Shown: one piece after another, positions 1 through 64,000 of the stretch | Numbering within the stretch: position 1 is the stretch's first letter | Layout of the letters: every line of letters starts with the position of its first letter | From: Prevotella sp. E13-27 | GTDB lineage: Bacteria; Bacteroidota; Bacteroidia; Bacteroidales; Bacteroidaceae | DNA: 64,000 nucleotides | Direction: 5' to 3' | Assembly (NCBI RefSeq): GCF_023217965.1 | Contig: NZ_JALPSC010000001.1 | Span: 1,736,001 to 1,800,000 of the forward strand | Made by a program: the position numbers and the translations under genes | The notes under the pieces: model-generated | Seen by the model: the letters and a program-made list of their open reading frames with translations, nothing else | What the model was told of the DNA's origin: nothing | Databases searched by the model: none

Positions 1-42
1 ATAATATGCAATAATTCAGAAAAATCATCACATCATAACATT

Positions 43-1246
43 ATGGGTGTATATTTAAATATTGGTAATTCGGGGTTCCAAAGCGCCAGAAATAGTGACT
101 ATGTTGATAAATCAGAGCTGATAGCAGTTATCAACCAGACTCTTTTCACAGAGCGCCGCTTCAGTTGCGTTACGCGATGTCGCCGTTTTGGCAAGTCACT
201 GGCTGCCAAGATGCTCAATGCTTATTACGACCAGTCGTGTGATTCGCGCTCTTTATTCGAGGACCTTCTTATTGCCCACCACCCATCGTTTGAGACCCAT
301 CTCAACAAATATCCTGTAATTTATGTGGATATTTCAGATTTTGTTACTCGTTACAAGGATGCAAATATCATGCAACATATTAATGAGGACGTGAAATCTG
401 ATGTACATGCAGCATATCCTGACATTCCCTTACAAGAGGGTGATGATTTAATGGCGTTGCTTATTCGCATTGCAGAAGCAAAGGAACAGCAATTCATATT
501 TATAATCGACGAATGGGATGCCATATGCCGTGAGTTCAAAGCTGGTACAAAGGTTATGGACGATTATGTCAATTGGCTGCGTCGTCTGTTTAAAGCGGCT
601 AACAGCAACAAGGTCTTTGCTGGGACCTACATGACTGGTATCCTGCCTATTAAGAAGTATCAGACAGAATCTGCACTGAACAACTTTACAGAGTATTCGA
701 TGGTTAATCCTGGTCGTTTGGCTGGCTGTTTTGGATTCACGAAGTCGGAAGTAAAGGCTTTATGCCAAAAGGAAAACGTAGATTTCGATGAAATGGAAAA
801 ATGGTATGACGGCTATAAGCTGGGCAGTGAACCATCCATTTTTAACCCCAACTCTGTTATGCAGGCTCTTTGGGAAGGACGCTGTCGTAGCTACTGGGCT
901 ACCACTGGCGCTTACGATGCTGTAGCATCATACATTCAGATGAATTACAATGGTCTGAAAGATGACATATTGAGAATGCTTAGCGGAGGAAGGTGCAAAG
1001 TTGACCCTACAGGCTTCCAGAATGACATGTCAGTGATAAGAACTAAAGACGATGTATTGACAGTACTGATTCATTTAGGTTATCTGGCCTATGATTTTGA
1101 CACAAGCGACTGTTATATTCCCAATCGAGAAGTGGAAGGTGAACTCATCAATGCTGTCAAGTATTTAAATTGGCAATAAGTAATTGTATCTCGTTGGAAT
1201 CAACTATGATGTTAAGACAAAGAAACACGAGTGCATCATCAGAAAT
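43..1246 (+). pseudogene. AAA-ATPase-like / DUF1703 family gene, broken by internal deletion
   Basis: The open frame 43-1179 encodes 378 residues that match the N-terminal ATPase-like part of the family usually annotated AAA-ATPase-like plus DUF1703 (PD-(D/E)XK-type nuclease). Visible are the degenerate P-loop region RRFGKS (about residues 47-52) and the Walker-B-like FIIDEWDA (about 153-160). Family members are normally about 520-580 residues, so the nuclease half is missing. After the stop, in another frame, 1187-1246 encodes LVGINYDVKTKKHECII, which resembles the extreme C-terminus of full-length members. The gene has therefore lost most of its C-terminal domain by a deletion that also shifted the frame. 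The start is uncertain because only 42 bases precede it. Members of this family are abundant and often decayed in Prevotella and Bacteroides. Their cellular role is not established. Confidence 0.75.
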
Positions 1247-1353
1247 TTCTCTCACCTCTCACCTCTAACTTAGAAAGTTGGTACTATAAGAACTCTGATA
1301 CCATGCTTGTGTTTGCCCGCAGGTCGTTGTAAAGGAAAAAAACATAAAGAACA

Positions 1354-1479
1354 CTTTTTGATGTTTGTAGCTCCTGCAGAGCTCTTGTTATAATGGCTAT
1401 GGCCTTGTCTTTAAGAGCAAGCTCTTACGACCAGACCATAGCCATTATAACATAACTTCGTTATACAAACATCAAAAAG
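1354..1479 (+). repeat. Cloverleaf-type palindromic element, copy A1
   Basis: The two ends form a perfect 15-bp outer stem (1354-1368 with 1465-1479). Inside are a hairpin AGCTC-CTGCA-GAGCT (1369-1383), a perfect 16-bp arm (1387-1402 with 1436-1451) capped by TAAGAGC-AA-GCTCTTA (1412-1427), and a third hairpin ATAAC-TTC-GTTAT (1452-1464). Almost no base at the junction is unpaired. A second copy in opposite orientation lies at 1899-2025. No ORF is supported. It may be a structured RNA, a folded single-stranded DNA substrate or a small non-autonomous mobile element. Confidence 0.85.
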
Positions 1480-1481
1480 CA

Positions 1482-1503
1482 AAAACATCGGCTTTTCAAG
1501 CCT
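1482..1503 (+). repeat. Short repeat containing GGCTTTTCAAGCC
   Basis: AAAAACATC followed by the small palindrome GGCTT-TTC-AAGCC and an A-run. A near copy lies at 6189-6210 in the same orientation, and another at 6523-6546 in reverse orientation. All three flank the palindromic repeats of this accessory zone. It resembles a weak terminator hairpin, but the T-run lies on the minus-strand reading of this copy, so its function is unclear. Confidence 0.55.
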
Positions 1504-1590
1504 TAAAAAAACTGGCACATCAATGGCCTTAACATTCTATCAAAATGTCATTACCAACAAGGAAATCAACATAATGCTTATGTTTTATCT

Positions 1591-1803
1591 GTTTCGGATG
1601 TATAAAAACCACAGATTACGCAGATTACACGAATTTTAATGACTATTACAGCGGCTAAGCCGCGATTATGTGTGATTTCACAGATTGCTTCGCGTAGCTA
1701 ATCGCAACTTTAGTTGCAGTAATCAGAATAAAAATCTCATCATAGTGCGCAGCCATAATCTGTAAAATCTGTGAAATCTGTGGTAGTTTTTATATATGCG
1801 AAA
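1591..1803 (+). repeat. Long palindromic repeat with 9-nt periodic arms, copy B1
   Basis: The outer arms pair as TTTCGGATGTATAAAAAC with the reverse complement of 1786-1803, then CCACAGATT with AATCTGTGG. The arms are built of 9-nt units around CAGATT. The core (about 1645-1778) holds hairpins GCGGC-TAA-GCCGC and GCAACT-TT-AGTTGC. An inverted copy is at 6254-6465. The cores are almost identical while the left arms differ. No coding potential is seen. With A1, A2 and short repeats, this fills the gene-free stretch 1247-2035. Confidence 0.8.
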
Positions 1804-1898
1804 GTTGAGTAATTCATATCTATAAATGTGTTTTATTGACAGAACGAAGAATGTACTAATCTTTGTTTTTTAGATTGTGATAACAATCGATGTTTTTG

Positions 1899-2025
1899 CT
1901 TTTCGAGGTTTGTAATAACGAAGTTATGTGATAAGTGGTGTGGGGTTGGCGTAAGAGCTCGCTCTTAAAGACAAGCCCATGCCACTTATCACAAAAGCTC
2001 TGCAGGAGCTACAAACCTCGAAAAG
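1899..2025 (-). repeat. Cloverleaf-type palindromic element, copy A2
   Basis: Same layout as 1354-1479, read on the minus strand. The outer 15-bp stem is 1899-1913 with 2011-2025. Hairpins are ATAAC-GAA-GTTAT (1915-1927), TAAGAGC-TC-GCTCTTA (1952-1967) and AGCTC-TGCAG-GAGCT (1996-2010). The long inner arm is 1928-1944 with 1976-1992. The three short hairpins match the other copy, whereas outer and inner stems differ by paired changes that keep the pairing. Two positions of the inner arm pair only as G-U wobbles, and only in a plus-strand transcript. Confidence 0.8.
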
Positions 2026-2043
2026 TTTTTTTCTGGTTTTTGT

Positions 2044-2073
2044 GGTTCTTCTTCAATTTAGTTGAAAAAGCAG
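2044..2073 (+). repeat. Left terminal inverted repeat of the ISL3 element
   Basis: Identical over 30 bp to the reverse complement of 3915-3944. Confidence 0.95.
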
Positions 2074-2228
2074 CAATAGTTCGATGCATTGAAAATCATG
2101 TTTCTTTAAGTGTTTAAGAGGAGACAGAATGAAATGTATTGTCGGCTTCCATATTAAACTTAATTAACTAACTATCAAGTATTTACAGTAAATAAAATTA
2201 GGATATTTGACATATTTTTTGTACCTTT

Positions 2229-3935
2229 ATGTCGCCAAACAAGTGGTTCAAAATCATGTCAAAACATCCTAATAGCGACAAAAGTACTAATAATAATTGT
2301 CATAACCAAACTTTAGAGGCATCAAATAACGACAACCTCAAAATTTCTTCCCTGTATCCGAATGCAGAACTCAGCATAGAGGATGTGGAGGTGCTTCCAG
2401 ATACCATCCATATATATGCTCGTAGTTCTCTCTCCTATGGTATCTGCCCATATTGCGGCAGTCACAGTAAAAAGATACACAGCAGATATATGCGTCACGT
2501 TACAGACCTTCCCATACTCGGCAGGCGCACTATTCTTCATCTAGAGATGCGTAAGTTCTTCTGCCACGATGAAGATTGCAGCCACAAGACTTTTGCGGAG
2601 CAGCCTGGGACGGAGGTATTCCGATACCGTAGAAGAAGCAGGCGCTGTGAGGTTTTGGTGTCAAAACTGTCACTTGACTCATCGGCAGGCAAGAGCAGCA
2701 GCCATCTTCGTATAATGGGAATACCTATTAGCAGGGCAACTGTCCTTCGCGACATCCACCGCATGCCTCTTCCCGTATATCCGGATATCGATCGGATAGG
2801 TGTTGACGACTGGGCTTTCCGTAAGGGCGTATCCTATGGTAGCGTGATTGTCAATCTGCGGACGGGTATGATCATAGACCTGTTAGGTAATCGTGAGGAG
2901 GAAACTTTCAGGGAGTGGCTGGACAGACACATAAAGGTGCAGATTGTCAGTCGTGACAGATCCACCGACTACTCTGCTGCCGTCGCAAGTACCAAGCGCC
3001 TGATCAAGGAGGTTGCCGACCACTTTCATCTAGTAAAGAATGCCTCCGATATGATAGCACGTGTTGTCAGTGAAAACTACGAGGATTACAGGATGTTAGT
3101 CATGGGAGAACGCAAGACCAACGATATCAGTAATGGCACCAACGTGCAACGGCAGGCAAAATTCAATCAGGTCAAGATTCTACAGGCCAAGGGTATGAGC
3201 AAGGGTGAGATAGTCAAAGCTACCGGCATATTCTATACAACTGTACAGTCGTATATGGACATCACATCATTACCTGCCCGTAAGAGCAATGCCCAAGTTG
3301 ACTTCTCAATGCACGAGGCCTATGTGGAGACGGAATACGCCAAAGGCAGGCCTCTGTCCAAGATATTCAAGGACATCAACAAAGATGGTAGCTACAAGTC
3401 AATGGGGCCTTATTACCGCCATTTCCATTATTTGTCAGATGGCCATCGGGGACCGCGTAAGACTGAAGAGCAACACGTGCAGGCAAAGCGTGTCGCTGAG
3501 GTGTCACACAAAGAACCGCTTTTGCCTATTCACATGATGGCCAATATCATAAATAGGTCTGTAAGAGGCATGAAACTCAATGGGCAAGAGGACACGCTTA
3601 TCAGAAAATTGCTCTCACTGAAGTGGTTCTCAACTCTGTATTATGCAGTTTCTGAATTCAATGAACTTCTCAAGTCTAATAATCCTAGACGACTTACCAA
3701 ATGGATAGAAGAATACAGACATACCTCCATTGAAAGGCTTAGACGCTTCGTTGATGGTGTGAACAGAGACCTCAAAGCCGTTATGAACTGCATCGTCTTA
3801 CCTATATCCAATGGCATTGTCGAAGGATTTGTCAACAAGATAAAGGAGGTCAAACGGTGCATGTATGGCAGGGCTGGACTGGAACTGCTTAAGAGAAAAC
3901 TTATTCTGGAGCCTCTGCTTTTTCAACTAAATTGA
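2229..3935 (+). CDS. ISL3-family transposase
   Basis: 568-residue DDE transposase that would cut and rejoin the IS ends around it. The N-terminus has the ISL3 zinc-binding domain, with Cys pairs CPYC (73-76) and C112/C117. A helix-turn-helix region follows at about 140-175, then the DDE_Tnp_ISL3 core. Candidate catalytic residues are D193 in GVDDWAF, D243 in SRDRSTDY and E532 in NGIVEGF. A long insertion between the second Asp and the Glu is usual for ISL3. The first ATG is used here. The ATG at 2256 (residue 10) is an equally possible start. The stop codon lies in the right terminal repeat, and no frame break is seen. Confidence 0.93.
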   Translation: MSPNKWFKIMSKHPNSDKSTNNNCHNQTLEASNNDNLKISSLYPNAELSIEDVEVLPDTIHIYARSSLSYGICPYCGSHSKKIHSRYMRHVTDLPILGRRTILHLEMRKFFCHDEDCSHKTFAEQPGTEVFRYRRRSRRCEVLVSKLSLDSSAGKSSSHLRIMGIPISRATVLRDIHRMPLPVYPDIDRIGVDDWAFRKGVSYGSVIVNLRTGMIIDLLGNREEETFREWLDRHIKVQIVSRDRSTDYSAAVASTKRLIKEVADHFHLVKNASDMIARVVSENYEDYRMLVMGERKTNDISNGTNVQRQAKFNQVKILQAKGMSKGEIVKATGIFYTTVQSYMDITSLPARKSNAQVDFSMHEAYVETEYAKGRPLSKIFKDINKDGSYKSMGPYYRHFHYLSDGHRGPRKTEEQHVQAKRVAEVSHKEPLLPIHMMANIINRSVRGMKLNGQEDTLIRKLLSLKWFSTLYYAVSEFNELLKSNNPRRLTKWIEEYRHTSIERLRRFVDGVNRDLKAVMNCIVLPISNGIVEGFVNKIKEVKRCMYGRAGLELLKRKLILEPLLFQLN

Positions 3936-3944
3936 AGAAGAACC
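3915..3944 (-). repeat. Right terminal inverted repeat of the ISL3 element
   Basis: Reverse complement of the left repeat. The last codons and TGA stop of the transposase lie inside this repeat, so the gene uses the IS end as coding sequence. Confidence 0.95.
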
Positions 3945-4000
3945 GTTTTTGTTAAAATAAACACAGTGGAGGACGCCGATAAAAACTATCCTCTCACTTC

Positions 4001-5479
4001 TCACCTCCTCAGGAACTGTATGGCCTGCTCGATGTGCGGATACATCAGTTCGTCGTTGAGGATGAACGGCACCACACGACGGAAGTCATCGTGGATCTGG
4101 CAGATGGCGGGCGACGACTTCAGCGGCAAGCGGAAGTCAAGAGCCTGGGCTGCATTGAACAGCTCGATGGCAAGCACACGTTCGGTGTTATAGATGACCT
4201 TGTAGAGCTTGATGGCTGCGTTGGCACCCATAGACACGAGGTCCTCCTGGTCCTGACAAGACGGTATGCTATCTACACTCGACGGCATGGCCAGTGACTT
4301 GTTAAGGCTCACGCACGATGCCGCCGTGTATTGCGTTATCATGAAACCGCTGTTAACACCTGGGTTGGCAACAAGGAACGACGGAAGGCCGCGTGTGCCG
4401 CTTACCAGTCGGTAGATGCGGCGCTCGGAGATGTCGGCCAGCTCACTCATGGCTATAGACAGGAAGTCGATGGGTAGCGCGATGGGCTCGCCGTGGAAGT
4501 TGCCGGCAGAGATGATGAGGTCGTCGTCAGGGCAGACGGTGGGGTTGTCGGTGGCAGAGTTTATCTCAATGTCAATGACGGAGCGCACGTAGCGGATGGT
4601 GTCTTTCACTGCACCGTGAACCTGTGGCACGCAGCGGAAAGAGTAGGGGTCTTGCACGTGGGCTTTTATGTTGTTGAGAATCTGACTGCCCTCCAGCATC
4701 TCGCGCATGCGTTTCGCCGTCTCTATCTGTCCTAAGTGCGGACGCACAGCATGGACGGCATGCATGAAGGGCTCTATGCGCCCGTCGAAAGCGTCGAGAC
4801 TCATGGCGGCAATCTTGTCGGCCCAGTCGCTAAGTCGCTGAGCCTCAAGGAGTGACCACACTGCGAAGGCACTCATGTTCTGTGTGCCGTTGAGAAGTGC
4901 CAGACCTTCCTTAGAGGCCAGCTCTATTGGCTTCCAGCGCTTCTTGCGGCATAGCTCCTCGCCAGAGATTACCTTTCCCTGATATTCCACCTCGCCCATT
5001 CCGATGAGCGGCAGACAGAGATGGGCCAGCGGCACGAGGTCGCCAGAAGCACCCAGCGAGCCTTGGCGATAGACCACGGGATAGACATCGTTGTTGAAGA
5101 ACTGCACCAGTCGTTGGACGGTGTCGAGCTTACAGCCGGAATAGCCGTAGGACAACGACTGAATCTTCAGCAGCAGCATTATCTTCACAATGCTGTTTGG
5201 CACTCGCTCGCCCACACCGCAGGCGTGGCTCTTGATGAGGTTTATCTGTAGTTGTGACAGCTGATCCTTGCCAATAGACACGTTGCAGAGCGAGCCGAAG
5301 CCTGTCGTCACACCATAGACAGGGGCTCCGTTGGATGCAATCTTCTTGTCCAGATAGTTGCGACAGCGACGGATTCGCTGCTTGGCATCGTCAGACAGTT
5401 CAAGTTTTTCTCCGTTCTTGATTATTTCGCCGATGCGCTCAATAGATAGGTGCTCGGCAGAGATGTAATGTGTAGTCAT
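4001..5479 (-). CDS. hutH: Histidine ammonia-lyase
   Basis: 492 residues, full length for the family. It deaminates L-histidine to urocanate in the cytoplasm, the first step of histidine degradation. The self-forming MIO cofactor triad Ala-Ser-Gly is at 144-146 within GSLGASGDLVPLAH. The substrate-selectivity pair is Ser-His (84-85), which is typical of histidine lyases. Tyrosine and phenylalanine lyases usually carry His-Leu or Phe-Leu there. The late motif QDQEDLVSMG is also present. No hutU, hutI or ftcD gene is in the window, so this copy is an orphan here. It is bounded by an insertion sequence downstream and a terminator upstream, and lies between two inverted palindromic repeats. A tyrosine-lyase-like role is possible but less likely given the Ser-His pair. 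Confidence 0.9.
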   Translation of the reverse strand: MTTHYISAEHLSIERIGEIIKNGEKLELSDDAKQRIRRCRNYLDKKIASNGAPVYGVTTGFGSLCNVSIGKDQLSQLQINLIKSHACGVGERVPNSIVKIMLLLKIQSLSYGYSGCKLDTVQRLVQFFNNDVYPVVYRQGSLGASGDLVPLAHLCLPLIGMGEVEYQGKVISGEELCRKKRWKPIELASKEGLALLNGTQNMSAFAVWSLLEAQRLSDWADKIAAMSLDAFDGRIEPFMHAVHAVRPHLGQIETAKRMREMLEGSQILNNIKAHVQDPYSFRCVPQVHGAVKDTIRYVRSVIDIEINSATDNPTVCPDDDLIISAGNFHGEPIALPIDFLSIAMSELADISERRIYRLVSGTRGLPSFLVANPGVNSGFMITQYTAASCVSLNKSLAMPSSVDSIPSCQDQEDLVSMGANAAIKLYKVIYNTERVLAIELFNAAQALDFRLPLKSSPAICQIHDDFRRVVPFILNDELMYPHIEQAIQFLRR

Positions 5480-5514
5480 AGGGTTAGTTAGTCATTAGTT
5501 AACAAATCATGGGG

Positions 5515-5546
5515 CAAAAATAATAAAAAAGGCTGAAAGTATCAAA
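5515..5546 (-). promoter_or_regulatory. Predicted promoter of hutH
   Basis: On the minus strand a -7 box TATTTTTG (5515-5522) lies about 36 bp before the hutH ATG. A -33 TTTG (5543-5546) sits 20 nt upstream of it. The -33 element falls in the loop region of the terminator hairpin at 5525-5562. Confidence 0.6.
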
Positions 5547-5562
5547 ACTTTCAGCCTTTTTT
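5525..5562 (-). terminator. Rho-independent terminator after the Spy-like gene
   Basis: A 16-bp stem AAAAAAGGCTGAAAGT with ACTTTCAGCCTTTTTT and a 6-nt loop. Read on the minus strand it follows the stop codon at 5577 closely. The A and T tracts make it potentially bidirectional, but its position fits termination of the gene ending at 5577. Confidence 0.85.
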
Positions 5563-5576
5563 TGTTAGCTCTGCTA

Positions 5577-6044
5577 TTACTGTGCATTGTGTTTTCCTCT
5601 GTTGCCTCTTGGTCCGCGGCCTGGTCCGCGACCATGGCGCTGGTGCATACTCTTGTATTTCTCCATCTGCGCCTCAGTGAGGATATCTTTGAGTTTTGTG
5701 TTGTATTCCTCGCGCTTCTCGAACATCTTCTTCATGGCCTCTTTCTGCTCCTCGGTCATCTGTGGACGCTGGCGCTCCTGGTTGTCACCCTCAGGGCGTG
5801 CTCTGCGCTCTCCCATAGGACGCTGTGGACGCATGCCTGGACCTTTGAACATGTCTGCGTAAGCTTTGTTCAGTTCAAGAACCTTTGCCTTCTGGTCGTC
5901 GGTCAGCTCGAGCTGCTTTGCCATGCGGTCTGTCATTGCCTCGGGTGTGATCTGACGTGGCTCTCTCTGTTCGTTCTTCTCTTCCTGTGCTGTGGCTGCT
6001 GTCATTGTGAGTGCTGCCACGATTGTCAAAATAAACTTTTTCAT
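5577..6044 (-). CDS. Small periplasmic Spy/CpxP-like protein (DUF4890 type)
   Basis: 155 residues with a clean signal peptide (about 1-19, ending TAATAQ). The mature protein is highly charged, helical and rich in Glu, Arg, Gln and Met, and ends in a Gly-Arg-Pro-His-rich tail. The repeated pattern of Leu-Thr-Asp-Asp-Gln-Lys-Ala-Lys type helices resembles the LTxxQ motif of Spy/CpxP periplasmic proteins and the DUF4890 family of Bacteroidetes. In enterobacteria such proteins are ATP-independent chaperones or envelope stress sensors. A chaperone role here is inferred from this likeness only. It has its own terminator and appears monocistronic. Confidence 0.75.
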   Translation of the reverse strand: MKKFILTIVAALTMTAATAQEEKNEQREPRQITPEAMTDRMAKQLELTDDQKAKVLELNKAYADMFKGPGMRPQRPMGERRARPEGDNQERQRPQMTEEQKEAMKKMFEKREEYNTKLKDILTEAQMEKYKSMHQRHGRGPGRGPRGNRGKHNAQ

Positions 6045-6188
6045 AATCTGTTTGGTTTTGTGTTTATATTGTTAGTTTTTTGTTGGTTGTCATTGTTATG
6101 ATGCACAGTAATCCCGATAGTTTAATCGTTTCACATTTTTTATGAAAAAGGTGGCTCGCCTTTAAAAACTCTATGTTCAGATTTTAAC

Positions 6189-6210
6189 AAAAACACCGGC
6201 TTTTCAAGCC
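6189..6210 (+). repeat. Second copy of the GGCTTTTCAAGCC repeat
   Basis: Near-identical to 1482-1503 (one base difference in AAAAACAYC) and in the same orientation. It lies in the gene-free stretch between the Spy-like gene and the GH5-GH43 gene (6045-6546), which otherwise contains the palindromic repeat at 6254-6465. Confidence 0.5.
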
Positions 6211-6253
6211 TAAAATACACTCATTGAAGTATAAACATAATTATCATATACAA

Positions 6254-6465
6254 GTTTCGCATGTATAAAGACCGCAGATTTCACAGATTTCACAGATTAT
6301 GGCTGCGCACTATGATGGGATTTTTATTCTGATTACTGCAACTAAAGTTGCGATTAGTTGCGCGAAGCAATCTGTGAAATCACACATAATCGCGGCTTAG
6401 CCGCTGTAATATGCAGCAGAATCCATGTAATCTGAAATCTGTGGTAGTTTTTATACATCCGAAAC
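6254..6465 (-). repeat. Long palindromic repeat, inverted copy B2
   Basis: The reverse complement matches 1591-1803. The core (6275-6410) differs from the other copy at only a handful of positions, while the arm at 6411-6446 has diverged and is shortened. The outermost pairing GTTTCGCATGTATAAA with TTTATACATCCGAAAC is kept. Together the two copies form a large inverted repeat around the IS, hutH and the Spy-like gene. Confidence 0.8.
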
Positions 6466-6522
6466 ATGAATTATCATAAATTATTGTTCAAAATACAGTC
6501 GTTAAAGTGTGCAACTTTTTTA

Positions 6523-6546
6523 GGCTTGAAAAGCCGATGTTTTTTC
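6523..6546 (-). repeat. Third copy of the GGCTTTTCAAGCC repeat
   Basis: Reverse complement of the copy at 1482-1503. It abuts the stop codon of the GH5-GH43 gene. On the plus strand it reads as a 5-bp hairpin plus GATG and a T-run, which is terminator-like for plus-strand transcripts. For the minus-strand gene it would lack a U-run. Confidence 0.5.
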
Positions 6547-9500
6547 TTACCTCTTTATTGTCTTCTTTCCGCCAACGATATACATGCCAGAGGGCAGACC
6601 GTCGGTGGCGTGCTTAGCATCAGCGTTCTTGCGGAGCAGCTGACCAGACAGAGAATAGACGCTTACAGAGGTGTTGGCAGTCTCAATAGACTCTATGCCA
6701 GTGTTAGGATCCATTGGCGTGTAGTCGCTGTTGTTGGTAAGGTAGATATCCTTAACTTTTATGTCCTGGTTGCCGTTGCCCCAGAAAGCCACAATCCTGA
6801 TGTTGTCTGTTTCAAGAGCCTTACCCTTCTTGTCGCCGTCGCTGGTATATTTAGCCGATTGCAGATTAACCACGATTTGAGTCTTAGAACCAAAATCAGA
6901 GGTAGAGTAGCAAGGAGTCCAGATGCTGTTCTGAGTGAATATGTTGAGGTGAGAATTGCTGCTGCTTGCTCCAAGTTTGATAACCAGGTACTTATATCCC
7001 GACATGTCGGCACCGTTAGGATACTCCCATCCCATCTGTCCCCATTGTCCTGGACGGAACGTGTGGGTGCTCTCGTTGTAAGTGCCGTTGGCAAAGAAGT
7101 TTGTCTTTATGTGCTGAGCACCGAAGGGGAAGAATGTTGAGCGAACGCTGAATGTAGCCTTCAGCTCGTTGCCCATTGGGTCAGTGTAGGTGGCTGTCAC
7201 GTCGGCCTTGCCTTCAGAGAGACCGAACAGACGACCGTTCTGTATCTGTATGCAGTTGCTGTTACCCATCTCGTAGGTGGTCTGCGATGCCACGTTCTCT
7301 GTGTGTCCGTCGCGGAATGTTGCAATGACCTGCAGAATGCTGCTGTTGCCAATCATTACCTCTGAGTCAGTTGATGACAGTTCGATCTTCTCTGCAGTGA
7401 GCATATCTTCGTTGAAACCGACGAAATCGGCAGGATAGTAGGTTGCTTCATCGAAGCTGTCCTCTGTTGAGAACCAGTCGAAGTCAGCATAACCGCGCTC
7501 GGCATTCTCCTGTGTGGCATAGCAGAACAGACCGAAGCGTGCGCCAACGAACATAGTGAGGTTGAAGCCCAGAGTGGTCTGCTCTCCTAAAGGAGTAAAT
7601 GTCTCATTGTCAAGAGAATAGTAGAACTGCGTCTTGCTGTCAGAGTAGTTCACTGTTGCACGCAGGTAGATGACATCCTGTATGTCAACAGCCTTTGTCT
7701 CTTCGGCAGGAGTGAAGCTGTCGTTTGTGCGAAGCGTGTCCTGACGCCATACGAGACGGCGCTGTCCGTCTTTCATCTCTACGGCAATCATGGCGTAGGG
7801 GTCTTGCAGTATGCAGATACCGGCGCGGTCGCCTTCCTGCAGGTGAGACACATCCACGCGTACTGTTCCTAATGAAGCCTTGTTCTTATAGGCGAAGATG
7901 CGCTGTGTGAGGATGTTACGGGCCTGTGTAAGGCGGTTCACGGCAGCACCTGTCTTCATGCGGAGCCATCCCTGACGCTCGAAGAGTGTCCATGCGCCGT
8001 TGTCGGGTGTGTGGTTCCACTCCCACTGCATGCCCAATGGATAGCTGCGGAAGTTATCGTTTGTAGGCAGCGGGCTGATGGGGTAGCTGGTGCCAACGGC
8101 AGGCTTCGTCATGGATGCGCGTGGCACGCCATTGTTGCCCACAACGGGCCAGCCGTCCTTCCATGTCACAGGCTGCAGGTTTGGCATGCGTCCTAAGCAG
8201 CCCAGGTCTTCCTGAAGAATGGTCCACCACTGGCTTCCGTCAGGCGTATCTACGAGAGCGCCCTGGTGTACGGTGTTAGCTTTTCCGTTGATGGTCTTCT
8301 GTATGAGCATCTTCTCCTCGTAAGGGCCGAAGATGTTCTCTGAGCGGAAGATTGCCTGTCCTGAGGGCCAGCCGCCATAAGTAGCATAGATGTAATAGTA
8401 GTCACCTATCTTATATAAATGGCTGCCTTCCAGACCGTCCTTGTTGCTAATGACGTTCTGTTCCTGAATGAAGTTGAAGTCTTCGTCGAGCTCACACATC
8501 TGGATGTTGCCTATGCCGCAAGCTACGTAGATTTTTCCATTGTCGAAGAGCATGCCCGGGTCATAGTAGCCACGAGAGATAGGCTTCATGTCCCATTTGC
8601 CCTCGGGATCGGTGGCAGTGAGCACAAAAGCACCGGCATCGTTGCAGTTGAGCAGTATGTAGAACATACCGTTGTGATATTTCATTGAGCATGCCCACAT
8701 GCCGCGAGCATAGGCGTTCTTGCCGTTGATGAGTGAGTAGTCCTCCTTGTCAGAGAGCTGTGTCAATGGCTGTGCGCAGTATTCCCAGTTCACGAGGTCT
8801 TTTGACTTCAGAATTGTAGCGCCAGGCAGCAGGTGCATGGTGGTGCTAACCATGTAGAAGGTGTCGCCCACGCGTATTACGTCGGGGTCGGGGAAGTCGG
8901 CAGAGATAAGAGGATTCTTAAAGGTGCCATTGCCCTGATCACTGACAATGAAATTGGTAAAATCGGCGTGTGCCCAGTTCTCGTTGTAATAATCAGCATA
9001 CCAGTCCATGCAGGCCTTACCGCAAGCCTCGGGATTCTCATTGAAAGCAGCCACTACAGTTCCGTCGGCAAGCAATCTGTCGATATCGAAGAAGTCGTGA
9101 GGGTGGGTGAGGGTCATCGACATGTTGCCGTAGTAGTCATGGCAAGCCTTGAAAGCCTTACCGTACTTAGATGTAGAGCCTGTTCCCCATGTGCCGAGGT
9201 TAGGAAGGACCCAGTTGCCGTGCTCGTCGTAGTGACCTTCACCGTCGGGATTCTCTGGACTCCAGTCCACCTCAGACACCAGGATGGGGTTGGTATCTAC
9301 TACAGGCACCTGATTGTGGAACTGCCTGATTTTGTTTTGTGGGTCAGGTGTGTTGTCGCTACATCCGTACCATCCAGGGTAGTCGTGAACGGCATAACCG
9401 ATGTTGTAACCCTCGATGGGCCATGAGGCATAGCTTGTGTAGTTTGCCTGCCAGCCAGTGCCGGGCACCCAGATAATGCCTGTGAATCCGTTGGCACGAA

Positions 9501-10218
9501 TCTTGTCAACGATAGGCTGGAAGTAGTCGTGACATGCCTTCGCGTCGTCCTGGTTGTTGGCATTTCTAATGGAAATAGGCTCGTTTGCCAGCTCGATGCT
9601 TATGCGTCCAGCATTCTGTCTTATGTATGCGTTCTTCGATACCTTGTCCCAAACGGTCAAGAGGTACTGGTTGTAGTAGTCGCCAACCTTCAAGTTGTCA
9701 GGACATACACCCGGTGGGCGTACTACGACATACATGCCGTGGCTTATAGCCTTCTTCATCAATGGAATGTAAAGACTTGTGAGGTATGTTGACAGACGCG
9801 TGGGGTTGAACTTCGTGATGTCTGCCTCGCCTGTTACCCCCGAAGCCTGTCCTGCAGAGCCTGACCATACATAAGAGTCATTTGGGTCGTTAGTCCATGC
9901 GGGGTCAAGGTGCAGTCGGAAGATAGTGCACTTTGCTTTCTCCATACCAGTGAAGAGTTTCTCGAAATAGTTTAAGCATTTCGACACACTGGCAGAGTTG
10001 TAGCCTGTTCCAGTTCCATCCCATGGCGAGCCCCAGCGCCATCCGTTGAAATACATGTTGGGAGTGTCCATCACGCCATGCAACACCACATGGTTGCCGT
10101 GCTCGTCAACCAACCATCTGCCTTCGACATGCAGTGATGGCAGCGGCTTTACTCCCTGTGCCCAGCCAAGTGTGGCAAGACACGAAATGAAGATAAATGT
10201 TAATAGTTTTTTCATCAT
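6547..10218 (-). CDS. Secreted GH5-GH43 fusion glycoside hydrolase with C-terminal sorting tail
   Basis: 1223 residues carrying two catalytic domains. After a signal peptide (about 1-20) residues 25-415 are a GH5 barrel, with probable acid/base E213 in ELANEPIS and nucleophile E316 in ILVSEVDWS. Residues 430-700 are a GH43 propeller of the GH43_12-like type, with candidate catalytic residues D444 (FPDPDV), D553 (YYDPGM) and E597 (GLEGSH). A GH43-associated beta-sandwich (about 715-920), a Big2-like domain (about 940-1025) and a probable carbohydrate-binding domain (about 1030-1160) follow. The last ~40 residues (SLSGQLLRK...GMYIVGGKK) look like a type IX secretion sorting tail. GH5 would cut the backbone and GH43 would remove arabinose or xylose. 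The GH5 subfamily and true substrate cannot be fixed by eye. It is transcribed divergently from the SusCD operon. Confidence 0.9.
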   Translation of the reverse strand: MMKKLLTFIFISCLATLGWAQGVKPLPSLHVEGRWLVDEHGNHVVLHGVMDTPNMYFNGWRWGSPWDGTGTGYNSASVSKCLNYFEKLFTGMEKAKCTIFRLHLDPAWTNDPNDSYVWSGSAGQASGVTGEADITKFNPTRLSTYLTSLYIPLMKKAISHGMYVVVRPPGVCPDNLKVGDYYNQYLLTVWDKVSKNAYIRQNAGRISIELANEPISIRNANNQDDAKACHDYFQPIVDKIRANGFTGIIWVPGTGWQANYTSYASWPIEGYNIGYAVHDYPGWYGCSDNTPDPQNKIRQFHNQVPVVDTNPILVSEVDWSPENPDGEGHYDEHGNWVLPNLGTWGTGSTSKYGKAFKACHDYYGNMSMTLTHPHDFFDIDRLLADGTVVAAFNENPEACGKACMDWYADYYNENWAHADFTNFIVSDQGNGTFKNPLISADFPDPDVIRVGDTFYMVSTTMHLLPGATILKSKDLVNWEYCAQPLTQLSDKEDYSLINGKNAYARGMWACSMKYHNGMFYILLNCNDAGAFVLTATDPEGKWDMKPISRGYYDPGMLFDNGKIYVACGIGNIQMCELDEDFNFIQEQNVISNKDGLEGSHLYKIGDYYYIYATYGGWPSGQAIFRSENIFGPYEEKMLIQKTINGKANTVHQGALVDTPDGSQWWTILQEDLGCLGRMPNLQPVTWKDGWPVVGNNGVPRASMTKPAVGTSYPISPLPTNDNFRSYPLGMQWEWNHTPDNGAWTLFERQGWLRMKTGAAVNRLTQARNILTQRIFAYKNKASLGTVRVDVSHLQEGDRAGICILQDPYAMIAVEMKDGQRRLVWRQDTLRTNDSFTPAEETKAVDIQDVIYLRATVNYSDSKTQFYYSLDNETFTPLGEQTTLGFNLTMFVGARFGLFCYATQENAERGYADFDWFSTEDSFDEATYYPADFVGFNEDMLTAEKIELSSTDSEVMIGNSSILQVIATFRDGHTENVASQTTYEMGNSNCIQIQNGRLFGLSEGKADVTATYTDPMGNELKATFSVRSTFFPFGAQHIKTNFFANGTYNESTHTFRPGQWGQMGWEYPNGADMSGYKYLVIKLGASSSNSHLNIFTQNSIWTPCYSTSDFGSKTQIVVNLQSAKYTSDGDKKGKALETDNIRIVAFWGNGNQDIKVKDIYLTNNSDYTPMDPNTGIESIETANTSVSVYSLSGQLLRKNADAKHATDGLPSGMYIVGGKKTIKR

Positions 10219-10250
10219 GATAGTTTTGATAATTTATAGTTTTCTTGCGG

Positions 10251-10258
10251 CAAAGTTA
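10251..10258 (-). promoter_or_regulatory. Predicted -7 box for the GH5-GH43 gene
   Basis: Minus-strand TAACTTTG, the same sequence as the plus-strand box at 10409. It lies about 33 bp before the ATG at 10218. No clear -33 TTTG is seen, which suggests activator dependence. Confidence 0.6.
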
Positions 10259-10271
10259 ATATATATTTTAA

Positions 10272-10402
10272 TGTACGCGTGTGTAAAATAGCTAAATAAG
10301 CGCAAAATGAGACAAAATGAAAAACTGATGAGACGTGTGCGTAACGTGCGTGTACTAAATGAAAAACACGTTGGCACGTAACGTAAAATCGCGCACGTAA
10401 AT
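10272..10402. promoter_or_regulatory. Probable operator cluster between divergent PUL transcripts
   Basis: The 308-bp gap 10219-10526 between divergent genes contains several related short sequences: GCGTGTGTAAAAT (10277), GCGTGTACTAAAT (10348), ACGTAACGTAAAAT (10376) and GCGCACGTAAAT (10391). There are also two CAAAATGA repeats (10302 and 10313). They lie between the two predicted -7 boxes. The best candidate binder is the hybrid two-component regulator encoded at 27897, since such proteins usually act on direct repeats upstream of their PUL. This assignment is inferred. Confidence 0.5.
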
Positions 10403-10408
10403 ATTATT

Positions 10409-10416
10409 TAACTTTG
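10409..10416 (+). promoter_or_regulatory. Predicted -7 box for the seven-gene SusCD operon
   Basis: TAACTTTG followed by C, a good match to the Bacteroidetes TAnnTTTG consensus. It lies about 110 bp before the ATG at 10527, leaving a ~100-nt leader. The repeat cluster just upstream occupies the -33 region. Confidence 0.65.
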
Positions 10417-10526
10417 CAAGCGAAATTTAACTTATGCCTGAAAGCTAACAATAAAGCATAGCAAAAACTTGAAAAAAGAGAACCTAAAGAACTCAAATTA
10501 ACATAAAACAAAAACCAACAAATCGT

Positions 10527-13160
10527 ATGAAAACCAAAAGACAAAGCCTACTATGGGTGATGGCTGCAGGATTCCTGTTGGCAGGAAGCGGAGCTCTGAC
10601 TTCGTGTACTGACAAGTACGACCTTGATGAGAGGACTCCAGGCGGTTGGGGTTCGACCATCTACACGTGGCTTGAACAACAAGGTAACTACACCAACACC
10701 GTACGCTTGATTGACGAGCTTGGACAGAAGGAAGTTCTGTCTAAGACAGGTTCGAGAACGCTTTTTGCAGCCGATGACGCTGCCTTTGAGCGTTTCTTTA
10801 ACAGTGACAACGGTTGGGGAGTTAAGAGCTATGACCAGCTCTCCCTTGCCCAGAAGAAACTGCTGCTCTATGGTAGCATGATTGACAACTCTATTCAGGC
10901 AAGTGCTCTCTCCACCATTGAGGGTACTCCTCTGCGTGAAGGACAGTGCATGCGTCGTTTCACATTCCTCGATGAGTACGACTCTGTGCCCGTTCTCAAG
11001 CCAAGTCAGATGCCTGTCAATAAGTACTGGCAGCGTCATATCGATGCTGGCAAGGACATGGTCTGCTTCCAGGACGGTTCGCGCATTCCAATGCTGCTTT
11101 TCCTCCAGGGCTTCATGACCAACAACAAGATTACCAACGAAGACTATAACTTCCTGTTCAACCATCAGACTAATCGTGAGGATGGTGACGCCAGCGTTAA
11201 TGGTAAGAAGGTTATCAATCAGAACGTTCGTTGCGGTAATGGCTTCATTCATGTTGTAAATGACGTGGTTAGCCCACTGCCCAACATGGCAAAGATTATT
11301 TCCGACAAAGAGCAGTGTAAGATATATACCAGACTGCTGAACCGCTTCTGTGCTCCTTATCCCGATGACAAGGATCTCACGAAGACTGTAGAATATAACC
11401 GTATCTATGGTACAAATGTCGATACAGTCTATACAATGAGATACCTCAACGACAAGCGCGATAATGAGACTTTCGAGACTCCTGATGGCGCTGTGGTTAT
11501 CTCACGTGAGGGCGCAGCACAGAAGATTAAGAATCCAACTCTTACTTTCGACCCAGGATGGAACGCTTACTATTCTGCCAGCCACAAGAATACCAGCGAG
11601 GGCAATGTTGCCGAGCAGCGTGATATGGCTGTAATGCTCGTTCCTACCGACAAGGCCATGATGGACTACTGGAACGACGAAAATAAAGGAAAGCCACTGA
11701 GAGACAATTTCCCCGGCGGATGGGACACTGTTGATGACAAGGTGATTATTGAGTTGCTCCGTCTTAACATGCTTCCTTCATTCATATCGTCTGTTCCTTC
11801 AAAGTTCGCCGGCGTGCTTAACGACGCTAACGATCCCATGGGTCTGAAGGAGAGTAGCGTTGACTCTGTTTGGATGGCTTGTAACGGTGCTGTATATCAG
11901 CTGAACACCGTTTATCCTCCAACAGCTTACGTCTGCGTGTCATTCCCAACCATCGTTGACAAGAGCTTGCGTATCATTGATTGGGCCATTGAGCAGTGTA
12001 AGTACAGCTTCTATCTGAAGGCTCTCGGTACCACTTACAGCTTCTTCGTTCCAAATAACCATGGACTGATAGAATATGTTGACCCATGTTCTTACGGAAA
12101 GTCACAGCTCCAGCTGCTCAGCTTCCGTTGGGACGATGCTTCCGGTGTTTCTGCTGTCATCTATGACTATGACCCCTCGACAGGCTATCGTGACTCTGTA
12201 GGCGTGACAACCGACTACAACCGTCTTGTAGGCTGTCTGAGAGATATTCTTGACACACATATCGTGATGGGTAACGTTTGGGAAGGCAATAAGACCTACT
12301 ATCGTACTAAGAACGGTACAGGTATCCGCGTGAACAAGAATCCTGACGACGAGCACATGACTGTTGAAGGCAGCTATCAGATGTATGACAGCAAGCAGCC
12401 TGTTCCTGTTGCAAAGGTTTGGGATCAGCGCAAGGAGGTAACCGGCGGTAACGGTAAGACATATATCCTCGATGCCCAGCCTATCATGGGTACACGCAAG
12501 ACCGTGTGCAACCAGCTGGAGAATGTTCCTGACTTCCAGTATTTCTTCGACTTGCTCGACAAGAGCGGTCTGGCATCCGAGTTCTATAACCCCGGCACTG
12601 GCAAGAAGGAAGACAACAAGGCTTGTGGCGGTAAGAACATAACACTGTTCAATACCTATCATTATACTATATATGTACCAAGCAACGATGCTATCCAGAA
12701 TCTGTTCGATACAGGTCAGCTGCCTACATGGGATGACTATCAGAATAAGATTGATGCAGGTAATACCCTTGGTGCTACTGAAGACTCTCTTAAGATTGTG
12801 AACTTCCTGAAGTATCACATTCAGGATAATGCCCTTTATATCGGTGCCAACAATGAGTCTGGTGACTTCGAGACCTCTTGTATCAATGAGGATACAGGAC
12901 GTTTTATGATGCTTCACGCAGAACTTAAGGACGATGAAATCGTCGTTACTGATGGCACTGGAGCAGTTCACAAGGTGACAAAGCAGACCTATTTCGACGG
13001 TGATGGCATTGAACAGCCTCTTTATAACATCCAGGCACGTGAATACGTGTATGATGGACAAAATGCTGCTACTGCAACATCGTTGTACACCACGTCTTCT
13101 GCAGTTATCCATTTGATTGACTCACCATTGCGTAATGGTGCAAAGAATGGTTCATGGTAA
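10527..13160 (+). CDS. Large FAS1 (fasciclin)-domain surface lipoprotein
   Basis: 877 residues. A lipoprotein signal peptide ends in the lipobox ALTSC (Cys27), so the protein should be anchored in the outer membrane. The first FAS1 domain spans about 45-245 and shows the typical FAADDAAFERFF and GFIHVVNDVV motifs. More FAS1-like segments follow, for example around 475-600 (FFVPNNHGLIEY) and 685-865 (TIYVPSNDAIQNLF). FAS1 domains mediate adhesion or ligand binding. In SusCD loci such proteins take the position of SusE/SusF-type glycan-binding lipoproteins. It is the first gene of the operon, 33 bp before susC. A glycan-binding role is inferred from position. Confidence 0.8.
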   Translation: MKTKRQSLLWVMAAGFLLAGSGALTSCTDKYDLDERTPGGWGSTIYTWLEQQGNYTNTVRLIDELGQKEVLSKTGSRTLFAADDAAFERFFNSDNGWGVKSYDQLSLAQKKLLLYGSMIDNSIQASALSTIEGTPLREGQCMRRFTFLDEYDSVPVLKPSQMPVNKYWQRHIDAGKDMVCFQDGSRIPMLLFLQGFMTNNKITNEDYNFLFNHQTNREDGDASVNGKKVINQNVRCGNGFIHVVNDVVSPLPNMAKIISDKEQCKIYTRLLNRFCAPYPDDKDLTKTVEYNRIYGTNVDTVYTMRYLNDKRDNETFETPDGAVVISREGAAQKIKNPTLTFDPGWNAYYSASHKNTSEGNVAEQRDMAVMLVPTDKAMMDYWNDENKGKPLRDNFPGGWDTVDDKVIIELLRLNMLPSFISSVPSKFAGVLNDANDPMGLKESSVDSVWMACNGAVYQLNTVYPPTAYVCVSFPTIVDKSLRIIDWAIEQCKYSFYLKALGTTYSFFVPNNHGLIEYVDPCSYGKSQLQLLSFRWDDASGVSAVIYDYDPSTGYRDSVGVTTDYNRLVGCLRDILDTHIVMGNVWEGNKTYYRTKNGTGIRVNKNPDDEHMTVEGSYQMYDSKQPVPVAKVWDQRKEVTGGNGKTYILDAQPIMGTRKTVCNQLENVPDFQYFFDLLDKSGLASEFYNPGTGKKEDNKACGGKNITLFNTYHYTIYVPSNDAIQNLFDTGQLPTWDDYQNKIDAGNTLGATEDSLKIVNFLKYHIQDNALYIGANNESGDFETSCINEDTGRFMMLHAELKDDEIVVTDGTGAVHKVTKQTYFDGDGIEQPLYNIQAREYVYDGQNAATATSLYTTSSAVIHLIDSPLRNGAKNGSW

Positions 13161-13193
13161 TTAAAAAATTAAGAAATAAAAAGCTCTAAGATT

Positions 13194-16100
13194 ATGAAAC
13201 GACTAATTCTATTATTTTCATTTTTTAATTTTTTGATTGCTGCCAATGCTCAGCAGGCTGGCGATATCATCAGCGGTACCGTTAACGATGCGTTCGGACC
13301 AGTGATGATGGCAAACGTCGTTGAGCTCGATGCTTCAAACCGTATCGTGGCTTCGGCAGTCACAGATATGAACGGTAACTTCTCGTTCAAGCTGAAGAAT
13401 CCTAAGGATAAGCTGCGTGTCACATTCGTGGGATACAAGACAGTGACTCTGCCAATTAATAAAAAGAAGTATGTAGTAAAGATGGAAGATGCCACGACTC
13501 TTAAGGAAGTGACTGTCGTGTCAAAGCGCCGTGCACAAGGCTCTGGTCTGGCTATTCCTGAAGATGAGATCTCTACTGCCCGACAGACCATTAGCATGAA
13601 GGAGTTCGACGGTCTGGCTATCACCACCGTCGATGAGGCTCTGCAGGGACGTATCGCAGGTCTTGACATTGTTGCAAACTCTGGTAACCTCGGTGCAGGA
13701 ACGTCAATGCGCCTCCGTGGTGTGTCAACCATCAACGGCTCAAGTGAGCCTCTGATTGTTGTCGATGGCAACGTGTTGAACGCAAACACAAGTAACTTTG
13801 ACTTCCAGAGCGCCAACGAGGAGAGCTTCGCACAGCTGCTGAACGTTAACCCTGAGGATATTGAGAGCATCTCAGTCCTGAAGGATGCTACTGCAACAGC
13901 CATCTGGGGTTCTCAGGGTTCTAACGGTGTTATCGAGATTAAGACCAAGCGTGGTGCACGTGGTAAGACCAAGGTAAGCTATAGCTTCCGTCTCACAGGC
14001 ACCTATCAGCCTGAGGGCTACAAGATGCTTAATGGTGACGAATATACCATGATGATGAAGGAAGAGTTCTTCAACCCCACTATGAGTGACGAGGCAAGTA
14101 ACATTCCTGAGATCAGCTACAAGCAGAACTTTGCTGAGCGCAACATGTATGACGATAATACCGACTGGCTCAGTGAGGTGAAGAAGGTTGGTTGGCGTCA
14201 GAACCACTACGTTGCTCTTACCGGTGGTGGTGAGAAGGCAAACTTCCGTATCGGTGCCGGTTACGACCGTGAGACTGGTTCTATCATCAAGCAGCAGCTC
14301 GACCGTTTCACCTCGCGCGTGAACCTTGACTATTTCGTCAGTGACCGCATCAAGATCGAGACAAATATCTCGCTCACCTATACCAAGAACCAGAAGAACA
14401 ATGGTGACCTGCTTTCTATAGCATACAAGAAGATGCCAAACATGTCTATCTATGAGGAGGACAATAATGGTAACGACCTTCCTGAGTACTACTCTATGCT
14501 GTCAACGGCCACACCTTCTATTAAGGGTAATGCGAACGACGGTAATGCACAGATTAACCTTAAGAACCCAATCGCTCTGGCTAATCTGGCTAAGAACAAT
14601 ACCACAAGCTACAACATTGAGCCTGAGTTCAAGATGCACTATAAGCTCCTGAGCTTTGATGATGAGAAGACACGTCTTGACTATGAAGGTAAGGTGGTGT
14701 TCAGCATCTTTAACCAGACCGATGACTCGTTCATGCCAATGGCACTTAACAACAAGACATGGAACAACTCTGGTAACAATACTTCTACAACAAGCTCGTC
14801 AAAGAGATTTGGTATCACAACAACCCATACCCTGACATTCACTCCTGTATTCAAGAACAAGGACCACTTCGTAACAATGATGTTGCGTGGTCAGCTCAAC
14901 AGCGGTGAGTCAAACTCTCAGAGCACTACTACATGGGGCCTGCCATCAGGAACTATCCAGAGCACTGCAGCAGAGGGTATCATCAGCGGTATGAACACCG
15001 GTAGCGGACAGTGGCGCAGCATCTACCTTACTTACTCTGCCCACTATGCTTACAAGGGACGCTACATGGCCGACTTCTCTGTACGTCGTGACGGTAGCAC
15101 ACAGTTCGGTGGCGACCAGCGCTGGGGTAACTTTCCTGCATTCTCAGTACGTTGGAACATCAGCAAGGAGCCTTGGTTCAAGAAGACCCTGCCATTCGTT
15201 TCAATGCTGTCTCTCCGCCCAGGTTGGGGTATCGTAGGTCGTCAGCCCGGTCAGGAGTATCTCTACTTCTCTAAGTATTCTCAGGGTGACGGCTATATCG
15301 GCGGTTCTACTATCCAGAGCAACATTCAGCTTAAGAACCTTAAGTGGGAGCAGAAAGAGACCTACAACGTCGGTCTCGACTTCGGCTTCTTCGATGAGCG
15401 CATCACCGGTAACGTGGAGATGTACTGGCAGTACACAACAGACATGTTGATGGCTAACCGCGCCATTCCTTCTTCTTCAGGTTATGCAAGTCTTGCTTGG
15501 CAGAACGTGGGTAAGATGAAGAACGTTGGTTGGGAGTTCAACCTCAATGGTAATAGAATCGTGAAGATTGGCAAGGCTGCCTTTGACTTCAACGTTACAT
15601 TCGCAAACAATAAGAACCAGCTTACCGAGATGGATGAGTCTTGTCTCACCAGCCTTAACGATGAGTTCGGCTTCCGTAACGGACAGTATCTGAACCGTGT
15701 TGAGCTTAATCGCGCACTCGGTAGCATCTACGGTTTCCGCTATAAGGGCGTTTACCAGTACTCTCGTTATTCTGCTGAGGAGATCAAGGGCATCAGCGGT
15801 CCTAACGCTCCTGTAGCACACGATGCTGACGGCAACGTGGTGCTCGACGAGCACGGCATGGCTAAGCCAATGATGTTTGCTGTAGGCAAGAACAACTACG
15901 AGTTCAAGGGTGGTGACGCTTGCTATGAGGATATCAACCACGATGGACAGATCAATGAGTACGATATTGTTTACCTCGGCTCTTCTCTGCCAAAGATTAC
16001 TGGCGGTTTCGGCTTCAAGGTAAATATTGGTCGTTTCTCTTGGAACAACCAGTTCAACTTCCGTTATGGTAACAAGATTATCAATGCAGCACGTATGAAC

Positions 16101-16478
16101 GCTGAGAATATGTACACTGCAAACAACCAGAGCCGTGCCGTTAACTGGCGCTGGCGTGTTGACGGCGATATTACAGAAGTACCTCGTGCACTGTATAACA
16201 CTGGCTTCAACTGGCTCGGCAGCGACCGTTTCGTTGAGGATGGCTCGTTCATCCGTCTGAACTATACACAGGTTAGCTACTCGGTGAATCCGAAGCACCT
16301 TAAGAAGTGGGGACTCACTCAGCTCAACTTCTATGTCTCTGCAAACAACCTGTTCTGTCTGACTAAGTATTCCGGTGCTGACCCTGAGGTGGGCTACGGA
16401 AGCTATGGTGTCGTTACCGATAATGCACAGACACCGCGCGCTAAGTCGTTCACAGGTGGCGTGACAATCAATTTCTAA
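13194..16478 (+). CDS. SusC-type TonB-dependent outer-membrane transporter (first pair)
   Basis: 1094 residues. The signal peptide (about 1-20) is followed by a carboxypeptidase-regulatory-like N-terminal extension (about 25-105), the TonB-dependent plug (about 125-255, with LRGVSTINGSSEPLIVVDG and ATAIWGSQGSNGVIEIKT) and a ~820-residue beta-barrel. The protein ends in a Phe (INF), as is usual for outer-membrane barrels. It imports glycan fragments using TonB energy, with the SusD lid protein encoded next. A GC-rich palindromic repeat begins right after its stop codon. Confidence 0.95.
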   Translation: MKRLILLFSFFNFLIAANAQQAGDIISGTVNDAFGPVMMANVVELDASNRIVASAVTDMNGNFSFKLKNPKDKLRVTFVGYKTVTLPINKKKYVVKMEDATTLKEVTVVSKRRAQGSGLAIPEDEISTARQTISMKEFDGLAITTVDEALQGRIAGLDIVANSGNLGAGTSMRLRGVSTINGSSEPLIVVDGNVLNANTSNFDFQSANEESFAQLLNVNPEDIESISVLKDATATAIWGSQGSNGVIEIKTKRGARGKTKVSYSFRLTGTYQPEGYKMLNGDEYTMMMKEEFFNPTMSDEASNIPEISYKQNFAERNMYDDNTDWLSEVKKVGWRQNHYVALTGGGEKANFRIGAGYDRETGSIIKQQLDRFTSRVNLDYFVSDRIKIETNISLTYTKNQKNNGDLLSIAYKKMPNMSIYEEDNNGNDLPEYYSMLSTATPSIKGNANDGNAQINLKNPIALANLAKNNTTSYNIEPEFKMHYKLLSFDDEKTRLDYEGKVVFSIFNQTDDSFMPMALNNKTWNNSGNNTSTTSSSKRFGITTTHTLTFTPVFKNKDHFVTMMLRGQLNSGESNSQSTTTWGLPSGTIQSTAAEGIISGMNTGSGQWRSIYLTYSAHYAYKGRYMADFSVRRDGSTQFGGDQRWGNFPAFSVRWNISKEPWFKKTLPFVSMLSLRPGWGIVGRQPGQEYLYFSKYSQGDGYIGGSTIQSNIQLKNLKWEQKETYNVGLDFGFFDERITGNVEMYWQYTTDMLMANRAIPSSSGYASLAWQNVGKMKNVGWEFNLNGNRIVKIGKAAFDFNVTFANNKNQLTEMDESCLTSLNDEFGFRNGQYLNRVELNRALGSIYGFRYKGVYQYSRYSAEEIKGISGPNAPVAHDADGNVVLDEHGMAKPMMFAVGKNNYEFKGGDACYEDINHDGQINEYDIVYLGSSLPKITGGFGFKVNIGRFSWNNQFNFRYGNKIINAARMNAENMYTANNQSRAVNWRWRVDGDITEVPRALYNTGFNWLGSDRFVEDGSFIRLNYTQVSYSVNPKHLKKWGLTQLNFYVSANNLFCLTKYSGADPEVGYGSYGVVTDNAQTPRAKSFTGGVTINF

Positions 16479-16545
16479 GACCCACCCCCTGCCCATTCTT
16501 TGCAAGCAAAGCGTCGCAAGCGCCGAGCGCCCGAGGGGAGGGGAG
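16479..16545 (+). repeat. GC-rich palindromic repeat in the susC-susD gap (D1)
   Basis: Starts at the base after the susC stop. ACCCACCCCCTGCCC can pair with GGGGAGGGG near the end. Between them lies a spacer with smaller palindromes (CTTTGCAAGCAAAG, then GCGTCGCAAGCGCCGAGCGC) that is nearly identical to the spacer of 20362-20430. It may act as an mRNA stem between cistrons. Confidence 0.75.
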
Positions 16546-16582
16546 ATTGAATAGAATATTTATTACATAAAAAATATAGAGT

Positions 16583-18340
16583 ATGAAAAATACTAATTTA
16601 AATAGAATGAAAGGAAAGCTACTCCGCTTCTTCGGTATTATAGCCCCCATCACCTTGGGAGGCGTAGGAGTCGGGTCCCTTTCCTCATGCTCCGACTTTC
16701 TCGACATCCTGCCTATGAACGATGTGGTGCTCGAGAACTACTGGAAGGAGAAGGCCGACGTGACGAGTGCCGTAGAAGGATGCTACGAGGCAATGGCTTC
16801 TAATGATGCACGCATACGTATGAGCGTCTGGGGTGAGCTTCGTTCAGATAACCTTACCGAAGGTTCAGGACTCAACGATAACAATATTCGTGAGATTCTG
16901 AAAGAGAATCTGATGCAGACAAACAGTCTCTGCGACTGGAGCTCCGTCTATAGCATCATCAACCGTTGTAACATTGTTTGTCACTATGCACCTGAAGTGC
17001 AGAAGATTGATCCTAACTATACTTATGAGGAGATGAAGGCTACTATAGCTGAGATGAGCGCTATACGTGCATACTGCTATTTTACTCTCATCCGTACATT
17101 CCGTGATGTGCCTTATTCTACTACGGCAACCATTGATGACGGACAGACATTCGTTCTCCCTGCTACTCCGTTCAATGATGTGCTTGACTCACTGATTGTC
17201 AGCCTCGAAGCTGTTAAGGACGATGCACTGCGCCGTTCTAGTCAGGAGGAAGTTTTTGGCGGTTCTATCAGTGAGCCAAAGGAGAACGTTTGCTACGTTA
17301 CTCGTTGGTTTATTTATTCTCTGCTTGCCGACCTCTATCTGTGGAAGGGCGACTGGGACAATGTGATAAAGAACTGCGACGTGGTAATCAGCTACAAGAA
17401 GCAAATCTACGATGAGTTGCTCAAGAAGTATGGTACCATCAATGATATTGGCCTCTTCCATGGTGTTCCTCTTATTCTTGAGGCAGCCAAGGGCTCTGCC
17501 ACTGTCGGTAACGCCTATAATCAGATTTTTGGTGAAGGAAGCTCGTTTGAGAGTATCTTCGAGATTTATTTCTCTGGTCAGCAGTTGGCGTCTAATAGAG
17601 TCTGCGCTCATGAGAACGGTTGGGCATATACATATTATGGTAACATAAGCAACGAGGTAGGCTATCTGAGAGCTCCTAAGTTCTTAATGGATGAGTTTGA
17701 GAACAAGAAAAACCCCGTGTTCACCTCAACCTCTGACTGCCGTGCATACGAGAACTTTAATAAGAGCGGTCAGACATACAGCATTGCAAAGTATGTTCGT
17801 GAACGCGCATCGTTCAAACTGTCAGATGCTCCTTCAATCACTCTGGGAACAGGCGATTATCGCTCTCAGAGAGATGCTAACTGGATAATCTATCGCATGA
17901 CAGACATTATGCTGATGAAAGCTGAGGCGCTCATCATGCGCGGCTCTGCTGACTGGCCCGCAGCTTTCGAACTCATCAACGATGTCTATAAGCGTGCCAA
18001 CAATCTGTCTCCTGATGTAGCAGGTGGTTTGACCTACGCAACTTATTCCACCTCACAGGACAAGATGGAAGAACTGCTCTTCCTTGAGCGTCATCGTGAG
18101 TTCGTATTCGAAGGCAAGCGTTGGTTCGACCTCGTTCGTATGGCACGTCGCGATGGCAACACGAAGCGTCTTATCAATAATGCACTTCGTAAATATGAGA
18201 CCGACCTCAACGTTATCAAGGTGAAGTTGGCAGATCCTAACTATATCTACTATCCTTACACGAAGAAAGAGTTGAAGGCTAACCCGCTGCTGAAGCAGAA
18301 TCCTGCTTATCTGAAAGGCGAGGAGAGCACACTCAACTAA
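16583..18340 (+). CDS. SusD-type glycan-binding lipoprotein (first pair)
   Basis: 585 residues, normal for the SusD/RagB family. The lipobox is SLSSC (Cys36). The family pattern is clear: an N-terminal helical region with [10 protein letters not shown], the TPR-like helices ([32 protein letters not shown]) and a C-terminal RagB/SusD domain with [23 protein letters not shown] near 490-520. It sits on the SusC barrel as a ligand-binding lid. Its first 36 residues are nearly the same as those of the FAS1 protein starting at 20468, and residues 21-36 come from a repeat-like DNA segment, so the signal peptide is unusual. Confidence 0.93.
16643..16690 (+). repeat. Repeat-derived coding segment in the SusD signal peptide
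   Basis: Encodes [16 protein letters not shown]. The DNA is a diverged copy of the segments at 20528-20575 and 25511-25558 and resembles the reverse complement of the intercistronic GC-rich repeats. It supplies the lipobox. Confidence 0.7.
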
Positions 18341-18367
18341 GCCACATTATTAATAATAGAAACCTAT

Positions 18368-20359
18368 ATGGAAATTATGAAGACAAGATTTCATTACATA
18401 TTATGCGCACTCGCTGTAGTGATGGCTTTTGTGGCATGTGTCGATAACGACGACGATATACCCATGAGCCGTTACCAGTCGAACAAGCTTACTGCTGCGC
18501 AGTTCCTTGATGAGAATGAGGCACGTCTGGGCAATTTCGTTACGCTTCTGAAACGTACGTCTTTCTACCAGCTGCTTACTACCTATGGTAACTACACCGT
18601 GTTCGCACCAAACAACGATGCTTTCGCAAAGTTCATGGCAGAGCGCGGCTATGCCACTCTCGATGACATCCCAGCGGCAGTGGCCGATACCTTGGTGCGT
18701 AACCACCTGATTAAAAGTTCGAAGGCATATTTCACTACCGACATTTCTGAGGGTAACCTTGGCATGAATATGGCAAAGCTCTATATCAACCTGAGCGTTG
18801 AGACCGATACTGCCAATAACAATGAGATTATTCACTATGCCAACGGCACTGCACGAATGGTGGAGTATGACGACTCTGTGTCAAACGGTGTTGTACACAT
18901 CGTTAGCAGCATGATTCCTATGACCAGTGACTGGCTGGCCGACGTCATTGCAAAGGACTCTACAATCACTATTTTCAGGGATGCTCTGTTTGCCACAGGT
19001 TTGGCTGATACCCTTCGTCTCTATCTTGACGAGAACTATCCTGCGTGGGGTACTGACAAGACTTCTGTTGACTCTATCTCAGAGCTGGGAAAGATTATGG
19101 TCGTATGTAAGTCGGGTGGACTTTCTGAAGTACCTGCTCACTGGCCTGAGTTCCGCTACTTTAAATGGACTGCCTTTATTGAGCAGGACGCTGTCTATAG
19201 GGCTAATCATATCAACAACCTGAATGAACTTATCGAACATGCTAAGACCGTATATCCTGAGGGTAAGGACATCACAGATCTCAAGGATCGCAACAACTCC
19301 TTGAATAAATATGTGGCTTATCACATCATTGACCGTGTGCTCCCCTACGACGAGGTTATAATGAACTCTGAATATCTCAAAGGTTCATGGTGGGACTATG
19401 ATGCAGCTGATGCTGAAGAGTTCTATGAGACCATGTGCCCTGGTGCTATCATGCGCTTCTGTATCCCTTTCTGGGCAAAAAAGGAACTCTATATCAACCG
19501 CAAAGGCTTTAAGGGCACCGCAAAGGTTAAGGGTCTGAAGGTTGAAAGAGGTGAGCACCAGGCTCCTAACGGCATGTATTATTATGTGTCAAATGAAGAA
19601 AATGAACTTCTCGAGTATAACTCAAAGGTTCGTAACGAAGTGCTTAACTGCCGCATCCGCTTTGATGCAAACGTGCTGAGTCCTGACTTCCAGAACTGCA
19701 CCGATTATAACAACCGCCCTGCCCGCGGACGTAACGATGTTCAGGAGGTCGTGGCTTTCCGTCTCGGATATGTGAAGAACTGGTCTATCATGGGTGACGA
19801 TGCCTTCCTCGGATGGCATGGCGACGGTCCTTGGTGGAGCTCGTTCAAGGGCAATGCCATGAACATCAACGGTATCTTCGACGTAACGTTCAAACTTCCT
19901 CCTGTACCATCGGGAACCTACGAGATCCGTACTGGTTATACCGTAGGCGATGAGCGCGGTGTCGTACAGTTCTATCTGAACAATGTGCCTTGCGGTATTC
20001 CTGCTGACCTGCGCGACTATGGTGGCGCACCATATATCGGATGGGTGGCTGACGTGGAGACAGGCACTGATGATGAAAAACTCGCTGCAAACAAAGCCAT
20101 TGACAAGGCTATGCGTAACCACGGTTATATGAAGGGTATGGATACTTGGAGACAGGGCGGTGATGTGAATGGTACTCTCCGCAGCCACTCTCACAACCTG
20201 CGTAAGATTCTTACCACCACTTATCTCGATCAGAACCAGACTTACTACATTCGTGCACGTCAGGTGCTCGCAGATCGTAAGTGCTACTGGAACTTCGACT
20301 ATCTGGAACTTTGCCCGAAGAGCGTATATGACAGCCCACAGGGTGAGGATCAGCACTAA
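18368..20359 (+). CDS. FAS1-domain surface lipoprotein
   Basis: 663 residues with lipobox FVAC (Cys24). The ATG at 18377 (residue 4, MKTRFHY) is an equally good start. The first FAS1 domain (about 40-185) shows YTVFAPNNDAFAKFM and NGVVHIVSSMI, the two conserved blocks of the family. A second FAS1-like region covers about 190-410. The C-terminal third (about 450-650) is a beta-rich domain of unknown type with many aromatic residues, which would suit glycan binding. It lies 27 bp after susD and is followed at once by a GC-rich repeat. It is probably an accessory glycan-binding protein of the first SusCD pair. Confidence 0.8.
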   Translation: MEIMKTRFHYILCALAVVMAFVACVDNDDDIPMSRYQSNKLTAAQFLDENEARLGNFVTLLKRTSFYQLLTTYGNYTVFAPNNDAFAKFMAERGYATLDDIPAAVADTLVRNHLIKSSKAYFTTDISEGNLGMNMAKLYINLSVETDTANNNEIIHYANGTARMVEYDDSVSNGVVHIVSSMIPMTSDWLADVIAKDSTITIFRDALFATGLADTLRLYLDENYPAWGTDKTSVDSISELGKIMVVCKSGGLSEVPAHWPEFRYFKWTAFIEQDAVYRANHINNLNELIEHAKTVYPEGKDITDLKDRNNSLNKYVAYHIIDRVLPYDEVIMNSEYLKGSWWDYDAADAEEFYETMCPGAIMRFCIPFWAKKELYINRKGFKGTAKVKGLKVERGEHQAPNGMYYYVSNEENELLEYNSKVRNEVLNCRIRFDANVLSPDFQNCTDYNNRPARGRNDVQEVVAFRLGYVKNWSIMGDDAFLGWHGDGPWWSSFKGNAMNINGIFDVTFKLPPVPSGTYEIRTGYTVGDERGVVQFYLNNVPCGIPADLRDYGGAPYIGWVADVETGTDDEKLAANKAIDKAMRNHGYMKGMDTWRQGGDVNGTLRSHSHNLRKILTTTYLDQNQTYYIRARQVLADRKCYWNFDYLELCPKSVYDSPQGEDQH

Positions 20360-20361
20360 TA

Positions 20362-20430
20362 GACCCACCCCCATCCCATTCTTTGCAAGCAAAGCGTCGC
20401 AAGCGCCGAGCGCGCGAGGGGGAGGGGTGC
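20362..20430 (+). repeat. GC-rich palindromic repeat between FAS1 genes (D2)
   Basis: Starts two bases after the stop codon. Its arms are ACCCACCCCCATCCC and GAGGGGGAGGGG. The spacer is nearly identical to that of 16479-16545. The sequence after it, up to and including the next signal peptide, also resembles the region after the first copy, so a larger leader block seems duplicated. Confidence 0.75.
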
Positions 20431-20467
20431 TTGAAAAGAATAATTATCACATAAATAAAATACAAGT

Positions 20468-22171
20468 ATGAAGAATACTAATCGAAATAGAATGAAAGGA
20501 AAGCTACTTCGCCTCTTTGCTATTATAGCTCCCCTCACCTTGGGAGGGGTAGGAGGTGGACTCCTTTCTTCCTGCACAGACTGGGATGACCATTATGATG
20601 GTGCTGCCGAATCAGCAGCTGCAGGCTCTAACGCTACTCTTTGGGAACAGCTGCAGGCTAACCCACAGCTCAGTGACTTCTGCGAGGTTCTTGAGCAGAC
20701 AAAGATGTATCGCATGCACAAGAAAACAGCTGTTAGCTATGCTGAGATACTCAACGGCGGTCAGTCTTTCACATTGCTCGCTCCTGTTAATGGCACCTTT
20801 GATAAGAACGCTCTCCTCGAGCAGGTTCAGACTGTACAAGGTGACTCTGCCGTAGAGAAAAGCTTCATCTTCAACCACTTGACCCGTAAGCTCATTTCCC
20901 TTAAGGCCGACACCACTCAGCGTGTGATGATGCTTAGCAATAAGTATCTGAAAATGGGTGACAATGATGTTGAAGGCGTGAAAGCCATTTCAAAGAACAA
21001 TCACGCAAAGAACGGTGTGCTCCATGTGCTTGAGACACCAGTAAAGTACAATCGTAATATTTACGAGGTGTTCTGCGATGATCCTGACTATGTGGATGTA
21101 GGCAAGGGCATACGCCGCTTCACGACCGAGGAGTTCGACGACAAGTCATCAGTGTCCAACGGTGTCATTGAGGGCGTGCCAGTATATGTTGACTCGGTTA
21201 TGATTGAGTACAACCGTCTGTTGAATAACATCGGTGAGCTTGATTCCGAAGACTCTGTCTATTGGGCAGTAGCTCCGAAAGCAGAGGGATGGAAAAAGGC
21301 TTACGATGAGGCATTCTCACTGTTCCAGTTCGACTCAAAAGTTGAGAAGCGCGACTCGCTGCAGGAATACTATGCAATGTCTTCACTTATGAGAGACGCT
21401 GTGTTTAACATGACTGACCAGAAGTCTGTTAACGACTCACTCATTTCTGTGCCTTATATCCATACTTCTCACAACTATGCAAACAGAAAGCCTATCTACA
21501 ATGTGTTCTATAAGCCATTCGAAGAAGGCGGCATACTCTATGGTGCTGAGGCTATTCCTTGCAGTAACGGTATCGTTTATAAGACTAATGAGTGGCCGTT
21601 CAAGCCTGAGCAGACATACTTCAAGGATATCTATGTAGAAGGTGAATCAACATGGAGTATCCTTGAATATGACAAGTGTCTCCCGAATAATGAGGCTGTA
21701 ATGACCAAAGTTGCTGACAGCATCTTTGAGAATAAGTATCTTATCATTAAGCCTTACCCAAGTAATGCTAACTGGAGTGTGACATATCCTATTAGTGGAA
21801 CTCTTAGCGGAGCATATGATGTCTATGTTGTCGTATTGCCAAAGTCTGTTCTCAATAAAGAGAATCCTGATTTAAAACCATGTAAGTTTAGTGCAAATAT
21901 CAACTACCTTGATCTTACTGGTAAGAAACAGACATATGTGTGTAAATCTTCAAATGGTAAGTCTGCATTCCAAAATAATCCGCTACGTGTTGACTCAGTG
22001 CTTATTGCTGAGAACTTTAAGTTCCCAGCATGTAACTATGGTATAGGCAGCCAAGATTTCAGCATTAATTTGAAATGTAACATAAATCCATTGGAGTCTG
22101 GCAAGTACTCTCGTGACTTCTATCTGGACTGCATCATTCTGAAACCTCGTACCTCTAAATCTGAAGAATAA
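20468..22171 (+). CDS. FAS1-domain surface lipoprotein
   Basis: 567 residues with lipobox LLSSC (Cys36). One clear FAS1 domain spans about 50-200 ([30 protein letters not shown]), and a second more diverged region covers about 200-400. The C-terminal ~170 residues form a beta-rich domain of unknown type. The stop codon overlaps the ATG of the next susC by one base (TAATG), so translation is coupled. By position it is the glycan-binding accessory of the second SusCD pair. The signal peptide contains the repeat-derived stretch found in the two SusD proteins. Confidence 0.78.
20528..20575 (+). repeat. Repeat-derived coding segment in the FAS1 signal peptide
   Basis: Encodes [16 protein letters not shown]. 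The DNA contains the small palindrome CCCCTC-ACCTTG-GGAGGGG followed by TAGGAGGTGG. It is almost identical to 25511-25558. Confidence 0.8.
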
Positions 22172-25100
22172 TGAAAAAGTATATATTATCTGGCATGATG
22201 CTGCTGGCAACGATGTCGCTGGCAGCTCAGGGAGACCTGAAGACCGTGAAGGGACAAGTTGTCGATGATGCTACAGGCAAGCCACTTGCAGGTGTCATCG
22301 TACAGGCCTACGGCGAGAACGCTTTCACGGCAATGACCGATGATGAAGGCCGTTATGTGCTGAAAGCTCCAAAATATGTTCACTCGGTGCTGATGCGCGT
22401 TGACGGCTACAACCTCATGCAGCGCGCCATCAGTGACAGCATTGCCGATGCGCGTCTCTATCACGAGTCGTTCACCGAGCTTTACAAGCGCAATACAGTG
22501 GCAACCGTAAGTTCAACGGCAGATCAGTTCGACAACACGTCGGTTGTGAGCATCGATCCCCTCATTCAGCAGCAACTCGGTGGTGATGTGCGCACAGTGG
22601 CACGCGGAGGCAACGTAGGCCTGGGTAACATCATGTTGCTTGCCGGCATCAACTCTATCAATGCTAATGCGCAGCCTCTCATCGTCGTTGATGACATGAT
22701 TCTCGACATGATGTATGACCGCTCAACACTGCATGATGGCTATTTCAACAACATGCTCGCTAACCTCAATGTTAATGATATTGAGAGTGTTGAGGTGCTG
22801 AAGAACGGTACTGCCCTCTATGGTGCAAAGGGAGCCAACGGTGTCATCCTTATCCATACCAACCGTAACAAGAGCATGGCAACGAAGATCGATGTCACCA
22901 TCAATGGCCGCTACGAGCTCATCCCTCGTCTGCCTAAGATGATGAATGCCGATGACTATCGTCTCTATACCGCCGAGATGCTGTCAGACAAGGTCGCTGA
23001 CTTCAGCCAGCTGCGCTATATGAACAGCGATCCCTCTTACTATTATTATAAGAGGTATCATAACAATACCGACTGGACTGATGATGTCTATCGTAATGCG
23101 TTCTCTCAGAACTATGGCATCAACGTACAGGGTGGTGATAACGTGGCTTCTTACAACCTGTCAGTAGGCTATTCACTTGCTAACAGCACACTGGAGAAGA
23201 ACGACTACTCGCGTTTCAACATGCGACTGAACACTGACATTGAGATTACGAGAAAGCTCAATGTTCGTTTCGACGCAAGCTACAGCGATGTTGACCGCAG
23301 CCTCTTCGATGATGGTGCACCTTCAGAGATTCTCTCTGGTGTCGTAAGTTCTCCTGGCTTCCTCGGTCTGGCACAGGCTCCGTTCCTGTCGCCCTACGCT
23401 TATGACAAGGGTGGTAAACTGAGCCATTATTATTCAAGCTATGTCAAGAACGGTGAGGCTCTTGTTAATGACGACCTCGAGTATCTGGCTAATGGTGAGG
23501 TCAGAATGTTCCAGGGTCGCGGCCGTCTTGCCAACCCTGTCGCAATCCTTGACCGTGGTGAGGGTAACAACCGTAACTCACAGGGAACACGTCTCATCAC
23601 CTTCTCTGTAACGCCACGCTACGACTTCAACAAGCATCTCGCTCTTAGCGAACATTTCTCTCTGGGTCTTGTCAGCACCACTGAGAACTACTATCTGCCT
23701 ATACTTGGCGTGCCAAACTTCAAGGTTGATGGACTCGATGAGAATGATGAGCTGAAGAACATGGCACAGAGCCAGGCTTCAAATCTCACATCAATCCAGA
23801 GCGACACCCGTCTGTCATGGCACAACAGCTACGATGCTCATCAGATTGGCGTTAAGGGTGGCTTCCGCTTCTTCAGCAATAACTACAAGCTTACTTCACA
23901 GCGCGGTTACGACACAGGTAACGATAAGACTCCACAGATGAGTGCTTCGCTGAAGTACAAGCAGACAGACGGTGACAACGACAACACCACAGAGCTTATG
24001 TGGTATGCACTGGCAGACTATAACTATGCACAGCGTTACTATGTTAATGCAGGCCTGTCGGCTCACGCTTCTTCACGCTTCGGTTCTGATGCCAACGGTC
24101 TCAAGGCCTTCGGCGTCGCATGGGGAATCTTCCCAAGCATCGAGGCTGCATGGGTCATCACCAATGAGGAGTGGTTCCCGAAGCTGAGAGGTGTTGACTA
24201 CTTCCGCTTCACTGGTGGTTTCGATGTCTCTGGTAATGATGACATCAACCATATCGCTTCTCGTTCGTACTTTGTGTCTCGTCGTATGCTTGGCAGCAAC
24301 GCTACCGGTCTTGTAATCGGTAACATTGGTAACACTGAGCTGCAGTGGGAGACAACACGCAGACTGACTGCTGGCTTCGAGGGTAACTTCATCAACAACC
24401 GTGTAAGCCTGCGCTTCAACATGTTCAAGAGCTGGACTTCAAACCTTCTCTCTCTTCAGCAGCTCGCATGGACCAGCGGTCTCGCTGAGTCATGGACCAA
24501 CAATGGCAAGCTGGAGAACTGCGGCTATGACGTAAACGTTGGAGTGAAAGTCCTGAACCATAAGGACTGGCACTGGGAGGTCGGCGCTTCTGTAGGTCAC
24601 TATACTAATAAGGTGACTGCTCTGCCAAACAATGACAAGCCATTTGAGACAACCTATTATGGTGCTACTGTTCAGACAAAGGTTGGTCAGCCTGTAGGCA
24701 TGTTCTATGGCTATAAGACAAACGGTGTTTATTCTACATCTGCCCAGGCAAAGGCTGATGGTAAGTACATCGTTAAGGAGAATGGTGAGAAGTCTTATTT
24801 CCAGGCAGGCGACATGAACTTCGTCGATGTTGACGGCAATGGTGAGATCAATGCCGATGACCGCGTAGCCATTGGTAATCCTAACCCCGACATTTACGGT
24901 AACATCTATACTAAGCTCAACTGGAAGAACTTCACCCTGTCTGCTGTAATGAACTATTCAATCGGCAACGACATCTACAACTACCAGCGCTCACTCCTTG
25001 AGGGTGGTACCTACTTCCTCAACCAGACAACAGCCGTCAATGGCCGTTGGACTACTGAGGGACAGCAGACCAGCATCCCACGCGTGAGCTATAAGGACCC

Positions 25101-25374
25101 AATGGGCAACTCTCGTTTCAGCGACCGCTGGATTGAGGATGGCAGCTATCTGCGCCTCGCTTCTGTAACGCTGAGCTACTACGTGCCCATCCAGAGCACC
25201 TATCTACAGGGTATCACCATCTGGGGTAATGCAAACAACCTGTTCACTCTGACACGCTACCTCGGCAGCGATCCTGATGTCTCACTCTACAGCGGAGTTC
25301 TCTCACAGGGTATTGACCGCGGTGTCATAGGAGCCGGACGTTCATTCTCACTTGGCGTGAATATCAATCTGTAA
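22171..25374 (+). CDS. SusC-type TonB-dependent outer-membrane transporter (second pair)
   Basis: 1067 residues. The signal peptide (about 1-19) is followed by a carboxypeptidase-regulatory-like domain (about 22-105), the plug (about 120-235, with INANAQPLIVVDDM and ALYGAKGANGVILIHT) and a long beta-barrel ending SLGVNINL. It differs clearly from the first SusC in plug and barrel, so the two pairs are not a recent duplication. It forms a pair with the SusD encoded 73 bp downstream and should import oligosaccharides. A short GC-rich palindrome begins just after its stop. Confidence 0.95.
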   Translation: MKKYILSGMMLLATMSLAAQGDLKTVKGQVVDDATGKPLAGVIVQAYGENAFTAMTDDEGRYVLKAPKYVHSVLMRVDGYNLMQRAISDSIADARLYHESFTELYKRNTVATVSSTADQFDNTSVVSIDPLIQQQLGGDVRTVARGGNVGLGNIMLLAGINSINANAQPLIVVDDMILDMMYDRSTLHDGYFNNMLANLNVNDIESVEVLKNGTALYGAKGANGVILIHTNRNKSMATKIDVTINGRYELIPRLPKMMNADDYRLYTAEMLSDKVADFSQLRYMNSDPSYYYYKRYHNNTDWTDDVYRNAFSQNYGINVQGGDNVASYNLSVGYSLANSTLEKNDYSRFNMRLNTDIEITRKLNVRFDASYSDVDRSLFDDGAPSEILSGVVSSPGFLGLAQAPFLSPYAYDKGGKLSHYYSSYVKNGEALVNDDLEYLANGEVRMFQGRGRLANPVAILDRGEGNNRNSQGTRLITFSVTPRYDFNKHLALSEHFSLGLVSTTENYYLPILGVPNFKVDGLDENDELKNMAQSQASNLTSIQSDTRLSWHNSYDAHQIGVKGGFRFFSNNYKLTSQRGYDTGNDKTPQMSASLKYKQTDGDNDNTTELMWYALADYNYAQRYYVNAGLSAHASSRFGSDANGLKAFGVAWGIFPSIEAAWVITNEEWFPKLRGVDYFRFTGGFDVSGNDDINHIASRSYFVSRRMLGSNATGLVIGNIGNTELQWETTRRLTAGFEGNFINNRVSLRFNMFKSWTSNLLSLQQLAWTSGLAESWTNNGKLENCGYDVNVGVKVLNHKDWHWEVGASVGHYTNKVTALPNNDKPFETTYYGATVQTKVGQPVGMFYGYKTNGVYSTSAQAKADGKYIVKENGEKSYFQAGDMNFVDVDGNGEINADDRVAIGNPNPDIYGNIYTKLNWKNFTLSAVMNYSIGNDIYNYQRSLLEGGTYFLNQTTAVNGRWTTEGQQTSIPRVSYKDPMGNSRFSDRWIEDGSYLRLASVTLSYYVPIQSTYLQGITIWGNANNLFTLTRYLGSDPDVSLYSGVLSQGIDRGVIGAGRSFSLGVNINL

Positions 25375-25376
25375 TA

Positions 25377-25409
25377 GAACCCACCCCTTCCCTTCCGAGG
25401 GGAGGGGGA
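25377..25409 (+). repeat. Short GC-rich palindromic repeat in the second susC-susD gap (D3)
   Basis: ACCCACCCCTTCCC-TTCC-GAGGGGAGGGGG, a compact hairpin without the ~36-nt spacer present in the copies at 16479 and 20362. It lies two bases after the susC stop codon. Confidence 0.75.
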
Positions 25410-25447
25410 CGATATAGATTTGTAAAATAATAAAACGATAGAATATT

Positions 25448-27250
25448 ATGAATAATCATATAATAACAAAGAGAATAAAGTCGTCTCTTGTATGGCTCTG
25501 CGGCATCGTTGCTCCCCTCACCTTGGGAGGGGTAGGAGGTGGACTCCTTTCCTCTTGCTCCGACATGCTGGAGACAGACTCTGAGCTGGTGGAGTTTGCT
25601 AATAACAACAAACTCGACAATGCCACTGATACTGTCAACAGTGTTCTTGGTATCATAAACAAGCTGCAGATCATCGCTGACCGCACCGTGCTTCTGGGTG
25701 AGGCTCGTGCTGACCTTATGGTTACCACCGACGCTGCATCATCCGACCTGAAGAACCTTGCAAACTTTGACTTCAGCAAGGACAATAAGTACAATCAGAT
25801 TAGTGACTACTATGCAGTTATCAACAACTGTAACTTCTATATCGAGAATGTCGATACAGCCATGACACGTCGTGGTCGTAGCGTGTTCATGCCGGAGTAT
25901 GCTGTTGTGAAGGCTTATCGTGCATGGACATACATGCAGCTCGCACTTATCTATGGCAAGGTGCCTTTCGTACTGAAGCCTGTCATGACTGAGAAAGAGG
26001 CACAGAACGCCATGAACCAGCAGTATGTTGGCATGAAGGAAATCTGTGACTATTTCATCAGCGACCTTCTGCCTCTCACCGGTATCAACTACCCACGCTT
26101 CGGTAGTGTTGGCGGCTATGACTCAGAGCGTTTCTTCATTCCATTGCGTGTGTTGCTTGCCGACCTCTATCTGTGGCGCGGCTCTCTGACAAATAACAAG
26201 GCTGACTATCGTGAGGCAGCTACATGGTATCACGACTTCCTTACCGACCGTCGTGACCCAATCAAGATGAGCAGCCGCCGTACCACATGGTCTAATTCTA
26301 CTTCGTTGACAAGTCCAAGCTATGGCTACCATGTATTCAACAGTGATGAAATACTCACTTTGATACCCATGGAGAGCCGTATCTTTGAAGGTAACATCAG
26401 CGAGCTGAGAAATATCTATAATTCAACTGAGCAGAATAACTATTACTATCAGATGACACCTTCGAAGGCTATGTTCAGCCTCTCTAAGGCTCAGAACTAT
26501 GTCTATCACGATGAGAATAATCCTGGTACAGACACTATCTATATTCAAAAGACTGGCTTCACAAAAGATGAGTATGCTGGTGACCTGCGCTTCGCGAGCA
26601 ACTATACTCTCAGCTCTTATGGTACTAACAATGAGTACTCTGAGTATAACTCATACCATCAGTCCATTAATAAGGTGTCGAGATCACAGGTGCCCATCTG
26701 CCGTGTAACAATGGTCTATCTGCACTATGCTGAGGCTCTTAACCTTGCAGGACTGCCACAGTCGGCAATGTGTGTCCTGAAGTATGGCATGTGCCAGAAT
26801 GTTACTAAGAAGTATGTCGATGCTATTGAGACTGCCGAGGCTGGTCAGCTCATCTACTTCGACCCACTTGTATATAAGGAGGACAACGGTCAGTCTTATG
26901 GTACAAAGACCTACCAGCGCACTGTCTATGGCATCCACGCTCTCGGTTGTGGTGAGACTCATGCTGATAGCACGTATAACGTGCCTCAGCCTCCTATGGC
27001 TCTGCCTACACGTCAGGATTCTGTTGACTACCAGGTTGCAAAGATTGACAGCATGATCATCGATGAGCTCGCTCTTGAGGGCTCTTTCGAAGGCTATCGC
27101 TTCTACGACCTGATGCGTTACGCTAAGCGTAAGAACGATAACACTATCCTCTCAAATGCTGTCTATGCACGTAAGGCTACCGCCAAGGACGAGATTAAGG
27201 TTGATCTTACCGACGAGAACAACTGGTATCTGCCAATGCCCAAGAAATAA
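25448..27250 (+). CDS. SusD-type glycan-binding lipoprotein (second pair)
   Basis: 600 residues with lipobox LLSSC (Cys37). SusD/RagB features are visible: VVKAYRAWTYMQLALIYGKVPF (about 155-176), [10 protein letters not shown] (about 236-245) and the C-terminal ELALEGSFEGYRFYDLMRYAKRK near 540-562. It is the lid and binding partner of the SusC encoded just upstream. It is the last gene of the seven-gene operon and is followed within 25 bp by a strong terminator. As in the other two proteins, residues 22-37 are encoded by a GC-rich repeat-like segment. Confidence 0.93.
   Translation: MNNHIITKRIKSSLVWLCGIVAPLTLGGVGGGLLSSCSDMLETDSELVEFANNNKLDNATDTVNSVLGIINKLQIIADRTVLLGEARADLMVTTDAASSDLKNLANFDFSKDNKYNQISDYYAVINNCNFYIENVDTAMTRRGRSVFMPEYAVVKAYRAWTYMQLALIYGKVPFVLKPVMTEKEAQNAMNQQYVGMKEICDYFISDLLPLTGINYPRFGSVGGYDSERFFIPLRVLLADLYLWRGSLTNNKADYREAATWYHDFLTDRRDPIKMSSRRTTWSNSTSLTSPSYGYHVFNSDEILTLIPMESRIFEGNISELRNIYNSTEQNNYYYQMTPSKAMFSLSKAQNYVYHDENNPGTDTIYIQKTGFTKDEYAGDLRFASNYTLSSYGTNNEYSEYNSYHQSINKVSRSQVPICRVTMVYLHYAEALNLAGLPQSAMCVLKYGMCQNVTKKYVDAIETAEAGQLIYFDPLVYKEDNGQSYGTKTYQRTVYGIHALGCGETHADSTYNVPQPPMALPTRQDSVDYQVAKIDSMIIDELALEGSFEGYRFYDLMRYAKRKNDNTILSNAVYARKATAKDEIKVDLTDENNWYLPMPKK
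25511..25558 (+). repeat. Repeat-derived coding segment in the second SusD signal peptide
   Basis: Encodes [16 protein letters not shown], the same residues as at 20528-20575, although the rest of the two proteins is unrelated. Confidence 0.8.
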
Positions 27251-27274
27251 ATCAATATTGGATAGGTAATGACT

Positions 27275-27309
27275 AAAGTCGGTGGCTTGCAGCGCAAGCC
27301 ACCGACTTT
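27275..27309 (+). terminator. Terminator of the SusCD operon
   Basis: A perfect 16-bp stem AAAGTCGGTGGCTTGC with GCAAGCCACCGACTTT and a 3-nt loop AGC, followed by CTTATATCTT. It lies 24 bp after the susD stop codon. Confidence 0.9.
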
Positions 27310-27348
27310 CTTATATCTTCAACATTAATAGCCTTTTCCCCTTCGACA

Positions 27349-27409
27349 TTAATTATCATTAATTGGTACGTTAATATGTCGTTAATTAAAAATCTACGAA
27401 GCAATTAAT
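27349..27409. promoter_or_regulatory. AT-rich gap with phased TTAAT repeats
   Basis: The 646-bp gap 27251-27896 holds the terminator, this AT-rich stretch and the regulator promoter, with no ORF. TTAAT occurs at 27349, 27359, 27371, 27382 and 27405, spaced close to one helical turn apart or two. They could be protein-binding sites or a bent-DNA segment. No match to a known operator is claimed. Confidence 0.3.
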
Positions 27410-27835
27410 GGGTAATTATATGGTCAAATTATATGGTAATTGTATGTTTTTTCGAAAAAATTAGATACTTGTCTTTAATTATTCTTTTTGGAAACAGAAA
27501 TCAAACTAAACGAAACATTTGTGATAGCAATATTGTACGGAAAAGCGTAATTTTGCATCAGAAATGTTATTAGTAAAGTGATAGTAAAGAAACACTACGA
27601 TTGGCGAATCGATATAAAGGTGATTTTTTTCATAGTAAACATGTAATTAGTTAGTAGTTGATTTTTTTGTAGCATATTAGTTATGGTAAAACTAATGATA
27701 ACGGTCGCCCGTATGAGATATATCGGTGGCTGTTTTTTTTCTATTTTTACATTATGAAAACGATGAAACAAAAAGAAAAATGAGCTAATAACGAAAGAAA
27801 AGTCCTATAAATGCATTGTTTTAGTTTTTTTTCTT

Positions 27836-27843
27836 TATTTTTG
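27836..27843 (+). promoter_or_regulatory. Predicted -7 box for the hybrid two-component regulator
   Basis: TATTTTTG followed by C, about 54 bp before the ATG at 27897. A TTG-containing stretch near 27816 could serve as a weak -33 element. Confidence 0.55.
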
Positions 27844-27896
27844 CAACACGTTTTTGAGACAAATACATAACTGTTAATAGTCTTACCATAGCTAAA

Positions 27897-30800
27897 ATGA
27901 AAAAACTATTTCTTTTTGTTTTCCTCTCTGTGTTTAGTCATGCTTTTGCACAGACAGGTCATTTCATATCTCCAGATCGTTTCTCAAGTAGTCTTGTATC
28001 TTCCATCTGCCAGGATAATCTCGGTTCCATTTGGGTGGGAACAGACTATGGACTGAACCGCTTCGACGGTTATAATTTCGGAGTCTATCTGCATGATGAT
28101 GCTGACTCCACGTCGCTCTCTGTAAACACCATCACCGTTCTCTTCTCAGACTCGAGCGGTCGCCTGTGGGTGGGCACTAACCGTGGCCTTGACCGTTTTG
28201 ATGAGGCTACCAGCAGTTTCAAGCACTATCGCTTCCCTGAAGGACTCGCACCTCGTGTGTCAAGCATCATACAGCGACGCGATGGCACCATCCTTGTAGG
28301 CACCGCAGGATATGGAGCCTTTTCTATTGGTAAAGATGATAAGCTGACAGCATGTTTCACAAATGCTGAGCAGCCCTATTTCATTCGTTTGTTTGAAGAC
28401 TCTCACGGACGCTTATGGAAAGGCGGCTTCAACGATGTTATCTCTTATTTTGAGGGTGAGAAGGAACATAAGTTCAACTCCACCTGCGGCAATGTGGAGG
28501 CATTCATTGAGCAGGCAGGAGAGATACTCGTGCTTTGCCAGAACGGCATCATGTCTTATCGTGGTAATCAGATTGCGAAGGCAAACATTGACCTAAGTGC
28601 CATTGCCGACAAGGATGTTGTCTTTTCGCGTATAGCTGTCAATGATGAGGGCACTATATATATAGGTACGCGCGGAAGGGGTGTCTATACTATCTCTGCC
28701 GACCGCCGTCTTGTACATGCTGACATCAATACTTCGGGCGTAGATCCCAATACCTCGTCAGTCAACTCCATCTGTTTCGACCGTAATGGAAACCTGTGGC
28801 TTGGACTTCACCGTAAGGGTCTTGTCGTTGTGCCACTACACCCTGTACCATTCTCAGACTGGAGCTTCAGCTCGCAAGGTTATCTCCTTGGCTCAACCAT
28901 CTCGTCTGTATGCGATGGCGATGACGGCATGACATGGTGCACCATTCGCGATATTGGCGTCTATGGGTTCAACAAGAGTGGTCGCATCGTAGCCCATCCA
29001 GCATCACCAGAGGGTGTGGAGTTTATCTTCCGTGACCGCCAACATCGCTTCTGGCTCGGCAGTAATGATGCTATATATGCCTACGACCCCAAGACAGGAC
29101 GCTCACAGCATAAGTTCTCTTTCGAGTGTGATCACTTCAAAGATATGACAAGCGATGATCAGGGACGTATCTATATCTCCACCTTTGCGCGTGGCTTCTG
29201 TATATTCGATCCATCAACGGGTTCTGTGCGTAATCATCATTTCCTTGAGCGTGACTCTGTGCGTGGCTATCTCTGTAACAACTGGGTTATGGGTATGTCG
29301 GCCGACCGTCAGGGACTCATATGGATGGCAACAGCCTCAGGCGTGTCATGTTATGATCCGCGTGTTGATGGCTTCCGTACTCAGGGGTGGAACTCTATCC
29401 TTGACAGAATCAGCTGTTTCGACATCTGCGAACTGCATCGTGGCCGTCTTGCTGATGGCCGTTCTCTCGATGGCAGCATAGCCATTGCTACTGAGGAAGG
29501 ATTGTATCTCTACGACCGGCAGAAGCATAGTGTTGAGCGTTTCCCAGGCAGTGAACAGCTTAACAACAAGATCGTTAGCTATGTAGTACAGTCAAACGAC
29601 GGTGATATATGGTGCTCCACATCGCAAGGTATCTGGCAGTACGACCTTGACCGTCAGGTCTTTGTGGGCCATGTGAGGGGCAACGGACTGTCACAGATGG
29701 AGTTCCTATATGGCATAGGCATGCATACCGATGATGACCGCATCTTCTTCGGTCATAGCGACGGCCTTACCGTCTTCTCTCCTGCAAACGTCAGCGAATA
29801 TCATCCAATGCTCGACTCGTTGCAGCTGTCGGCATTCTTCGTGGGCAACCAGAAAATTGACACGCGCACCGTGCTCAACGATGTTCAAATCACTGAGCGT
29901 CCAGTCAACGAGAGCGATCATTTCACGCTGAGCTATCTCGATAATACCGTGACAATGGCGTTTTCACAGTTCAATTTCGACAATCCGAGTAACGTGCGTT
30001 TCGAGATGCGTGTCGATGATGGCGAGTGGCTTCGCAATGTGGAGGGAAAGAACGATTTCACCCTCAGTCACCTGCATCCAGGCACCTATCGCATATCAGT
30101 GCGTGCGCAGGTGGGCAGTGGCTATACTCCAGAGAAGGTTATCTATATCACCATCCGCGGTCCTTGGTATAAGAGTACTGTAGCTTATGTCATCTATGCG
30201 TTGATTGTAGTGCTGCTCCTTGTTTATATCAACTTCAACTATCGTCGTCGCGCCACTGAGCAGATGAACGAGGAGAAGATGAAGTTCCTCATCAACGCTA
30301 CCCACGACATACGCTCGCCGCTGACGCTTATCCTTGCAGCACTGAAGAAACTGAAGTCTGCACCCGACGATAATGCCCTCGATACCATTGAGCGCAACTC
30401 CCAACGCATACTCAATCTGGTGAACCAGATTCTCGACGTGCGTAAGATTGACAAGCAGCAGATGCATCTGCACTGCAAGCAGACGGAGTTCATAACCTTC
30501 GCGCGCGGTATATATAAGATGTTTGAATTCTCAGCTAAGGAGCGTAACATCACATTCCTGTTCACAACCGATGACGAACAGCTCGACGTGTGGATAGACC
30601 GCAGTCAGTTCGACAAGGTGGTCACCAACCTTCTCTCCAACGCCTTAAAATATACCTACGAAGGCGGCACCATCGAGCTGCGCATTAGCCATGATGAGAA
30701 TCAGATGCAGCTGCAGGTCATCGATAGTGGGGTAGGACTCGACCCTGACAGCCTCAAGCATATCTTCGACCGCTTCTATCAGGGCAACAACTCGCGCCGC

Positions 30801-31820
30801 ATGCACATCGATGGCACAGGCATCGGCCTGAACCTCTGTAAGATGATTGTCGATATGCACCACGGCGAGATACAGGCATCAAACCGTGCCGACGGTCAGA
30901 ACGGTTCTGTCTTTACTGTTACCCTGCCTCTTGGCAATGCTCATCTCAGTGAGGAGGACATTGATCGCGAGGAAGTTGAGGAAATTGTTGCTGATACAAC
31001 GGAGACGAAAGAAGAGGAAAAGCCATCTAAAGCCACCACAATGTCTTCGAAGCGTGGCTCCTCATCGAAGCGCCGTGTGCTCATTGTCGATGATGACCTC
31101 GAGATAGGCCATTATATCTCTACGGAACTGGGCCGTTACTACAAGTTCGGACTTTGTTCTAATGGTAGGGAGGGACTGAAAGAGCTTCTCACCAATGACT
31201 ACGACATCGTTGTCAGCGACGTGATGATGCCTGAGATGGATGGCTTCTCTATGCTTCGCCTGATAAAGACAAACCTGAATATCTCTCATCTACCTGTCAT
31301 AATGCTCACTTCGAAAGCCGATGTGGGCAACCGTCTCGAAGGTCTTGAGCGTGGTGCCGATGCTTTCCTTGCGAAGCCGTTTGACATGGAAGAACTGCAC
31401 ATGGTCATCGAGAACCTCATCCAGGGCCGTCAGCGCCTGAAGGGTAAGTACAGTGGCGCACAGCAGCAGGCCGACAAGGTGGAACAGCCTGAGGTGAAGG
31501 GTAACGACGAGCAGCTCATGGAGCGCATCATGAAAGTCATCAACAAGAACCTCTCCGATAGCGACTTCAACGTGGAGATCCTTACATCCGAGGTAGGCAT
31601 AAGCCGAGCACAGCTGCACCGTAAGATGAAGGAGATGACAGGTCTCTCTACCAGTGAGTTCATACGAAACATCCGCTTGGAGCAGGCAGCACGTCTGCTG
31701 AAGGAGCAGAAGATCAATGTCACTCAGGTGGCATATACCGTGGGTTTCTCTAACCTTGCTCACTTCTCCACTATCTTCCGCAAGCACTTCGGCGTCTCGC
31801 CCTCAGAATACGTCGGCTAG
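27897..31820 (+). CDS. Hybrid two-component system regulator (HTCS) of the PUL
   Basis: 1307 residues joining sensor, kinase and DNA-binding activator in one chain. A signal peptide (about 1-19) leads into a periplasmic two-propeller sensor of Reg_prop repeats (IWVGTDYGLNRFDGYN, LWVGTNRGLDRFDE) and a Y_Y_Y domain (about 680-755). One membrane helix lies near 760-783. The histidine kinase has phospho-acceptor H803 in NATHDIRSPL and a C-terminal ATPase (FDKVVTNLLSNALKYTYEGG, GTGIGLNL). The receiver domain (about 1060-1175) has acceptor D1108 in IVVSDVMMPEMDG. An AraC-type DNA-binding domain occupies about 1210-1307. Such proteins sense oligosaccharides in the periplasm and activate the adjacent PUL. 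The likely targets are the divergent promoters at 10251/10409 and possibly the downstream genes. Confidence 0.95.
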   Translation: MKKLFLFVFLSVFSHAFAQTGHFISPDRFSSSLVSSICQDNLGSIWVGTDYGLNRFDGYNFGVYLHDDADSTSLSVNTITVLFSDSSGRLWVGTNRGLDRFDEATSSFKHYRFPEGLAPRVSSIIQRRDGTILVGTAGYGAFSIGKDDKLTACFTNAEQPYFIRLFEDSHGRLWKGGFNDVISYFEGEKEHKFNSTCGNVEAFIEQAGEILVLCQNGIMSYRGNQIAKANIDLSAIADKDVVFSRIAVNDEGTIYIGTRGRGVYTISADRRLVHADINTSGVDPNTSSVNSICFDRNGNLWLGLHRKGLVVVPLHPVPFSDWSFSSQGYLLGSTISSVCDGDDGMTWCTIRDIGVYGFNKSGRIVAHPASPEGVEFIFRDRQHRFWLGSNDAIYAYDPKTGRSQHKFSFECDHFKDMTSDDQGRIYISTFARGFCIFDPSTGSVRNHHFLERDSVRGYLCNNWVMGMSADRQGLIWMATASGVSCYDPRVDGFRTQGWNSILDRISCFDICELHRGRLADGRSLDGSIAIATEEGLYLYDRQKHSVERFPGSEQLNNKIVSYVVQSNDGDIWCSTSQGIWQYDLDRQVFVGHVRGNGLSQMEFLYGIGMHTDDDRIFFGHSDGLTVFSPANVSEYHPMLDSLQLSAFFVGNQKIDTRTVLNDVQITERPVNESDHFTLSYLDNTVTMAFSQFNFDNPSNVRFEMRVDDGEWLRNVEGKNDFTLSHLHPGTYRISVRAQVGSGYTPEKVIYITIRGPWYKSTVAYVIYALIVVLLLVYINFNYRRRATEQMNEEKMKFLINATHDIRSPLTLILAALKKLKSAPDDNALDTIERNSQRILNLVNQILDVRKIDKQQMHLHCKQTEFITFARGIYKMFEFSAKERNITFLFTTDDEQLDVWIDRSQFDKVVTNLLSNALKYTYEGGTIELRISHDENQMQLQVIDSGVGLDPDSLKHIFDRFYQGNNSRRMHIDGTGIGLNLCKMIVDMHHGEIQASNRADGQNGSVFTVTLPLGNAHLSEEDIDREEVEEIVADTTETKEEEKPSKATTMSSKRGSSSKRRVLIVDDDLEIGHYISTELGRYYKFGLCSNGREGLKELLTNDYDIVVSDVMMPEMDGFSMLRLIKTNLNISHLPVIMLTSKADVGNRLEGLERGADAFLAKPFDMEELHMVIENLIQGRQRLKGKYSGAQQQADKVEQPEVKGNDEQLMERIMKVINKNLSDSDFNVEILTSEVGISRAQLHRKMKEMTGLSTSEFIRNIRLEQAARLLKEQKINVTQVAYTVGFSNLAHFSTIFRKHFGVSPSEYVG

Positions 31821-31927
31821 CTTTGTCTTTTTAAACACCATCGTTGTAGTTTAATACTATATTGTGTACTGAATTGTCGATGAAACCGAACGTTTTTGTT
31901 AGATAAAGAGGGCGAAATAGTCAGAAA

Positions 31928-32011
31928 TTATTAAATCTGCGTCACGGATTATTAAATCTGCGACGCAGATTATGTATTTTGTGACGCAGTTTATTAAATC
32001 TGTGACGCAGA
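31928..32011 (+). repeat. Four tandem 21-bp repeats with an internal dyad
   Basis: Four contiguous 21-bp units (31928, 31949, 31970, 31991) with consensus TTATTAAATCTGYGACGCAGA. Each unit contains TCTGYG-A-CGCAGA or a degenerate form. In the second unit the 13-bp dyad is perfect (31957-31969). The gene-free stretch 31821-32281 also carries the promoter at 32213. Spacing of two helical turns suggests a multimeric protein-binding site about 200 bp upstream of that promoter. Confidence 0.75.
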
Positions 32012-32212
32012 TTTAGTTTTTCCCGTAAGAAGAAGATGCTTTTTGTGACCTTTTTATGCCATTTCTCCGTTAGAATAACGATCATCTTTAGCCTCCAATA
32101 CTCTTGCTAAGTCCCTGCGAAACGCCTTTGTGTCTCATTGTATTACTACTTTGTGATACAAATTGAAAAGAAATTGAGACATGTTGTTATAGTATATATA
32201 GGTGAATTGTAC

Positions 32213-32220
32213 TATCTTTG
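32213..32220 (+). promoter_or_regulatory. Predicted -7 box for the large surface protein gene
   Basis: TATCTTTG followed by CC, about 62 bp before the ATG at 32282. No convincing -33 TTTG is seen at the usual distance. Confidence 0.6.
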
Positions 32221-32281
32221 CCACCAAATTATTATTTATTATAACCTAATTTTCTTTATTTACTAACAAAACTTAAAACTT

Positions 32282-35200
32282 ATGCGAAAAGTTACAAAGT
32301 TATTCATCTTGCTATTCTGCTTGTTTGGCGTGATGAATGCGTCTGCAAAAACCGAAAAGGTTCATGCGACGTTTGAGAATCCCAGCAACACCAATACTAC
32401 TTGGACTGCTGGTACAAAGACCTTCACATGGTCAACAACGTACTACAACCAGCTACGCAACATTGGTTTGCCTTCTGGTGATATTACGAAGTATAAGAAG
32501 CTAGTTGTTGATTGTAGTATGGTTACAGGAACACAGTTCCGTGTTCTTTTCTACAAGGGCGGCTCTAATCTTGTGCTCTATGCTCATGACGGTGTTAATG
32601 AGTTTATCATTGCCGATACGCTGAAGGCAATAGCTCCTAATGATTTCAATGAATACATGAAGGAATGCACAGAGATTTGTCTCTCTGGCGATAACGTAAC
32701 AGCTCCAGGCGAAGCTGTTATCAATGATGTGTATCTTGAAACTTATGATGATGAGGGCGAGAAGGTCTATGCTACTTTTGAGAATCCCAGCAACACCAAT
32801 ACTACTTGGACTGCTGGCACAAAGACCTTCACATGGTCAACAACGTATTACAACCAGCTACGCAACATTGGTTTGCCTTCTGGTGATATTACGAAGTATA
32901 AGAAGCTAGTTGTTGATTGTAGTATGGTTACAGGAACACAGTTCCGCGTTCTTTTCTACAAGGGCGGCTCTAATCTTGTGCTCTATGCTCATGACGGTGT
33001 TAATGAGTTTATCATTGCCGATACGCTGAAGGCTATAGCTCCTAATGATTATAATGAATACATGAAGGAATGCACAGAGATTTGTCTCTCAGGCGATAAC
33101 GTAACAGCTCCAGGTGAAGCTGTCATCAATAGTGTTTATCTAGAGACATATCCTGAGAATGAATCTGTAGAGATTCCTGATATTGTATATGAAGAAGACC
33201 CAGGTATGCCCGAGGGCGACTTTATTAACTTCACTGAGGCATTCCCAAGCCTCCAGCCGAGGATTGGTATTGGTGCTGACACACATCCAATCGTGTTGGG
33301 TAATGGCGAAGTTGTTGTTGGTCAAAGAACAAAGGATGTTATCGCAGACCTCTCTGCATATAGCAAGCTCACCCTTGTTACTTCTCCAAACTTGAAACTT
33401 GTGATCTACATGAACCATGAGGTTGACGCTCAGCAGAATGCTGGTGACTATGCAGCAGCTGATTCTGGTAAATATGTGTTCCTGAATGTTCAGGCTGATG
33501 AAAATGGTATTGCAGAAGTTGACTTGACAAAGTATGCTAAGCAAGATCTTAACTGTATCTGCCTGCCTTGGGATAATAACAACAAGGGTACTGTTTGGTA
33601 TATCTTGCTGACTCAGAAGGCTCCTGCTTTCGAGCCTGCTTATGGCACAATCTGGGAGAATGGTGAGACCATAACTGATGGTGACTACACTCTGATCAGC
33701 CTGAACAAGGGCTATTTCCAGAACTTCGCAAAGGTTGCCGACACTCTGAAGGTTGACTTCGAGGTTGTTGCTGCCGCTCGCGCTGCTCGTAATATTAAGA
33801 AAGGTGAGATCTCATTCTGGGCTGATGGAAACGAGCTGTTCTCACTGGCTAACATCATGGCTGAGGTAAACAATGTTGAGATTGCTCTTACTGAGGAGAT
33901 GATCACTAAGCTGGCTACTGCTGAGCAGGTAACTCTGAAGTACAAGAACATGGCTGTTGCTAAGGTTGCTCTCGTAGAGAAGGTTGTTCCTCCATTCGAG
34001 CCTACCGATGTAACTGCAAAGGTTAATAAGGCTGGTTGGAAGAGTGCTGTTGGCAACGTAGGTGACCTCGGCGATCAGAAGGAGCAGTATCTGACTAACA
34101 CCACAACAAATGGTGAGATTCTCTATCAGACTGTTGAAGGACTTGACAATGGTACATATACCGTTGAGATTATTGCAAACGCTTCTTATACCTCTGGTCG
34201 TGGCTTCGCTTCTGCAGCCCTCGACGGTGAGATTGGCCGCGTAGTTGTTTATGCTGGCGATGTTGAGAAGACTATCCCTGTTGTTTATCAGACAGCACTT
34301 GGTACTAACAATGTTGTTACTTTGGAGAACGTTGTTGTTACCGACGGTACCCTGAAGATGGGTCTCCGCAAGGATATCGAAGGTTCTAACTGGCACACAA
34401 TCCAGATTCAGAAGCTGATGCACGAGAGCCTCGAGGCTAATGCTGATGCCGCTGCTCAGGATGAGTACTGGAAGAACGTAGCTGCTACAGTTGCTGCTTA
34501 TGAGGCATATGCAAATGTTGCAGGTTCTGAGAAGGCTGCCATCGCTGCTGCTGAGACAAAGGCTGCTGCACAGGCTGCTATCGCTCCATTCTATGCTGCT
34601 AAGGCTAGCTATGACGCACTTGTTGACATTATCAACAAGGGTAAGAGTCTTAACATGGACATGACTGAGGCTGAGGCTCTGCTCACAAATGCTGAGACAA
34701 CAGCTGCTCAGGCTGCTGAAAAGGCTGCTGAGCTCGTTCATCCAGTGAACCTGGCTTACAACACTTCTAAGGCTACTGAGGGTGCAGACATGACATTCGT
34801 TATTGTTAACCCAAGCTTCGAGAATGGCACAACAGGTTGGACTTACGAGACAAGTAATGACCATGGCGCTAAGGAAGTTCGCAATGAGACTTATGCAATG
34901 ACAAATGCTGATGGTAACTATCTGTTCAATATCTGGAGCAGTGGTAACCAGATTAGCCAGGTGATTGAAGACCTGCCTAATGGTACTTACAAACTGAAGG
35001 CTGTTGCTGCTACCGACGGTGGACATCAGATCCAGCTCAATGCAAATGACAAGAGCTATAAGATTGATGCTATTGACAAGGGTACTGGCGTTGAAGGCGA
35101 GGTAGAGTTCAAAGTGCTTGATAACAAGGCTACTATTGGTGCTGAAGGTGTTGACAAGTACTGGTATAAAGTCGATAACTTCCGCTTGACCTATGTGAAG

Positions 35201-36829
35201 GGCTTTGATCTCGCTGCTCTGGTTCAGGCTTATAATGAAGCACTCGCTGCTGCACAGGCTGTTGAAGGTAGAATGAACGTAAATGTTAAGGCCGCTCTTG
35301 ATGCTGCTATTGCTGCTCAGGTTGATATGACAAATGCTGATAATCTGGCTGCTGTTACCGCTGCTCTGACAGAAGCTACTGCTGCTGCTAATGCATCTGT
35401 TGCTGCTTATGCTAAGGCTGGCGAGGTTCTGCCAAAGATGAAGGAGATTACTGAGAGCACCAACGTTTACACTGCTGAAGCTTATGAGAACTACTATGCT
35501 AAGTGGGCTGCTGCTTACAATGTTGATACTCTGACAACAGATGAGGCTAACGCTCTGCAGGATCCATTCATAGTAACTGGCTGGCATGCTGATATCACTG
35601 TTGACAACTTCCTGCTCTCTGCATGGGATACTGAGGCCGACAAATTCCAAGGATACTATATCAACTCTTGGAGCACTGAGGGTAGCAGCGATGGTACTGG
35701 TTTCGTAGTTCCATTCTTCGAGTACTGGACTGGTGACGCTAACTCACTCGGCGCGAAGACTCTTACTGCTACAATGAACGGTCTGACCGCAGGTGATGCC
35801 TATGAAGTAACAGCTCTCGTACGTGTACGTATGAAGGATGGTGCTGAGGCTCCTGCATTCGGTATCTCTCTCCAGGCTAACGAGGGTGACGCTGTTGACG
35901 TTTGCGCAGGTGATGCTGTTGAGAACTCACGGTTCTTCCTGAAGGAGTTCACAGCTGAGGGTGTTGTTGCTGAGGACGGCGTGCTGAAGATTAAGTTCAA
36001 CATTGCTGCTGACAACAACGTAAGCTGGCTGTCATTCAAGAATGTTGTATTCGCGAAGAAGACCATCGAGGTTGCTCACACATGGAACTTCACCAAGTGG
36101 AGCGAGGCTACCGTTGCTAACCTGAAGGCTGAGGCTGCTAAGGGCATGACTGAGGGTCTCTGGTCTGATGCTGAGAAGGCTGATGGCACTGCTACAACAA
36201 TGGAGATTTCTAAGGACAACTGCTTCTGGCAGGTTGGCACAAGTGCAGCTGATGGTGAAGAGCTGACCGCTAACGGTGAGGTTATCGCTGAGCTGAAGGG
36301 TCTGAAGTTTAAGAACAACAAGGCTCGTTCACTTGCTATCGCTGTGAACTATGGCGACTGCACATCTGCAAACGGTGATGGCTTCGGTCCTTACTATGGA
36401 GCATCTTACCTCTGGTTGGGTAGCAAGGGTGTTGAGTACTTCACTATCCCTGCTGTTAAAGCTGGTTCAATCATTAAGATGGGTGTTGAGTCACACAAGC
36501 TCACAGACGCTCGTGGTGTACAGCTGTTTGCTGGCGAGACTGAGCTGAAGGACGCTGAGGGCAATGCCGTAGCTGCTCCAAAGACCTATACCGAGCAGAC
36601 ATGGGTTGTTCCTGCAGGCGATGCTCAGAACATTGTTGTTAAGAACACCAATGGTTGCCACATCTACTTCATCGATGCTGAGCAGGATCCTACTGCTGTA
36701 GGCATCAGCGCAGTGAAGAACAATGACCGCATGAACAAGGGTGTTATTTACAACCTGAATGGTCAGAAGGTTAATAAGGCTCAGAAGGGTCTGTATATCA
36801 TAGACGGCAAGAAAATGTTTGTAAAATAA
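32282..36829 (+). CDS. Very large secreted surface protein, probable carbohydrate-binding, with sorting tail
   Basis: 1515 residues. After a signal peptide (about 1-22) residues 25-159 and 160-294 are two almost identical 135-residue beta-rich units (only three differences in the ~125 shared residues). Their DNA is a 405-bp tandem repeat. More beta-sandwich-like domains follow. One around 720-860 is an Ala/Glu-rich helical region resembling FIVAR-type spacers, then a module starting FVIVNPSFENGTTGWTYE looks like a galactose-binding-type carbohydrate-binding domain, and a second Ala-rich spacer lies near 985-1050. The tail YNLNGQKVNKAQKGLYIIDGKKMFVK fits Prevotella type IX sorting signals. No glycoside hydrolase domain is recognisable. 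It probably binds the PUL substrate at the cell surface, which is inferred from domain look and position. Confidence 0.75.
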   Translation: MRKVTKLFILLFCLFGVMNASAKTEKVHATFENPSNTNTTWTAGTKTFTWSTTYYNQLRNIGLPSGDITKYKKLVVDCSMVTGTQFRVLFYKGGSNLVLYAHDGVNEFIIADTLKAIAPNDFNEYMKECTEICLSGDNVTAPGEAVINDVYLETYDDEGEKVYATFENPSNTNTTWTAGTKTFTWSTTYYNQLRNIGLPSGDITKYKKLVVDCSMVTGTQFRVLFYKGGSNLVLYAHDGVNEFIIADTLKAIAPNDYNEYMKECTEICLSGDNVTAPGEAVINSVYLETYPENESVEIPDIVYEEDPGMPEGDFINFTEAFPSLQPRIGIGADTHPIVLGNGEVVVGQRTKDVIADLSAYSKLTLVTSPNLKLVIYMNHEVDAQQNAGDYAAADSGKYVFLNVQADENGIAEVDLTKYAKQDLNCICLPWDNNNKGTVWYILLTQKAPAFEPAYGTIWENGETITDGDYTLISLNKGYFQNFAKVADTLKVDFEVVAAARAARNIKKGEISFWADGNELFSLANIMAEVNNVEIALTEEMITKLATAEQVTLKYKNMAVAKVALVEKVVPPFEPTDVTAKVNKAGWKSAVGNVGDLGDQKEQYLTNTTTNGEILYQTVEGLDNGTYTVEIIANASYTSGRGFASAALDGEIGRVVVYAGDVEKTIPVVYQTALGTNNVVTLENVVVTDGTLKMGLRKDIEGSNWHTIQIQKLMHESLEANADAAAQDEYWKNVAATVAAYEAYANVAGSEKAAIAAAETKAAAQAAIAPFYAAKASYDALVDIINKGKSLNMDMTEAEALLTNAETTAAQAAEKAAELVHPVNLAYNTSKATEGADMTFVIVNPSFENGTTGWTYETSNDHGAKEVRNETYAMTNADGNYLFNIWSSGNQISQVIEDLPNGTYKLKAVAATDGGHQIQLNANDKSYKIDAIDKGTGVEGEVEFKVLDNKATIGAEGVDKYWYKVDNFRLTYVKGFDLAALVQAYNEALAAAQAVEGRMNVNVKAALDAAIAAQVDMTNADNLAAVTAALTEATAAANASVAAYAKAGEVLPKMKEITESTNVYTAEAYENYYAKWAAAYNVDTLTTDEANALQDPFIVTGWHADITVDNFLLSAWDTEADKFQGYYINSWSTEGSSDGTGFVVPFFEYWTGDANSLGAKTLTATMNGLTAGDAYEVTALVRVRMKDGAEAPAFGISLQANEGDAVDVCAGDAVENSRFFLKEFTAEGVVAEDGVLKIKFNIAADNNVSWLSFKNVVFAKKTIEVAHTWNFTKWSEATVANLKAEAAKGMTEGLWSDAEKADGTATTMEISKDNCFWQVGTSAADGEELTANGEVIAELKGLKFKNNKARSLAIAVNYGDCTSANGDGFGPYYGASYLWLGSKGVEYFTIPAVKAGSIIKMGVESHKLTDARGVQLFAGETELKDAEGNAVAAPKTYTEQTWVVPAGDAQNIVVKNTNGCHIYFIDAEQDPTAVGISAVKNNDRMNKGVIYNLNGQKVNKAQKGLYIIDGKKMFVK
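32354..33163 (+). repeat. 405-bp tandem duplication inside the surface protein gene
   Basis: Units 32354-32758 and 32759-33163 are nearly identical at DNA level, including silent positions. They diverge only towards the end of the second unit. Confidence 0.9.
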
Positions 36830-36874
36830 CACTTATAAGGCGTTTTTACGAAAACGAAACCTTATGAAACAAAT

Positions 36875-36905
36875 GATAAAGCCCTTCCCAGTGAAGGGCT
36901 TTATC
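36875..36905 (+). terminator. Terminator after the first large surface protein gene
   Basis: A 13-bp stem GATAAAGCCCTTC with GAAGGGCTTTATC and loop CCAGT, followed by TTTGC. It lies 45 bp after the stop codon. Its 3' end overlaps the predicted -7 box of the next gene. Confidence 0.75.
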
Positions 36906-36909
36906 TTTG
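36902..36909 (+). promoter_or_regulatory. Predicted -7 box for the second large surface protein gene
   Basis: TATCTTTG followed by CACC, overlapping the 3' arm of the terminator stem. The ATG is about 74 bp downstream. The upstream -33 position is inside the stem and lacks TTTG, so support is moderate. Confidence 0.4.
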
Positions 36910-36982
36910 CACCGTAGAAAAGCTATAAACTTATTCTTATTATAATAACTTATTAACCAACTTTCATTAAAACTTTATTCAC

Positions 36983-39900
36983 ATGAAGAAAACTTACAAA
37001 ATGTTTCTCGCTCTTGTAGTTTGTCTGCTGAGCGGTATTAGTGTGAACGCTGAGACTATCTCTCTGCAGGATATACCATTCTGCACATGGGACGGTTGGG
37101 GCGCTGACGCTAAGAGTACAGGCACTGCTGACTGTGCATGGGTCGTTGGTGAGTCTACTGGTCAGCCTTATGGTGACTCATCTGTTAAAAACTACTCTGA
37201 CTTGTCAAATTACTCCAAACTGATCGTCGTTGCAACTGAAGGAACACCACGTTTCCTGTTCAACCGCGATGTAGATGAAGGAAAGTGGTCTACAACTGAG
37301 TCTGAATCTCATCTTATCGAGTATCCAGCTTGTATTGGCGCTTGGGCAGAAAAGTACTTTACCTCTGCTCCTGGTGAGAACGAGGGCGAGACAGTATATA
37401 CTGTTGACCTGAAGGCTCTGGTTAAGGACAAGGGCTTTGCTCACCTGCACGCTATCAAAGGTGCTAACTGGGCAAACGTAACTGTTCTTAGCATGGAAGT
37501 AACACGTCAGGCTAAGGCACCTCAGGGTTGGACCTCTATTATTAATAATGGTGACTTTGAGAGTGATGACATCAGCTCATTCGTTCTGGCTAAAGAGGCA
37601 AAATCTGGTGATGGCGACGCTACTTATCCTATCGAGATCAATGATACAGTTGGTAGAAACGGCGGACGTGGTCTTGCTGTTACATCAATGGCAGATGCTT
37701 ACGAGACATGGTCAACACAGCTGTTCGTAAAGCTTAACGAGGCTGTTACAGAAGGTCTGCAGTGGCGCTTCACTATGGATGTTAAGGCCGATCGTGCTGC
37801 AACTGTAACAAGTGGTAGCCACGCTGCACCACGCGCATGGATTGGTGGTGGCATTATCGATCAGTTCGAGGTTACCGATGATTGGCAGACCATAACAGGT
37901 GAGGGCACCATCTCTAAGGATCTTGCTGAAAAGGCCTTCGGTAGCATTGCTTTCGACCTGAACAACGACAAGGTATCTGCTAATACATTCTATTTTGATA
38001 ACATCAACTTTGAGGTGTTCAAGCTCGGTACATCTGCTGAGTTCAGTAGTATTGCTGTCTTGCTCGACTTTGGTTTTGACACAAACATTCCTCAGCTCGT
38101 TAAGAATAGTGGCAAAAAGCGCCTCATCTATCCTAACGACTGCGCTACAGTTAAAGTAAATGGCGTTGCTGCTGAAATCTACTCTGTTGAGGCTCTTGAA
38201 GATGGACGTTTCTATATTTTCCTGACTGAGGAGCCTAATGAGGACGCAACAGTTGTTGTTTCTCTGAAGAACCCGAAGGATGCTGAACATCAGATTATCT
38301 ATGCTTCTGGTGCCGTTAATGGGCAGGTTGTTGGTGATGTTGATGAACTTGTTGCTACATATAACTATGATATCGTTGGCGAGGATGGTATCCCATACGA
38401 CTATGTTATTCCAACTCTGATGGCTGCTGATCCTGAGAATGGCGCATTCAACCTGCCTAACTCTATCAGCGAGTTCAAACTGAAGTTTGACAAGAATGTT
38501 GATTGTGAGAAGCTTACTGCTACTCTTAATGATGCCGCTCTTGCTGTTGAGCCTTCTACTGGTTTTGCTGAAGAAGTTAAGCTCGTGCGTTCTGGAGAGA
38601 ATCTCGCTAATGGTCAATATACTCTCAAGATTGAGAAGATCTTTGCAGAGCAGTTCATTGATGACGCATACTGCGGTGACACCACTCTCGTTCTTAACAT
38701 TGGTAAGACTGAGTCAGATCCTTCTGACGTAGCTCGCGAACTTATTCCTGCTGAGTACTTCGCTAATTGCGCTGCAAACTCTATCCCTGAAGGCTTCTTC
38801 GTGAAGTTCGGTTCTGAGGATCGTCCTGGCGGTTCTGGTGCAGGTAGCGGTTCACGTATGTTCGACTTCGGTACAGGTGGTGACTTCACAAAGGGTCTCT
38901 ATTTCCGTGAGGGTTATGTAGAGTATGGTACTACTGTGAATAAGGATCCTGAAACTAGTGAAATTATTAACGAGTATGCTCTCGAACTCGGTGCTGGTAA
39001 GAAGTATGACATCAGCTTCAATAGCGCAATGTGGAAGGACAATGGTTCACAGCTCTGCTTCCGCGTATATTTCAAAGATGATTTCGATGCTGCTATCGCG
39101 GCTTCAGAGGAGCCTCAGGCTGTTCTTTCACAGGTTGTCGCTAATAAGCCTAATGTAAACGGTAGCACAGCTGCTGTTAATGGTTCTGCAAAGACTGTTA
39201 TCAGATTCGTTCCTGCTACAACTGGTAAGTATGTTCTGAGATGGGTATCTACTGGTTCAGAGACTGGTGCTGCTGAATATAAGGAGGTTATCCTTGCTAA
39301 TCCTTCTGTTAAGTACATTCCTAACAAGGCTGGTATTGAGTTGATTACCAAACTGGAGAATGCTCTTACTGATGCTAAGGCAGTTCTTAATGCTAATAGT
39401 GGTGACCGTTATGCAGGTGTTGACTTCGACAATCTGAGTGCAGCTATCATTAAGGTTGAGGCTGAGAAGGATGGTTACTACAACCCATCTTCATTTGACA
39501 AAGCTGCTGAAGAGCTGCTTGCTCTTGCCCAGGCTATGAAGGATCACCATGCACTCTGTGACGACTACGATGCTTCTATTAAGAAGACTATCGACGTTGA
39601 GCGCCAGAACAAGGCTACTAAGTTCAATGCTACCGAGCTCTATGCACAGGTTGTTGAGATGAATGCTAAGTACAACGGTATCTCTGAGTGGAGAAATGTT
39701 GCTGACACAATCTCTAATCCTGAAGCTGAACCAGAATGGAAGCTATTCTATGTATTCGATGAGCTGAAGACCGCTGACTCTCTGAATGTTGCTATTAAGG
39801 AACTGAAGGATCTGGGTAACTTGACTTCTCTCCTGTTCACTGAGGGCGTTTCTGCTCCTGAGAATGCTAACAATGGTAAGGCTACTGGTGTAGCAGTGCT

Positions 39901-40837
39901 CACTGACCGCATCCGTAGAGCTGTAACAGCTATGGAGAAGATGGGCATTGCTGAGAATGACGAAGTGATGATTGCAGCAAAGAATGCTCTTACCGATGAC
40001 GACGATCTCGTTGAGGCTATCAAGAATAAGATTAAGCTGACAATGTACACCGATCTCGCAAAGGGTGACAGCAGCGTAATGTTTGCTGAGGATACTGTAA
40101 CATTTGCTGAAAAGGTTTATGACCTGACAGTGTTCGCAAAGAATCCTAACATCTACAAACTCCAGCCTAACATGAATGTTGATGAGAATAATATTCCTGG
40201 ATGGACATACCCAGAGGGTTACAACAGACCTGGCCTCACCGTTGGTTGGGGACAGCCAAAGCACGTAGAAGGTGTTGCTGAGGACTGCATGTTCCAGGCA
40301 TACATGAACTCATATCGTGTTGAGCAGACTATCACCGACCTGCCTGCAGGTGTTTACACAATCTACTTCGGTTTCTCTGAGCGCAGTGCACAGGGCGATG
40401 ATCTTGCTGAGAAGGGTAGCTATGCTTATGTAATGAACTCTGAAGATGTTACTGAAGGCACTGAGAAAACAGCTGACATTGAGTACATTGGTCAGGCATT
40501 CCCATTCGCTGAGGGTTCAGGCTCTGCAATGATTGAGGGCGTTGAGGTTCTTGACGGTGTTCTGACAATCGGTGCAAATGCTGGTGCTGGTTCTAACACG
40601 TTCTTCAACGATGTACACATTGTCTTGACAGCAGCCGCTGCTGCAAACTATGAAGAAGAGCTTACGAATCTTATTGAGACAGGTATTGAGAACGTTAACA
40701 AGACTGCTAAGGTTAACGCTATCCAGATGTTCGACATCAACGGTCGCCGCATTTCTGAAGCTCCTCGTGGTGTTGTTATCGTGAAGAAGTACATGAGCGA
40801 TGGCACTGTACGTGTACAGAAGATGGTGAAGAAATAA
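36983..40837 (+). CDS. Second very large secreted surface protein, probable carbohydrate-binding, with sorting tail
   Basis: 1284 residues with a signal peptide (about 1-23, ending SVNA). Residues 25-180 form a beta-rich domain similar in layout to the repeated unit of the preceding gene product. Residues about 185-350 (INNGDFESDDISSF...FYFDNINFEVF) look like a carbohydrate-binding module of the type found in GH10 xylanases and related Prevotella proteins. Ig-like segments follow, another ligand-binding-like region at about 590-790, helical spacers at about 800-1050, and a final beta-domain (YRVEQTITDLPAGVYTIYFGFSE). The end FDINGRRISEAPRGVVIVKKY is a sorting-tail-like motif. No catalytic domain is recognised. 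Together with its upstream neighbour it probably captures polysaccharide outside the cell. Confidence 0.72.
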   Translation: MKKTYKMFLALVVCLLSGISVNAETISLQDIPFCTWDGWGADAKSTGTADCAWVVGESTGQPYGDSSVKNYSDLSNYSKLIVVATEGTPRFLFNRDVDEGKWSTTESESHLIEYPACIGAWAEKYFTSAPGENEGETVYTVDLKALVKDKGFAHLHAIKGANWANVTVLSMEVTRQAKAPQGWTSIINNGDFESDDISSFVLAKEAKSGDGDATYPIEINDTVGRNGGRGLAVTSMADAYETWSTQLFVKLNEAVTEGLQWRFTMDVKADRAATVTSGSHAAPRAWIGGGIIDQFEVTDDWQTITGEGTISKDLAEKAFGSIAFDLNNDKVSANTFYFDNINFEVFKLGTSAEFSSIAVLLDFGFDTNIPQLVKNSGKKRLIYPNDCATVKVNGVAAEIYSVEALEDGRFYIFLTEEPNEDATVVVSLKNPKDAEHQIIYASGAVNGQVVGDVDELVATYNYDIVGEDGIPYDYVIPTLMAADPENGAFNLPNSISEFKLKFDKNVDCEKLTATLNDAALAVEPSTGFAEEVKLVRSGENLANGQYTLKIEKIFAEQFIDDAYCGDTTLVLNIGKTESDPSDVARELIPAEYFANCAANSIPEGFFVKFGSEDRPGGSGAGSGSRMFDFGTGGDFTKGLYFREGYVEYGTTVNKDPETSEIINEYALELGAGKKYDISFNSAMWKDNGSQLCFRVYFKDDFDAAIAASEEPQAVLSQVVANKPNVNGSTAAVNGSAKTVIRFVPATTGKYVLRWVSTGSETGAAEYKEVILANPSVKYIPNKAGIELITKLENALTDAKAVLNANSGDRYAGVDFDNLSAAIIKVEAEKDGYYNPSSFDKAAEELLALAQAMKDHHALCDDYDASIKKTIDVERQNKATKFNATELYAQVVEMNAKYNGISEWRNVADTISNPEAEPEWKLFYVFDELKTADSLNVAIKELKDLGNLTSLLFTEGVSAPENANNGKATGVAVLTDRIRRAVTAMEKMGIAENDEVMIAAKNALTDDDDLVEAIKNKIKLTMYTDLAKGDSSVMFAEDTVTFAEKVYDLTVFAKNPNIYKLQPNMNVDENNIPGWTYPEGYNRPGLTVGWGQPKHVEGVAEDCMFQAYMNSYRVEQTITDLPAGVYTIYFGFSERSAQGDDLAEKGSYAYVMNSEDVTEGTEKTADIEYIGQAFPFAEGSGSAMIEGVEVLDGVLTIGANAGAGSNTFFNDVHIVLTAAAAANYEEELTNLIETGIENVNKTAKVNAIQMFDINGRRISEAPRGVVIVKKYMSDGTVRVQKMVKK

Positions 40838-40877
40838 TCTACCCATTAACAATACACAACTTGAATTAAGTTAACAG

Positions 40878-40912
40878 GGCGGACAGATATGCTCACGGCA
40901 TGTTTGTCCGCC
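40878..40912 (+). terminator. Terminator before the GH43 gene
   Basis: GGCGGACA (40878-40885) pairs with TGTCCGCC (40905-40912), with an inner ATGC/GCAT pairing, and is followed by TTTCTC. It lies 40 bp after the preceding stop and 16 bp before the GH43 ATG, so it may also attenuate read-through into that gene. Confidence 0.7.
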
Positions 40913-40928
40913 TTTCTCATTAAGAAAT

Positions 40929-42647
40929 ATGAAGAAAGTATTTGTTTCTATAGCGGCAACGCTGCTGATGTCGTTATCAGCATACGCTGACAACATTATT
41001 AAGAACCCGATGCTGTGGGCAGATGTGCCAGACCCGGATGTTATCCGTGTTGACGATACGTTCTACCTCGTGTCAACAACGATGCACCTCATGCCAGGCG
41101 CACCGATAATGAAGTCGAAAGACCTGAAGAACTGGGAGACGGTGGGCTATATCTTCGACAAGCTCACAGATTCACCGAAATATGACCTCGCCTTCACCTT
41201 GCCACTCGACAAGCAGAGTGGAGATGGTGTGGGCACCGTCTATGGACGCGGACAGTGGGCCACGTCGCTGAAATATCATAAGGGAAAGTTCTATGCTCTG
41301 CTGGCACCTAATGAGGCTGGTCCCATGGGACAGACCTATATCTTCACTGCCGAGAAAGCTGAGGGACCATGGACGCTCCACTCACGTCTGCGCCATTTCC
41401 ACGATGCTACGCTGTTCTTCGATGATGATGACACACCATATGTGTTCTTCGGAACGGGTGAGATGTGTCAGCTGACGAAGGACCTGAAAGGTGTAGTGGA
41501 AGGTAGCTTGAGACATTATTTCCAGCGTGAGGAAGATGAGCGCGGTCTCCTCGAGGGTACACGTGTCATCAAACACCGTGGCCGTTACTATGCCTTGCTC
41601 ATAAGCCATACCTACGCGCCTGGCCGTCATCGCCGTGAGGTGTGCTACCGCACGACAGACCTTAAAGGAAAATGGGAGAAGAACGTGATTCTCGAGAGTG
41701 ACTTCGGCGGCTTCTCATATCTGGCACAGGGCACCATCGTTGATACCGAGGATGGCGACTGGTATGGAATAATGTTCCAGGACCGCGGTGGAGTAGGTCG
41801 AGTGCTGACACTCTCACCTGTCCGCTGGATTGACGGATGGCCACAGCTCGGCGACGAGAACGGTAAGGTGCCCGAAACCATGCGTCCGCTTAAGAGTGGG
41901 GAACCCACCACCTCCATTGTCTGTGCCGACGATTTCGCCCCTATTGCGGTAGCAAATTCTTGCGTCCCTTCGGTAGCAAGCGACCAGAGGTCGAGCGCTC
42001 CACTCTCCACTCTCCACTCTCAACTAAAGAAGTGTTGGCAGTGGAACCACAACCCTGTGGATAACGCATGGAGCCTCACGGAGCGTCCTGGATTCCTGCG
42101 ATTGAAGACTGCGCGCGTAGTACCAAACCTCTATCTCGCTCCAAACACACTGACACAGCGTATGGAAGGACCTCAGTGTGACGGAAGCATCGTGTTCGAC
42201 TGCTCAAAGATGAAGGATGGCGACTGCGCTGGTTTCTGCGCCTTCAACGGTGACAGCGGCGTGCTGACACTGAAGAAAAAGGGAAAGAAGATGTTCCTTG
42301 AGATGAGTGAGCAGAGCGTGAGCCTGACTGACCGCGAGAAGGCGGTGACAGCAGTAGCAGAAAATGTGATAGAGACTGTCGATCTTACGTCACAGCTTAA
42401 GAAAGGTGGAAAAATGTGGCTGCGCATTACAGGCGACTTCCGTCCTGGCAAGAATGACGCTGCAAACTTCTTCTACAGCCTTGATGGTGAGAAGTGGGAA
42501 CAGATAGGTTCGAAGAACTACCGCATGCGTTTTGACTATCGCCGCTTCTTCATGGGCTCGAAGTTCGCTATCTTCAACTATGCAACAAAGAAGATTGGCG
42601 GATATATCGATGTGGATAAGTTCGACTACTCAGTGGAACCTAAATGA
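40929..42647 (+). CDS. GH43 family glycoside hydrolase (GH43_12-like)
   Basis: 572 residues. A signal peptide (about 1-20) is followed by the five-bladed GH43 propeller (about 25-320). Candidate catalytic residues are D35 (VPDPDV), D159 (HFHDATLF) and E209 (GLLEGTR). A GH43-associated beta-sandwich follows at about 370-570. The family removes arabinofuranosyl or xylosyl units from plant glycans. It lacks the sorting tail of the other secreted proteins here and probably works in the periplasm on imported oligosaccharides. It is a distant paralogue of the GH43 half of the fusion enzyme at 6547. Residues 340-366 are an extra segment with no counterpart in that paralogue, encoded by repeat-like DNA at 41946-42026. 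Because it follows a terminator, its expression may depend on read-through. Confidence 0.9.
   Translation: MKKVFVSIAATLLMSLSAYADNIIKNPMLWADVPDPDVIRVDDTFYLVSTTMHLMPGAPIMKSKDLKNWETVGYIFDKLTDSPKYDLAFTLPLDKQSGDGVGTVYGRGQWATSLKYHKGKFYALLAPNEAGPMGQTYIFTAEKAEGPWTLHSRLRHFHDATLFFDDDDTPYVFFGTGEMCQLTKDLKGVVEGSLRHYFQREEDERGLLEGTRVIKHRGRYYALLISHTYAPGRHRREVCYRTTDLKGKWEKNVILESDFGGFSYLAQGTIVDTEDGDWYGIMFQDRGGVGRVLTLSPVRWIDGWPQLGDENGKVPETMRPLKSGEPTTSIVCADDFAPIAVANSCVPSVASDQRSSAPLSTLHSQLKKCWQWNHNPVDNAWSLTERPGFLRLKTARVVPNLYLAPNTLTQRMEGPQCDGSIVFDCSKMKDGDCAGFCAFNGDSGVLTLKKKGKKMFLEMSEQSVSLTDREKAVTAVAENVIETVDLTSQLKKGGKMWLRITGDFRPGKNDAANFFYSLDGEKWEQIGSKNYRMRFDYRRFFMGSKFAIFNYATKKIGGYIDVDKFDYSVEPK
41946..42026 (+). repeat. 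In-frame repeat insertion inside the GH43 gene
   Basis: 81 bases containing a direct repeat CGGTAGCAA (41947 and 41970), hairpins CTTGC/GCAAG and GACC-AGA-GGTC, GAGCGC, and (CTCCACT)n. The sequence looks intergenic and shares ATTCTTGC, GCAAGCG and GAGCGC with the spacer of the intercistronic repeats at 16479 and 20362. It adds 27 residues in the linker between the propeller and the beta-sandwich. Confidence 0.65.
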
Positions 42648-42657
42648 TTCTTGACTC

Positions 42658-42702
42658 TTAGACACTGATTGGACTGGCTTAACCAGTCCAATCAGTGTCT
42701 AA
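42658..42702. terminator. Bidirectional terminator between GH43 and manC
   Basis: A perfect 20-bp stem TTAGACACTGATTGGACTGG with its complement and a 5-nt loop. It lies between the convergent stops at 42647 and 42710 and marks the end of the PUL. Confidence 0.9.
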
Positions 42703-42709
42703 AAATAGT

Positions 42710-43777
42710 TTAGTTCTCGCCTGAGAACTGCTTGATTCTTTGTTCTTCAGACAGCTTACAGATGAGTAGCGTATCGTCTTTCTCTGCTACGATGTAGCCG
42801 TCAAGTCCCTGAACAACAACTTTCTTCTCCTGTGAGGCATGGACAATGCAGTCATGGCACTCGAAGAGCTGAACATCCTGTCCAATGGCAGCGTTGCCGT
42901 AGAGGTCGCGCTTTGACTGGGTGAGCAGTGAGCCCCATGTGCCAAGGTCGCTCCAACCGAAGTCGGCAGGACAAACGAAGATCTCTTCGGCCTTCTCCAT
43001 GATGGCGTAGTCAACAGAGATGTTCTCGCAAGTGGGGAACTTCTCGTTGATGACAGCCTGCTCTTCGGCTGTGCCATAAACAGGAAGCATAGACTCAAAG
43101 ATCTTTGCCAGCTTAGGCTGATACATGCGGAAAGCGTTGACGATGGTGTTAACGTTCCAGATAAAGATGCCTGCATTCCAGTAATAGTTGTTTTTGCTGA
43201 TATATTCCTGAGCAGTCTTCAAATCGGGCTTCTCACGGAATGAGTCAACACGGAAGATACCCTTGTTGCGAAGAGATGCTGCGGTGAGGTTGGCTTGTAT
43301 GTAACCGTAGCCAGTCTCAGGACGTGATGGCTTCATGCCGAGGGTCACAATGGCATCGGTGTCGCTGGTGAACTTCATGCAGTCGCCGATGATGCGCTGG
43401 AACTCTTGCACGTTCATTACTATGTGGTCGCTTGGTGTCACCACGATGTTAGCCTTCGGGTCGCGCTTCTTTATTCGCCAAGAAACGTAAGCGATACATG
43501 GGGCGGTGTTGCGGCGGCATGGCTCACAGAGAATGTTCGTGCGAGGCATGTCGGGCAGCTGCTCTGCCACAATGTCGGCATATTTCTCGTTGGTCACCAC
43601 CCAGATGTTCTCGGGAGAGACAAGTGTGCCGAAGCGCTCAACGGTGAGCTGAAGAAGGGTCTTGCCAACACCAAGTACGTCAATAAACTGTTTGGGCTTT
43701 TCAGCCGTGCTCATAGGCCAGAAACGGCTTCCTACGCCGCCTGCCATGATTACCAGATGATTGTTTATTCGTGCCAT
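42710..43777 (-). CDS. manC: Mannose-1-phosphate guanylyltransferase
   Basis: 355 residues. It makes GDP-mannose from mannose-1-phosphate and GTP, a precursor for GDP-fucose and surface glycans. The N-terminal nucleotidyltransferase signature MAGGVGSRFWPMS and EKPKQFIDVLG is intact (about 11-35). Other blocks are TPSDHIV (about 113-119) and KPSRPETGYGYI (about 151-162). The C-terminal isomerase domain of bifunctional ManC/AlgA proteins is absent, which is usual for Bacteroidetes. It lies 25 bp after the ROK kinase gene and is probably cotranscribed with it. Confidence 0.92.
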   Translation of the reverse strand: MARINNHLVIMAGGVGSRFWPMSTAEKPKQFIDVLGVGKTLLQLTVERFGTLVSPENIWVVTNEKYADIVAEQLPDMPRTNILCEPCRRNTAPCIAYVSWRIKKRDPKANIVVTPSDHIVMNVQEFQRIIGDCMKFTSDTDAIVTLGMKPSRPETGYGYIQANLTAASLRNKGIFRVDSFREKPDLKTAQEYISKNNYYWNAGIFIWNVNTIVNAFRMYQPKLAKIFESMLPVYGTAEEQAVINEKFPTCENISVDYAIMEKAEEIFVCPADFGWSDLGTWGSLLTQSKRDLYGNAAIGQDVQLFECHDCIVHASQEKKVVVQGLDGYIVAEKDDTLLICKLSEEQRIKQFSGEN

Positions 43778-43802
43778 AAGAACAATATTTTAAGTTATTT
43801 CT

Positions 43803-44786
43803 TTATATCTCCCAACCTACAGCGGAAGCACCGAGGACTGCTGCTGAGGCACCGTCGAGACCGCTGACGAGGAACTGCGCCTTGCCACGGAAGATAGGCA
43901 TCACATGTTGCTCGTATGATTCGCGTATGGGTTTCATGATAAGTTCTCCTGCTTTCACCATGCCTCCGAAGAAAATGAATGCCTCAGGAGATGAGAAAGC
44001 TGCGAAGTCTGCACAAGCCTCACCAAGCATCTTGCCAGTGAACTCGTATATCTCGTTGGCAAGTTCGTCGCCTTTGCCTGCTGCAATAGACACCTCGAGA
44101 GAAGTGATGTCTTCGGGCTTTATGTCGCGAAGTAGCGACGGACGTGTGGTCTTGGCAAGAAGCTCGCGGGCAGTGCGTGCAACACCAGTAGCTGAACAGT
44201 ATGCCTCAAGACAGCCTTTGCGACCGCAGCCACAGAGACGACCTTCCTCGCCGCGTACCATGGTGACATGGCCCAGCTCACCAGCAAAACCATCGCTGCC
44301 ATAGAGTAGCTGACCATTGACAACTATGCCTGAGCCTACGCCTGTGCCGAGGGTGATGACAATGAAGTTCTTCATGCCACGAGCAACGCCATAGACCATC
44401 TCGCCGAGAGCAGCTGCATTGGCATCGTTGGTCATTGCCACGGGGATACCACCAAGACGGTCGCTGAACATCTGAGCCAGGGGAACAATGCCGTTGTGAG
44501 CCCAAGGGAGGTTGGGCGCAAACTCGATAGTGCCTTTATAATAGTTCGCATTAGGAGCACCGATGCCCATTGCCTTGATTGTCTCAATGCCGCCAACTTG
44601 CTCAATGATTGGCTGTAGAGCGTTGATGCAAGCGTCAACATATGTTTCCGCGCTGTCAAAGCCGCCAGTCTTTATGGCTGTGGTGGCTTTTATCTCGCCA
44701 CGCGAATCAACAATGCCGAAAACAGAGTTCGTACCGCCAAGATCTAAGCCAATAACATATGGCTTCATGGTTGCTTGTGTATTCAT
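43803..44786 (-). CDS. ROK-family sugar kinase (glucokinase-like)
   Basis: 327 residues. It phosphorylates a hexose, probably glucose, in the cytoplasm. The N-terminal phosphate-binding motif GLDLGGTNSVFGIVD (about 14-28) and the ROK zinc-binding motif CGCGRKGCLEAYCSATG (about 182-198) are both present, with GTGVGSGIVVNGQLLYG before it. No DNA-binding domain is present, so it is an enzyme and not a ROK repressor. It is the first gene of a two-gene operon with manC. Substrate specificity within the ROK kinases (glucose, N-acetylmannosamine, fructose) cannot be settled by eye. Confidence 0.88.
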   Translation of the reverse strand: MNTQATMKPYVIGLDLGGTNSVFGIVDSRGEIKATTAIKTGGFDSAETYVDACINALQPIIEQVGGIETIKAMGIGAPNANYYKGTIEFAPNLPWAHNGIVPLAQMFSDRLGGIPVAMTNDANAAALGEMVYGVARGMKNFIVITLGTGVGSGIVVNGQLLYGSDGFAGELGHVTMVRGEEGRLCGCGRKGCLEAYCSATGVARTARELLAKTTRPSLLRDIKPEDITSLEVSIAAGKGDELANEIYEFTGKMLGEACADFAAFSSPEAFIFFGGMVKAGELIMKPIRESYEQHVMPIFRGKAQFLVSGLDGASAAVLGASAVGWEI

Positions 44787-44846
44787 AATAAGGTCGTTTT
44801 ATTTTAATTATTGATTATTGTGAGTTCCAAAAATTGATTGTGTCTG

Positions 44847-44854
44847 CAAAGATA
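44847..44854 (-). promoter_or_regulatory. Predicted -7 box for the ROK kinase-manC operon
   Basis: Minus-strand TATCTTTG followed by C, about 60 bp before the ATG at 44786. Confidence 0.6.
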
Positions 44855-44930
44855 ACAGAAAAATCTCTATTATTTTTCATTTTTTGCTATAAAAAATGTT
44901 TCTATAACAGTATTATCTTGTATTTTTTTG

Positions 44931-44938
44931 TATCTTTG
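44931..44938 (+). promoter_or_regulatory. Predicted -7 box for the cytidylate-kinase-like gene
   Basis: TATCTTTG followed by CG, 31 bp before the ATG at 44970. It is divergent from the promoter at 44847. Confidence 0.6.
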
Positions 44939-44969
44939 CGACAGAACAACTTATTAACTTTAAAACTAC

Positions 44970-45596
44970 ATGCTTATGAACAAGGAGGATAAATTTGTGA
45001 TTACGATAAGCAGACAGTTCGGTACAGGTGGTCATGAGATTGGTGTTGAACTGGCACGACGGCTTGGGGTTAAGTTGCTTGACAAGCAGATATTAAACGA
45101 GATGGCAAGCCGCTACTGCGTGGTTGAGGATGCTATGGAGCATATTGAGGCTCGCAATCCTCACTGGCGAGACGACTTCACGTCGTTCTACAGACAGTAT
45201 ATGGCAGGCGCCGAGTATAGCGGACAGGAGCAGGATCAGACATCGCACAAACTGTTTGATGCCCAGGCTGAGGTGATAAAGAAAATTGCGCGTGAGGAGT
45301 CATGTGTCATAATAGGACGCTGTGGCTTCCATATCTTCCGTAACCACCCAAATTGCCTGAAGATTTTCCTGCATGCTGACATGGACTGTCGCAAGAAGCG
45401 CATAGGCAGAAAGTATGACCTGCCTGAGAGCGACGCTGCGGCAATGATAGTGGATAACGACTATTCGCGTGAGCTATACACAAAGACTTATACAGGAAGT
45501 GAATGGCAGGATGCACGTAACTACGACCTGTCGCTGAATGTGAAGAAGTTTGGAGTGAACGGCGCGGTGGACTATATCATGAGTTGTATAGAATGA
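44970..45596 (+). CDS. Cytidylate kinase-like family protein
   Basis: 208 residues. It matches the cytidylate-kinase-like family (PF13189 type) common in Bacteroidetes and Firmicutes. The P-loop region reads ISRQFGTGGHEIG (about 13-25), and IIGRCGFHIF (about 113-122) and a lid-like Arg/Lys segment CRKKRIGRKYDLPESDA (about 138-154) are typical. It is not the canonical Cmk, and its substrate is unproven. The ATG at 44976 (residue 3) is an alternative start. The GH2 gene starts 40 bp downstream, so the two may be cotranscribed, although no functional link is evident. Confidence 0.8.
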   Translation: MLMNKEDKFVITISRQFGTGGHEIGVELARRLGVKLLDKQILNEMASRYCVVEDAMEHIEARNPHWRDDFTSFYRQYMAGAEYSGQEQDQTSHKLFDAQAEVIKKIAREESCVIIGRCGFHIFRNHPNCLKIFLHADMDCRKKRIGRKYDLPESDAAAMIVDNDYSRELYTKTYTGSEWQDARNYDLSLNVKKFGVNGAVDYIMSCIE

Positions 45597-45636
45597 ACAA
45601 CTTATATAAAGCATAAAAAGAAACTGATTTACTAAA

Positions 45637-48066
45637 ATGACAAAAAAAATCGTAATGGCGATAATGGCACTGGCGTGTGCCTCCTTCGCATGGGCTCAGC
45701 AGAGATCTGTTGAGTGTCTTAACTTCGGCTGGCGTTTCCATGAGGGCGATGTGCAGAATGCACAACAGAAAGACTTCAATGATGCAGGCTGGAGAGTGGT
45801 TAATGTGCCTCATGATTTCCAGATTGAGCAGCCGTGGGTGGCACCTGCTGCTGACGAGAAGGCAGACAATAGCGATGCGGCTGCCAACATAAAGAGCCGA
45901 CTGTCAAGCCGTGGCTTCAAAGAGATGGGCAAAGGATGGTATAGACTGCACATCACTCCTGCCGACTCACTCCGTGGTCGCAGGCTGCTGCTGCAGTTCG
46001 ATGGCATAATGTACACGGGCGATGTATATCTTAACGGTGAGCTCATAGGTGGTACAAACTATGGATATGTTGACTTCGAGATTGATGTAACAGGCAAGCT
46101 GAAGCTTGGAAAAGAGAACGTTATTGCCGTTATGGCAGACACACGCGACGCAAAGGCATCACGTTGGTACACAGGTGGCGGACTGTTCCGTAGTGTGCGT
46201 CTTGTGTCAACACCAAGTGATACATATTTCGAGCGCCATCCTCTTTATATTACTACGCGCGATAATAAATATGTGAACATTACTGCCGAGATAACGTTCC
46301 GTGGTCGTGACAGCAAGGCTGTGGCCGAGGTGCAGATTGTTGATCCACAAGGAAAAACCGTCTATGAAGGAAACACTGACGTTCAGCGTGGACGCATGGC
46401 ACGCACCTTTGAACTGCCGCTGAAAGAGATAACGATAGAGAATGCCCAGCTGTGGGACACCGATCATCCTAATCTTTATACAGCCGTGGTGAAGTTACGT
46501 CGTCCTAATGGCAGTCTGGCTGACGTGGCATGTTCGAAGTTCGGCATACGCACGGTGGAGATAGTTCCAGGCAAGGGACTGCTCCTTAATGGAAAGAAGG
46601 TGCTGTTACAAGGCTATGCCAACCACCACACTCTTGGTGCACTTGGCGCTGCTGCCTATCCACGAGCTATAGAGAAGCGCATACAGCTGATGAAGGAATA
46701 TGGAATGAACCATATCCGTACCAGTCATAATCCTTATAGCCGCGAGTTCATTGAACTTTGTGACAAATATGGAATGCTTGTCGTTGACGAGCTCTACGAC
46801 AAGTGGACACGTCAGCATACTGGCGGACGTGTGGACTTCACTGAACTGTGGCAGAAAAATATTCCTGAGTGGGTTAAGCGCGATCGTAACTCTCCGTCGG
46901 TTATAGCATGGAGCCTTGGCAACGAGTTGCAGCAGGATCCCAACCAGCCGTTCAATGATTTCGGAGTAACGATGTATAGGCTCATGCGTCCGTTGGTAGC
47001 CCGCTATGACTCCACGCGAAAGGTGACGGTGGCCATGCACCCTCGTTATCGTAACTGGGAGACTGACTCACTGCCGTGTAACCTCGCCATGGAGACCGAT
47101 TTCCAGTCATATAACTACCGTTACATGTATTTCCCCGGTGACGGCAAACGCTTCCCTTGGATGACATTCTATCAGAGTGAGGCTGCCGTGGCTGCCATGG
47201 GACAGAACTTCTTCGAGATGGAGCTTGACAAGGTGATGGGACTGGCTTACTGGGGCGCTATAGACTATCTTGGTGAGAGTCAAGGATGGCCGGCAAAGGG
47301 ATGGAACCAAGGTGTCTTCACCATTGACCTTGAGACAAAGCCAAAGGCATTCTACATGAAGAGTTTCTTTAAGCCTGACGAGCCAATGGTTCACATAGGT
47401 ATAATTGACAAGAAAGGCGACCAGATGTGGAATGGCGTGCAGACTGGTAACGACGGCATGAGCGACCACTGGCAGCGTGTTGAGGGACAGAAACTGTCAA
47501 TCGTTACCTATACAAATGCCGAGGAGGTGGAACTTCTCCTCAATGGAAAGAGCCTCGGTAAGCAGAAGAACGATGTGAAGAATGCTAAGATGCGCAACCA
47601 GATACGTTGGAACAATGTTGAGTATAAGCCAGGTCGTCTTGTCGCTATAGCCCGTAATGGTGGTAAGGAGGTGGCGCGTCACCAGATAGAGACAACAGGC
47701 GAGGCTGTGAGTCTCACAGCTGAGGCTGATAAGCCGATGGCAACAAAGAAGAATAAGAATGTGGCCAAGTGGAACGCTGACGGCATGGACCTGCAGCATG
47801 TGCGCATAGTGGCTGTCGATAAGAAGGGACGCCGTGTGCCAATGGCACAGCAGGAGGTGACGTTCAGTGTTGACGGACCTGCAGAGATTGTTGGTGTCAT
47901 CAATGGTGACATAAACTCCAACGAGATGACCGTTGGCAACAAACGTTCATTGTATAATGGCGTGTGTACCGTCATCTTGCGCTCTAAGCAAGAGCCAGGC
48001 AAGGTGACACTCAAAGCCAGCGCCGACAAACTGAAACCGGTTTCAGTCAAATTGATGACAGAATAA
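45637..48066 (+). CDS. GH2-family beta-galactosidase-like hydrolase
   Basis: 809 residues with a signal peptide (about 1-20), so it should be periplasmic or surface located. GH2 architecture is complete: a sugar-binding jelly roll (about 25-190), an Ig-like domain (about 195-305), a TIM barrel (about 308-590) and C-terminal beta-domains (about 610-690 DUF4982-like and 715-805 invasin/Big-like). The acid/base is E430 in WSLGNEL, and the likely nucleophile is E515 in FYQSEAA. The HNPYS and VVDELYDKW motifs are conserved in GH2 barrels. Family members act on beta-galactosides, beta-glucuronides or beta-mannosides, so the substrate is open. It is followed by a palindromic repeat that probably serves as terminator. 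Confidence 0.88.
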   Translation: MTKKIVMAIMALACASFAWAQQRSVECLNFGWRFHEGDVQNAQQKDFNDAGWRVVNVPHDFQIEQPWVAPAADEKADNSDAAANIKSRLSSRGFKEMGKGWYRLHITPADSLRGRRLLLQFDGIMYTGDVYLNGELIGGTNYGYVDFEIDVTGKLKLGKENVIAVMADTRDAKASRWYTGGGLFRSVRLVSTPSDTYFERHPLYITTRDNKYVNITAEITFRGRDSKAVAEVQIVDPQGKTVYEGNTDVQRGRMARTFELPLKEITIENAQLWDTDHPNLYTAVVKLRRPNGSLADVACSKFGIRTVEIVPGKGLLLNGKKVLLQGYANHHTLGALGAAAYPRAIEKRIQLMKEYGMNHIRTSHNPYSREFIELCDKYGMLVVDELYDKWTRQHTGGRVDFTELWQKNIPEWVKRDRNSPSVIAWSLGNELQQDPNQPFNDFGVTMYRLMRPLVARYDSTRKVTVAMHPRYRNWETDSLPCNLAMETDFQSYNYRYMYFPGDGKRFPWMTFYQSEAAVAAMGQNFFEMELDKVMGLAYWGAIDYLGESQGWPAKGWNQGVFTIDLETKPKAFYMKSFFKPDEPMVHIGIIDKKGDQMWNGVQTGNDGMSDHWQRVEGQKLSIVTYTNAEEVELLLNGKSLGKQKNDVKNAKMRNQIRWNNVEYKPGRLVAIARNGGKEVARHQIETTGEAVSLTAEADKPMATKKNKNVAKWNADGMDLQHVRIVAVDKKGRRVPMAQQEVTFSVDGPAEIVGVINGDINSNEMTVGNKRSLYNGVCTVILRSKQEPGKVTLKASADKLKPVSVKLMTE

Positions 48067-48115
48067 TTGAGAATGGAGAGAAGGGCGTATTAAGACACAA
48101 GAGTTCTTTTTAAAA

Positions 48116-48199
48116 CAACGGATTACACGGATTTTACGGATTCTCCAAGTTACTGATTATCAGTTTGGCTTAAATCCGTGAAATCCGTGTAATCCGTTG
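48116..48199. repeat. 27-bp palindrome with 9-nt periodic arms
   Basis: Arms 48116-48142 and 48173-48199 (units CGGATTACA, CGGATTTTA, CGGATT) pair with a single T-G wobble. The 30-nt loop contains ACTGA-TTA-TCAGT. It lies between convergent GH2 and ACT genes and probably ends both transcripts. It has the same 9-nt logic as the palindromes at 1591 and 6254, with CGGATT in place of CAGATT. Confidence 0.8.
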
Positions 48200-48223
48200 T
48201 GTTTAATTATTATACATCCTCTT

Positions 48224-48649
48224 TTAGAGCTTGTACAAGTCGTTCGCTGCCATGAGTTCAACCTTCATTTCAGAGAGGATGCGGTCGCACTCCTCGAGAT
48301 CGGTAGGACGTATGACAACATGGGCGACATCGCCGTTGGCAAATGAGTACATGTACTCGATGAAGACACCCTTTTCAGAGAGCTTCTTAAGCACTATGGC
48401 AAGTGAACCGCTGATGTTCGGACATACGAAACCGATAACATCTGTGATTTTTACTGCAAAATGCTTTTCTTTCAAGACGGCATAGGCCTTCTCCGGATCG
48501 CTGACTATACAGCGGAGAATGCCGAAGTCGCTGTTGTCGGCAATACTCATGGCAGAGAGGTTGATGCCAGCCTCACCAAGAATCTCGGTCACCTCGTTAA
48601 GACGACCAGACTTGTTTTCAAGGAAAATAGATAATTGTTTTGCTAACAT
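48224..48649 (-). CDS. Tandem ACT-domain regulatory protein
   Basis: 141 residues made of two ACT domains (about 4-70 and 72-138), with LENKSGRLNEVTEILGEAGINLSAMSIAD at the start of the first. ACT domains bind amino acids and regulate enzymes of amino acid metabolism. Stand-alone tandem ACT proteins are often encoded beside phenylacetate-CoA ligase genes, as here (97 bp after the paaK-like gene). The ligand is unknown, with aromatic amino acids a reasonable guess. It is the last gene of the minus-strand run that begins with thrA. Confidence 0.85.
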   Translation of the reverse strand: MLAKQLSIFLENKSGRLNEVTEILGEAGINLSAMSIADNSDFGILRCIVSDPEKAYAVLKEKHFAVKITDVIGFVCPNISGSLAIVLKKLSEKGVFIEYMYSFANGDVAHVVIRPTDLEECDRILSEMKVELMAANDLYKL

Positions 48650-48684
48650 AATTATTAAAGGTTTTATTGGGTTACCGTGATAAT

Positions 48685-48735
48685 GATTAAACGATTATTC
48701 GATTAAACGATTATTCGATTAAACGATTAAACGAC
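48685..48735. repeat. Short tandem repeat between paaK-like and ACT genes
   Basis: GATTAAACGATTATTC occurs twice in tandem (48685, 48701), followed by shorter GATTAAAC units. It is a simple-sequence stretch in a 97-bp gap and could vary in copy number. Confidence 0.7.
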
Positions 48736-48746
48736 AAAACGATGCT

Positions 48747-50048
48747 TTACTTAAACTGTCGCTTGTCGATGACGCGCTTGGCCTTGCCTTCGCTTCGCTC
48801 AATGCTCTTCGGCTCAGCCAGCTTGACCTTGAAGCCGAGACCGATGACTGAGCGCAGTTCAGCCTCAAGTTTCTTCTGAATACCGACCATCTGTCCCATC
48901 TCGTCAGTGAAGTATTCTTCCTTAACCTCCACGCGCAGTTCACAGGTGTCGGTGTTGTTGACACGGTCAACGGTAAGCATGAAGTGGGGCTCGAATTCTG
49001 GAACACTGAGGATGACAGCCTCAATCTGTGATGGGAATACATTGACGCCGCGAATGATGAGCATGTCATCGCAGCGACCGAGTATGCGGTCCATGCGTAC
49101 CAGCGTTCTGCCGCATGAACACTTGTCATAGTGAAGAGCTGTGAGGTCGTGGGTGCGATAACGAAGCAGTGGCATGCCCTCTTTCGTGAGATGGGTAAAC
49201 GTCAGCTCGCCAAGTGTACCCTCAGGAAGTGGCTCTCCAGTCTGCGGGTCGAGAATCTCAGGATAGAAATAGTCTTCGTTGAGGTGGGTGCCATGCTGAC
49301 ACTCGCACTCATAGCCTACGCCAGGACCGGCAATCTCTGATAGACCGTAGATGTCATAGGCTTTGATGCCTAAAGATGACTCAAGTTTGGTACGCATCTC
49401 TTCAGTCCATGGCTCGGCACCGAAGGCACCGACGCGAAGTTTGAACTCATCGCGCTGCCATTCGCACTCTTGAAGAGCTTCGCCGAGGAATAGTCCGTAG
49501 CTTGGGGTGCAGCAGAGAATGGTTGTGCCGAAGTCGTGCATCAGTGTTATCTGTTTCTGAGTGTTGCCGCTGGAGATAGGTATCACGCTTGCTCCGATGT
49601 TTGTTGCACCATCATGAGCGCCAAGTCCGCCAGTGAACAGTCCATAGCCATAAGCAATCTGGAAGATGTCGTCTTTCGTTGCGCCATAAGCAGTGAAGGC
49701 GCGTGATATAGCCTCTGACCACATGGCAAGGTCCTTGCGAGTGTAGAGCACTACCACAGGCTTGCCTGTAGTTCCGCTGGAAGCATGGATACGAACTATC
49801 TGACTCATTGGCACGGCTGCCAGTCCGAAGGGGTAGTTGTCGCGCAGGTCGAGTTTGTTGGTGAATGGTAGCTTGACAATATCATCAATGCTCTTGATGT
49901 CGCCAGGCTCGAGTCCCATCTCCTGAAACTTTTTGCGGTAGAAGGGTGTGTTGTGATAGACATACTCTGCCATCTTGACAAGACGGCGGCTTTGCAGTTC
50001 GCGAAGTTGTTCGCGGTCCATGCACTCAATGCTCGGATTCCAAATCAT
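48747..50048 (-). CDS. Phenylacetate-CoA ligase-like AMP-forming ligase
   Basis: 433 residues, the usual length of PaaK. It activates an aryl acid (phenylacetate or a relative such as indoleacetate) to its CoA thioester with ATP. The AMP-binding motif HASSGTTGKPVVVLYT is at about 89-104, IYGLSEIAGPG at about 234-244 and the C-terminal hinge YRTHDLTALHYD near 296-307. In gut Bacteroidales, PaaK-like enzymes usually appear with indolepyruvate oxidoreductase genes and serve aromatic amino acid fermentation or salvage. Those partner genes are not in the window. It is 23 bp after thrC in an apparent operon. Confidence 0.88.
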   Translation of the reverse strand: MIWNPSIECMDREQLRELQSRRLVKMAEYVYHNTPFYRKKFQEMGLEPGDIKSIDDIVKLPFTNKLDLRDNYPFGLAAVPMSQIVRIHASSGTTGKPVVVLYTRKDLAMWSEAISRAFTAYGATKDDIFQIAYGYGLFTGGLGAHDGATNIGASVIPISSGNTQKQITLMHDFGTTILCCTPSYGLFLGEALQECEWQRDEFKLRVGAFGAEPWTEEMRTKLESSLGIKAYDIYGLSEIAGPGVGYECECQHGTHLNEDYFYPEILDPQTGEPLPEGTLGELTFTHLTKEGMPLLRYRTHDLTALHYDKCSCGRTLVRMDRILGRCDDMLIIRGVNVFPSQIEAVILSVPEFEPHFMLTVDRVNNTDTCELRVEVKEEYFTDEMGQMVGIQKKLEAELRSVIGLGFKVKLAEPKSIERSEGKAKRVIDKRQFK

Positions 50049-50071
50049 AAGTTTAGTTTTGATGTGTTGTG

Positions 50072-51445
50072 TTATTGTTTAAGAAGATATTCCTTGAAGT
50101 CCGCAAATTCTTTTGTCATCGGGATGCTCTGCTTGGTACCTTTCATGAAGGCCTGCAGACGCTCGGGAATCTCAACATCGATGCCGAGAATCTCGTCAAC
50201 CTTCTCTTTGAACTTCGCAGGGTGGGCTGTCTCACAGAAGATGCCTATCTCTCCTGGTTTCAACTGCTCCTCTAAGGCGCGATAGCCGCATGCTCCGTGT
50301 GGGTCGAGAACGTATCCTGTTTCGGCATAACACTTGCGCATGGTCTCTTTTATCTGTTCGTCGCTATAGGTTGCACCGCTGATTAGGCTTGTTATGCGGC
50401 GGTGGGTCTCTTCGGAAGAAAGCTTGCCATTCTCACTATAGAGGTTGATGATACGAGCAAAGTTGCTTGGGTCGCCCACATCCATCGCGTTTGCCAGTGT
50501 CTGTTTCGATGGCTTCGGCTCGTATTTGCCTGTCTGCAGGTAGTTATAGAAGATATCGTTTGCGTTGTTGGCAGCAATGAAACGGCTGACGGGAAGACCC
50601 ATCTGATGACCGAACAGGGCTGCACAGATGTTTCCGAAGTTGCCGGAAGGAACACACATGACAAGCTGAGAGTCCTTAGCGTTTGATACGGCGTTGAAAC
50701 GCGCTACTGCATTAAAGTAGTAGAATGCCTGTGGCAGGAAACGTGCTACGTTTATGCTGTTTGCTGAGGTGAGCATCATGTGACGGTTCAGTTCTTCATC
50801 CATGAAGGCGCTCTTAACCAGTCGCTGGCAGTCGTCAAACACACCATCTACCTCAATGGCGGTGATGTTCTTGCCCAGTGTGGTGAACTGACATTCCTGT
50901 ATGGGACTTACCTTCCCCTTAGGATAGAGCACATAAACATGGATGCCATCAACGCCAAGGAAACCGTTGGCCACTGCAGAACCGGTGTCGCCAGAGGTGG
51001 CTACAAGGACATTGACGGTGGAGGGGACTGCGACGGTGTCGCAGTTTACTGAACCGTTGTGGCTTACTGAACCATTGCGAAGGAAGTACTGCAATAGGCG
51101 CGCCATGAACCTTGCACCAACATCCTTGAATGCCAAGGTGGGACCGTGGAAGAGCTCAAGAACGTAGATGTTGTCTTTGATTTTCTTTATAGGGCAGTCG
51201 AACTGCAGGGTGTCATAGACGAGGTCTTGCAGTGCATCGCCATCGACGTCCTCGCCGAAGAACGCATCAGCCACTGTGTAGGCGATGTCCTGAAATTTCA
51301 TGTCTGCCATGTCATCGAAGAATGCCTGTGGCAACTTATTTATACGTTCAGACATATAAAGACCGCGGTCTTCAGCCAGTCCCTTTACTACTGCCTTCTG
51401 CAGGTCGGCTATGGGAGCCTTTCCGTTTGTGCTATAGTATTGCAT
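50072..51445 (-). CDS. thrC: Threonine synthase
   Basis: 457 residues, the long fold-type II class. A PLP enzyme that converts O-phosphohomoserine to threonine in the cytoplasm, the last step of the pathway. The PLP-lysine motif LAFKDVGARFMARLL lies near 110-124, the phosphate-binding SGDTGSAVANGF near 154-165, and the N-terminal motif MQYYSTNGKAP fits the family. It is third in the thrA, apgM-like, thrC order, 46 bp after the previous gene. Confidence 0.95.
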   Translation of the reverse strand: MQYYSTNGKAPIADLQKAVVKGLAEDRGLYMSERINKLPQAFFDDMADMKFQDIAYTVADAFFGEDVDGDALQDLVYDTLQFDCPIKKIKDNIYVLELFHGPTLAFKDVGARFMARLLQYFLRNGSVSHNGSVNCDTVAVPSTVNVLVATSGDTGSAVANGFLGVDGIHVYVLYPKGKVSPIQECQFTTLGKNITAIEVDGVFDDCQRLVKSAFMDEELNRHMMLTSANSINVARFLPQAFYYFNAVARFNAVSNAKDSQLVMCVPSGNFGNICAALFGHQMGLPVSRFIAANNANDIFYNYLQTGKYEPKPSKQTLANAMDVGDPSNFARIINLYSENGKLSSEETHRRITSLISGATYSDEQIKETMRKCYAETGYVLDPHGACGYRALEEQLKPGEIGIFCETAHPAKFKEKVDEILGIDVEIPERLQAFMKGTKQSIPMTKEFADFKEYLLKQ

Positions 51446-51491
51446 ATTGTGTCAGATTTGAAATCAGCTTTAGATTTTGTTTGAACTTGGT

Positions 51492-52739
51492 TTATTGTAT
51501 CTTCATCAGTGTCTGCATGAACTCATTAAGGCGCAGCAGGCCATAACCACCGTTTGTGCACGACACTTCATCGTAGTGTTCAACATCATCTGGCTCTATA
51601 CCATTATAATATATAATAAAAGGTACAGGCTCGTTGACGTGGATACGCATCTCTACTGGGGTGGGGTGATCGGGGAGTACGGCAATGCATACTGGCTCAC
51701 TCATTAGCTTCGTAGCTTCAACGATTGGCTTTATCAGCCGTTGGTCGAGGTAGTTTATTGCACGCAACTTCAGTTCGAGGTCACCGTCATGGCCTGCCTC
51801 GTCGGTAGCCTCTACGTGTACAAAGACGAAGTCGTCCTTTTTCAGTGCCTCAATAGCTGCCTGTGCCTTACCTTCATAGTTGGTGTCGGCAAGACCGGTA
51901 GCACCGGGAACTTTGATGATGCGCAGACCTGCGTATTTACCTATGCCCTGGATGAGGTCCACGGCAGAGATGACAGCACCTGTCTTTACCTGTGGGTATT
52001 GTTCCATCAGTGTTTTCATCGAAGGACGATAGCCGCCAGACCATGGCCAGATGCTGTTTGCCTGGCGTTCACACTGGGCTGCTTTCTCCAGGTTGTAAGC
52101 GTGGCGTGGGAGCAGTTCCTGAGAACGCAGAATGAGTTTGTTGATCAGCTCTACGGTTTCTTCAGCTTCGTGCTCATAGCCTTTCTCAGCAGTGACGAGA
52201 AGAGGTTTCCATTCTTCGTTTGGATGGTCGTGAGGAGGATTGCAGACAATGTGTTTCGATCCGCCCTTGATGATGAGCAGGTGTCGGTACTGTATGCCGC
52301 AGATGAACTTCACACGTTCGAAGCCCGCCTCTTCGTTTATGGGGCGCGCCAGCGTTTCGTTAAGATAGTCGATGAGTTTGCGGGCATCTTCGGTCTGAAG
52401 GTTACCACCGTTGTGGGTTATGATTTTTCCATCCTCAAGGGTTATGATGTTACAGCGTATAGCGAAGTCGTCAGGCTGCATGTCATAGCCTATGGATGCT
52501 GCCTCCAGCGGACCGCGTCCTTCATATACCTTGTTAAGGTCATAGCCGAGTATGGCTGTGTTTGCCACTTCGCTGCCAGGGGGAAAGCCTTCGGGCACGG
52601 TGATGAGGCGACCTGTGCGTCCGTTCTTTGCCAACATGTCCATCACAGGCTTGTCGGCATACTGCAGAAGTGTCTTACCACCCAGTCGCTCCACGGCGTG
52701 ATCGGCCATTCCGTCACCAAGTATTATAATATGTTTCAT
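51492..52739 (-). CDS. ApgM-type alkaline-phosphatase-superfamily protein, probable homoserine kinase
   Basis: 415 residues. By sequence it belongs to the cofactor-independent phosphoglycerate mutase family of the archaeal (ApgM) type. The metal-binding starts IILGDGMADHAVERLGGKT (about 4-22) and VHVEATDEAGHDGDLELK (about 304-321) are present. It lies one base after thrA and 46 bp before thrC, where ThrB would be expected, and no GHMP-type thrB is seen in the window. Homologues in this position in Bacteroides and Desulfovibrio have been shown genetically to act as homoserine kinase, as I recall. The assignment here rests on synteny. Confidence 0.85.
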   Translation of the reverse strand: MKHIIILGDGMADHAVERLGGKTLLQYADKPVMDMLAKNGRTGRLITVPEGFPPGSEVANTAILGYDLNKVYEGRGPLEAASIGYDMQPDDFAIRCNIITLEDGKIITHNGGNLQTEDARKLIDYLNETLARPINEEAGFERVKFICGIQYRHLLIIKGGSKHIVCNPPHDHPNEEWKPLLVTAEKGYEHEAEETVELINKLILRSQELLPRHAYNLEKAAQCERQANSIWPWSGGYRPSMKTLMEQYPQVKTGAVISAVDLIQGIGKYAGLRIIKVPGATGLADTNYEGKAQAAIEALKKDDFVFVHVEATDEAGHDGDLELKLRAINYLDQRLIKPIVEATKLMSEPVCIAVLPDHPTPVEMRIHVNEPVPFIIYYNGIEPDDVEHYDEVSCTNGGYGLLRLNEFMQTLMKIQ

Positions 52740-52740
52740 A

Positions 52741-55203
52741 TTAAATATTTGCTATTGACATGATGTTTGCAAAAACTCCTGCAGCGGTGACGCCGGCACC
52801 GGCACCATAGCCTTGGATGAGCATCGGGTATTCCTTATAGCGCTCGGTGGTGAGTAATACGATGTTGTTTGAACCTTCCAGTCCATAGAACGGATGACGC
52901 TGATCCACAGCTTCGAGGGATACGGAGGTCTTGCCACCATCCATCTTCGCTACGAAACGCCAGCGCTTGCCTTCCTCCTCCAGTACCTTGCGACGGGCTT
53001 CGAAGTCGGCATCAAGTGATGGAAGAGCCTTCCAGAAGTCATCTTGAGAACCGTTGAAGAAACTGTCGGGGAGGAATAGATGCTTTTCTACATCTTCCTG
53101 TTCCACCTGATAGCCAGCCTCGCGAGTGAGGATGACCAGCTTGCGTATAACGTCCTTACCGCAGAGGTCTATACGTGGGTCGGGCTCGCTATAGCCTTTT
53201 TCTTTTGCCTGTCTAACGGTCTCGGAGAGCGGAATGTCCTTGGAGATGGTGTTGAAGATGAAGTTCAATGTTCCGCTCAGCACAGCCTCGATGCGAAGAA
53301 TCTTGTCGCCTGAGTTGCGTAGGTCGTTGATGGTGCCGATGATGGGCAGACCCGCTCCTACGTTAGTCTCAAAGAGAAACTTGACACCACGCTGCAAAGC
53401 AGTCTTCTTCAGTCGGTGATAAGCATCGTAAGGACCGCTTGCGGCAATCTTGTTAGCCGTAACCACGGAGATGTTGTGGTCGAGGAAGTCCTGATAGAGT
53501 GCTGCTACGTCAGCTGAAGCAGTGCAGTCCACGAATACAGAGTTGAAGATGTTCATGTTGATGATAGCATCTCCCAGCTTCTCTGTAGGAAGCGGTGCCT
53601 CATCCATCAGTTCCTTATAATGGCGGAGGTCTATTCCGTCGCGGTTTAAGATGTATTTCTTACTGCTGGCTATGCCCACAACTTTGAGCTTCAGCCTGCG
53701 TTCCTCCTTCAGCTGCTTGTACTGTGAGTTTATTTGCTCCAAGAGGTTGCCGCCAACGGTGCCTATACCGCAGACAAACAGGTTCAGTACCTTGTATTCA
53801 GAAAGGAAGAATGAGTCGTGGAGTACGTTGAGTGACTTACGCAGAAATTTAGAGTCAACAACGAACGAGATGTTTGTCTCAGATGCGCCCTGTGCGCAGG
53901 CGATAACACTGATGCCGCTTCGTCCCAGCGTGCCGAACAGCTTACCTGCGATGCCGGGCGTGTGTTTCATGTTCTCGCCTACGATAGCTATTGTTGCCAG
54001 TCCGCTTTCTGCATGCATTGGGAACATGGCACCTGTAACAATCTCTTTCGAGAACTCCATGTTCAGCACCTCTACTGCACGCTGTGCATCCTCATCACGC
54101 ACACCGATAGATGTAGAGTTCTCTGATGATGCCTGACTGACCATGAATACCGAAATACCGTTCTCTGCCAGTGTGGAGAAGATGCGGCGGTTCACGCCGA
54201 TGACACCTACCATTGACAGACCTGTTACCGTTATGAGCGTAGTACCATTGATGCTGGAAATACCCTTAATCATGCGGTGGTCATTCTCAATCTTCTGTTT
54301 GATGAGAGTGCCTGGATGTTCGGGGTTGAAAGTGTTCTTAACCTTTATGGGGATGTTCTTTACACAGACAGGGTATATGGTTGGCGGATATACTACTTTG
54401 GCACCGAAGTTACAAAGTTCCATTGCCTCGACATATGACAACTCGTTGATGGTATAGGCGGTCTTGATGACGCGTGGGTCGGCAGTCATGAATCCGTCAA
54501 CATCAGTCCATATCTCGAGTACGTCTGCATCAAGGGCGGCAGCAATGATGGCTGCAGTATAGTCAGAACCGCCGCGTCCAAGGTTCGTTGTCTCGCCCGT
54601 GTCACGGTCTTTCGAAATAAAACCTGGCACGACAGGCACTGTTCTGCCTCCTTCTTCTTTTGTAGCTGTGGCACAGCTGCATACTGAGCTGAAGGCTTCG
54701 CGCACTAAATCTGCTGTCATCTCTGCATCGAGCACATGCTTGCCCTGCTTGCGTACGGTCTTTATGAAGTGGCGACTGTTGAAACGCTCACCACCATTGA
54801 TGAGGGTCGCTACGATGTGCGAACTGAGACGCTCGCCATAGCTGACGATGGTTGCCTGAGTCTTTGGGCTGAGATCGTGTATGAGATATACACCATAGTA
54901 TATAGAGCGCAACTGCTCGAAAAGATCGTCGAGCGTGTGTAGCAGTGCTGTTTGTCTCGTTTTATCGGTTATGATGGCATCAACCATGTCATGGTGGCGT
55001 TTCTGCATGCTTTCGAACTCCGCTTTCCATGCGTCGTCACCGCGTAATGCCATTTGGGAGGTAGCTATAAGTTTGTCGGTGATACCTCCCAGAGCGCTCA
55101 CTACGACAATCACTTGTTCCTGTTCGGCCTCTACAATTTTCTTAAGGCTCAGGATACTTTCTACGGAACCTACGGATGTTCCGCCGAATTTCATTACTTT
55201 CAT
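52741..55203 (-). CDS. thrA: Bifunctional aspartokinase / homoserine dehydrogenase
   Basis: 820 residues with the start at 55203 (MKVMKFGGTSVGS). The open frame extends upstream to 55326, but that part overlaps the promoter and has no family likeness. The N-terminal aspartokinase (about 1-280, KFGGTS, LGRGGSDYTAA) phosphorylates aspartate. Two ACT domains (about 310-460) bind the feedback inhibitor, usually threonine. The homoserine dehydrogenase (about 465-815) has the NAD-binding motif FVCGIGTVGGNLLEQ and the catalytic region GAGLPIIGTINDLRNSGD. It supplies homoserine for threonine and methionine. It is first in the operon with the ApgM-like gene and thrC. Confidence 0.95.
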   Translation of the reverse strand: MKVMKFGGTSVGSVESILSLKKIVEAEQEQVIVVVSALGGITDKLIATSQMALRGDDAWKAEFESMQKRHHDMVDAIITDKTRQTALLHTLDDLFEQLRSIYYGVYLIHDLSPKTQATIVSYGERLSSHIVATLINGGERFNSRHFIKTVRKQGKHVLDAEMTADLVREAFSSVCSCATATKEEGGRTVPVVPGFISKDRDTGETTNLGRGGSDYTAAIIAAALDADVLEIWTDVDGFMTADPRVIKTAYTINELSYVEAMELCNFGAKVVYPPTIYPVCVKNIPIKVKNTFNPEHPGTLIKQKIENDHRMIKGISSINGTTLITVTGLSMVGVIGVNRRIFSTLAENGISVFMVSQASSENSTSIGVRDEDAQRAVEVLNMEFSKEIVTGAMFPMHAESGLATIAIVGENMKHTPGIAGKLFGTLGRSGISVIACAQGASETNISFVVDSKFLRKSLNVLHDSFFLSEYKVLNLFVCGIGTVGGNLLEQINSQYKQLKEERRLKLKVVGIASSKKYILNRDGIDLRHYKELMDEAPLPTEKLGDAIINMNIFNSVFVDCTASADVAALYQDFLDHNISVVTANKIAASGPYDAYHRLKKTALQRGVKFLFETNVGAGLPIIGTINDLRNSGDKILRIEAVLSGTLNFIFNTISKDIPLSETVRQAKEKGYSEPDPRIDLCGKDVIRKLVILTREAGYQVEQEDVEKHLFLPDSFFNGSQDDFWKALPSLDADFEARRKVLEEEGKRWRFVAKMDGGKTSVSLEAVDQRHPFYGLEGSNNIVLLTTERYKEYPMLIQGYGAGAGVTAAGVFANIMSIANI

Positions 55204-55266
55204 TTTTGTGTCTTTTTTGTTGTTATAATAACCCCTTAACGGACGGGGCGATGACTTTACAATCGG

Positions 55267-55297
55267 CAAAGGTACTATTAAGTGAGCAAAAAGCAAA
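55267..55297 (-). promoter_or_regulatory. Predicted promoter of the thrA operon
   Basis: Minus-strand -7 box TACCTTTG (55267-55274) and -33 TTTG (55294-55297) with a 19-nt spacer. Transcription should start near 55260, leaving a ~55-nt leader with a small CCCC/GGGG hairpin. No thr-rich leader peptide is seen, so attenuation by a leader peptide is not supported. Confidence 0.7.
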
Positions 55298-55441
55298 ATT
55301 TTTTTTACTTTTTCGAACGCAAGCATGCTTTTCGCTCTACTTTTTGCGCCTTTGTAGGTAAAAGAGTCTTGATGAAAGATAAGAAGATTGTAAAATGATA
55401 CTACCTAATAAAGCAAATGTGGGAACTTTCGGGACATTTCT

Positions 55442-55472
55442 TTTGCTGTGTGGGAAAAAAATAGTATTTTTG
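55442..55472 (+). promoter_or_regulatory. Predicted promoter of the sua5-like gene
   Basis: -33 TTTG (55442-55445) and -7 box TATTTTTG (55465-55472) with a 19-nt spacer. Because it lies downstream of the first in-frame ATG at 55448, it decides the start at 55496. Confidence 0.7.
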
Positions 55473-55495
55473 CGTCGCAAAATGAAAATAGAGTT

Positions 55496-56068
55496 ATGAC
55501 AAAGGAGCAAGATATAAAGAATGCTATTGATGTGATGCGTAAGGGCGGTGTCATTCTGTATCCTACAGATACCGTCTGGGGAATAGGCTGTGATGCTACA
55601 AATGCGGAGGCAGTCAAGCGTGTTTATGAGATAAAGCAGCGAGATGACTCGAAGGCGCTTATTTGTCTGGTGGACTCTGATGCACGCATGCAGCGTTATG
55701 TTAGGAATGTACCCGATGTGGCTTGGCAATTGATTGATTGCGCCCCGGAAAAGCCCACTACGCTGATTCTTGACGGAGCTGTGAATCTGGCGCCGAACCT
55801 CATTGCTGAGGACGGATCTATCGGAATTCGAATCACTAATGAGGAATTTTCGAAAGAATTGTGCTATCGTTTCCAGAAGGCTATCGTTTCAACATCGGCA
55901 AACATAAGTGGAGAACCTGCCGCACAGAACTATCGTGATATTGACCCACGTATCATAGAGGCTGTCGATTATGTATGTTGGACCCGTAGGCAAGAACATC
56001 AGCCACATAAGCCGTCAAGCATAATACGTCTGCGTCCGGATGGACAGGTAGAGATTATAAGGAAGTGA
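55496..56068 (+). CDS. L-threonylcarbamoyladenylate synthase (Sua5/YciO/YrdC family)
   Basis: 190 residues from the ATG at 55496 (MTKEQDIKNAID). A longer frame reaches back to 55448 but would start inside the predicted promoter. The enzyme makes threonylcarbamoyl-AMP from threonine, bicarbonate and ATP for the t6A modification of tRNAs that read ANN codons. The YrdC signatures ILYPTDTVWGIGCDATN (about 20-36), KQRDDSKALICLV (about 46-58) and IVSTSANISGEP (about 129-140) are present. It lacks the Sua5 C-terminal domain, so it is the short YrdC form. The YciO paralogue of unknown function cannot be ruled out. Confidence 0.85.
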   Translation: MTKEQDIKNAIDVMRKGGVILYPTDTVWGIGCDATNAEAVKRVYEIKQRDDSKALICLVDSDARMQRYVRNVPDVAWQLIDCAPEKPTTLILDGAVNLAPNLIAEDGSIGIRITNEEFSKELCYRFQKAIVSTSANISGEPAAQNYRDIDPRIIEAVDYVCWTRRQEHQPHKPSSIIRLRPDGQVEIIRK

Positions 56069-56096
56069 TAAGCTGATAATGAGCGAATTATAGGGA

Positions 56097-56891
56097 ATGA
56101 GGAACGATAAGTACGCATTGTTTTTTGATATCGACGGAACCTTGGTGAGTTTTAAGACTCACAAGATTCCTCCTTCTACTATCTTTGCTCTTACGCAGGC
56201 AAAGGCAAACGGACATAAGGTGTTCATTGCCACAGGCCGGCCCATACAGATAATAACGAATCTTGGCGCCATAGAGCATCTCATTGACGGATATATCACA
56301 ACCAATGGTGCCTATTGTTATGTGGGTGACGAAGTGGTGAGCTGTCATGCCATAGCAAATGAAGATGTTGAGACGATGCTTGAAGATGCCCGCCGATATG
56401 ATTATTCATGTGTGGTGGCAAGCGAGACGCAGTTTGCTGTTTATAATCCTCATCCGGATTTCGACGAGATATTCATAAAACAGCTGTCTGTTGAAGGACT
56501 CGACGCTTCGAATATGAATGTTGACGTGGCATTGTCGGAGCGTATTCTCCAGTTTTCACCGTTCTTCGATGTGGAGCATGAGAAAAAACTTATGCAGCGT
56601 CTCACCGGCTGTATCTCAGGTCGTTGGCATCCGGCTTTCACCGATATTACGGCTCGCGGTACTGACAAAGGAAGCGCTCTGCATGAGATGGCGCAATTCT
56701 TGGGCTTGCAGATGAATCGTATGGTTGCTTTTGGCGACGGCGGAAACGACCTGACGATGATACGCGAGGCAGGTATAGGCATCGCCATGGGCAATGCAAA
56801 CGATGTGTTGAAACAGGCGGCAGATTATATAACGACTACCGTCGATGATGACGGTGTGCTTAACGCATTGCGCCATTATGGCGTGGTATAG
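56097..56891 (+). CDS. HAD-superfamily Cof-type phosphatase
   Basis: 264 residues. Motif I FFDIDGTLV (about 9-17, nucleophile D11 and acid/base D13), motif II ATGRP (about 45-49) and motif IV FGDGGNDLTM (about 214-223) define the Cof/type IIB HAD phosphatases. These dephosphorylate sugar phosphates or cofactors such as FMN or PLP in the cytoplasm. The exact substrate is unknown. It lies 28 bp after the sua5-like gene and 12 bp before the ClC gene, in a tightly packed plus-strand run. Confidence 0.88.
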   Translation: MRNDKYALFFDIDGTLVSFKTHKIPPSTIFALTQAKANGHKVFIATGRPIQIITNLGAIEHLIDGYITTNGAYCYVGDEVVSCHAIANEDVETMLEDARRYDYSCVVASETQFAVYNPHPDFDEIFIKQLSVEGLDASNMNVDVALSERILQFSPFFDVEHEKKLMQRLTGCISGRWHPAFTDITARGTDKGSALHEMAQFLGLQMNRMVAFGDGGNDLTMIREAGIGIAMGNANDVLKQAADYITTTVDDDGVLNALRHYGVV

Positions 56892-56903
56892 GAAATAATT
56901 AAC

Positions 56904-58712
56904 ATGGATATAACAGTAGAAAGCGAACAACATGTTTTCTGGTTTACAAGACTGAACCAGTGGCGAAAGGAGCATATCAGTGAGAAGATGTTCGTGCTGA
57001 TATTAGCTTTCTTCGTGGGATTGCTTTCAGCGGTGGCTGCGTTCATACTACACTGGATAATTAATGAAATAGTATATCTCCTGACAAGTCAGTTCAATGC
57101 CGACTCATCAAACTGGCTTTATCTCGTATATCCTGTGGTCGGTATTTATCTTACGTCGCTTTTTGTGAGATATGTAGTAAAAGACAATATCTCTCATGGT
57201 ATAACGCGAATACTATATGCAATATCTTCGAACAAGTCGAGACTGAAGTCACATAACACATGGTCGAGCGTAATAGCATCTGCCATAACAATCGGCTTCG
57301 GTGGTAGTGTGGGTGCTGAGGCTCCTATAGTTTTGACTGGTTCTGCCATAGGCTCAAATCTTGGACGCCTGTTCAGAATGGATAGCCGCACGCTGATGTT
57401 GCTTGTGGGATGTGGAGCGGCAGGTGCCATAGCAGGCATCTTTAAAGCCCCGATAGCAGGACTGGTGTTTACGCTTGAGGTACTCATGATTGACATGACC
57501 ATGACCTCACTGCTGCCTATACTCGTATCGTGCGTTACGGCGACCTGTTTTACCTATATCTTCAGTGGCGATTCGGCGCTCTTTACGTTTCATCTTGATA
57601 ACGATTGGACAGTGGAGCGTGTGCCCGCATGTGTGTTGCTTGGTGTGTTCTGCGGATTGGTGAGCCTTTACTTCATACGCACCATGACATTTGCAGAAGG
57701 AATTTTCGCACGCTTCAAGGATAAGCCATATGTGAAATTACTTATAGGAGGCTCAGTACTTAGTCTTCTAATCTTTGTGTTCCCATCATTGTATGGTGAG
57801 GGATATAACTCTATCAACCTGTTGTTGAACGGAAAGACCGAAGCTGACTGGAACCAGATACTTAATAACTCGCTTTTCTCGGGCAATCCCAATGCGCTCA
57901 TATTCTATATTGCTATGGTGCTGCTGTTGAAGGTATTTGCCACATCGGCTACCAATGGAGGCGGTGGTTGTGGCGGTACGTTCGCTCCATCGCTGTTCAT
58001 AGGCTGTTTTGCAGGTTTCCTGTTCTCGCGTCTGTGGAACATGCATGAGATAGGTGTTTATGTGCCGGAGAAGAACTTCGCACTGATGGGTATGGCAGGT
58101 GTGATGTCTGGAGTGATGCACGCACCGCTTACCGGCATATTCCTTATTGCTGAGCTGACAGGCGGCTATAGCCTGTTTCTTCCACTGATGATAGTATCTG
58201 TAAGTAGCTATCTCACAATAAACATATTTGAGCCTCATAGTATATACAGCTCCCGTCTCGCAAAAGAAGGTAAGCTGATAACCCATCATACTGATAATGC
58301 TGTGCTCACGCTGATGCAGCTCGATTCTGTAATAGAACGCGACTACCTTTCAGTGGCACCTGACATGGAACTTGGACAGATAGTGCACAAGATAAGCCGT
58401 TCGCGTAACAGCGTGCTACCTGTCCTTGACGCAGCTGGCACTCTGTTAGGTGAGGTGGATATCACTAAGATACGTCATGTGGTGTTTCGTATAGAGCTAT
58501 ACCATCATTTCACGGCTTCGCAGCTGATGCAGGAACCGCCAGCCAAACTCACTGACAGTATGCCTATGGTGAGGGTGATGAAAGCATTCGACCGTACACA
58601 TGCCGACTGGCTGCCGGTGGTTGACAGAGACGGAAGACTTATAGGATACATATCGCGTCAACGTATCTATATGCAGTATAGAAAGATGGTCGCAGATATG
58701 AGTGAGGAGTAG
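56904..58712 (+). CDS. ClC-family chloride channel or transporter with CBS domains
   Basis: 602 residues. About ten hydrophobic segments occupy 30-450, followed by a cytoplasmic pair of CBS domains (about 460-600). The ClC signatures are present: GFGGSVGAEAP (131-141), where E139 lines up with the gating glutamate of H+/Cl- exchangers, and GGGGCGGTFAPSLFIG in the second half (about 350-365). A retained gating glutamate suggests a proton-coupled exchanger or a gated channel. CBS pairs usually bind adenine nucleotides. It lies in the inner membrane. It sits in the run with the HAD phosphatase upstream and fmt downstream. Confidence 0.9.
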   Translation: MDITVESEQHVFWFTRLNQWRKEHISEKMFVLILAFFVGLLSAVAAFILHWIINEIVYLLTSQFNADSSNWLYLVYPVVGIYLTSLFVRYVVKDNISHGITRILYAISSNKSRLKSHNTWSSVIASAITIGFGGSVGAEAPIVLTGSAIGSNLGRLFRMDSRTLMLLVGCGAAGAIAGIFKAPIAGLVFTLEVLMIDMTMTSLLPILVSCVTATCFTYIFSGDSALFTFHLDNDWTVERVPACVLLGVFCGLVSLYFIRTMTFAEGIFARFKDKPYVKLLIGGSVLSLLIFVFPSLYGEGYNSINLLLNGKTEADWNQILNNSLFSGNPNALIFYIAMVLLLKVFATSATNGGGGCGGTFAPSLFIGCFAGFLFSRLWNMHEIGVYVPEKNFALMGMAGVMSGVMHAPLTGIFLIAELTGGYSLFLPLMIVSVSSYLTINIFEPHSIYSSRLAKEGKLITHHTDNAVLTLMQLDSVIERDYLSVAPDMELGQIVHKISRSRNSVLPVLDAAGTLLGEVDITKIRHVVFRIELYHHFTASQLMQEPPAKLTDSMPMVRVMKAFDRTHADWLPVVDRDGRLIGYISRQRIYMQYRKMVADMSEE

Positions 58713-58739
58713 TCGTTTGTAATTATTAGTTGATATTTA

Positions 58740-59711
58740 ATGCAGAAAGAAGATTTGCGTATAGTGTTCATGGGAACACCAGAGTTTGCCGTTGAGACCT
58801 TGAAGGCATTAGTGGAAAACGGTTATAATGTAGTGGCAGTGGTCACTCAGCCAGATAAGCCTGTAGGACGTCATGGCTCTGTGTTACAGCCATCTGCTGT
58901 AAAGGTATATGCCTTGGAGCATAACCTGCCAGTACTTCAACCAGAGAAGATGAAAGATGCTGCTTTTGTTGAGGAGCTGCACTCTTACAACGCTAATCTG
59001 CAGGTCGTTGTTGCATTCAGGATGCTACCCGAGGTCGTGTGGGCAATGCCTGAGTATGGCACCTTCAATGTTCATGCAGCCTTGCTGCCTCAGTATCGTG
59101 GAGCTGCGCCTATCAACTGGGCGATAATTAACGGTGAGACGCAGACGGGAGTAACGACTTTCTTCCTTGACCACGACATTGATACGGGTCGAATCATAAT
59201 GCAGTTGCCTTTCGACATACCGGACACGGCTGACGTGGAGTATGTCTATGACGGACTGATGTACCTTGGTGCAGAGATATGTCTGCAGACCCTTAGCCGT
59301 ATTATCGAGGCAGACGGACATCCGGAAAGTGTCCCACAGGAAGACGATTCACAAATTTCATTGAAATCTGCTCCTAAGATTTTTAAGGAGACATGTCAGA
59401 TTGACTGGAATAAGTCATCGAAACAGGTGTATGACTTCATTAGGGGATTAAGCCCTGTGCCCGGAGCATGGACTATACTGCGGTCTGCCGATGGACATGA
59501 CACAGTGCTGAAGATTTTCAAGGCGACAAAAACGGAAAAACCTTCAGATAATAGGGTGGGGCAGATTATAGCTGACAAGCGCCACTTGTTTATTGCTTGT
59601 GCCGACTGCCTCCTACAGATTGATGAGCTACAGCTTGCTGGCAAGAAGCGCATGGACGCCCAGTCGTTCGTTAACGGAATGAAAGATCTTAGCAGTTGTT
59701 CAGTCATCTGA
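58740..59711 (+). CDS. fmt: Methionyl-tRNA formyltransferase
   Basis: 323 residues. It formylates initiator Met-tRNA with 10-formyl-THF in the cytoplasm. The N-terminal formyltransferase domain (about 5-190) has RIVFMGTPEFAVETL, the hallmark FNVHAALLPQYRGAAPINWAIINGE near 110-134 (catalytic Asn, His) and DHDIDTGRIIMQ (about 144-155). The C-terminal OB-like domain (about 205-320) is complete. No def gene is adjacent. Confidence 0.94.
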   Translation: MQKEDLRIVFMGTPEFAVETLKALVENGYNVVAVVTQPDKPVGRHGSVLQPSAVKVYALEHNLPVLQPEKMKDAAFVEELHSYNANLQVVVAFRMLPEVVWAMPEYGTFNVHAALLPQYRGAAPINWAIINGETQTGVTTFFLDHDIDTGRIIMQLPFDIPDTADVEYVYDGLMYLGAEICLQTLSRIIEADGHPESVPQEDDSQISLKSAPKIFKETCQIDWNKSSKQVYDFIRGLSPVPGAWTILRSADGHDTVLKIFKATKTEKPSDNRVGQIIADKRHLFIACADCLLQIDELQLAGKKRMDAQSFVNGMKDLSSCSVI

Positions 59712-59750
59712 AAAATCTAAAAAAAATATTCTTTTTTATATAATAAATTC

Positions 59751-59811
59751 ATAGGCTGTTGCGTTTCAATTATGAAACTCATTCATTAAACAACTAAATG
59801 CAATAGCCTAT
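59751..59811 (+). promoter_or_regulatory. Structured leader before a short ORF and rpe
   Basis: ATAGGCTGTTGC (59751-59762) pairs with GCAATAGCCTAT (59800-59811) over 12 bp, with one G-U pair in RNA. An inner hairpin GTTTCA-ATTA-TGAAAC lies at 59763-59778. The base of the stem includes the first two bases of the short ORF's start codon, so folding would hinder its translation. No T-run follows, so it is not a simple terminator of fmt. Confidence 0.6.
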
Positions 59812-59923
59812 GAAATTTTTTACTCAAGAAGAAACAACACCGAGCAAAAAGACGTTGAACTTCATTCGGCAGTTGGCGTATACCTATCGTGTGGTGAATA
59901 ATCAAGTTGTGTGTTTAAACTGA
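59810..59923 (+). CDS. Short ORF of 37 residues, possible small conserved protein or leader peptide
   Basis: Encodes a 37-residue basic peptide with the stretch TPSKKTLNFIRQLAYTYRVV. The pattern Thr-Pro-Ser-Lys-Lys-Thr-Leu-x-Phe-Ile-Arg-Gln resembles very small proteins that I recall from Bacteroidales genomes, but no function is known. The start codon is partly in the base of an RNA stem (59751-59811), and the stop is 16 bp before rpe. It could be a leader peptide for rpe or an independent small protein. Confidence 0.5.
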   Translation: MKFFTQEETTPSKKTLNFIRQLAYTYRVVNNQVVCLN

Positions 59924-59939
59924 TTATCAGATAGAAACT

Positions 59940-60587
59940 ATGGTAAAACTCTCACCATCATTACTCGCGGCCGATTTTCTACATCTCGACCGCGATATTG
60001 AAATGATTAATCGCAGCGAGGCCGATTGGCTGCACTGCGATGTTATGGATGGCTCCTTCGTACCAAATATATCGTTTGGCTTCCCTGTGCTTGAGGCTGT
60101 AGCCTCTATGTGTAAGAAACCACTCGATGTGCATTTTATGATTGTCAATCCGGAGCGTTATATTGCCCAGACTGCTAAACTCGGTGCAATGATGATGAAT
60201 GTTCATCTTGAGGCTTGTACTCATTTGCATCGTACAGTGCAGGAAATACATAACGCAGGCATGAAGGCTGCCGTCACACTGAATCCCTCTACACCTGTCA
60301 GCTTGCTTGAAGACATCATCTGTGATGTTGATATGGTGCTGCTGATGAGCGTCAATCCTGGATTCGGTGGACAGAAGTTCATTGAGAATACACTGAAGAA
60401 GGTACGTCAGCTAAAGGCGCTGATTAATGCAAGCGGAAGCCATGCACTGATAGAAGTTGACGGTGGCGTGCAGGGTGAGACGGCTCCACGTCTTGTTGAG
60501 GCTGGCGTTGATGTATTAGTATCTGGAAGCTATGTCTTCAAGAGTCAAGATCCCATAAAGACTATCCACGAGCTTCGATCACTTTAA
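59940..60587 (+). CDS. rpe: Ribulose-phosphate 3-epimerase
   Basis: 215 residues. It interconverts ribulose-5-phosphate and xylulose-5-phosphate in the pentose phosphate pathway, the route by which pentoses released from xylan or arabinan would be used. The signatures SLLAADFLHLDRDIE (about 6-20), HCDVMDGSFVPNISFG (about 31-46), the catalytic VNPGFGGQKFIE (about 137-148) and EVDGGV (about 173-178) are complete. Its last 4 bases overlap the end of the convergent sigma factor gene, with no terminator hairpin between them. Confidence 0.95.
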   Translation: MVKLSPSLLAADFLHLDRDIEMINRSEADWLHCDVMDGSFVPNISFGFPVLEAVASMCKKPLDVHFMIVNPERYIAQTAKLGAMMMNVHLEACTHLHRTVQEIHNAGMKAAVTLNPSTPVSLLEDIICDVDMVLLMSVNPGFGGQKFIENTLKKVRQLKALINASGSHALIEVDGGVQGETAPRLVEAGVDVLVSGSYVFKSQDPIKTIHELRSL

Positions 60588-61183
60588 TCTTGTAGTGCAA
60601 GTTCTATGTTATGCTCCTTAGCCATGCGTCGCATGTTCATAAGGGCATAGCGCATGCGGCCAAGGGAAGTGTTGATGCTTACGCCTGTCATCTCAGCAAT
60701 CTCCTTGAACGAGAGTTGCTGGAAGAAACGCATATATACAACTTCGCGCTGAGGAGCTGGCAGGGCATTCATTATCTTTTTTACGTCACATAAAACCTGC
60801 TCGTTGAAAAGTTCAGTCTCACGGTATGTGTCAAGAACCGACAGGCAACGCAGGTTTGTAAGGTCATTGTCCTCTGTCGGCTCAATGATGTGTTCGCTCT
60901 TATGAGAACGATACCAGTCCATAATAACATTGTGGGCAATGCGTGTTACCCAGAACTGAAATTTGCCTGAGTCGGTATATTGTCCGTGCTGAAGCTTTGT
61001 AATCACCTTAACGAATGTCTCCTGGAAGATATCGTCTGCCGTTTCATGGTCATGAACCACGAACATGATATACGTAAACAACTTCGTTTGGGTTCTTTCT
61101 AATAGCTCGTCAAACGCTTTATTGTCTCCTTTAACGTAGAGTAATGCCAACTGCTCGTCGGTTACTCCTTCGAATTTCTTCAT
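60584..61183 (-). CDS. ECF-type RNA polymerase sigma factor
   Basis: 199 residues. Region 2 (about 20-95) has ADDIFQETFVKVITKL and FWVTRIAHNVIMDWYRS. Region 4 (about 125-190) has LPAPQREVVYMRFFQQLSFKEIAEMTGVSINTSLGRMRYALMNMR, the helix-turn-helix that binds -35 DNA. No anti-sigma gene is adjacent, unlike many ECF factors. The gene is alone on this strand and has its own housekeeping-type promoter, which fits the constitutively made RpoE-like sigma factors of Bacteroidales. Its regulon cannot be told from the sequence. Confidence 0.9.
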   Translation of the reverse strand: MKKFEGVTDEQLALLYVKGDNKAFDELLERTQTKLFTYIMFVVHDHETADDIFQETFVKVITKLQHGQYTDSGKFQFWVTRIAHNVIMDWYRSHKSEHIIEPTEDNDLTNLRCLSVLDTYRETELFNEQVLCDVKKIMNALPAPQREVVYMRFFQQLSFKEIAEMTGVSINTSLGRMRYALMNMRRMAKEHNIELALQD

Positions 61184-61272
61184 ATCTTTTATTCTTATTG
61201 TTATGAAGTAAATGTCTCGTCTATAGGCAATAAAGTTTTAAATTTTGAGTTATTAAATTGTTTTATCGTGTG

Positions 61273-61304
61273 CAAAAGTAGGTAAAATGAACGTAACATC
61301 CAAA
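61273..61304 (-). promoter_or_regulatory. Predicted promoter of the sigma factor gene
   Basis: Minus-strand -7 box TACTTTTG (61273-61280) and -33 TTTG (61301-61304) with a 20-nt spacer. This leaves a ~80-nt leader before the ATG at 61183. Confidence 0.65.
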
Positions 61305-61382
61305 CTTTTTTGCAAGAAATGTGCGTTTCAATCCTAATTATTAGAAGAAAAGTGCATAAAAATGTAGAAAATGATGATCTTT

Positions 61383-62429
61383 CTATTTTTTGCGACTACT
61401 TTCCCTTATCCGTTGGATTGTAGGTATTATGCGGTGTACAGGCTCTTTCTGTCCTCTTATATGGTCAAGAAGCAGCTTGCATGCCGTTTGTCCCATCAGG
61501 TGGCTCTGGTCTTCTATGGTGGAGAGCGTGGGAGTAACATCTTCCACATATTCTACATCGCTGAACCCTATCAGCGCAAGATCCTCAGGTATGCGTAATC
61601 CATAGAGTTTGGCTGCTTTCATTGCTGCAAACAGTAGGGTGTCGTTGAGAGCAATGATGGCATCAGGACGTTCCGGAAGATCAAGAAGCGTGTTTGTCGC
61701 GTCAATGGCTGAGGCTGTGTCAATGTCGCTATATACCACATATTCGTGGCGCACGGGCAGTCCGTTGTCGTGTAATGCTTCTATGTATCCATGCTTGCGT
61801 TCTTGTACCATCTTCAGTCGTGAAGGTCCGCAGAGAATGGCTATGCGTCGGCATCCTTGCTCTACAAGATGGTCTGTAGCATGGTGTGCAGCCTCTATGC
61901 TGTCGGCGGTCACGCTTGAGAAGGGATGGTTAGGCATACCTTGCGAACTTGGGGACTCAGATCCTTTGTGTGGTATGTCTCGAGCTACGAAAACTACTGG
62001 TATGTGGTCTTCTGACAGTGCGGCAAAATGGTCAAACGTTTCTGTCTCCTGCGTGACGCTGGCTATGATGCCTGCTACATGTAACTGGCGAAGACTCTCC
62101 AGATTGTGACGCTCGTGTTCAAAGTTCTCATGAGAGTTCATGCTAATCACGGCGTAACCTGCCTTGCTTGCCTCCTGCTCAATGCCGTCGAGCACAGAGG
62201 AGTAGAAGAGGGTTACGCCGTGAGGCACTATGACGCCAATGACTGGCAGCTGTCCGCTGCGCAGCGAGTTGGCAATGAAGTTCTTTGAGTAGTGCATCTC
62301 ACGTGCAGTATCCATAACCATCTTGCGCGTCTGTTTGCTGATGGCAGGATTGTCTTGTAATGCACGCGACACTGTGGCAACGCTCAGTCCGAGCTTTGCG
62401 GCAATGTCTTTAAGGGATGCTGGCTTCAC
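61383..62429 (-). CDS. LacI-family transcriptional regulator
   Basis: 348 residues. The N-terminal LacI helix-turn-helix SLKDIAAKLGLSVATVSRALQDNPAISKQTR (about 5-35) and hinge helix SKNFIANSLRSGQ (about 48-60) are typical. The periplasmic-binding-like ligand domain spans about 62-345 (VIGVIVPHGVTLFYSSVLDGIEQEA, PDAIIALNDTLLFAAMKAA, GFSDVEYVEDVTP). It should repress or activate a sugar catabolism operon in response to a sugar. The target is not evident, since its neighbours are housekeeping genes. It starts 18 bp after the DUF5606-like gene. Confidence 0.9.
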   Translation of the reverse strand: MKPASLKDIAAKLGLSVATVSRALQDNPAISKQTRKMVMDTAREMHYSKNFIANSLRSGQLPVIGVIVPHGVTLFYSSVLDGIEQEASKAGYAVISMNSHENFEHERHNLESLRQLHVAGIIASVTQETETFDHFAALSEDHIPVVFVARDIPHKGSESPSSQGMPNHPFSSVTADSIEAAHHATDHLVEQGCRRIAILCGPSRLKMVQERKHGYIEALHDNGLPVRHEYVVYSDIDTASAIDATNTLLDLPERPDAIIALNDTLLFAAMKAAKLYGLRIPEDLALIGFSDVEYVEDVTPTLSTIEDQSHLMGQTACKLLLDHIRGQKEPVHRIIPTIQRIRESSRKK

Positions 62430-62447
62430 GTCAGAGAATGTGTTTAT

Positions 62448-62885
62448 TTATTCTGCTGCCTTCTCTTCAGTAGCAGTTTCAGCTTTTTCTTCATCCTTGA
62501 AATCGGTGATTCCGTTTTCAATGAGAATGTTGTACCACTGAATGAGCTTCTTGATGTCACTGTTATGTACGCGGTCGCGGTCGAAGTTAGGGAGAACCTT
62601 TGCGAAATAGTCGCGCAGATCGTCACCACTGGCTTTCTTGAAGTCTATGCTTGCCTTTTTGCCCCCTTCGAGTTCTTTTACCTTCTCGAAGACTTCCATC
62701 AGTGCTATGTCTTCATCATCAGTGAACATAGCTATGTCGCCGAGTGATGTGATGCGGTCTGTGCCAAAAGCAGGCTGACGGCGATGTGTGCTGTCGAGTG
62801 CTTCTACGATAAGGTTGTTGTTTCCACGAGAAACTAATTTGTAGAGTCCGGGCTTTCCGGAAATTGCTAAAATTGTCTGTTGCAT
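62448..62885 (-). CDS. DUF5606-like conserved Bacteroidetes protein
   Basis: 145 residues. The N-terminal ~60 residues (ILAISGKPGLYKLVSRGNNNLIVEAL) and the middle segment (DYFAKVLPNFDRDRVHNSDIKKLIQWYNIL) match what I recall of DUF5606, a family found beside coaE in Bacteroidetes. A low-complexity Glu/Ala/Lys tail ends the protein. There is no signal peptide, so it is cytoplasmic. Its start lies inside the last 19 bases of coaE, which suggests coupled translation. The function is unknown. Confidence 0.75.
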   Translation of the reverse strand: MQQTILAISGKPGLYKLVSRGNNNLIVEALDSTHRRQPAFGTDRITSLGDIAMFTDDEDIALMEVFEKVKELEGGKKASIDFKKASGDDLRDYFAKVLPNFDRDRVHNSDIKKLIQWYNILIENGITDFKDEEKAETATEEKAAE

Positions 62886-63454
62886 TGTCTATATATATAA
62901 TAATGTGTATTTAATAGCGTGTCTATCTGTTCATCAAGAGATTGAACACCATCATTCGTGATTTCGAAATCTGCACGTTTTACTATTTCGCTCTGTTGCC
63001 ATTGGCGTCCTATCCATTCGCGTGCCTTGGCCTCACTGATGTTGTCGCGATTCATCACGCGCTCTATCCTTACATCTGTCGGTGCAGTGACAACGATTGT
63101 TTTGTCCACCAGTTGGTTGAATCCCGACTCAAACAGTATGGCACATTCCATCCAGTCATAGCCGCTTGACAGGAAATCCTCAGCAACTGCGGGATGAACA
63201 ATGTTGTCAATGGCCTTGGCGTTTTCATCAGATCTGAGCAGGAACTGTGCTATCACAGCTTTGTTGAGATTGCCATTATCAGTATATGCCTCTTTGCCGA
63301 TGAGACTTTCCAGTTCTGTCTTCAGCTTCTCTGAAGTGCGCATCAGACGTTTTGCTGCTGCATCGCAGTCATATACGTTTATTCCGCGTTCCTTCAGTAA
63401 TTTGCAGACATAGCTTTTGCCGCTCCCTATGCCACCAGTTATTCCTACTTTCAT
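62867..63454 (-). CDS. coaE: Dephospho-CoA kinase
   Basis: 195 residues. The last step of CoA synthesis, ATP-dependent phosphorylation of dephospho-CoA in the cytoplasm. The P-loop GGIGSGKSYVC (7-17), the DCDAAAKRLM block (about 34-43), the CoA-binding IVHPAVAEDF (about 85-94) and the lid region RIERVMNRDNISEAKAREWIGRQW (about 128-151) are all present. Its ATG overlaps the stop of the YbbR-like gene by four bases, and its end overlaps the start of the DUF5606-like gene, so it lies in the middle of a tight operon. Confidence 0.93.
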   Translation of the reverse strand: MKVGITGGIGSGKSYVCKLLKERGINVYDCDAAAKRLMRTSEKLKTELESLIGKEAYTDNGNLNKAVIAQFLLRSDENAKAIDNIVHPAVAEDFLSSGYDWMECAILFESGFNQLVDKTIVVTAPTDVRIERVMNRDNISEAKAREWIGRQWQQSEIVKRADFEITNDGVQSLDEQIDTLLNTHYYIYRQCNRQF

Positions 63455-64000
63455 TGGTCTATGTCTTCAATGAGGTAGTCCAACTGCTTTTTGCTTAGTG
63501 ACGCCTTGCTTATACCGGCAGGAACCTTACGCAGATAGATGTTGCACTTCTGTGAAGGGTTGTCCTTTATCTCGTTGTAGTCTGCCACCACCTGAAAATC
63601 CTTTGCCGACAGTTTCTTGTATGTCTTTACACCTGCTACAAAGTTAACTGTGACTTTGGCAGGGAATAGGCGTAGCACCTTTCCCTCGGGCATGTTTATT
63701 CCTTCCACAGGAACACCTTCGATGCTTTCCTCGGTAAGGATGTCCGTCATGAACCTAATGTTTACAACATCTGGAACAATCTTTACCCCAGGGGCCTTTT
63801 GGATATTAGCTTTCACTGAGAGTGTGTCGCGGAAATTCGTGTAGTTCAACTCTTCAGTGCTTATATAAGTTATGCTGTCCAGTTTGCTGTGTGGGGCGTA
63901 GATGGTAACAGAGTCAGGGTCGTACGTGACGGCTGATATGTAGTAGAGAGCGTCTGGCTTTACGTGTCCTTTGTAGATAACAGGCACTCGTTTCTTTTCA
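63451..64000 (-). CDS. YbbR-like domain protein, 5' part beyond the window
   Basis: Partial. The frame stays open to the window end, so at least 183 C-terminal residues are present and the true start lies outside. The repeated beta-rich pattern (VKPDALYYISAVTYDPDSVTIYAP, EGKVLRLFPAKVTVNFVAGVKTYK) fits YbbR-like repeats (CdaR type). The gene precedes coaE, as in other Bacteroidales. In Firmicutes, CdaR regulates the diadenylate cyclase CdaA. Whether this protein does so is not shown by the sequence. Confidence 0.75.
   Translation of the reverse strand, partial: EKKRVPVIYKGHVKPDALYYISAVTYDPDSVTIYAPHSKLDSITYISTEELNYTNFRDTLSVKANIQKAPGVKIVPDVVNIRFMTDILTEESIEGVPVEGINMPEGKVLRLFPAKVTVNFVAGVKTYKKLSAKDFQVVADYNEIKDNPSQKCNIYLRKVPAGISKASLSKKQLDYLIEDIDQ

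Follow-up and report, generated by a model that had tools for sequence, protein, structure and literature searches.

The two inverted cloverleafs near the start of the window (the whole stretch of DNA analyzed, 64,000 nucleotides) are the two ends of one element, not two separate elements. The best explanation for them, with a probability of roughly 0.6, is a mobile element that consists of cloverleafs and a gene for a GxxExxY nuclease. Positions 1306-2043 and 3945-3966 are probably an ORF-less doublet of this dispersed small mobile element. The doublet architecture, the tie to one GxxExxY subfamily, an empty site, a difference of cloverleafs at a fixed site and selection on the outward-reading strand are all evident from sequence comparison. 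The nuclease would drive the movement, as judged from its position, its conservation and the pattern of exchange.

The doublet in the window

The preliminary description of this DNA proposed two inverted cloverleaf elements sharing three small hairpins (AGCTC/GAGCT, TAAGAGC/GCTCTTA, ATAAC/GTTAT). The two inverted copies were confirmed at 1354-1479 (plus strand) and 1899-2025 (minus strand), with arms (1338-1464 and 1915-2041) that are 81% complementary, and the three hairpins are present. The cloverleafs are the ends of one doublet and not separate elements. Beyond what was described, the pair has fixed flanks outside the stems, an additional small hairpin in each inner flank and an insertion in the right outer flank. 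The parts of the doublet are listed below, where B denotes the strand that reads outward, A the opposite strand, and R1 the type-1 covariance model, whose training set included both window copies.

1306..1353, plus strand: left outer flank, CTTGTGTTTGC, the worn inner part of a terminal-repeat-like end (aligned ends)
within 1306..1353, plus strand: A-rich flank GGAAAAAAACATAAAGAACA at the base of the left outer stem (aligned ends)
1354..1479, plus strand: left cloverleaf, type 1, A orientation, selected (B) strand minus (R1, 136.5 bits)
1369..1383, plus strand: small hairpin AGCTC-CTGCA-GAGCT of the left cloverleaf (folding)
1480..1512, plus strand: left inner flank, CAAAAACATCG, hairpin, TTAAAAAAAC (aligned ends)
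1490-1502: left inner hairpin GGCTTTTCAAGCC, terminator-like on the minus strand
1592..1803, no strand: unrelated repeat nested mid-doublet, with CACAGATT arrays and with arms at 1592-1612 and 1783-1803, no 60-aa ORF
1865..1898, plus strand: right inner flank, GTTTTTTA, hairpin, CGATGTTTTTG (aligned ends)
1873-1888: right inner hairpin GATTGTGATAACAATC, unlike the left inner hairpin in sequence, yet also paired
1899..2025, minus strand: right cloverleaf, type 1, selected (B) strand plus (R1, 140.4 bits)
2026..2043, plus strand: right outer flank TTTTTTTCTGGTTTTTGT, its final 8 bases the target repeat of the insertion sequence (IS)
2044..3944, plus strand: ISL3-family IS, transposase 2229-3935, 8-bp repeat GTTTTTGT, outside the element proper
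3945..3966, plus strand: remainder of the right outer flank past the IS, GTTTTTGTTAAAATAAACACAG

No ORF of at least 60 aa was found in window 1479-1899, and the ORF scan of this interval found no GxxExxY gene between the window cloverleafs. The window doublet is probably a gene-free form that is inactive or relies on a nuclease acting in trans. Past the IS it is flanked by convergent ORFs, one of which is AAA-ATPase-like and the other of which we take to be histidine ammonia-lyase. The right window cloverleaf is identical to the copy at genome position 1718592 at 127 of 127 positions. When the window doublet was compared with this duplicate doublet, the aligned flank letters were 94-96% identical (with gaps) and the left cloverleaf 87%.

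Several other features were observed around the doublet. The gene end GTGGAGGACGTAGATAA forms a 17-bp direct repeat bordering the duplicate doublet (genome C1 1717877 and 1718750), and the window doublet has a variant of it on the right side only. Beside the left end, 43 bp (window 1270-1312) are 93% similar to the 3-prime end of an ORF at genome 1718770-1718812. The noncoding nested repeat, with ends TTCGGATGT and ACATCCGAA, was found at window 1592-1803, at L044 ~1590-1800 and at L052 ~1205-1420; outside the window this repeat interrupts a type-2 cloverleaf, with AGATAA at the break, as judged by eye against intact type-2 copies. In the 17 own-genome stretches scanned, all three copies of the ISL3-family IS (window 2036-2043/3945-3952, L017:7781 and L104:8824) are inserted into cloverleaf-type elements at one identical base in the outer flank ACAAAAAC. 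These insertions carry the 8-bp repeat or its complement, indicating a target preference.

The cloverleaf fold and its selected strand

Each window copy folds into a cloverleaf with a four-way junction, and the changes in the stems are compensated. The outer stem had been described as 15 bp long and as differing at two positions; each copy has a perfect 16-bp stem, and the two stems do differ at two positions, both compensated. Relative to dinucleotide shuffles, folding energies gave z values of -9.5 to -11.7 as RNA and -8.7 to -12.5 as DNA, and none of 200 shuffles was as stable as the window copies in any of eight folds (both strands, RNA and DNA). Among the nine type-1 copies of the window genome, 17 of 57 pairs had double compensated changes, a count that includes the inner-flank hairpin and uses a structure that was itself predicted from these aligned copies. 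In a set of 16 type-1 copies drawn from several species, changes on both sides were seen in 11 of 42 pairs. The covariation score of these 16 copies, for a structure derived from the alignment being scored, was 0.120 versus 0.057 in shuffles, and none of 500 shuffles reached it. Sliding the pairing partner by 1-3 columns lowered the paired cells from 96% to 34-51%. Eight of the 16 sequences were retrieved by a pattern spanning helix 5 and the 3-prime half of helix 1, so invariance in these parts is by construction. Chance palindromes were ruled out by the shuffles and the covariation, and the view of the preliminary description that the fold is under selection is supported.

The unit is ~115-135 nt long and consists of an outer stem, a short hairpin, a long arm and another short hairpin, the arm often being capped by CUUG or CUCG. 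When non-redundant copies were folded on the outward strand, 87 of 98 formed a four-way junction, and the median outer stem had 14 pairs. The central loop contained CUUG in 50 of the 98; it read G(CUUG)C in 33 copies and G(CUCG)C in 21. CUUG, a favoured RNA tetraloop, was found in 2 of 284 loops of shuffled folds (loops of all positions). Single mismatches on strand A of 90 copies were unevenly distributed (A.C 61 versus G.T 14; C.T 96 versus A.G 8), as counted in folds made without G-U pairs and among related copies, so that the counts are not independent. On strand B these A.C and C.T mismatches become G.U and G.A, and strand B is more stable as RNA in 82 of the 90 copies. The sign of the mismatches was the same in all four main clades, each taken alone. 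Among eight singletons, A.C exceeded G.T in three, the reverse held in one (a mis-stranded hit) and four were tied. The two singletons with a sign against the strand result are L138 and L156:5040, and at the latter the model strand was wrong and the flanks read the opposite way. Strands were called by a model that allows G-U on strand A, so its bias runs against the strand-B result.

The mismatch bias on one strand and the dominance of CUUG and CUCG therefore indicate that the selected fold is that of strand B as RNA, possibly as ssDNA. Judged from these patterns, the fold is selected on one strand, as RNA or ssDNA, and not as a symmetric cruciform. It had been suggested earlier that the element is a structured RNA or an ssDNA moved by a HUH/Y1 transposase; the one-strand fold is retained here and the transposase is not, as discussed below. 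A search of window 1200-2300 against Rfam 15 gave 12 hits up to an E of 5, the best at 23.6 bits versus gathering thresholds of at least 42. With no hit near a gathering score in this interval, the earlier remark that no matching named family was known agrees with the search.

Family members and fixed flanks

The window genome has nine full-length type-1 copies (window 1354 and 1899; genome 1216061/1216492, 1717969/1718592, 1723927, 1733636 and 1957625). Walking out from the copies located some partner cloverleafs of quite different sequence. R1 nevertheless recognizes the own-genome type-2 and type-3 copies as having the same architecture, with scores of 38-52 bits, and two type-3 copies from other species reach 22-24 bits. 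The type-3 model gives type 2 a score of 49-62 bits and gives six of the nine type-1 copies 36-45. The window copies score 38.9 and 44.5 bits under R2, which was built without them.

Further copies with compensated stems, for which a covariance-model search had been proposed, were found in the genus. R1 matched 28 of 299 genomes (10 of 131 among the better genomes), of which 24 are firm and four (G014, G063, G163 and G308) have doubtful hits only. These four weak hits (L138, L140, L139 and L135, respectively) are probably not cloverleafs; they were kept in the 92-copy analyses and the 28-genome count and left out of the 98-copy loop analysis. An order-wide search with the type-1 model only and strict filters matched one of 393 genomes, that of the window. 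A DNA query against 59 relatives, 35 of them from the same genus, gave no matches. The element has so far been seen in one Prevotella-like genus. The named carriers are uncultured Prevotella, Prevotellaceae, Bacteroidaceae and Bacteroidales with red deer as the source, and the RUG-named carriers presumably come from the rumen.

The 92 copies collected form groups of 53, 16, 10 and 5 plus eight singletons at 0.72 identity, which was used instead of 0.62 because the latter merged 91 of the 92. The architecture and the fixed flanks are common to different sequence clades. The outer flank ACAAAAACCnnAAAAACC, immediately 5' of the outer stem, recurs across types, and the inner side across types consists of GCAAAAACACCG, a small variable hairpin and TAAAAAAC; the flanks are worn or divergent in some copies. 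Pairs within 900 bp faced inward in 18 of 19 cases and were direct in one, and many copies are single, without a partner.

Other arrangements were also seen. For example, contig G133:C38 (L143, L144) has 14 R1 hits in 36 kb, many of them between co-oriented genes. At L142:7840-10789, three type-1 copies in direct orientation alternate with small genes, resembling gene-plus-cloverleaf units, and one pair of these genes is HepT-like with a nucleotidyltransferase-like partner. At least two CRCAGA motifs within 120 nt were found in 16 of 92 outer flanks and in none of 92 inner flanks, as if replacing the terminal repeat. A candidate cassette array at genome 2090-2094 kb was rejected, since the repeated piece turned out to belong to a PIN-like gene (identified by eye), of which it forms the 3-prime end. 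This gene end resembles the type-3 inner flank and recurs behind other small genes every 1-2 kb (L102 ~12610-12710, 13720-13820 and 15770-15870). Window 1330-2043 had no match in 50,697 phage and 72,556 plasmid records. In viral contigs, type-1 and type-2 patterns were found in none and a type-3 16-mer in three, in which R1 had no hits. A phage or plasmid origin is unsupported by the phage, plasmid and viral-contig searches.

The GxxExxY nuclease gene

Complete elements have one GxxExxY PD-(D/E)XK nuclease gene between their cloverleafs. A GxxExxY ORF lies inside 3 of the 12 inward doublets whose gap was read (L098, L136 and L150), and the other nine gaps have none; such ORFs also occur, in a less regular arrangement, at L149 and L156. 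The survey from the gene side used models R1-R3 at an E of 0.01 or better. A cloverleaf adjoins 8 of 10 subfamily loci (L235-L238, L240, L241, L243 and L244), a figure composed of six of eight loci picked by score alone, L243, where adjacency was known beforehand, and L244, where a fragment of the gene lies at the end of a contig. The match at L240 is weak (27 bits), and neither the models nor folding identified a cloverleaf at L239 and L242. Among other GxxExxY loci, a cloverleaf was found at 3 of 40 (L215 with a strong match; L205 at 24 bits and L208 at 28 bits, both weak), a few of these 40 control loci lying near contig ends with short flanks. The control loci thus refute the cloverleaf as a general trait of GxxExxY genes. 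Folding energy alone, as a judge of structured flanks, gave no clean split. Of the five GxxExxY genes in the window genome, none is accompanied by a clear cloverleaf, and L205 is the only one with even a weak hit beside it.

GxxExxY is a large family for which, to our knowledge, no role is known. The five doublet ORFs tested all scored 90-104 bits on TIGR04256 (cut-off 35). The doublet ORFs are members of this known family by both of its models (TIGR04256 and PF13366), within which they form a divergent subfamily. D83, E93 and K95 are invariant in 40 GxxExxY sequences, and the predicted structure is a confident PD-(D/E)XK model (pLDDT 95). Three diverged pairs with finite dS had dN/dS values of 0.04-0.07 at a dS of 2.1-2.3, which is near saturation, and the closest pair (L150/L236), with very few changes, gave 1.17. 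PADLOC returned no known-defence match for two of the ORFs. The name GxxExxY is hardly used in the open-access literature searched and the Pfam accession is likewise rare; one passage, on CRISPR-associated RTs, reports a cas4 gene as a GxxExxY domain (PMC8934634).

Empty site and apparent exchange of cassettes

Loci L236 of G217 and L150 of G122 represent one site in two different species. In the relative G280 the neighbor genes abut, with no element and a single ACTTCGT, and in G122 and G217 this site holds an element with the 7-bp ACTTCGT or ACTTTGT at both ends, as read by eye. Inspection of empty sites had been proposed as a check on movement, and this site, empty in one relative and occupied in two, favors it. 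At L098, a doublet with another GxxExxY lies between the same two genes with other junctions.

The cloverleafs of G122 and G217 are 59% (left) and 56% (right) identical, versus 50% when shuffled. Identity of the rest is 94% for the left gene, 94% for the left outer flank, 98% for the ORF block, 86% for the right outer flank and 91% for the right gene. The breaks in identity sit at the foot of the outer stem, and all four cores fold as cloverleafs. In addition, two loci of G278 (L237 and L238) have the ORF block in common but not the cloverleafs. Unrelated cloverleafs in surroundings that are 86-98% identical imply that cassettes were exchanged; judged from these alignments, copies apparently trade cloverleafs as cassettes. 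Since G217 is 72% complete and G122 is in ~40 contigs, chimeric assembly at repeats is possible for this pair. The exchange could be read as gene conversion via the conserved flanks, with no nuclease; this route and nuclease cutting followed by repair would both do this.

Proposed mechanism and alternative explanations

We propose that transcripts leaving the nuclease gene would end in a strand-B cloverleaf and that the nuclease would bind the fold of the cloverleaf, not its sequence. Cutting at or beside the cloverleaf may then drive both insertion of the element and replacement of cloverleafs, which in ORF-less doublets would be carried out by a nuclease acting in trans. Against this explanation are the two of ten subfamily loci without a cloverleaf, the nine of twelve gaps without GxxExxY and the many single copies. 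In addition, ISAon1-type terminal repeats are found at the ends of some elements, a sign of a DDE transposase and an argument against movement driven by the nuclease. Alternatively, the doublets could be non-autonomous MITEs of ISAon1/ISL3-type IS, moved by such a transposase with the cloverleaf as a passenger or insulator. We regard this as unlikely, and the terminal repeats are kept as the main rival for movement of some copies. With up to 6 mismatches allowed, the end GGYTCACCWGYAAAAYYCTGTGTTTR was found no more than 100 nt outside the cloverleaf in 13 of 92 cases and in none of 92 shuffled flanks, and the terminal-repeat pattern occurred in 16 of 200 genomes, with one hit for the reversed control. 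In G107 this end directly adjoins a transposase gene of the ISAon1 family, and in G147, G158 and G204 it adjoins the last codons of such genes at contig edges. Decayed 8-9-bp flanking repeats were seen by eye at L006 and L092. The doublets that share this terminal repeat with ISAon1-type transposase genes are, however, a minority, as 79 of the 92 cloverleafs have no such end at up to 6 mismatches, and in G107 the gene directly follows the repeat without a cloverleaf. The G122/G217 element, with its visible empty site, has no ISAon1-type end, and the window genome (G000) has no match to a 255-aa piece of the ISAon1 transposase. At the window ends, only the inner CTTGTGTTTGC / AAACACAG part of the IS terminal repeat is left, and the left-flank copy has 11 mismatches to the full repeat. 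The MITE reading also leaves the GxxExxY gene and the cassette exchange unexplained.

The tie to one nuclease subfamily is likewise unexplained if the cloverleafs serve host genes as bidirectional terminators or 3-prime RNA elements that spread through ordinary recombination and are retained for a role in the host, a reading that we consider improbable. A T-rich flank follows each hairpin on strand B, and window 1180-2120 has four terminator-like sites, one being the left inner hairpin with its T-run, versus a mean of 0.8 in shuffles. By simple ORF calls that left out 7 ORF-overlapping copies, the upstream gene in the B direction was encoded on strand B for 50 of 77 copies and the next gene for 43 of 84. 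A conserved four-way junction is not needed for a terminator, however, and the preliminary description's view of the fold as unlike a plain terminator is supported. Of 29 single copies whose upstream gene is co-oriented, 23 are separated from it by more than 100 nt, and the type-1 model matched only the window genome among 393 in the order, which argues against a general host function. It is very unlikely that the doublets are REPIN-like and that a HUH/Y1 (RAYT-type) transposase moves a folded single strand, as the earlier suggestion had it. The inward-facing doublets are as in REPINs (PMC3116915), the strand-specific fold would suit ssDNA and the window genome has four Y1 genes, but a cloverleaf was found at none of these four loci when their flanks were read, and the gene inside the elements encodes a PD-(D/E)XK nuclease. 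The Y1 gene of L036 is bordered by its own, different inverted repeat. This locus (L036:1336-2130), with AGTGCACAATAGGGTCGGTTCCGCTGTGCAC downstream and its complement upstream, is likely a RAYT and its REP (by eye).

Relation to known systems and significance

REPINs with RAYT (TnpA_REP) are likewise inward doublets of a folded intergenic repeat, with spread within genomes and gene-free forms. They consist of short hairpins, whereas the elements described here consist of four-way-junction units, with two sequence types in one doublet, and the RAYT gene is a Y1 transposase where these elements have a PD-(D/E)XK nuclease. REPs are given as 20-40 nt with a GTAG or CGTC tag (PMC3733652); at ~115-135 nt, the cloverleaf units fall outside this size range. 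The pairing of a nuclease gene with a conserved structured RNA is shared with IS607 TnpB and its RAGATH-18 RNA (PMC11061315), and with TnpB/IscB elements. From both the present elements differ in having another nuclease fold, a cloverleaf at both ends, no guide segment seen and turnover of sequence under a kept structure. TnpB/IscB elements are small mobile elements in which a nuclease gene accompanies a conserved structured RNA, the omega RNA. PD-(D/E)XK homing endonucleases of group I introns also have their gene within a structured RNA, but there is no splicing context here. Lastly, ERIC is an intergenic imperfect palindrome of ~127 bp that is not a cloverleaf and has no gene.

The open-access literature searched had no description of such elements; most subscription papers were outside the scope of the search. 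It is possible, though we hold it only tentatively, that they represent a new class of mobile element that combines an RNA with a nuclease. In this class, GxxExxY, as a fold-specific PD-(D/E)XK nuclease, would act with the cloverleaf RNA of its own ends, a CUYG-capped four-way junction, to insert the element at new sites and to swap cassettes at old ones, the structure being kept while the sequence turns over. If true, this would be the first function for a large orphan family. Since one GxxExxY subfamily is tied to structured ends, its function is directly testable. The cassette exchange would be an unusual natural case of the fold alone being kept, and the exchanged cloverleafs would provide ready-made pairs of substrates for biochemistry.
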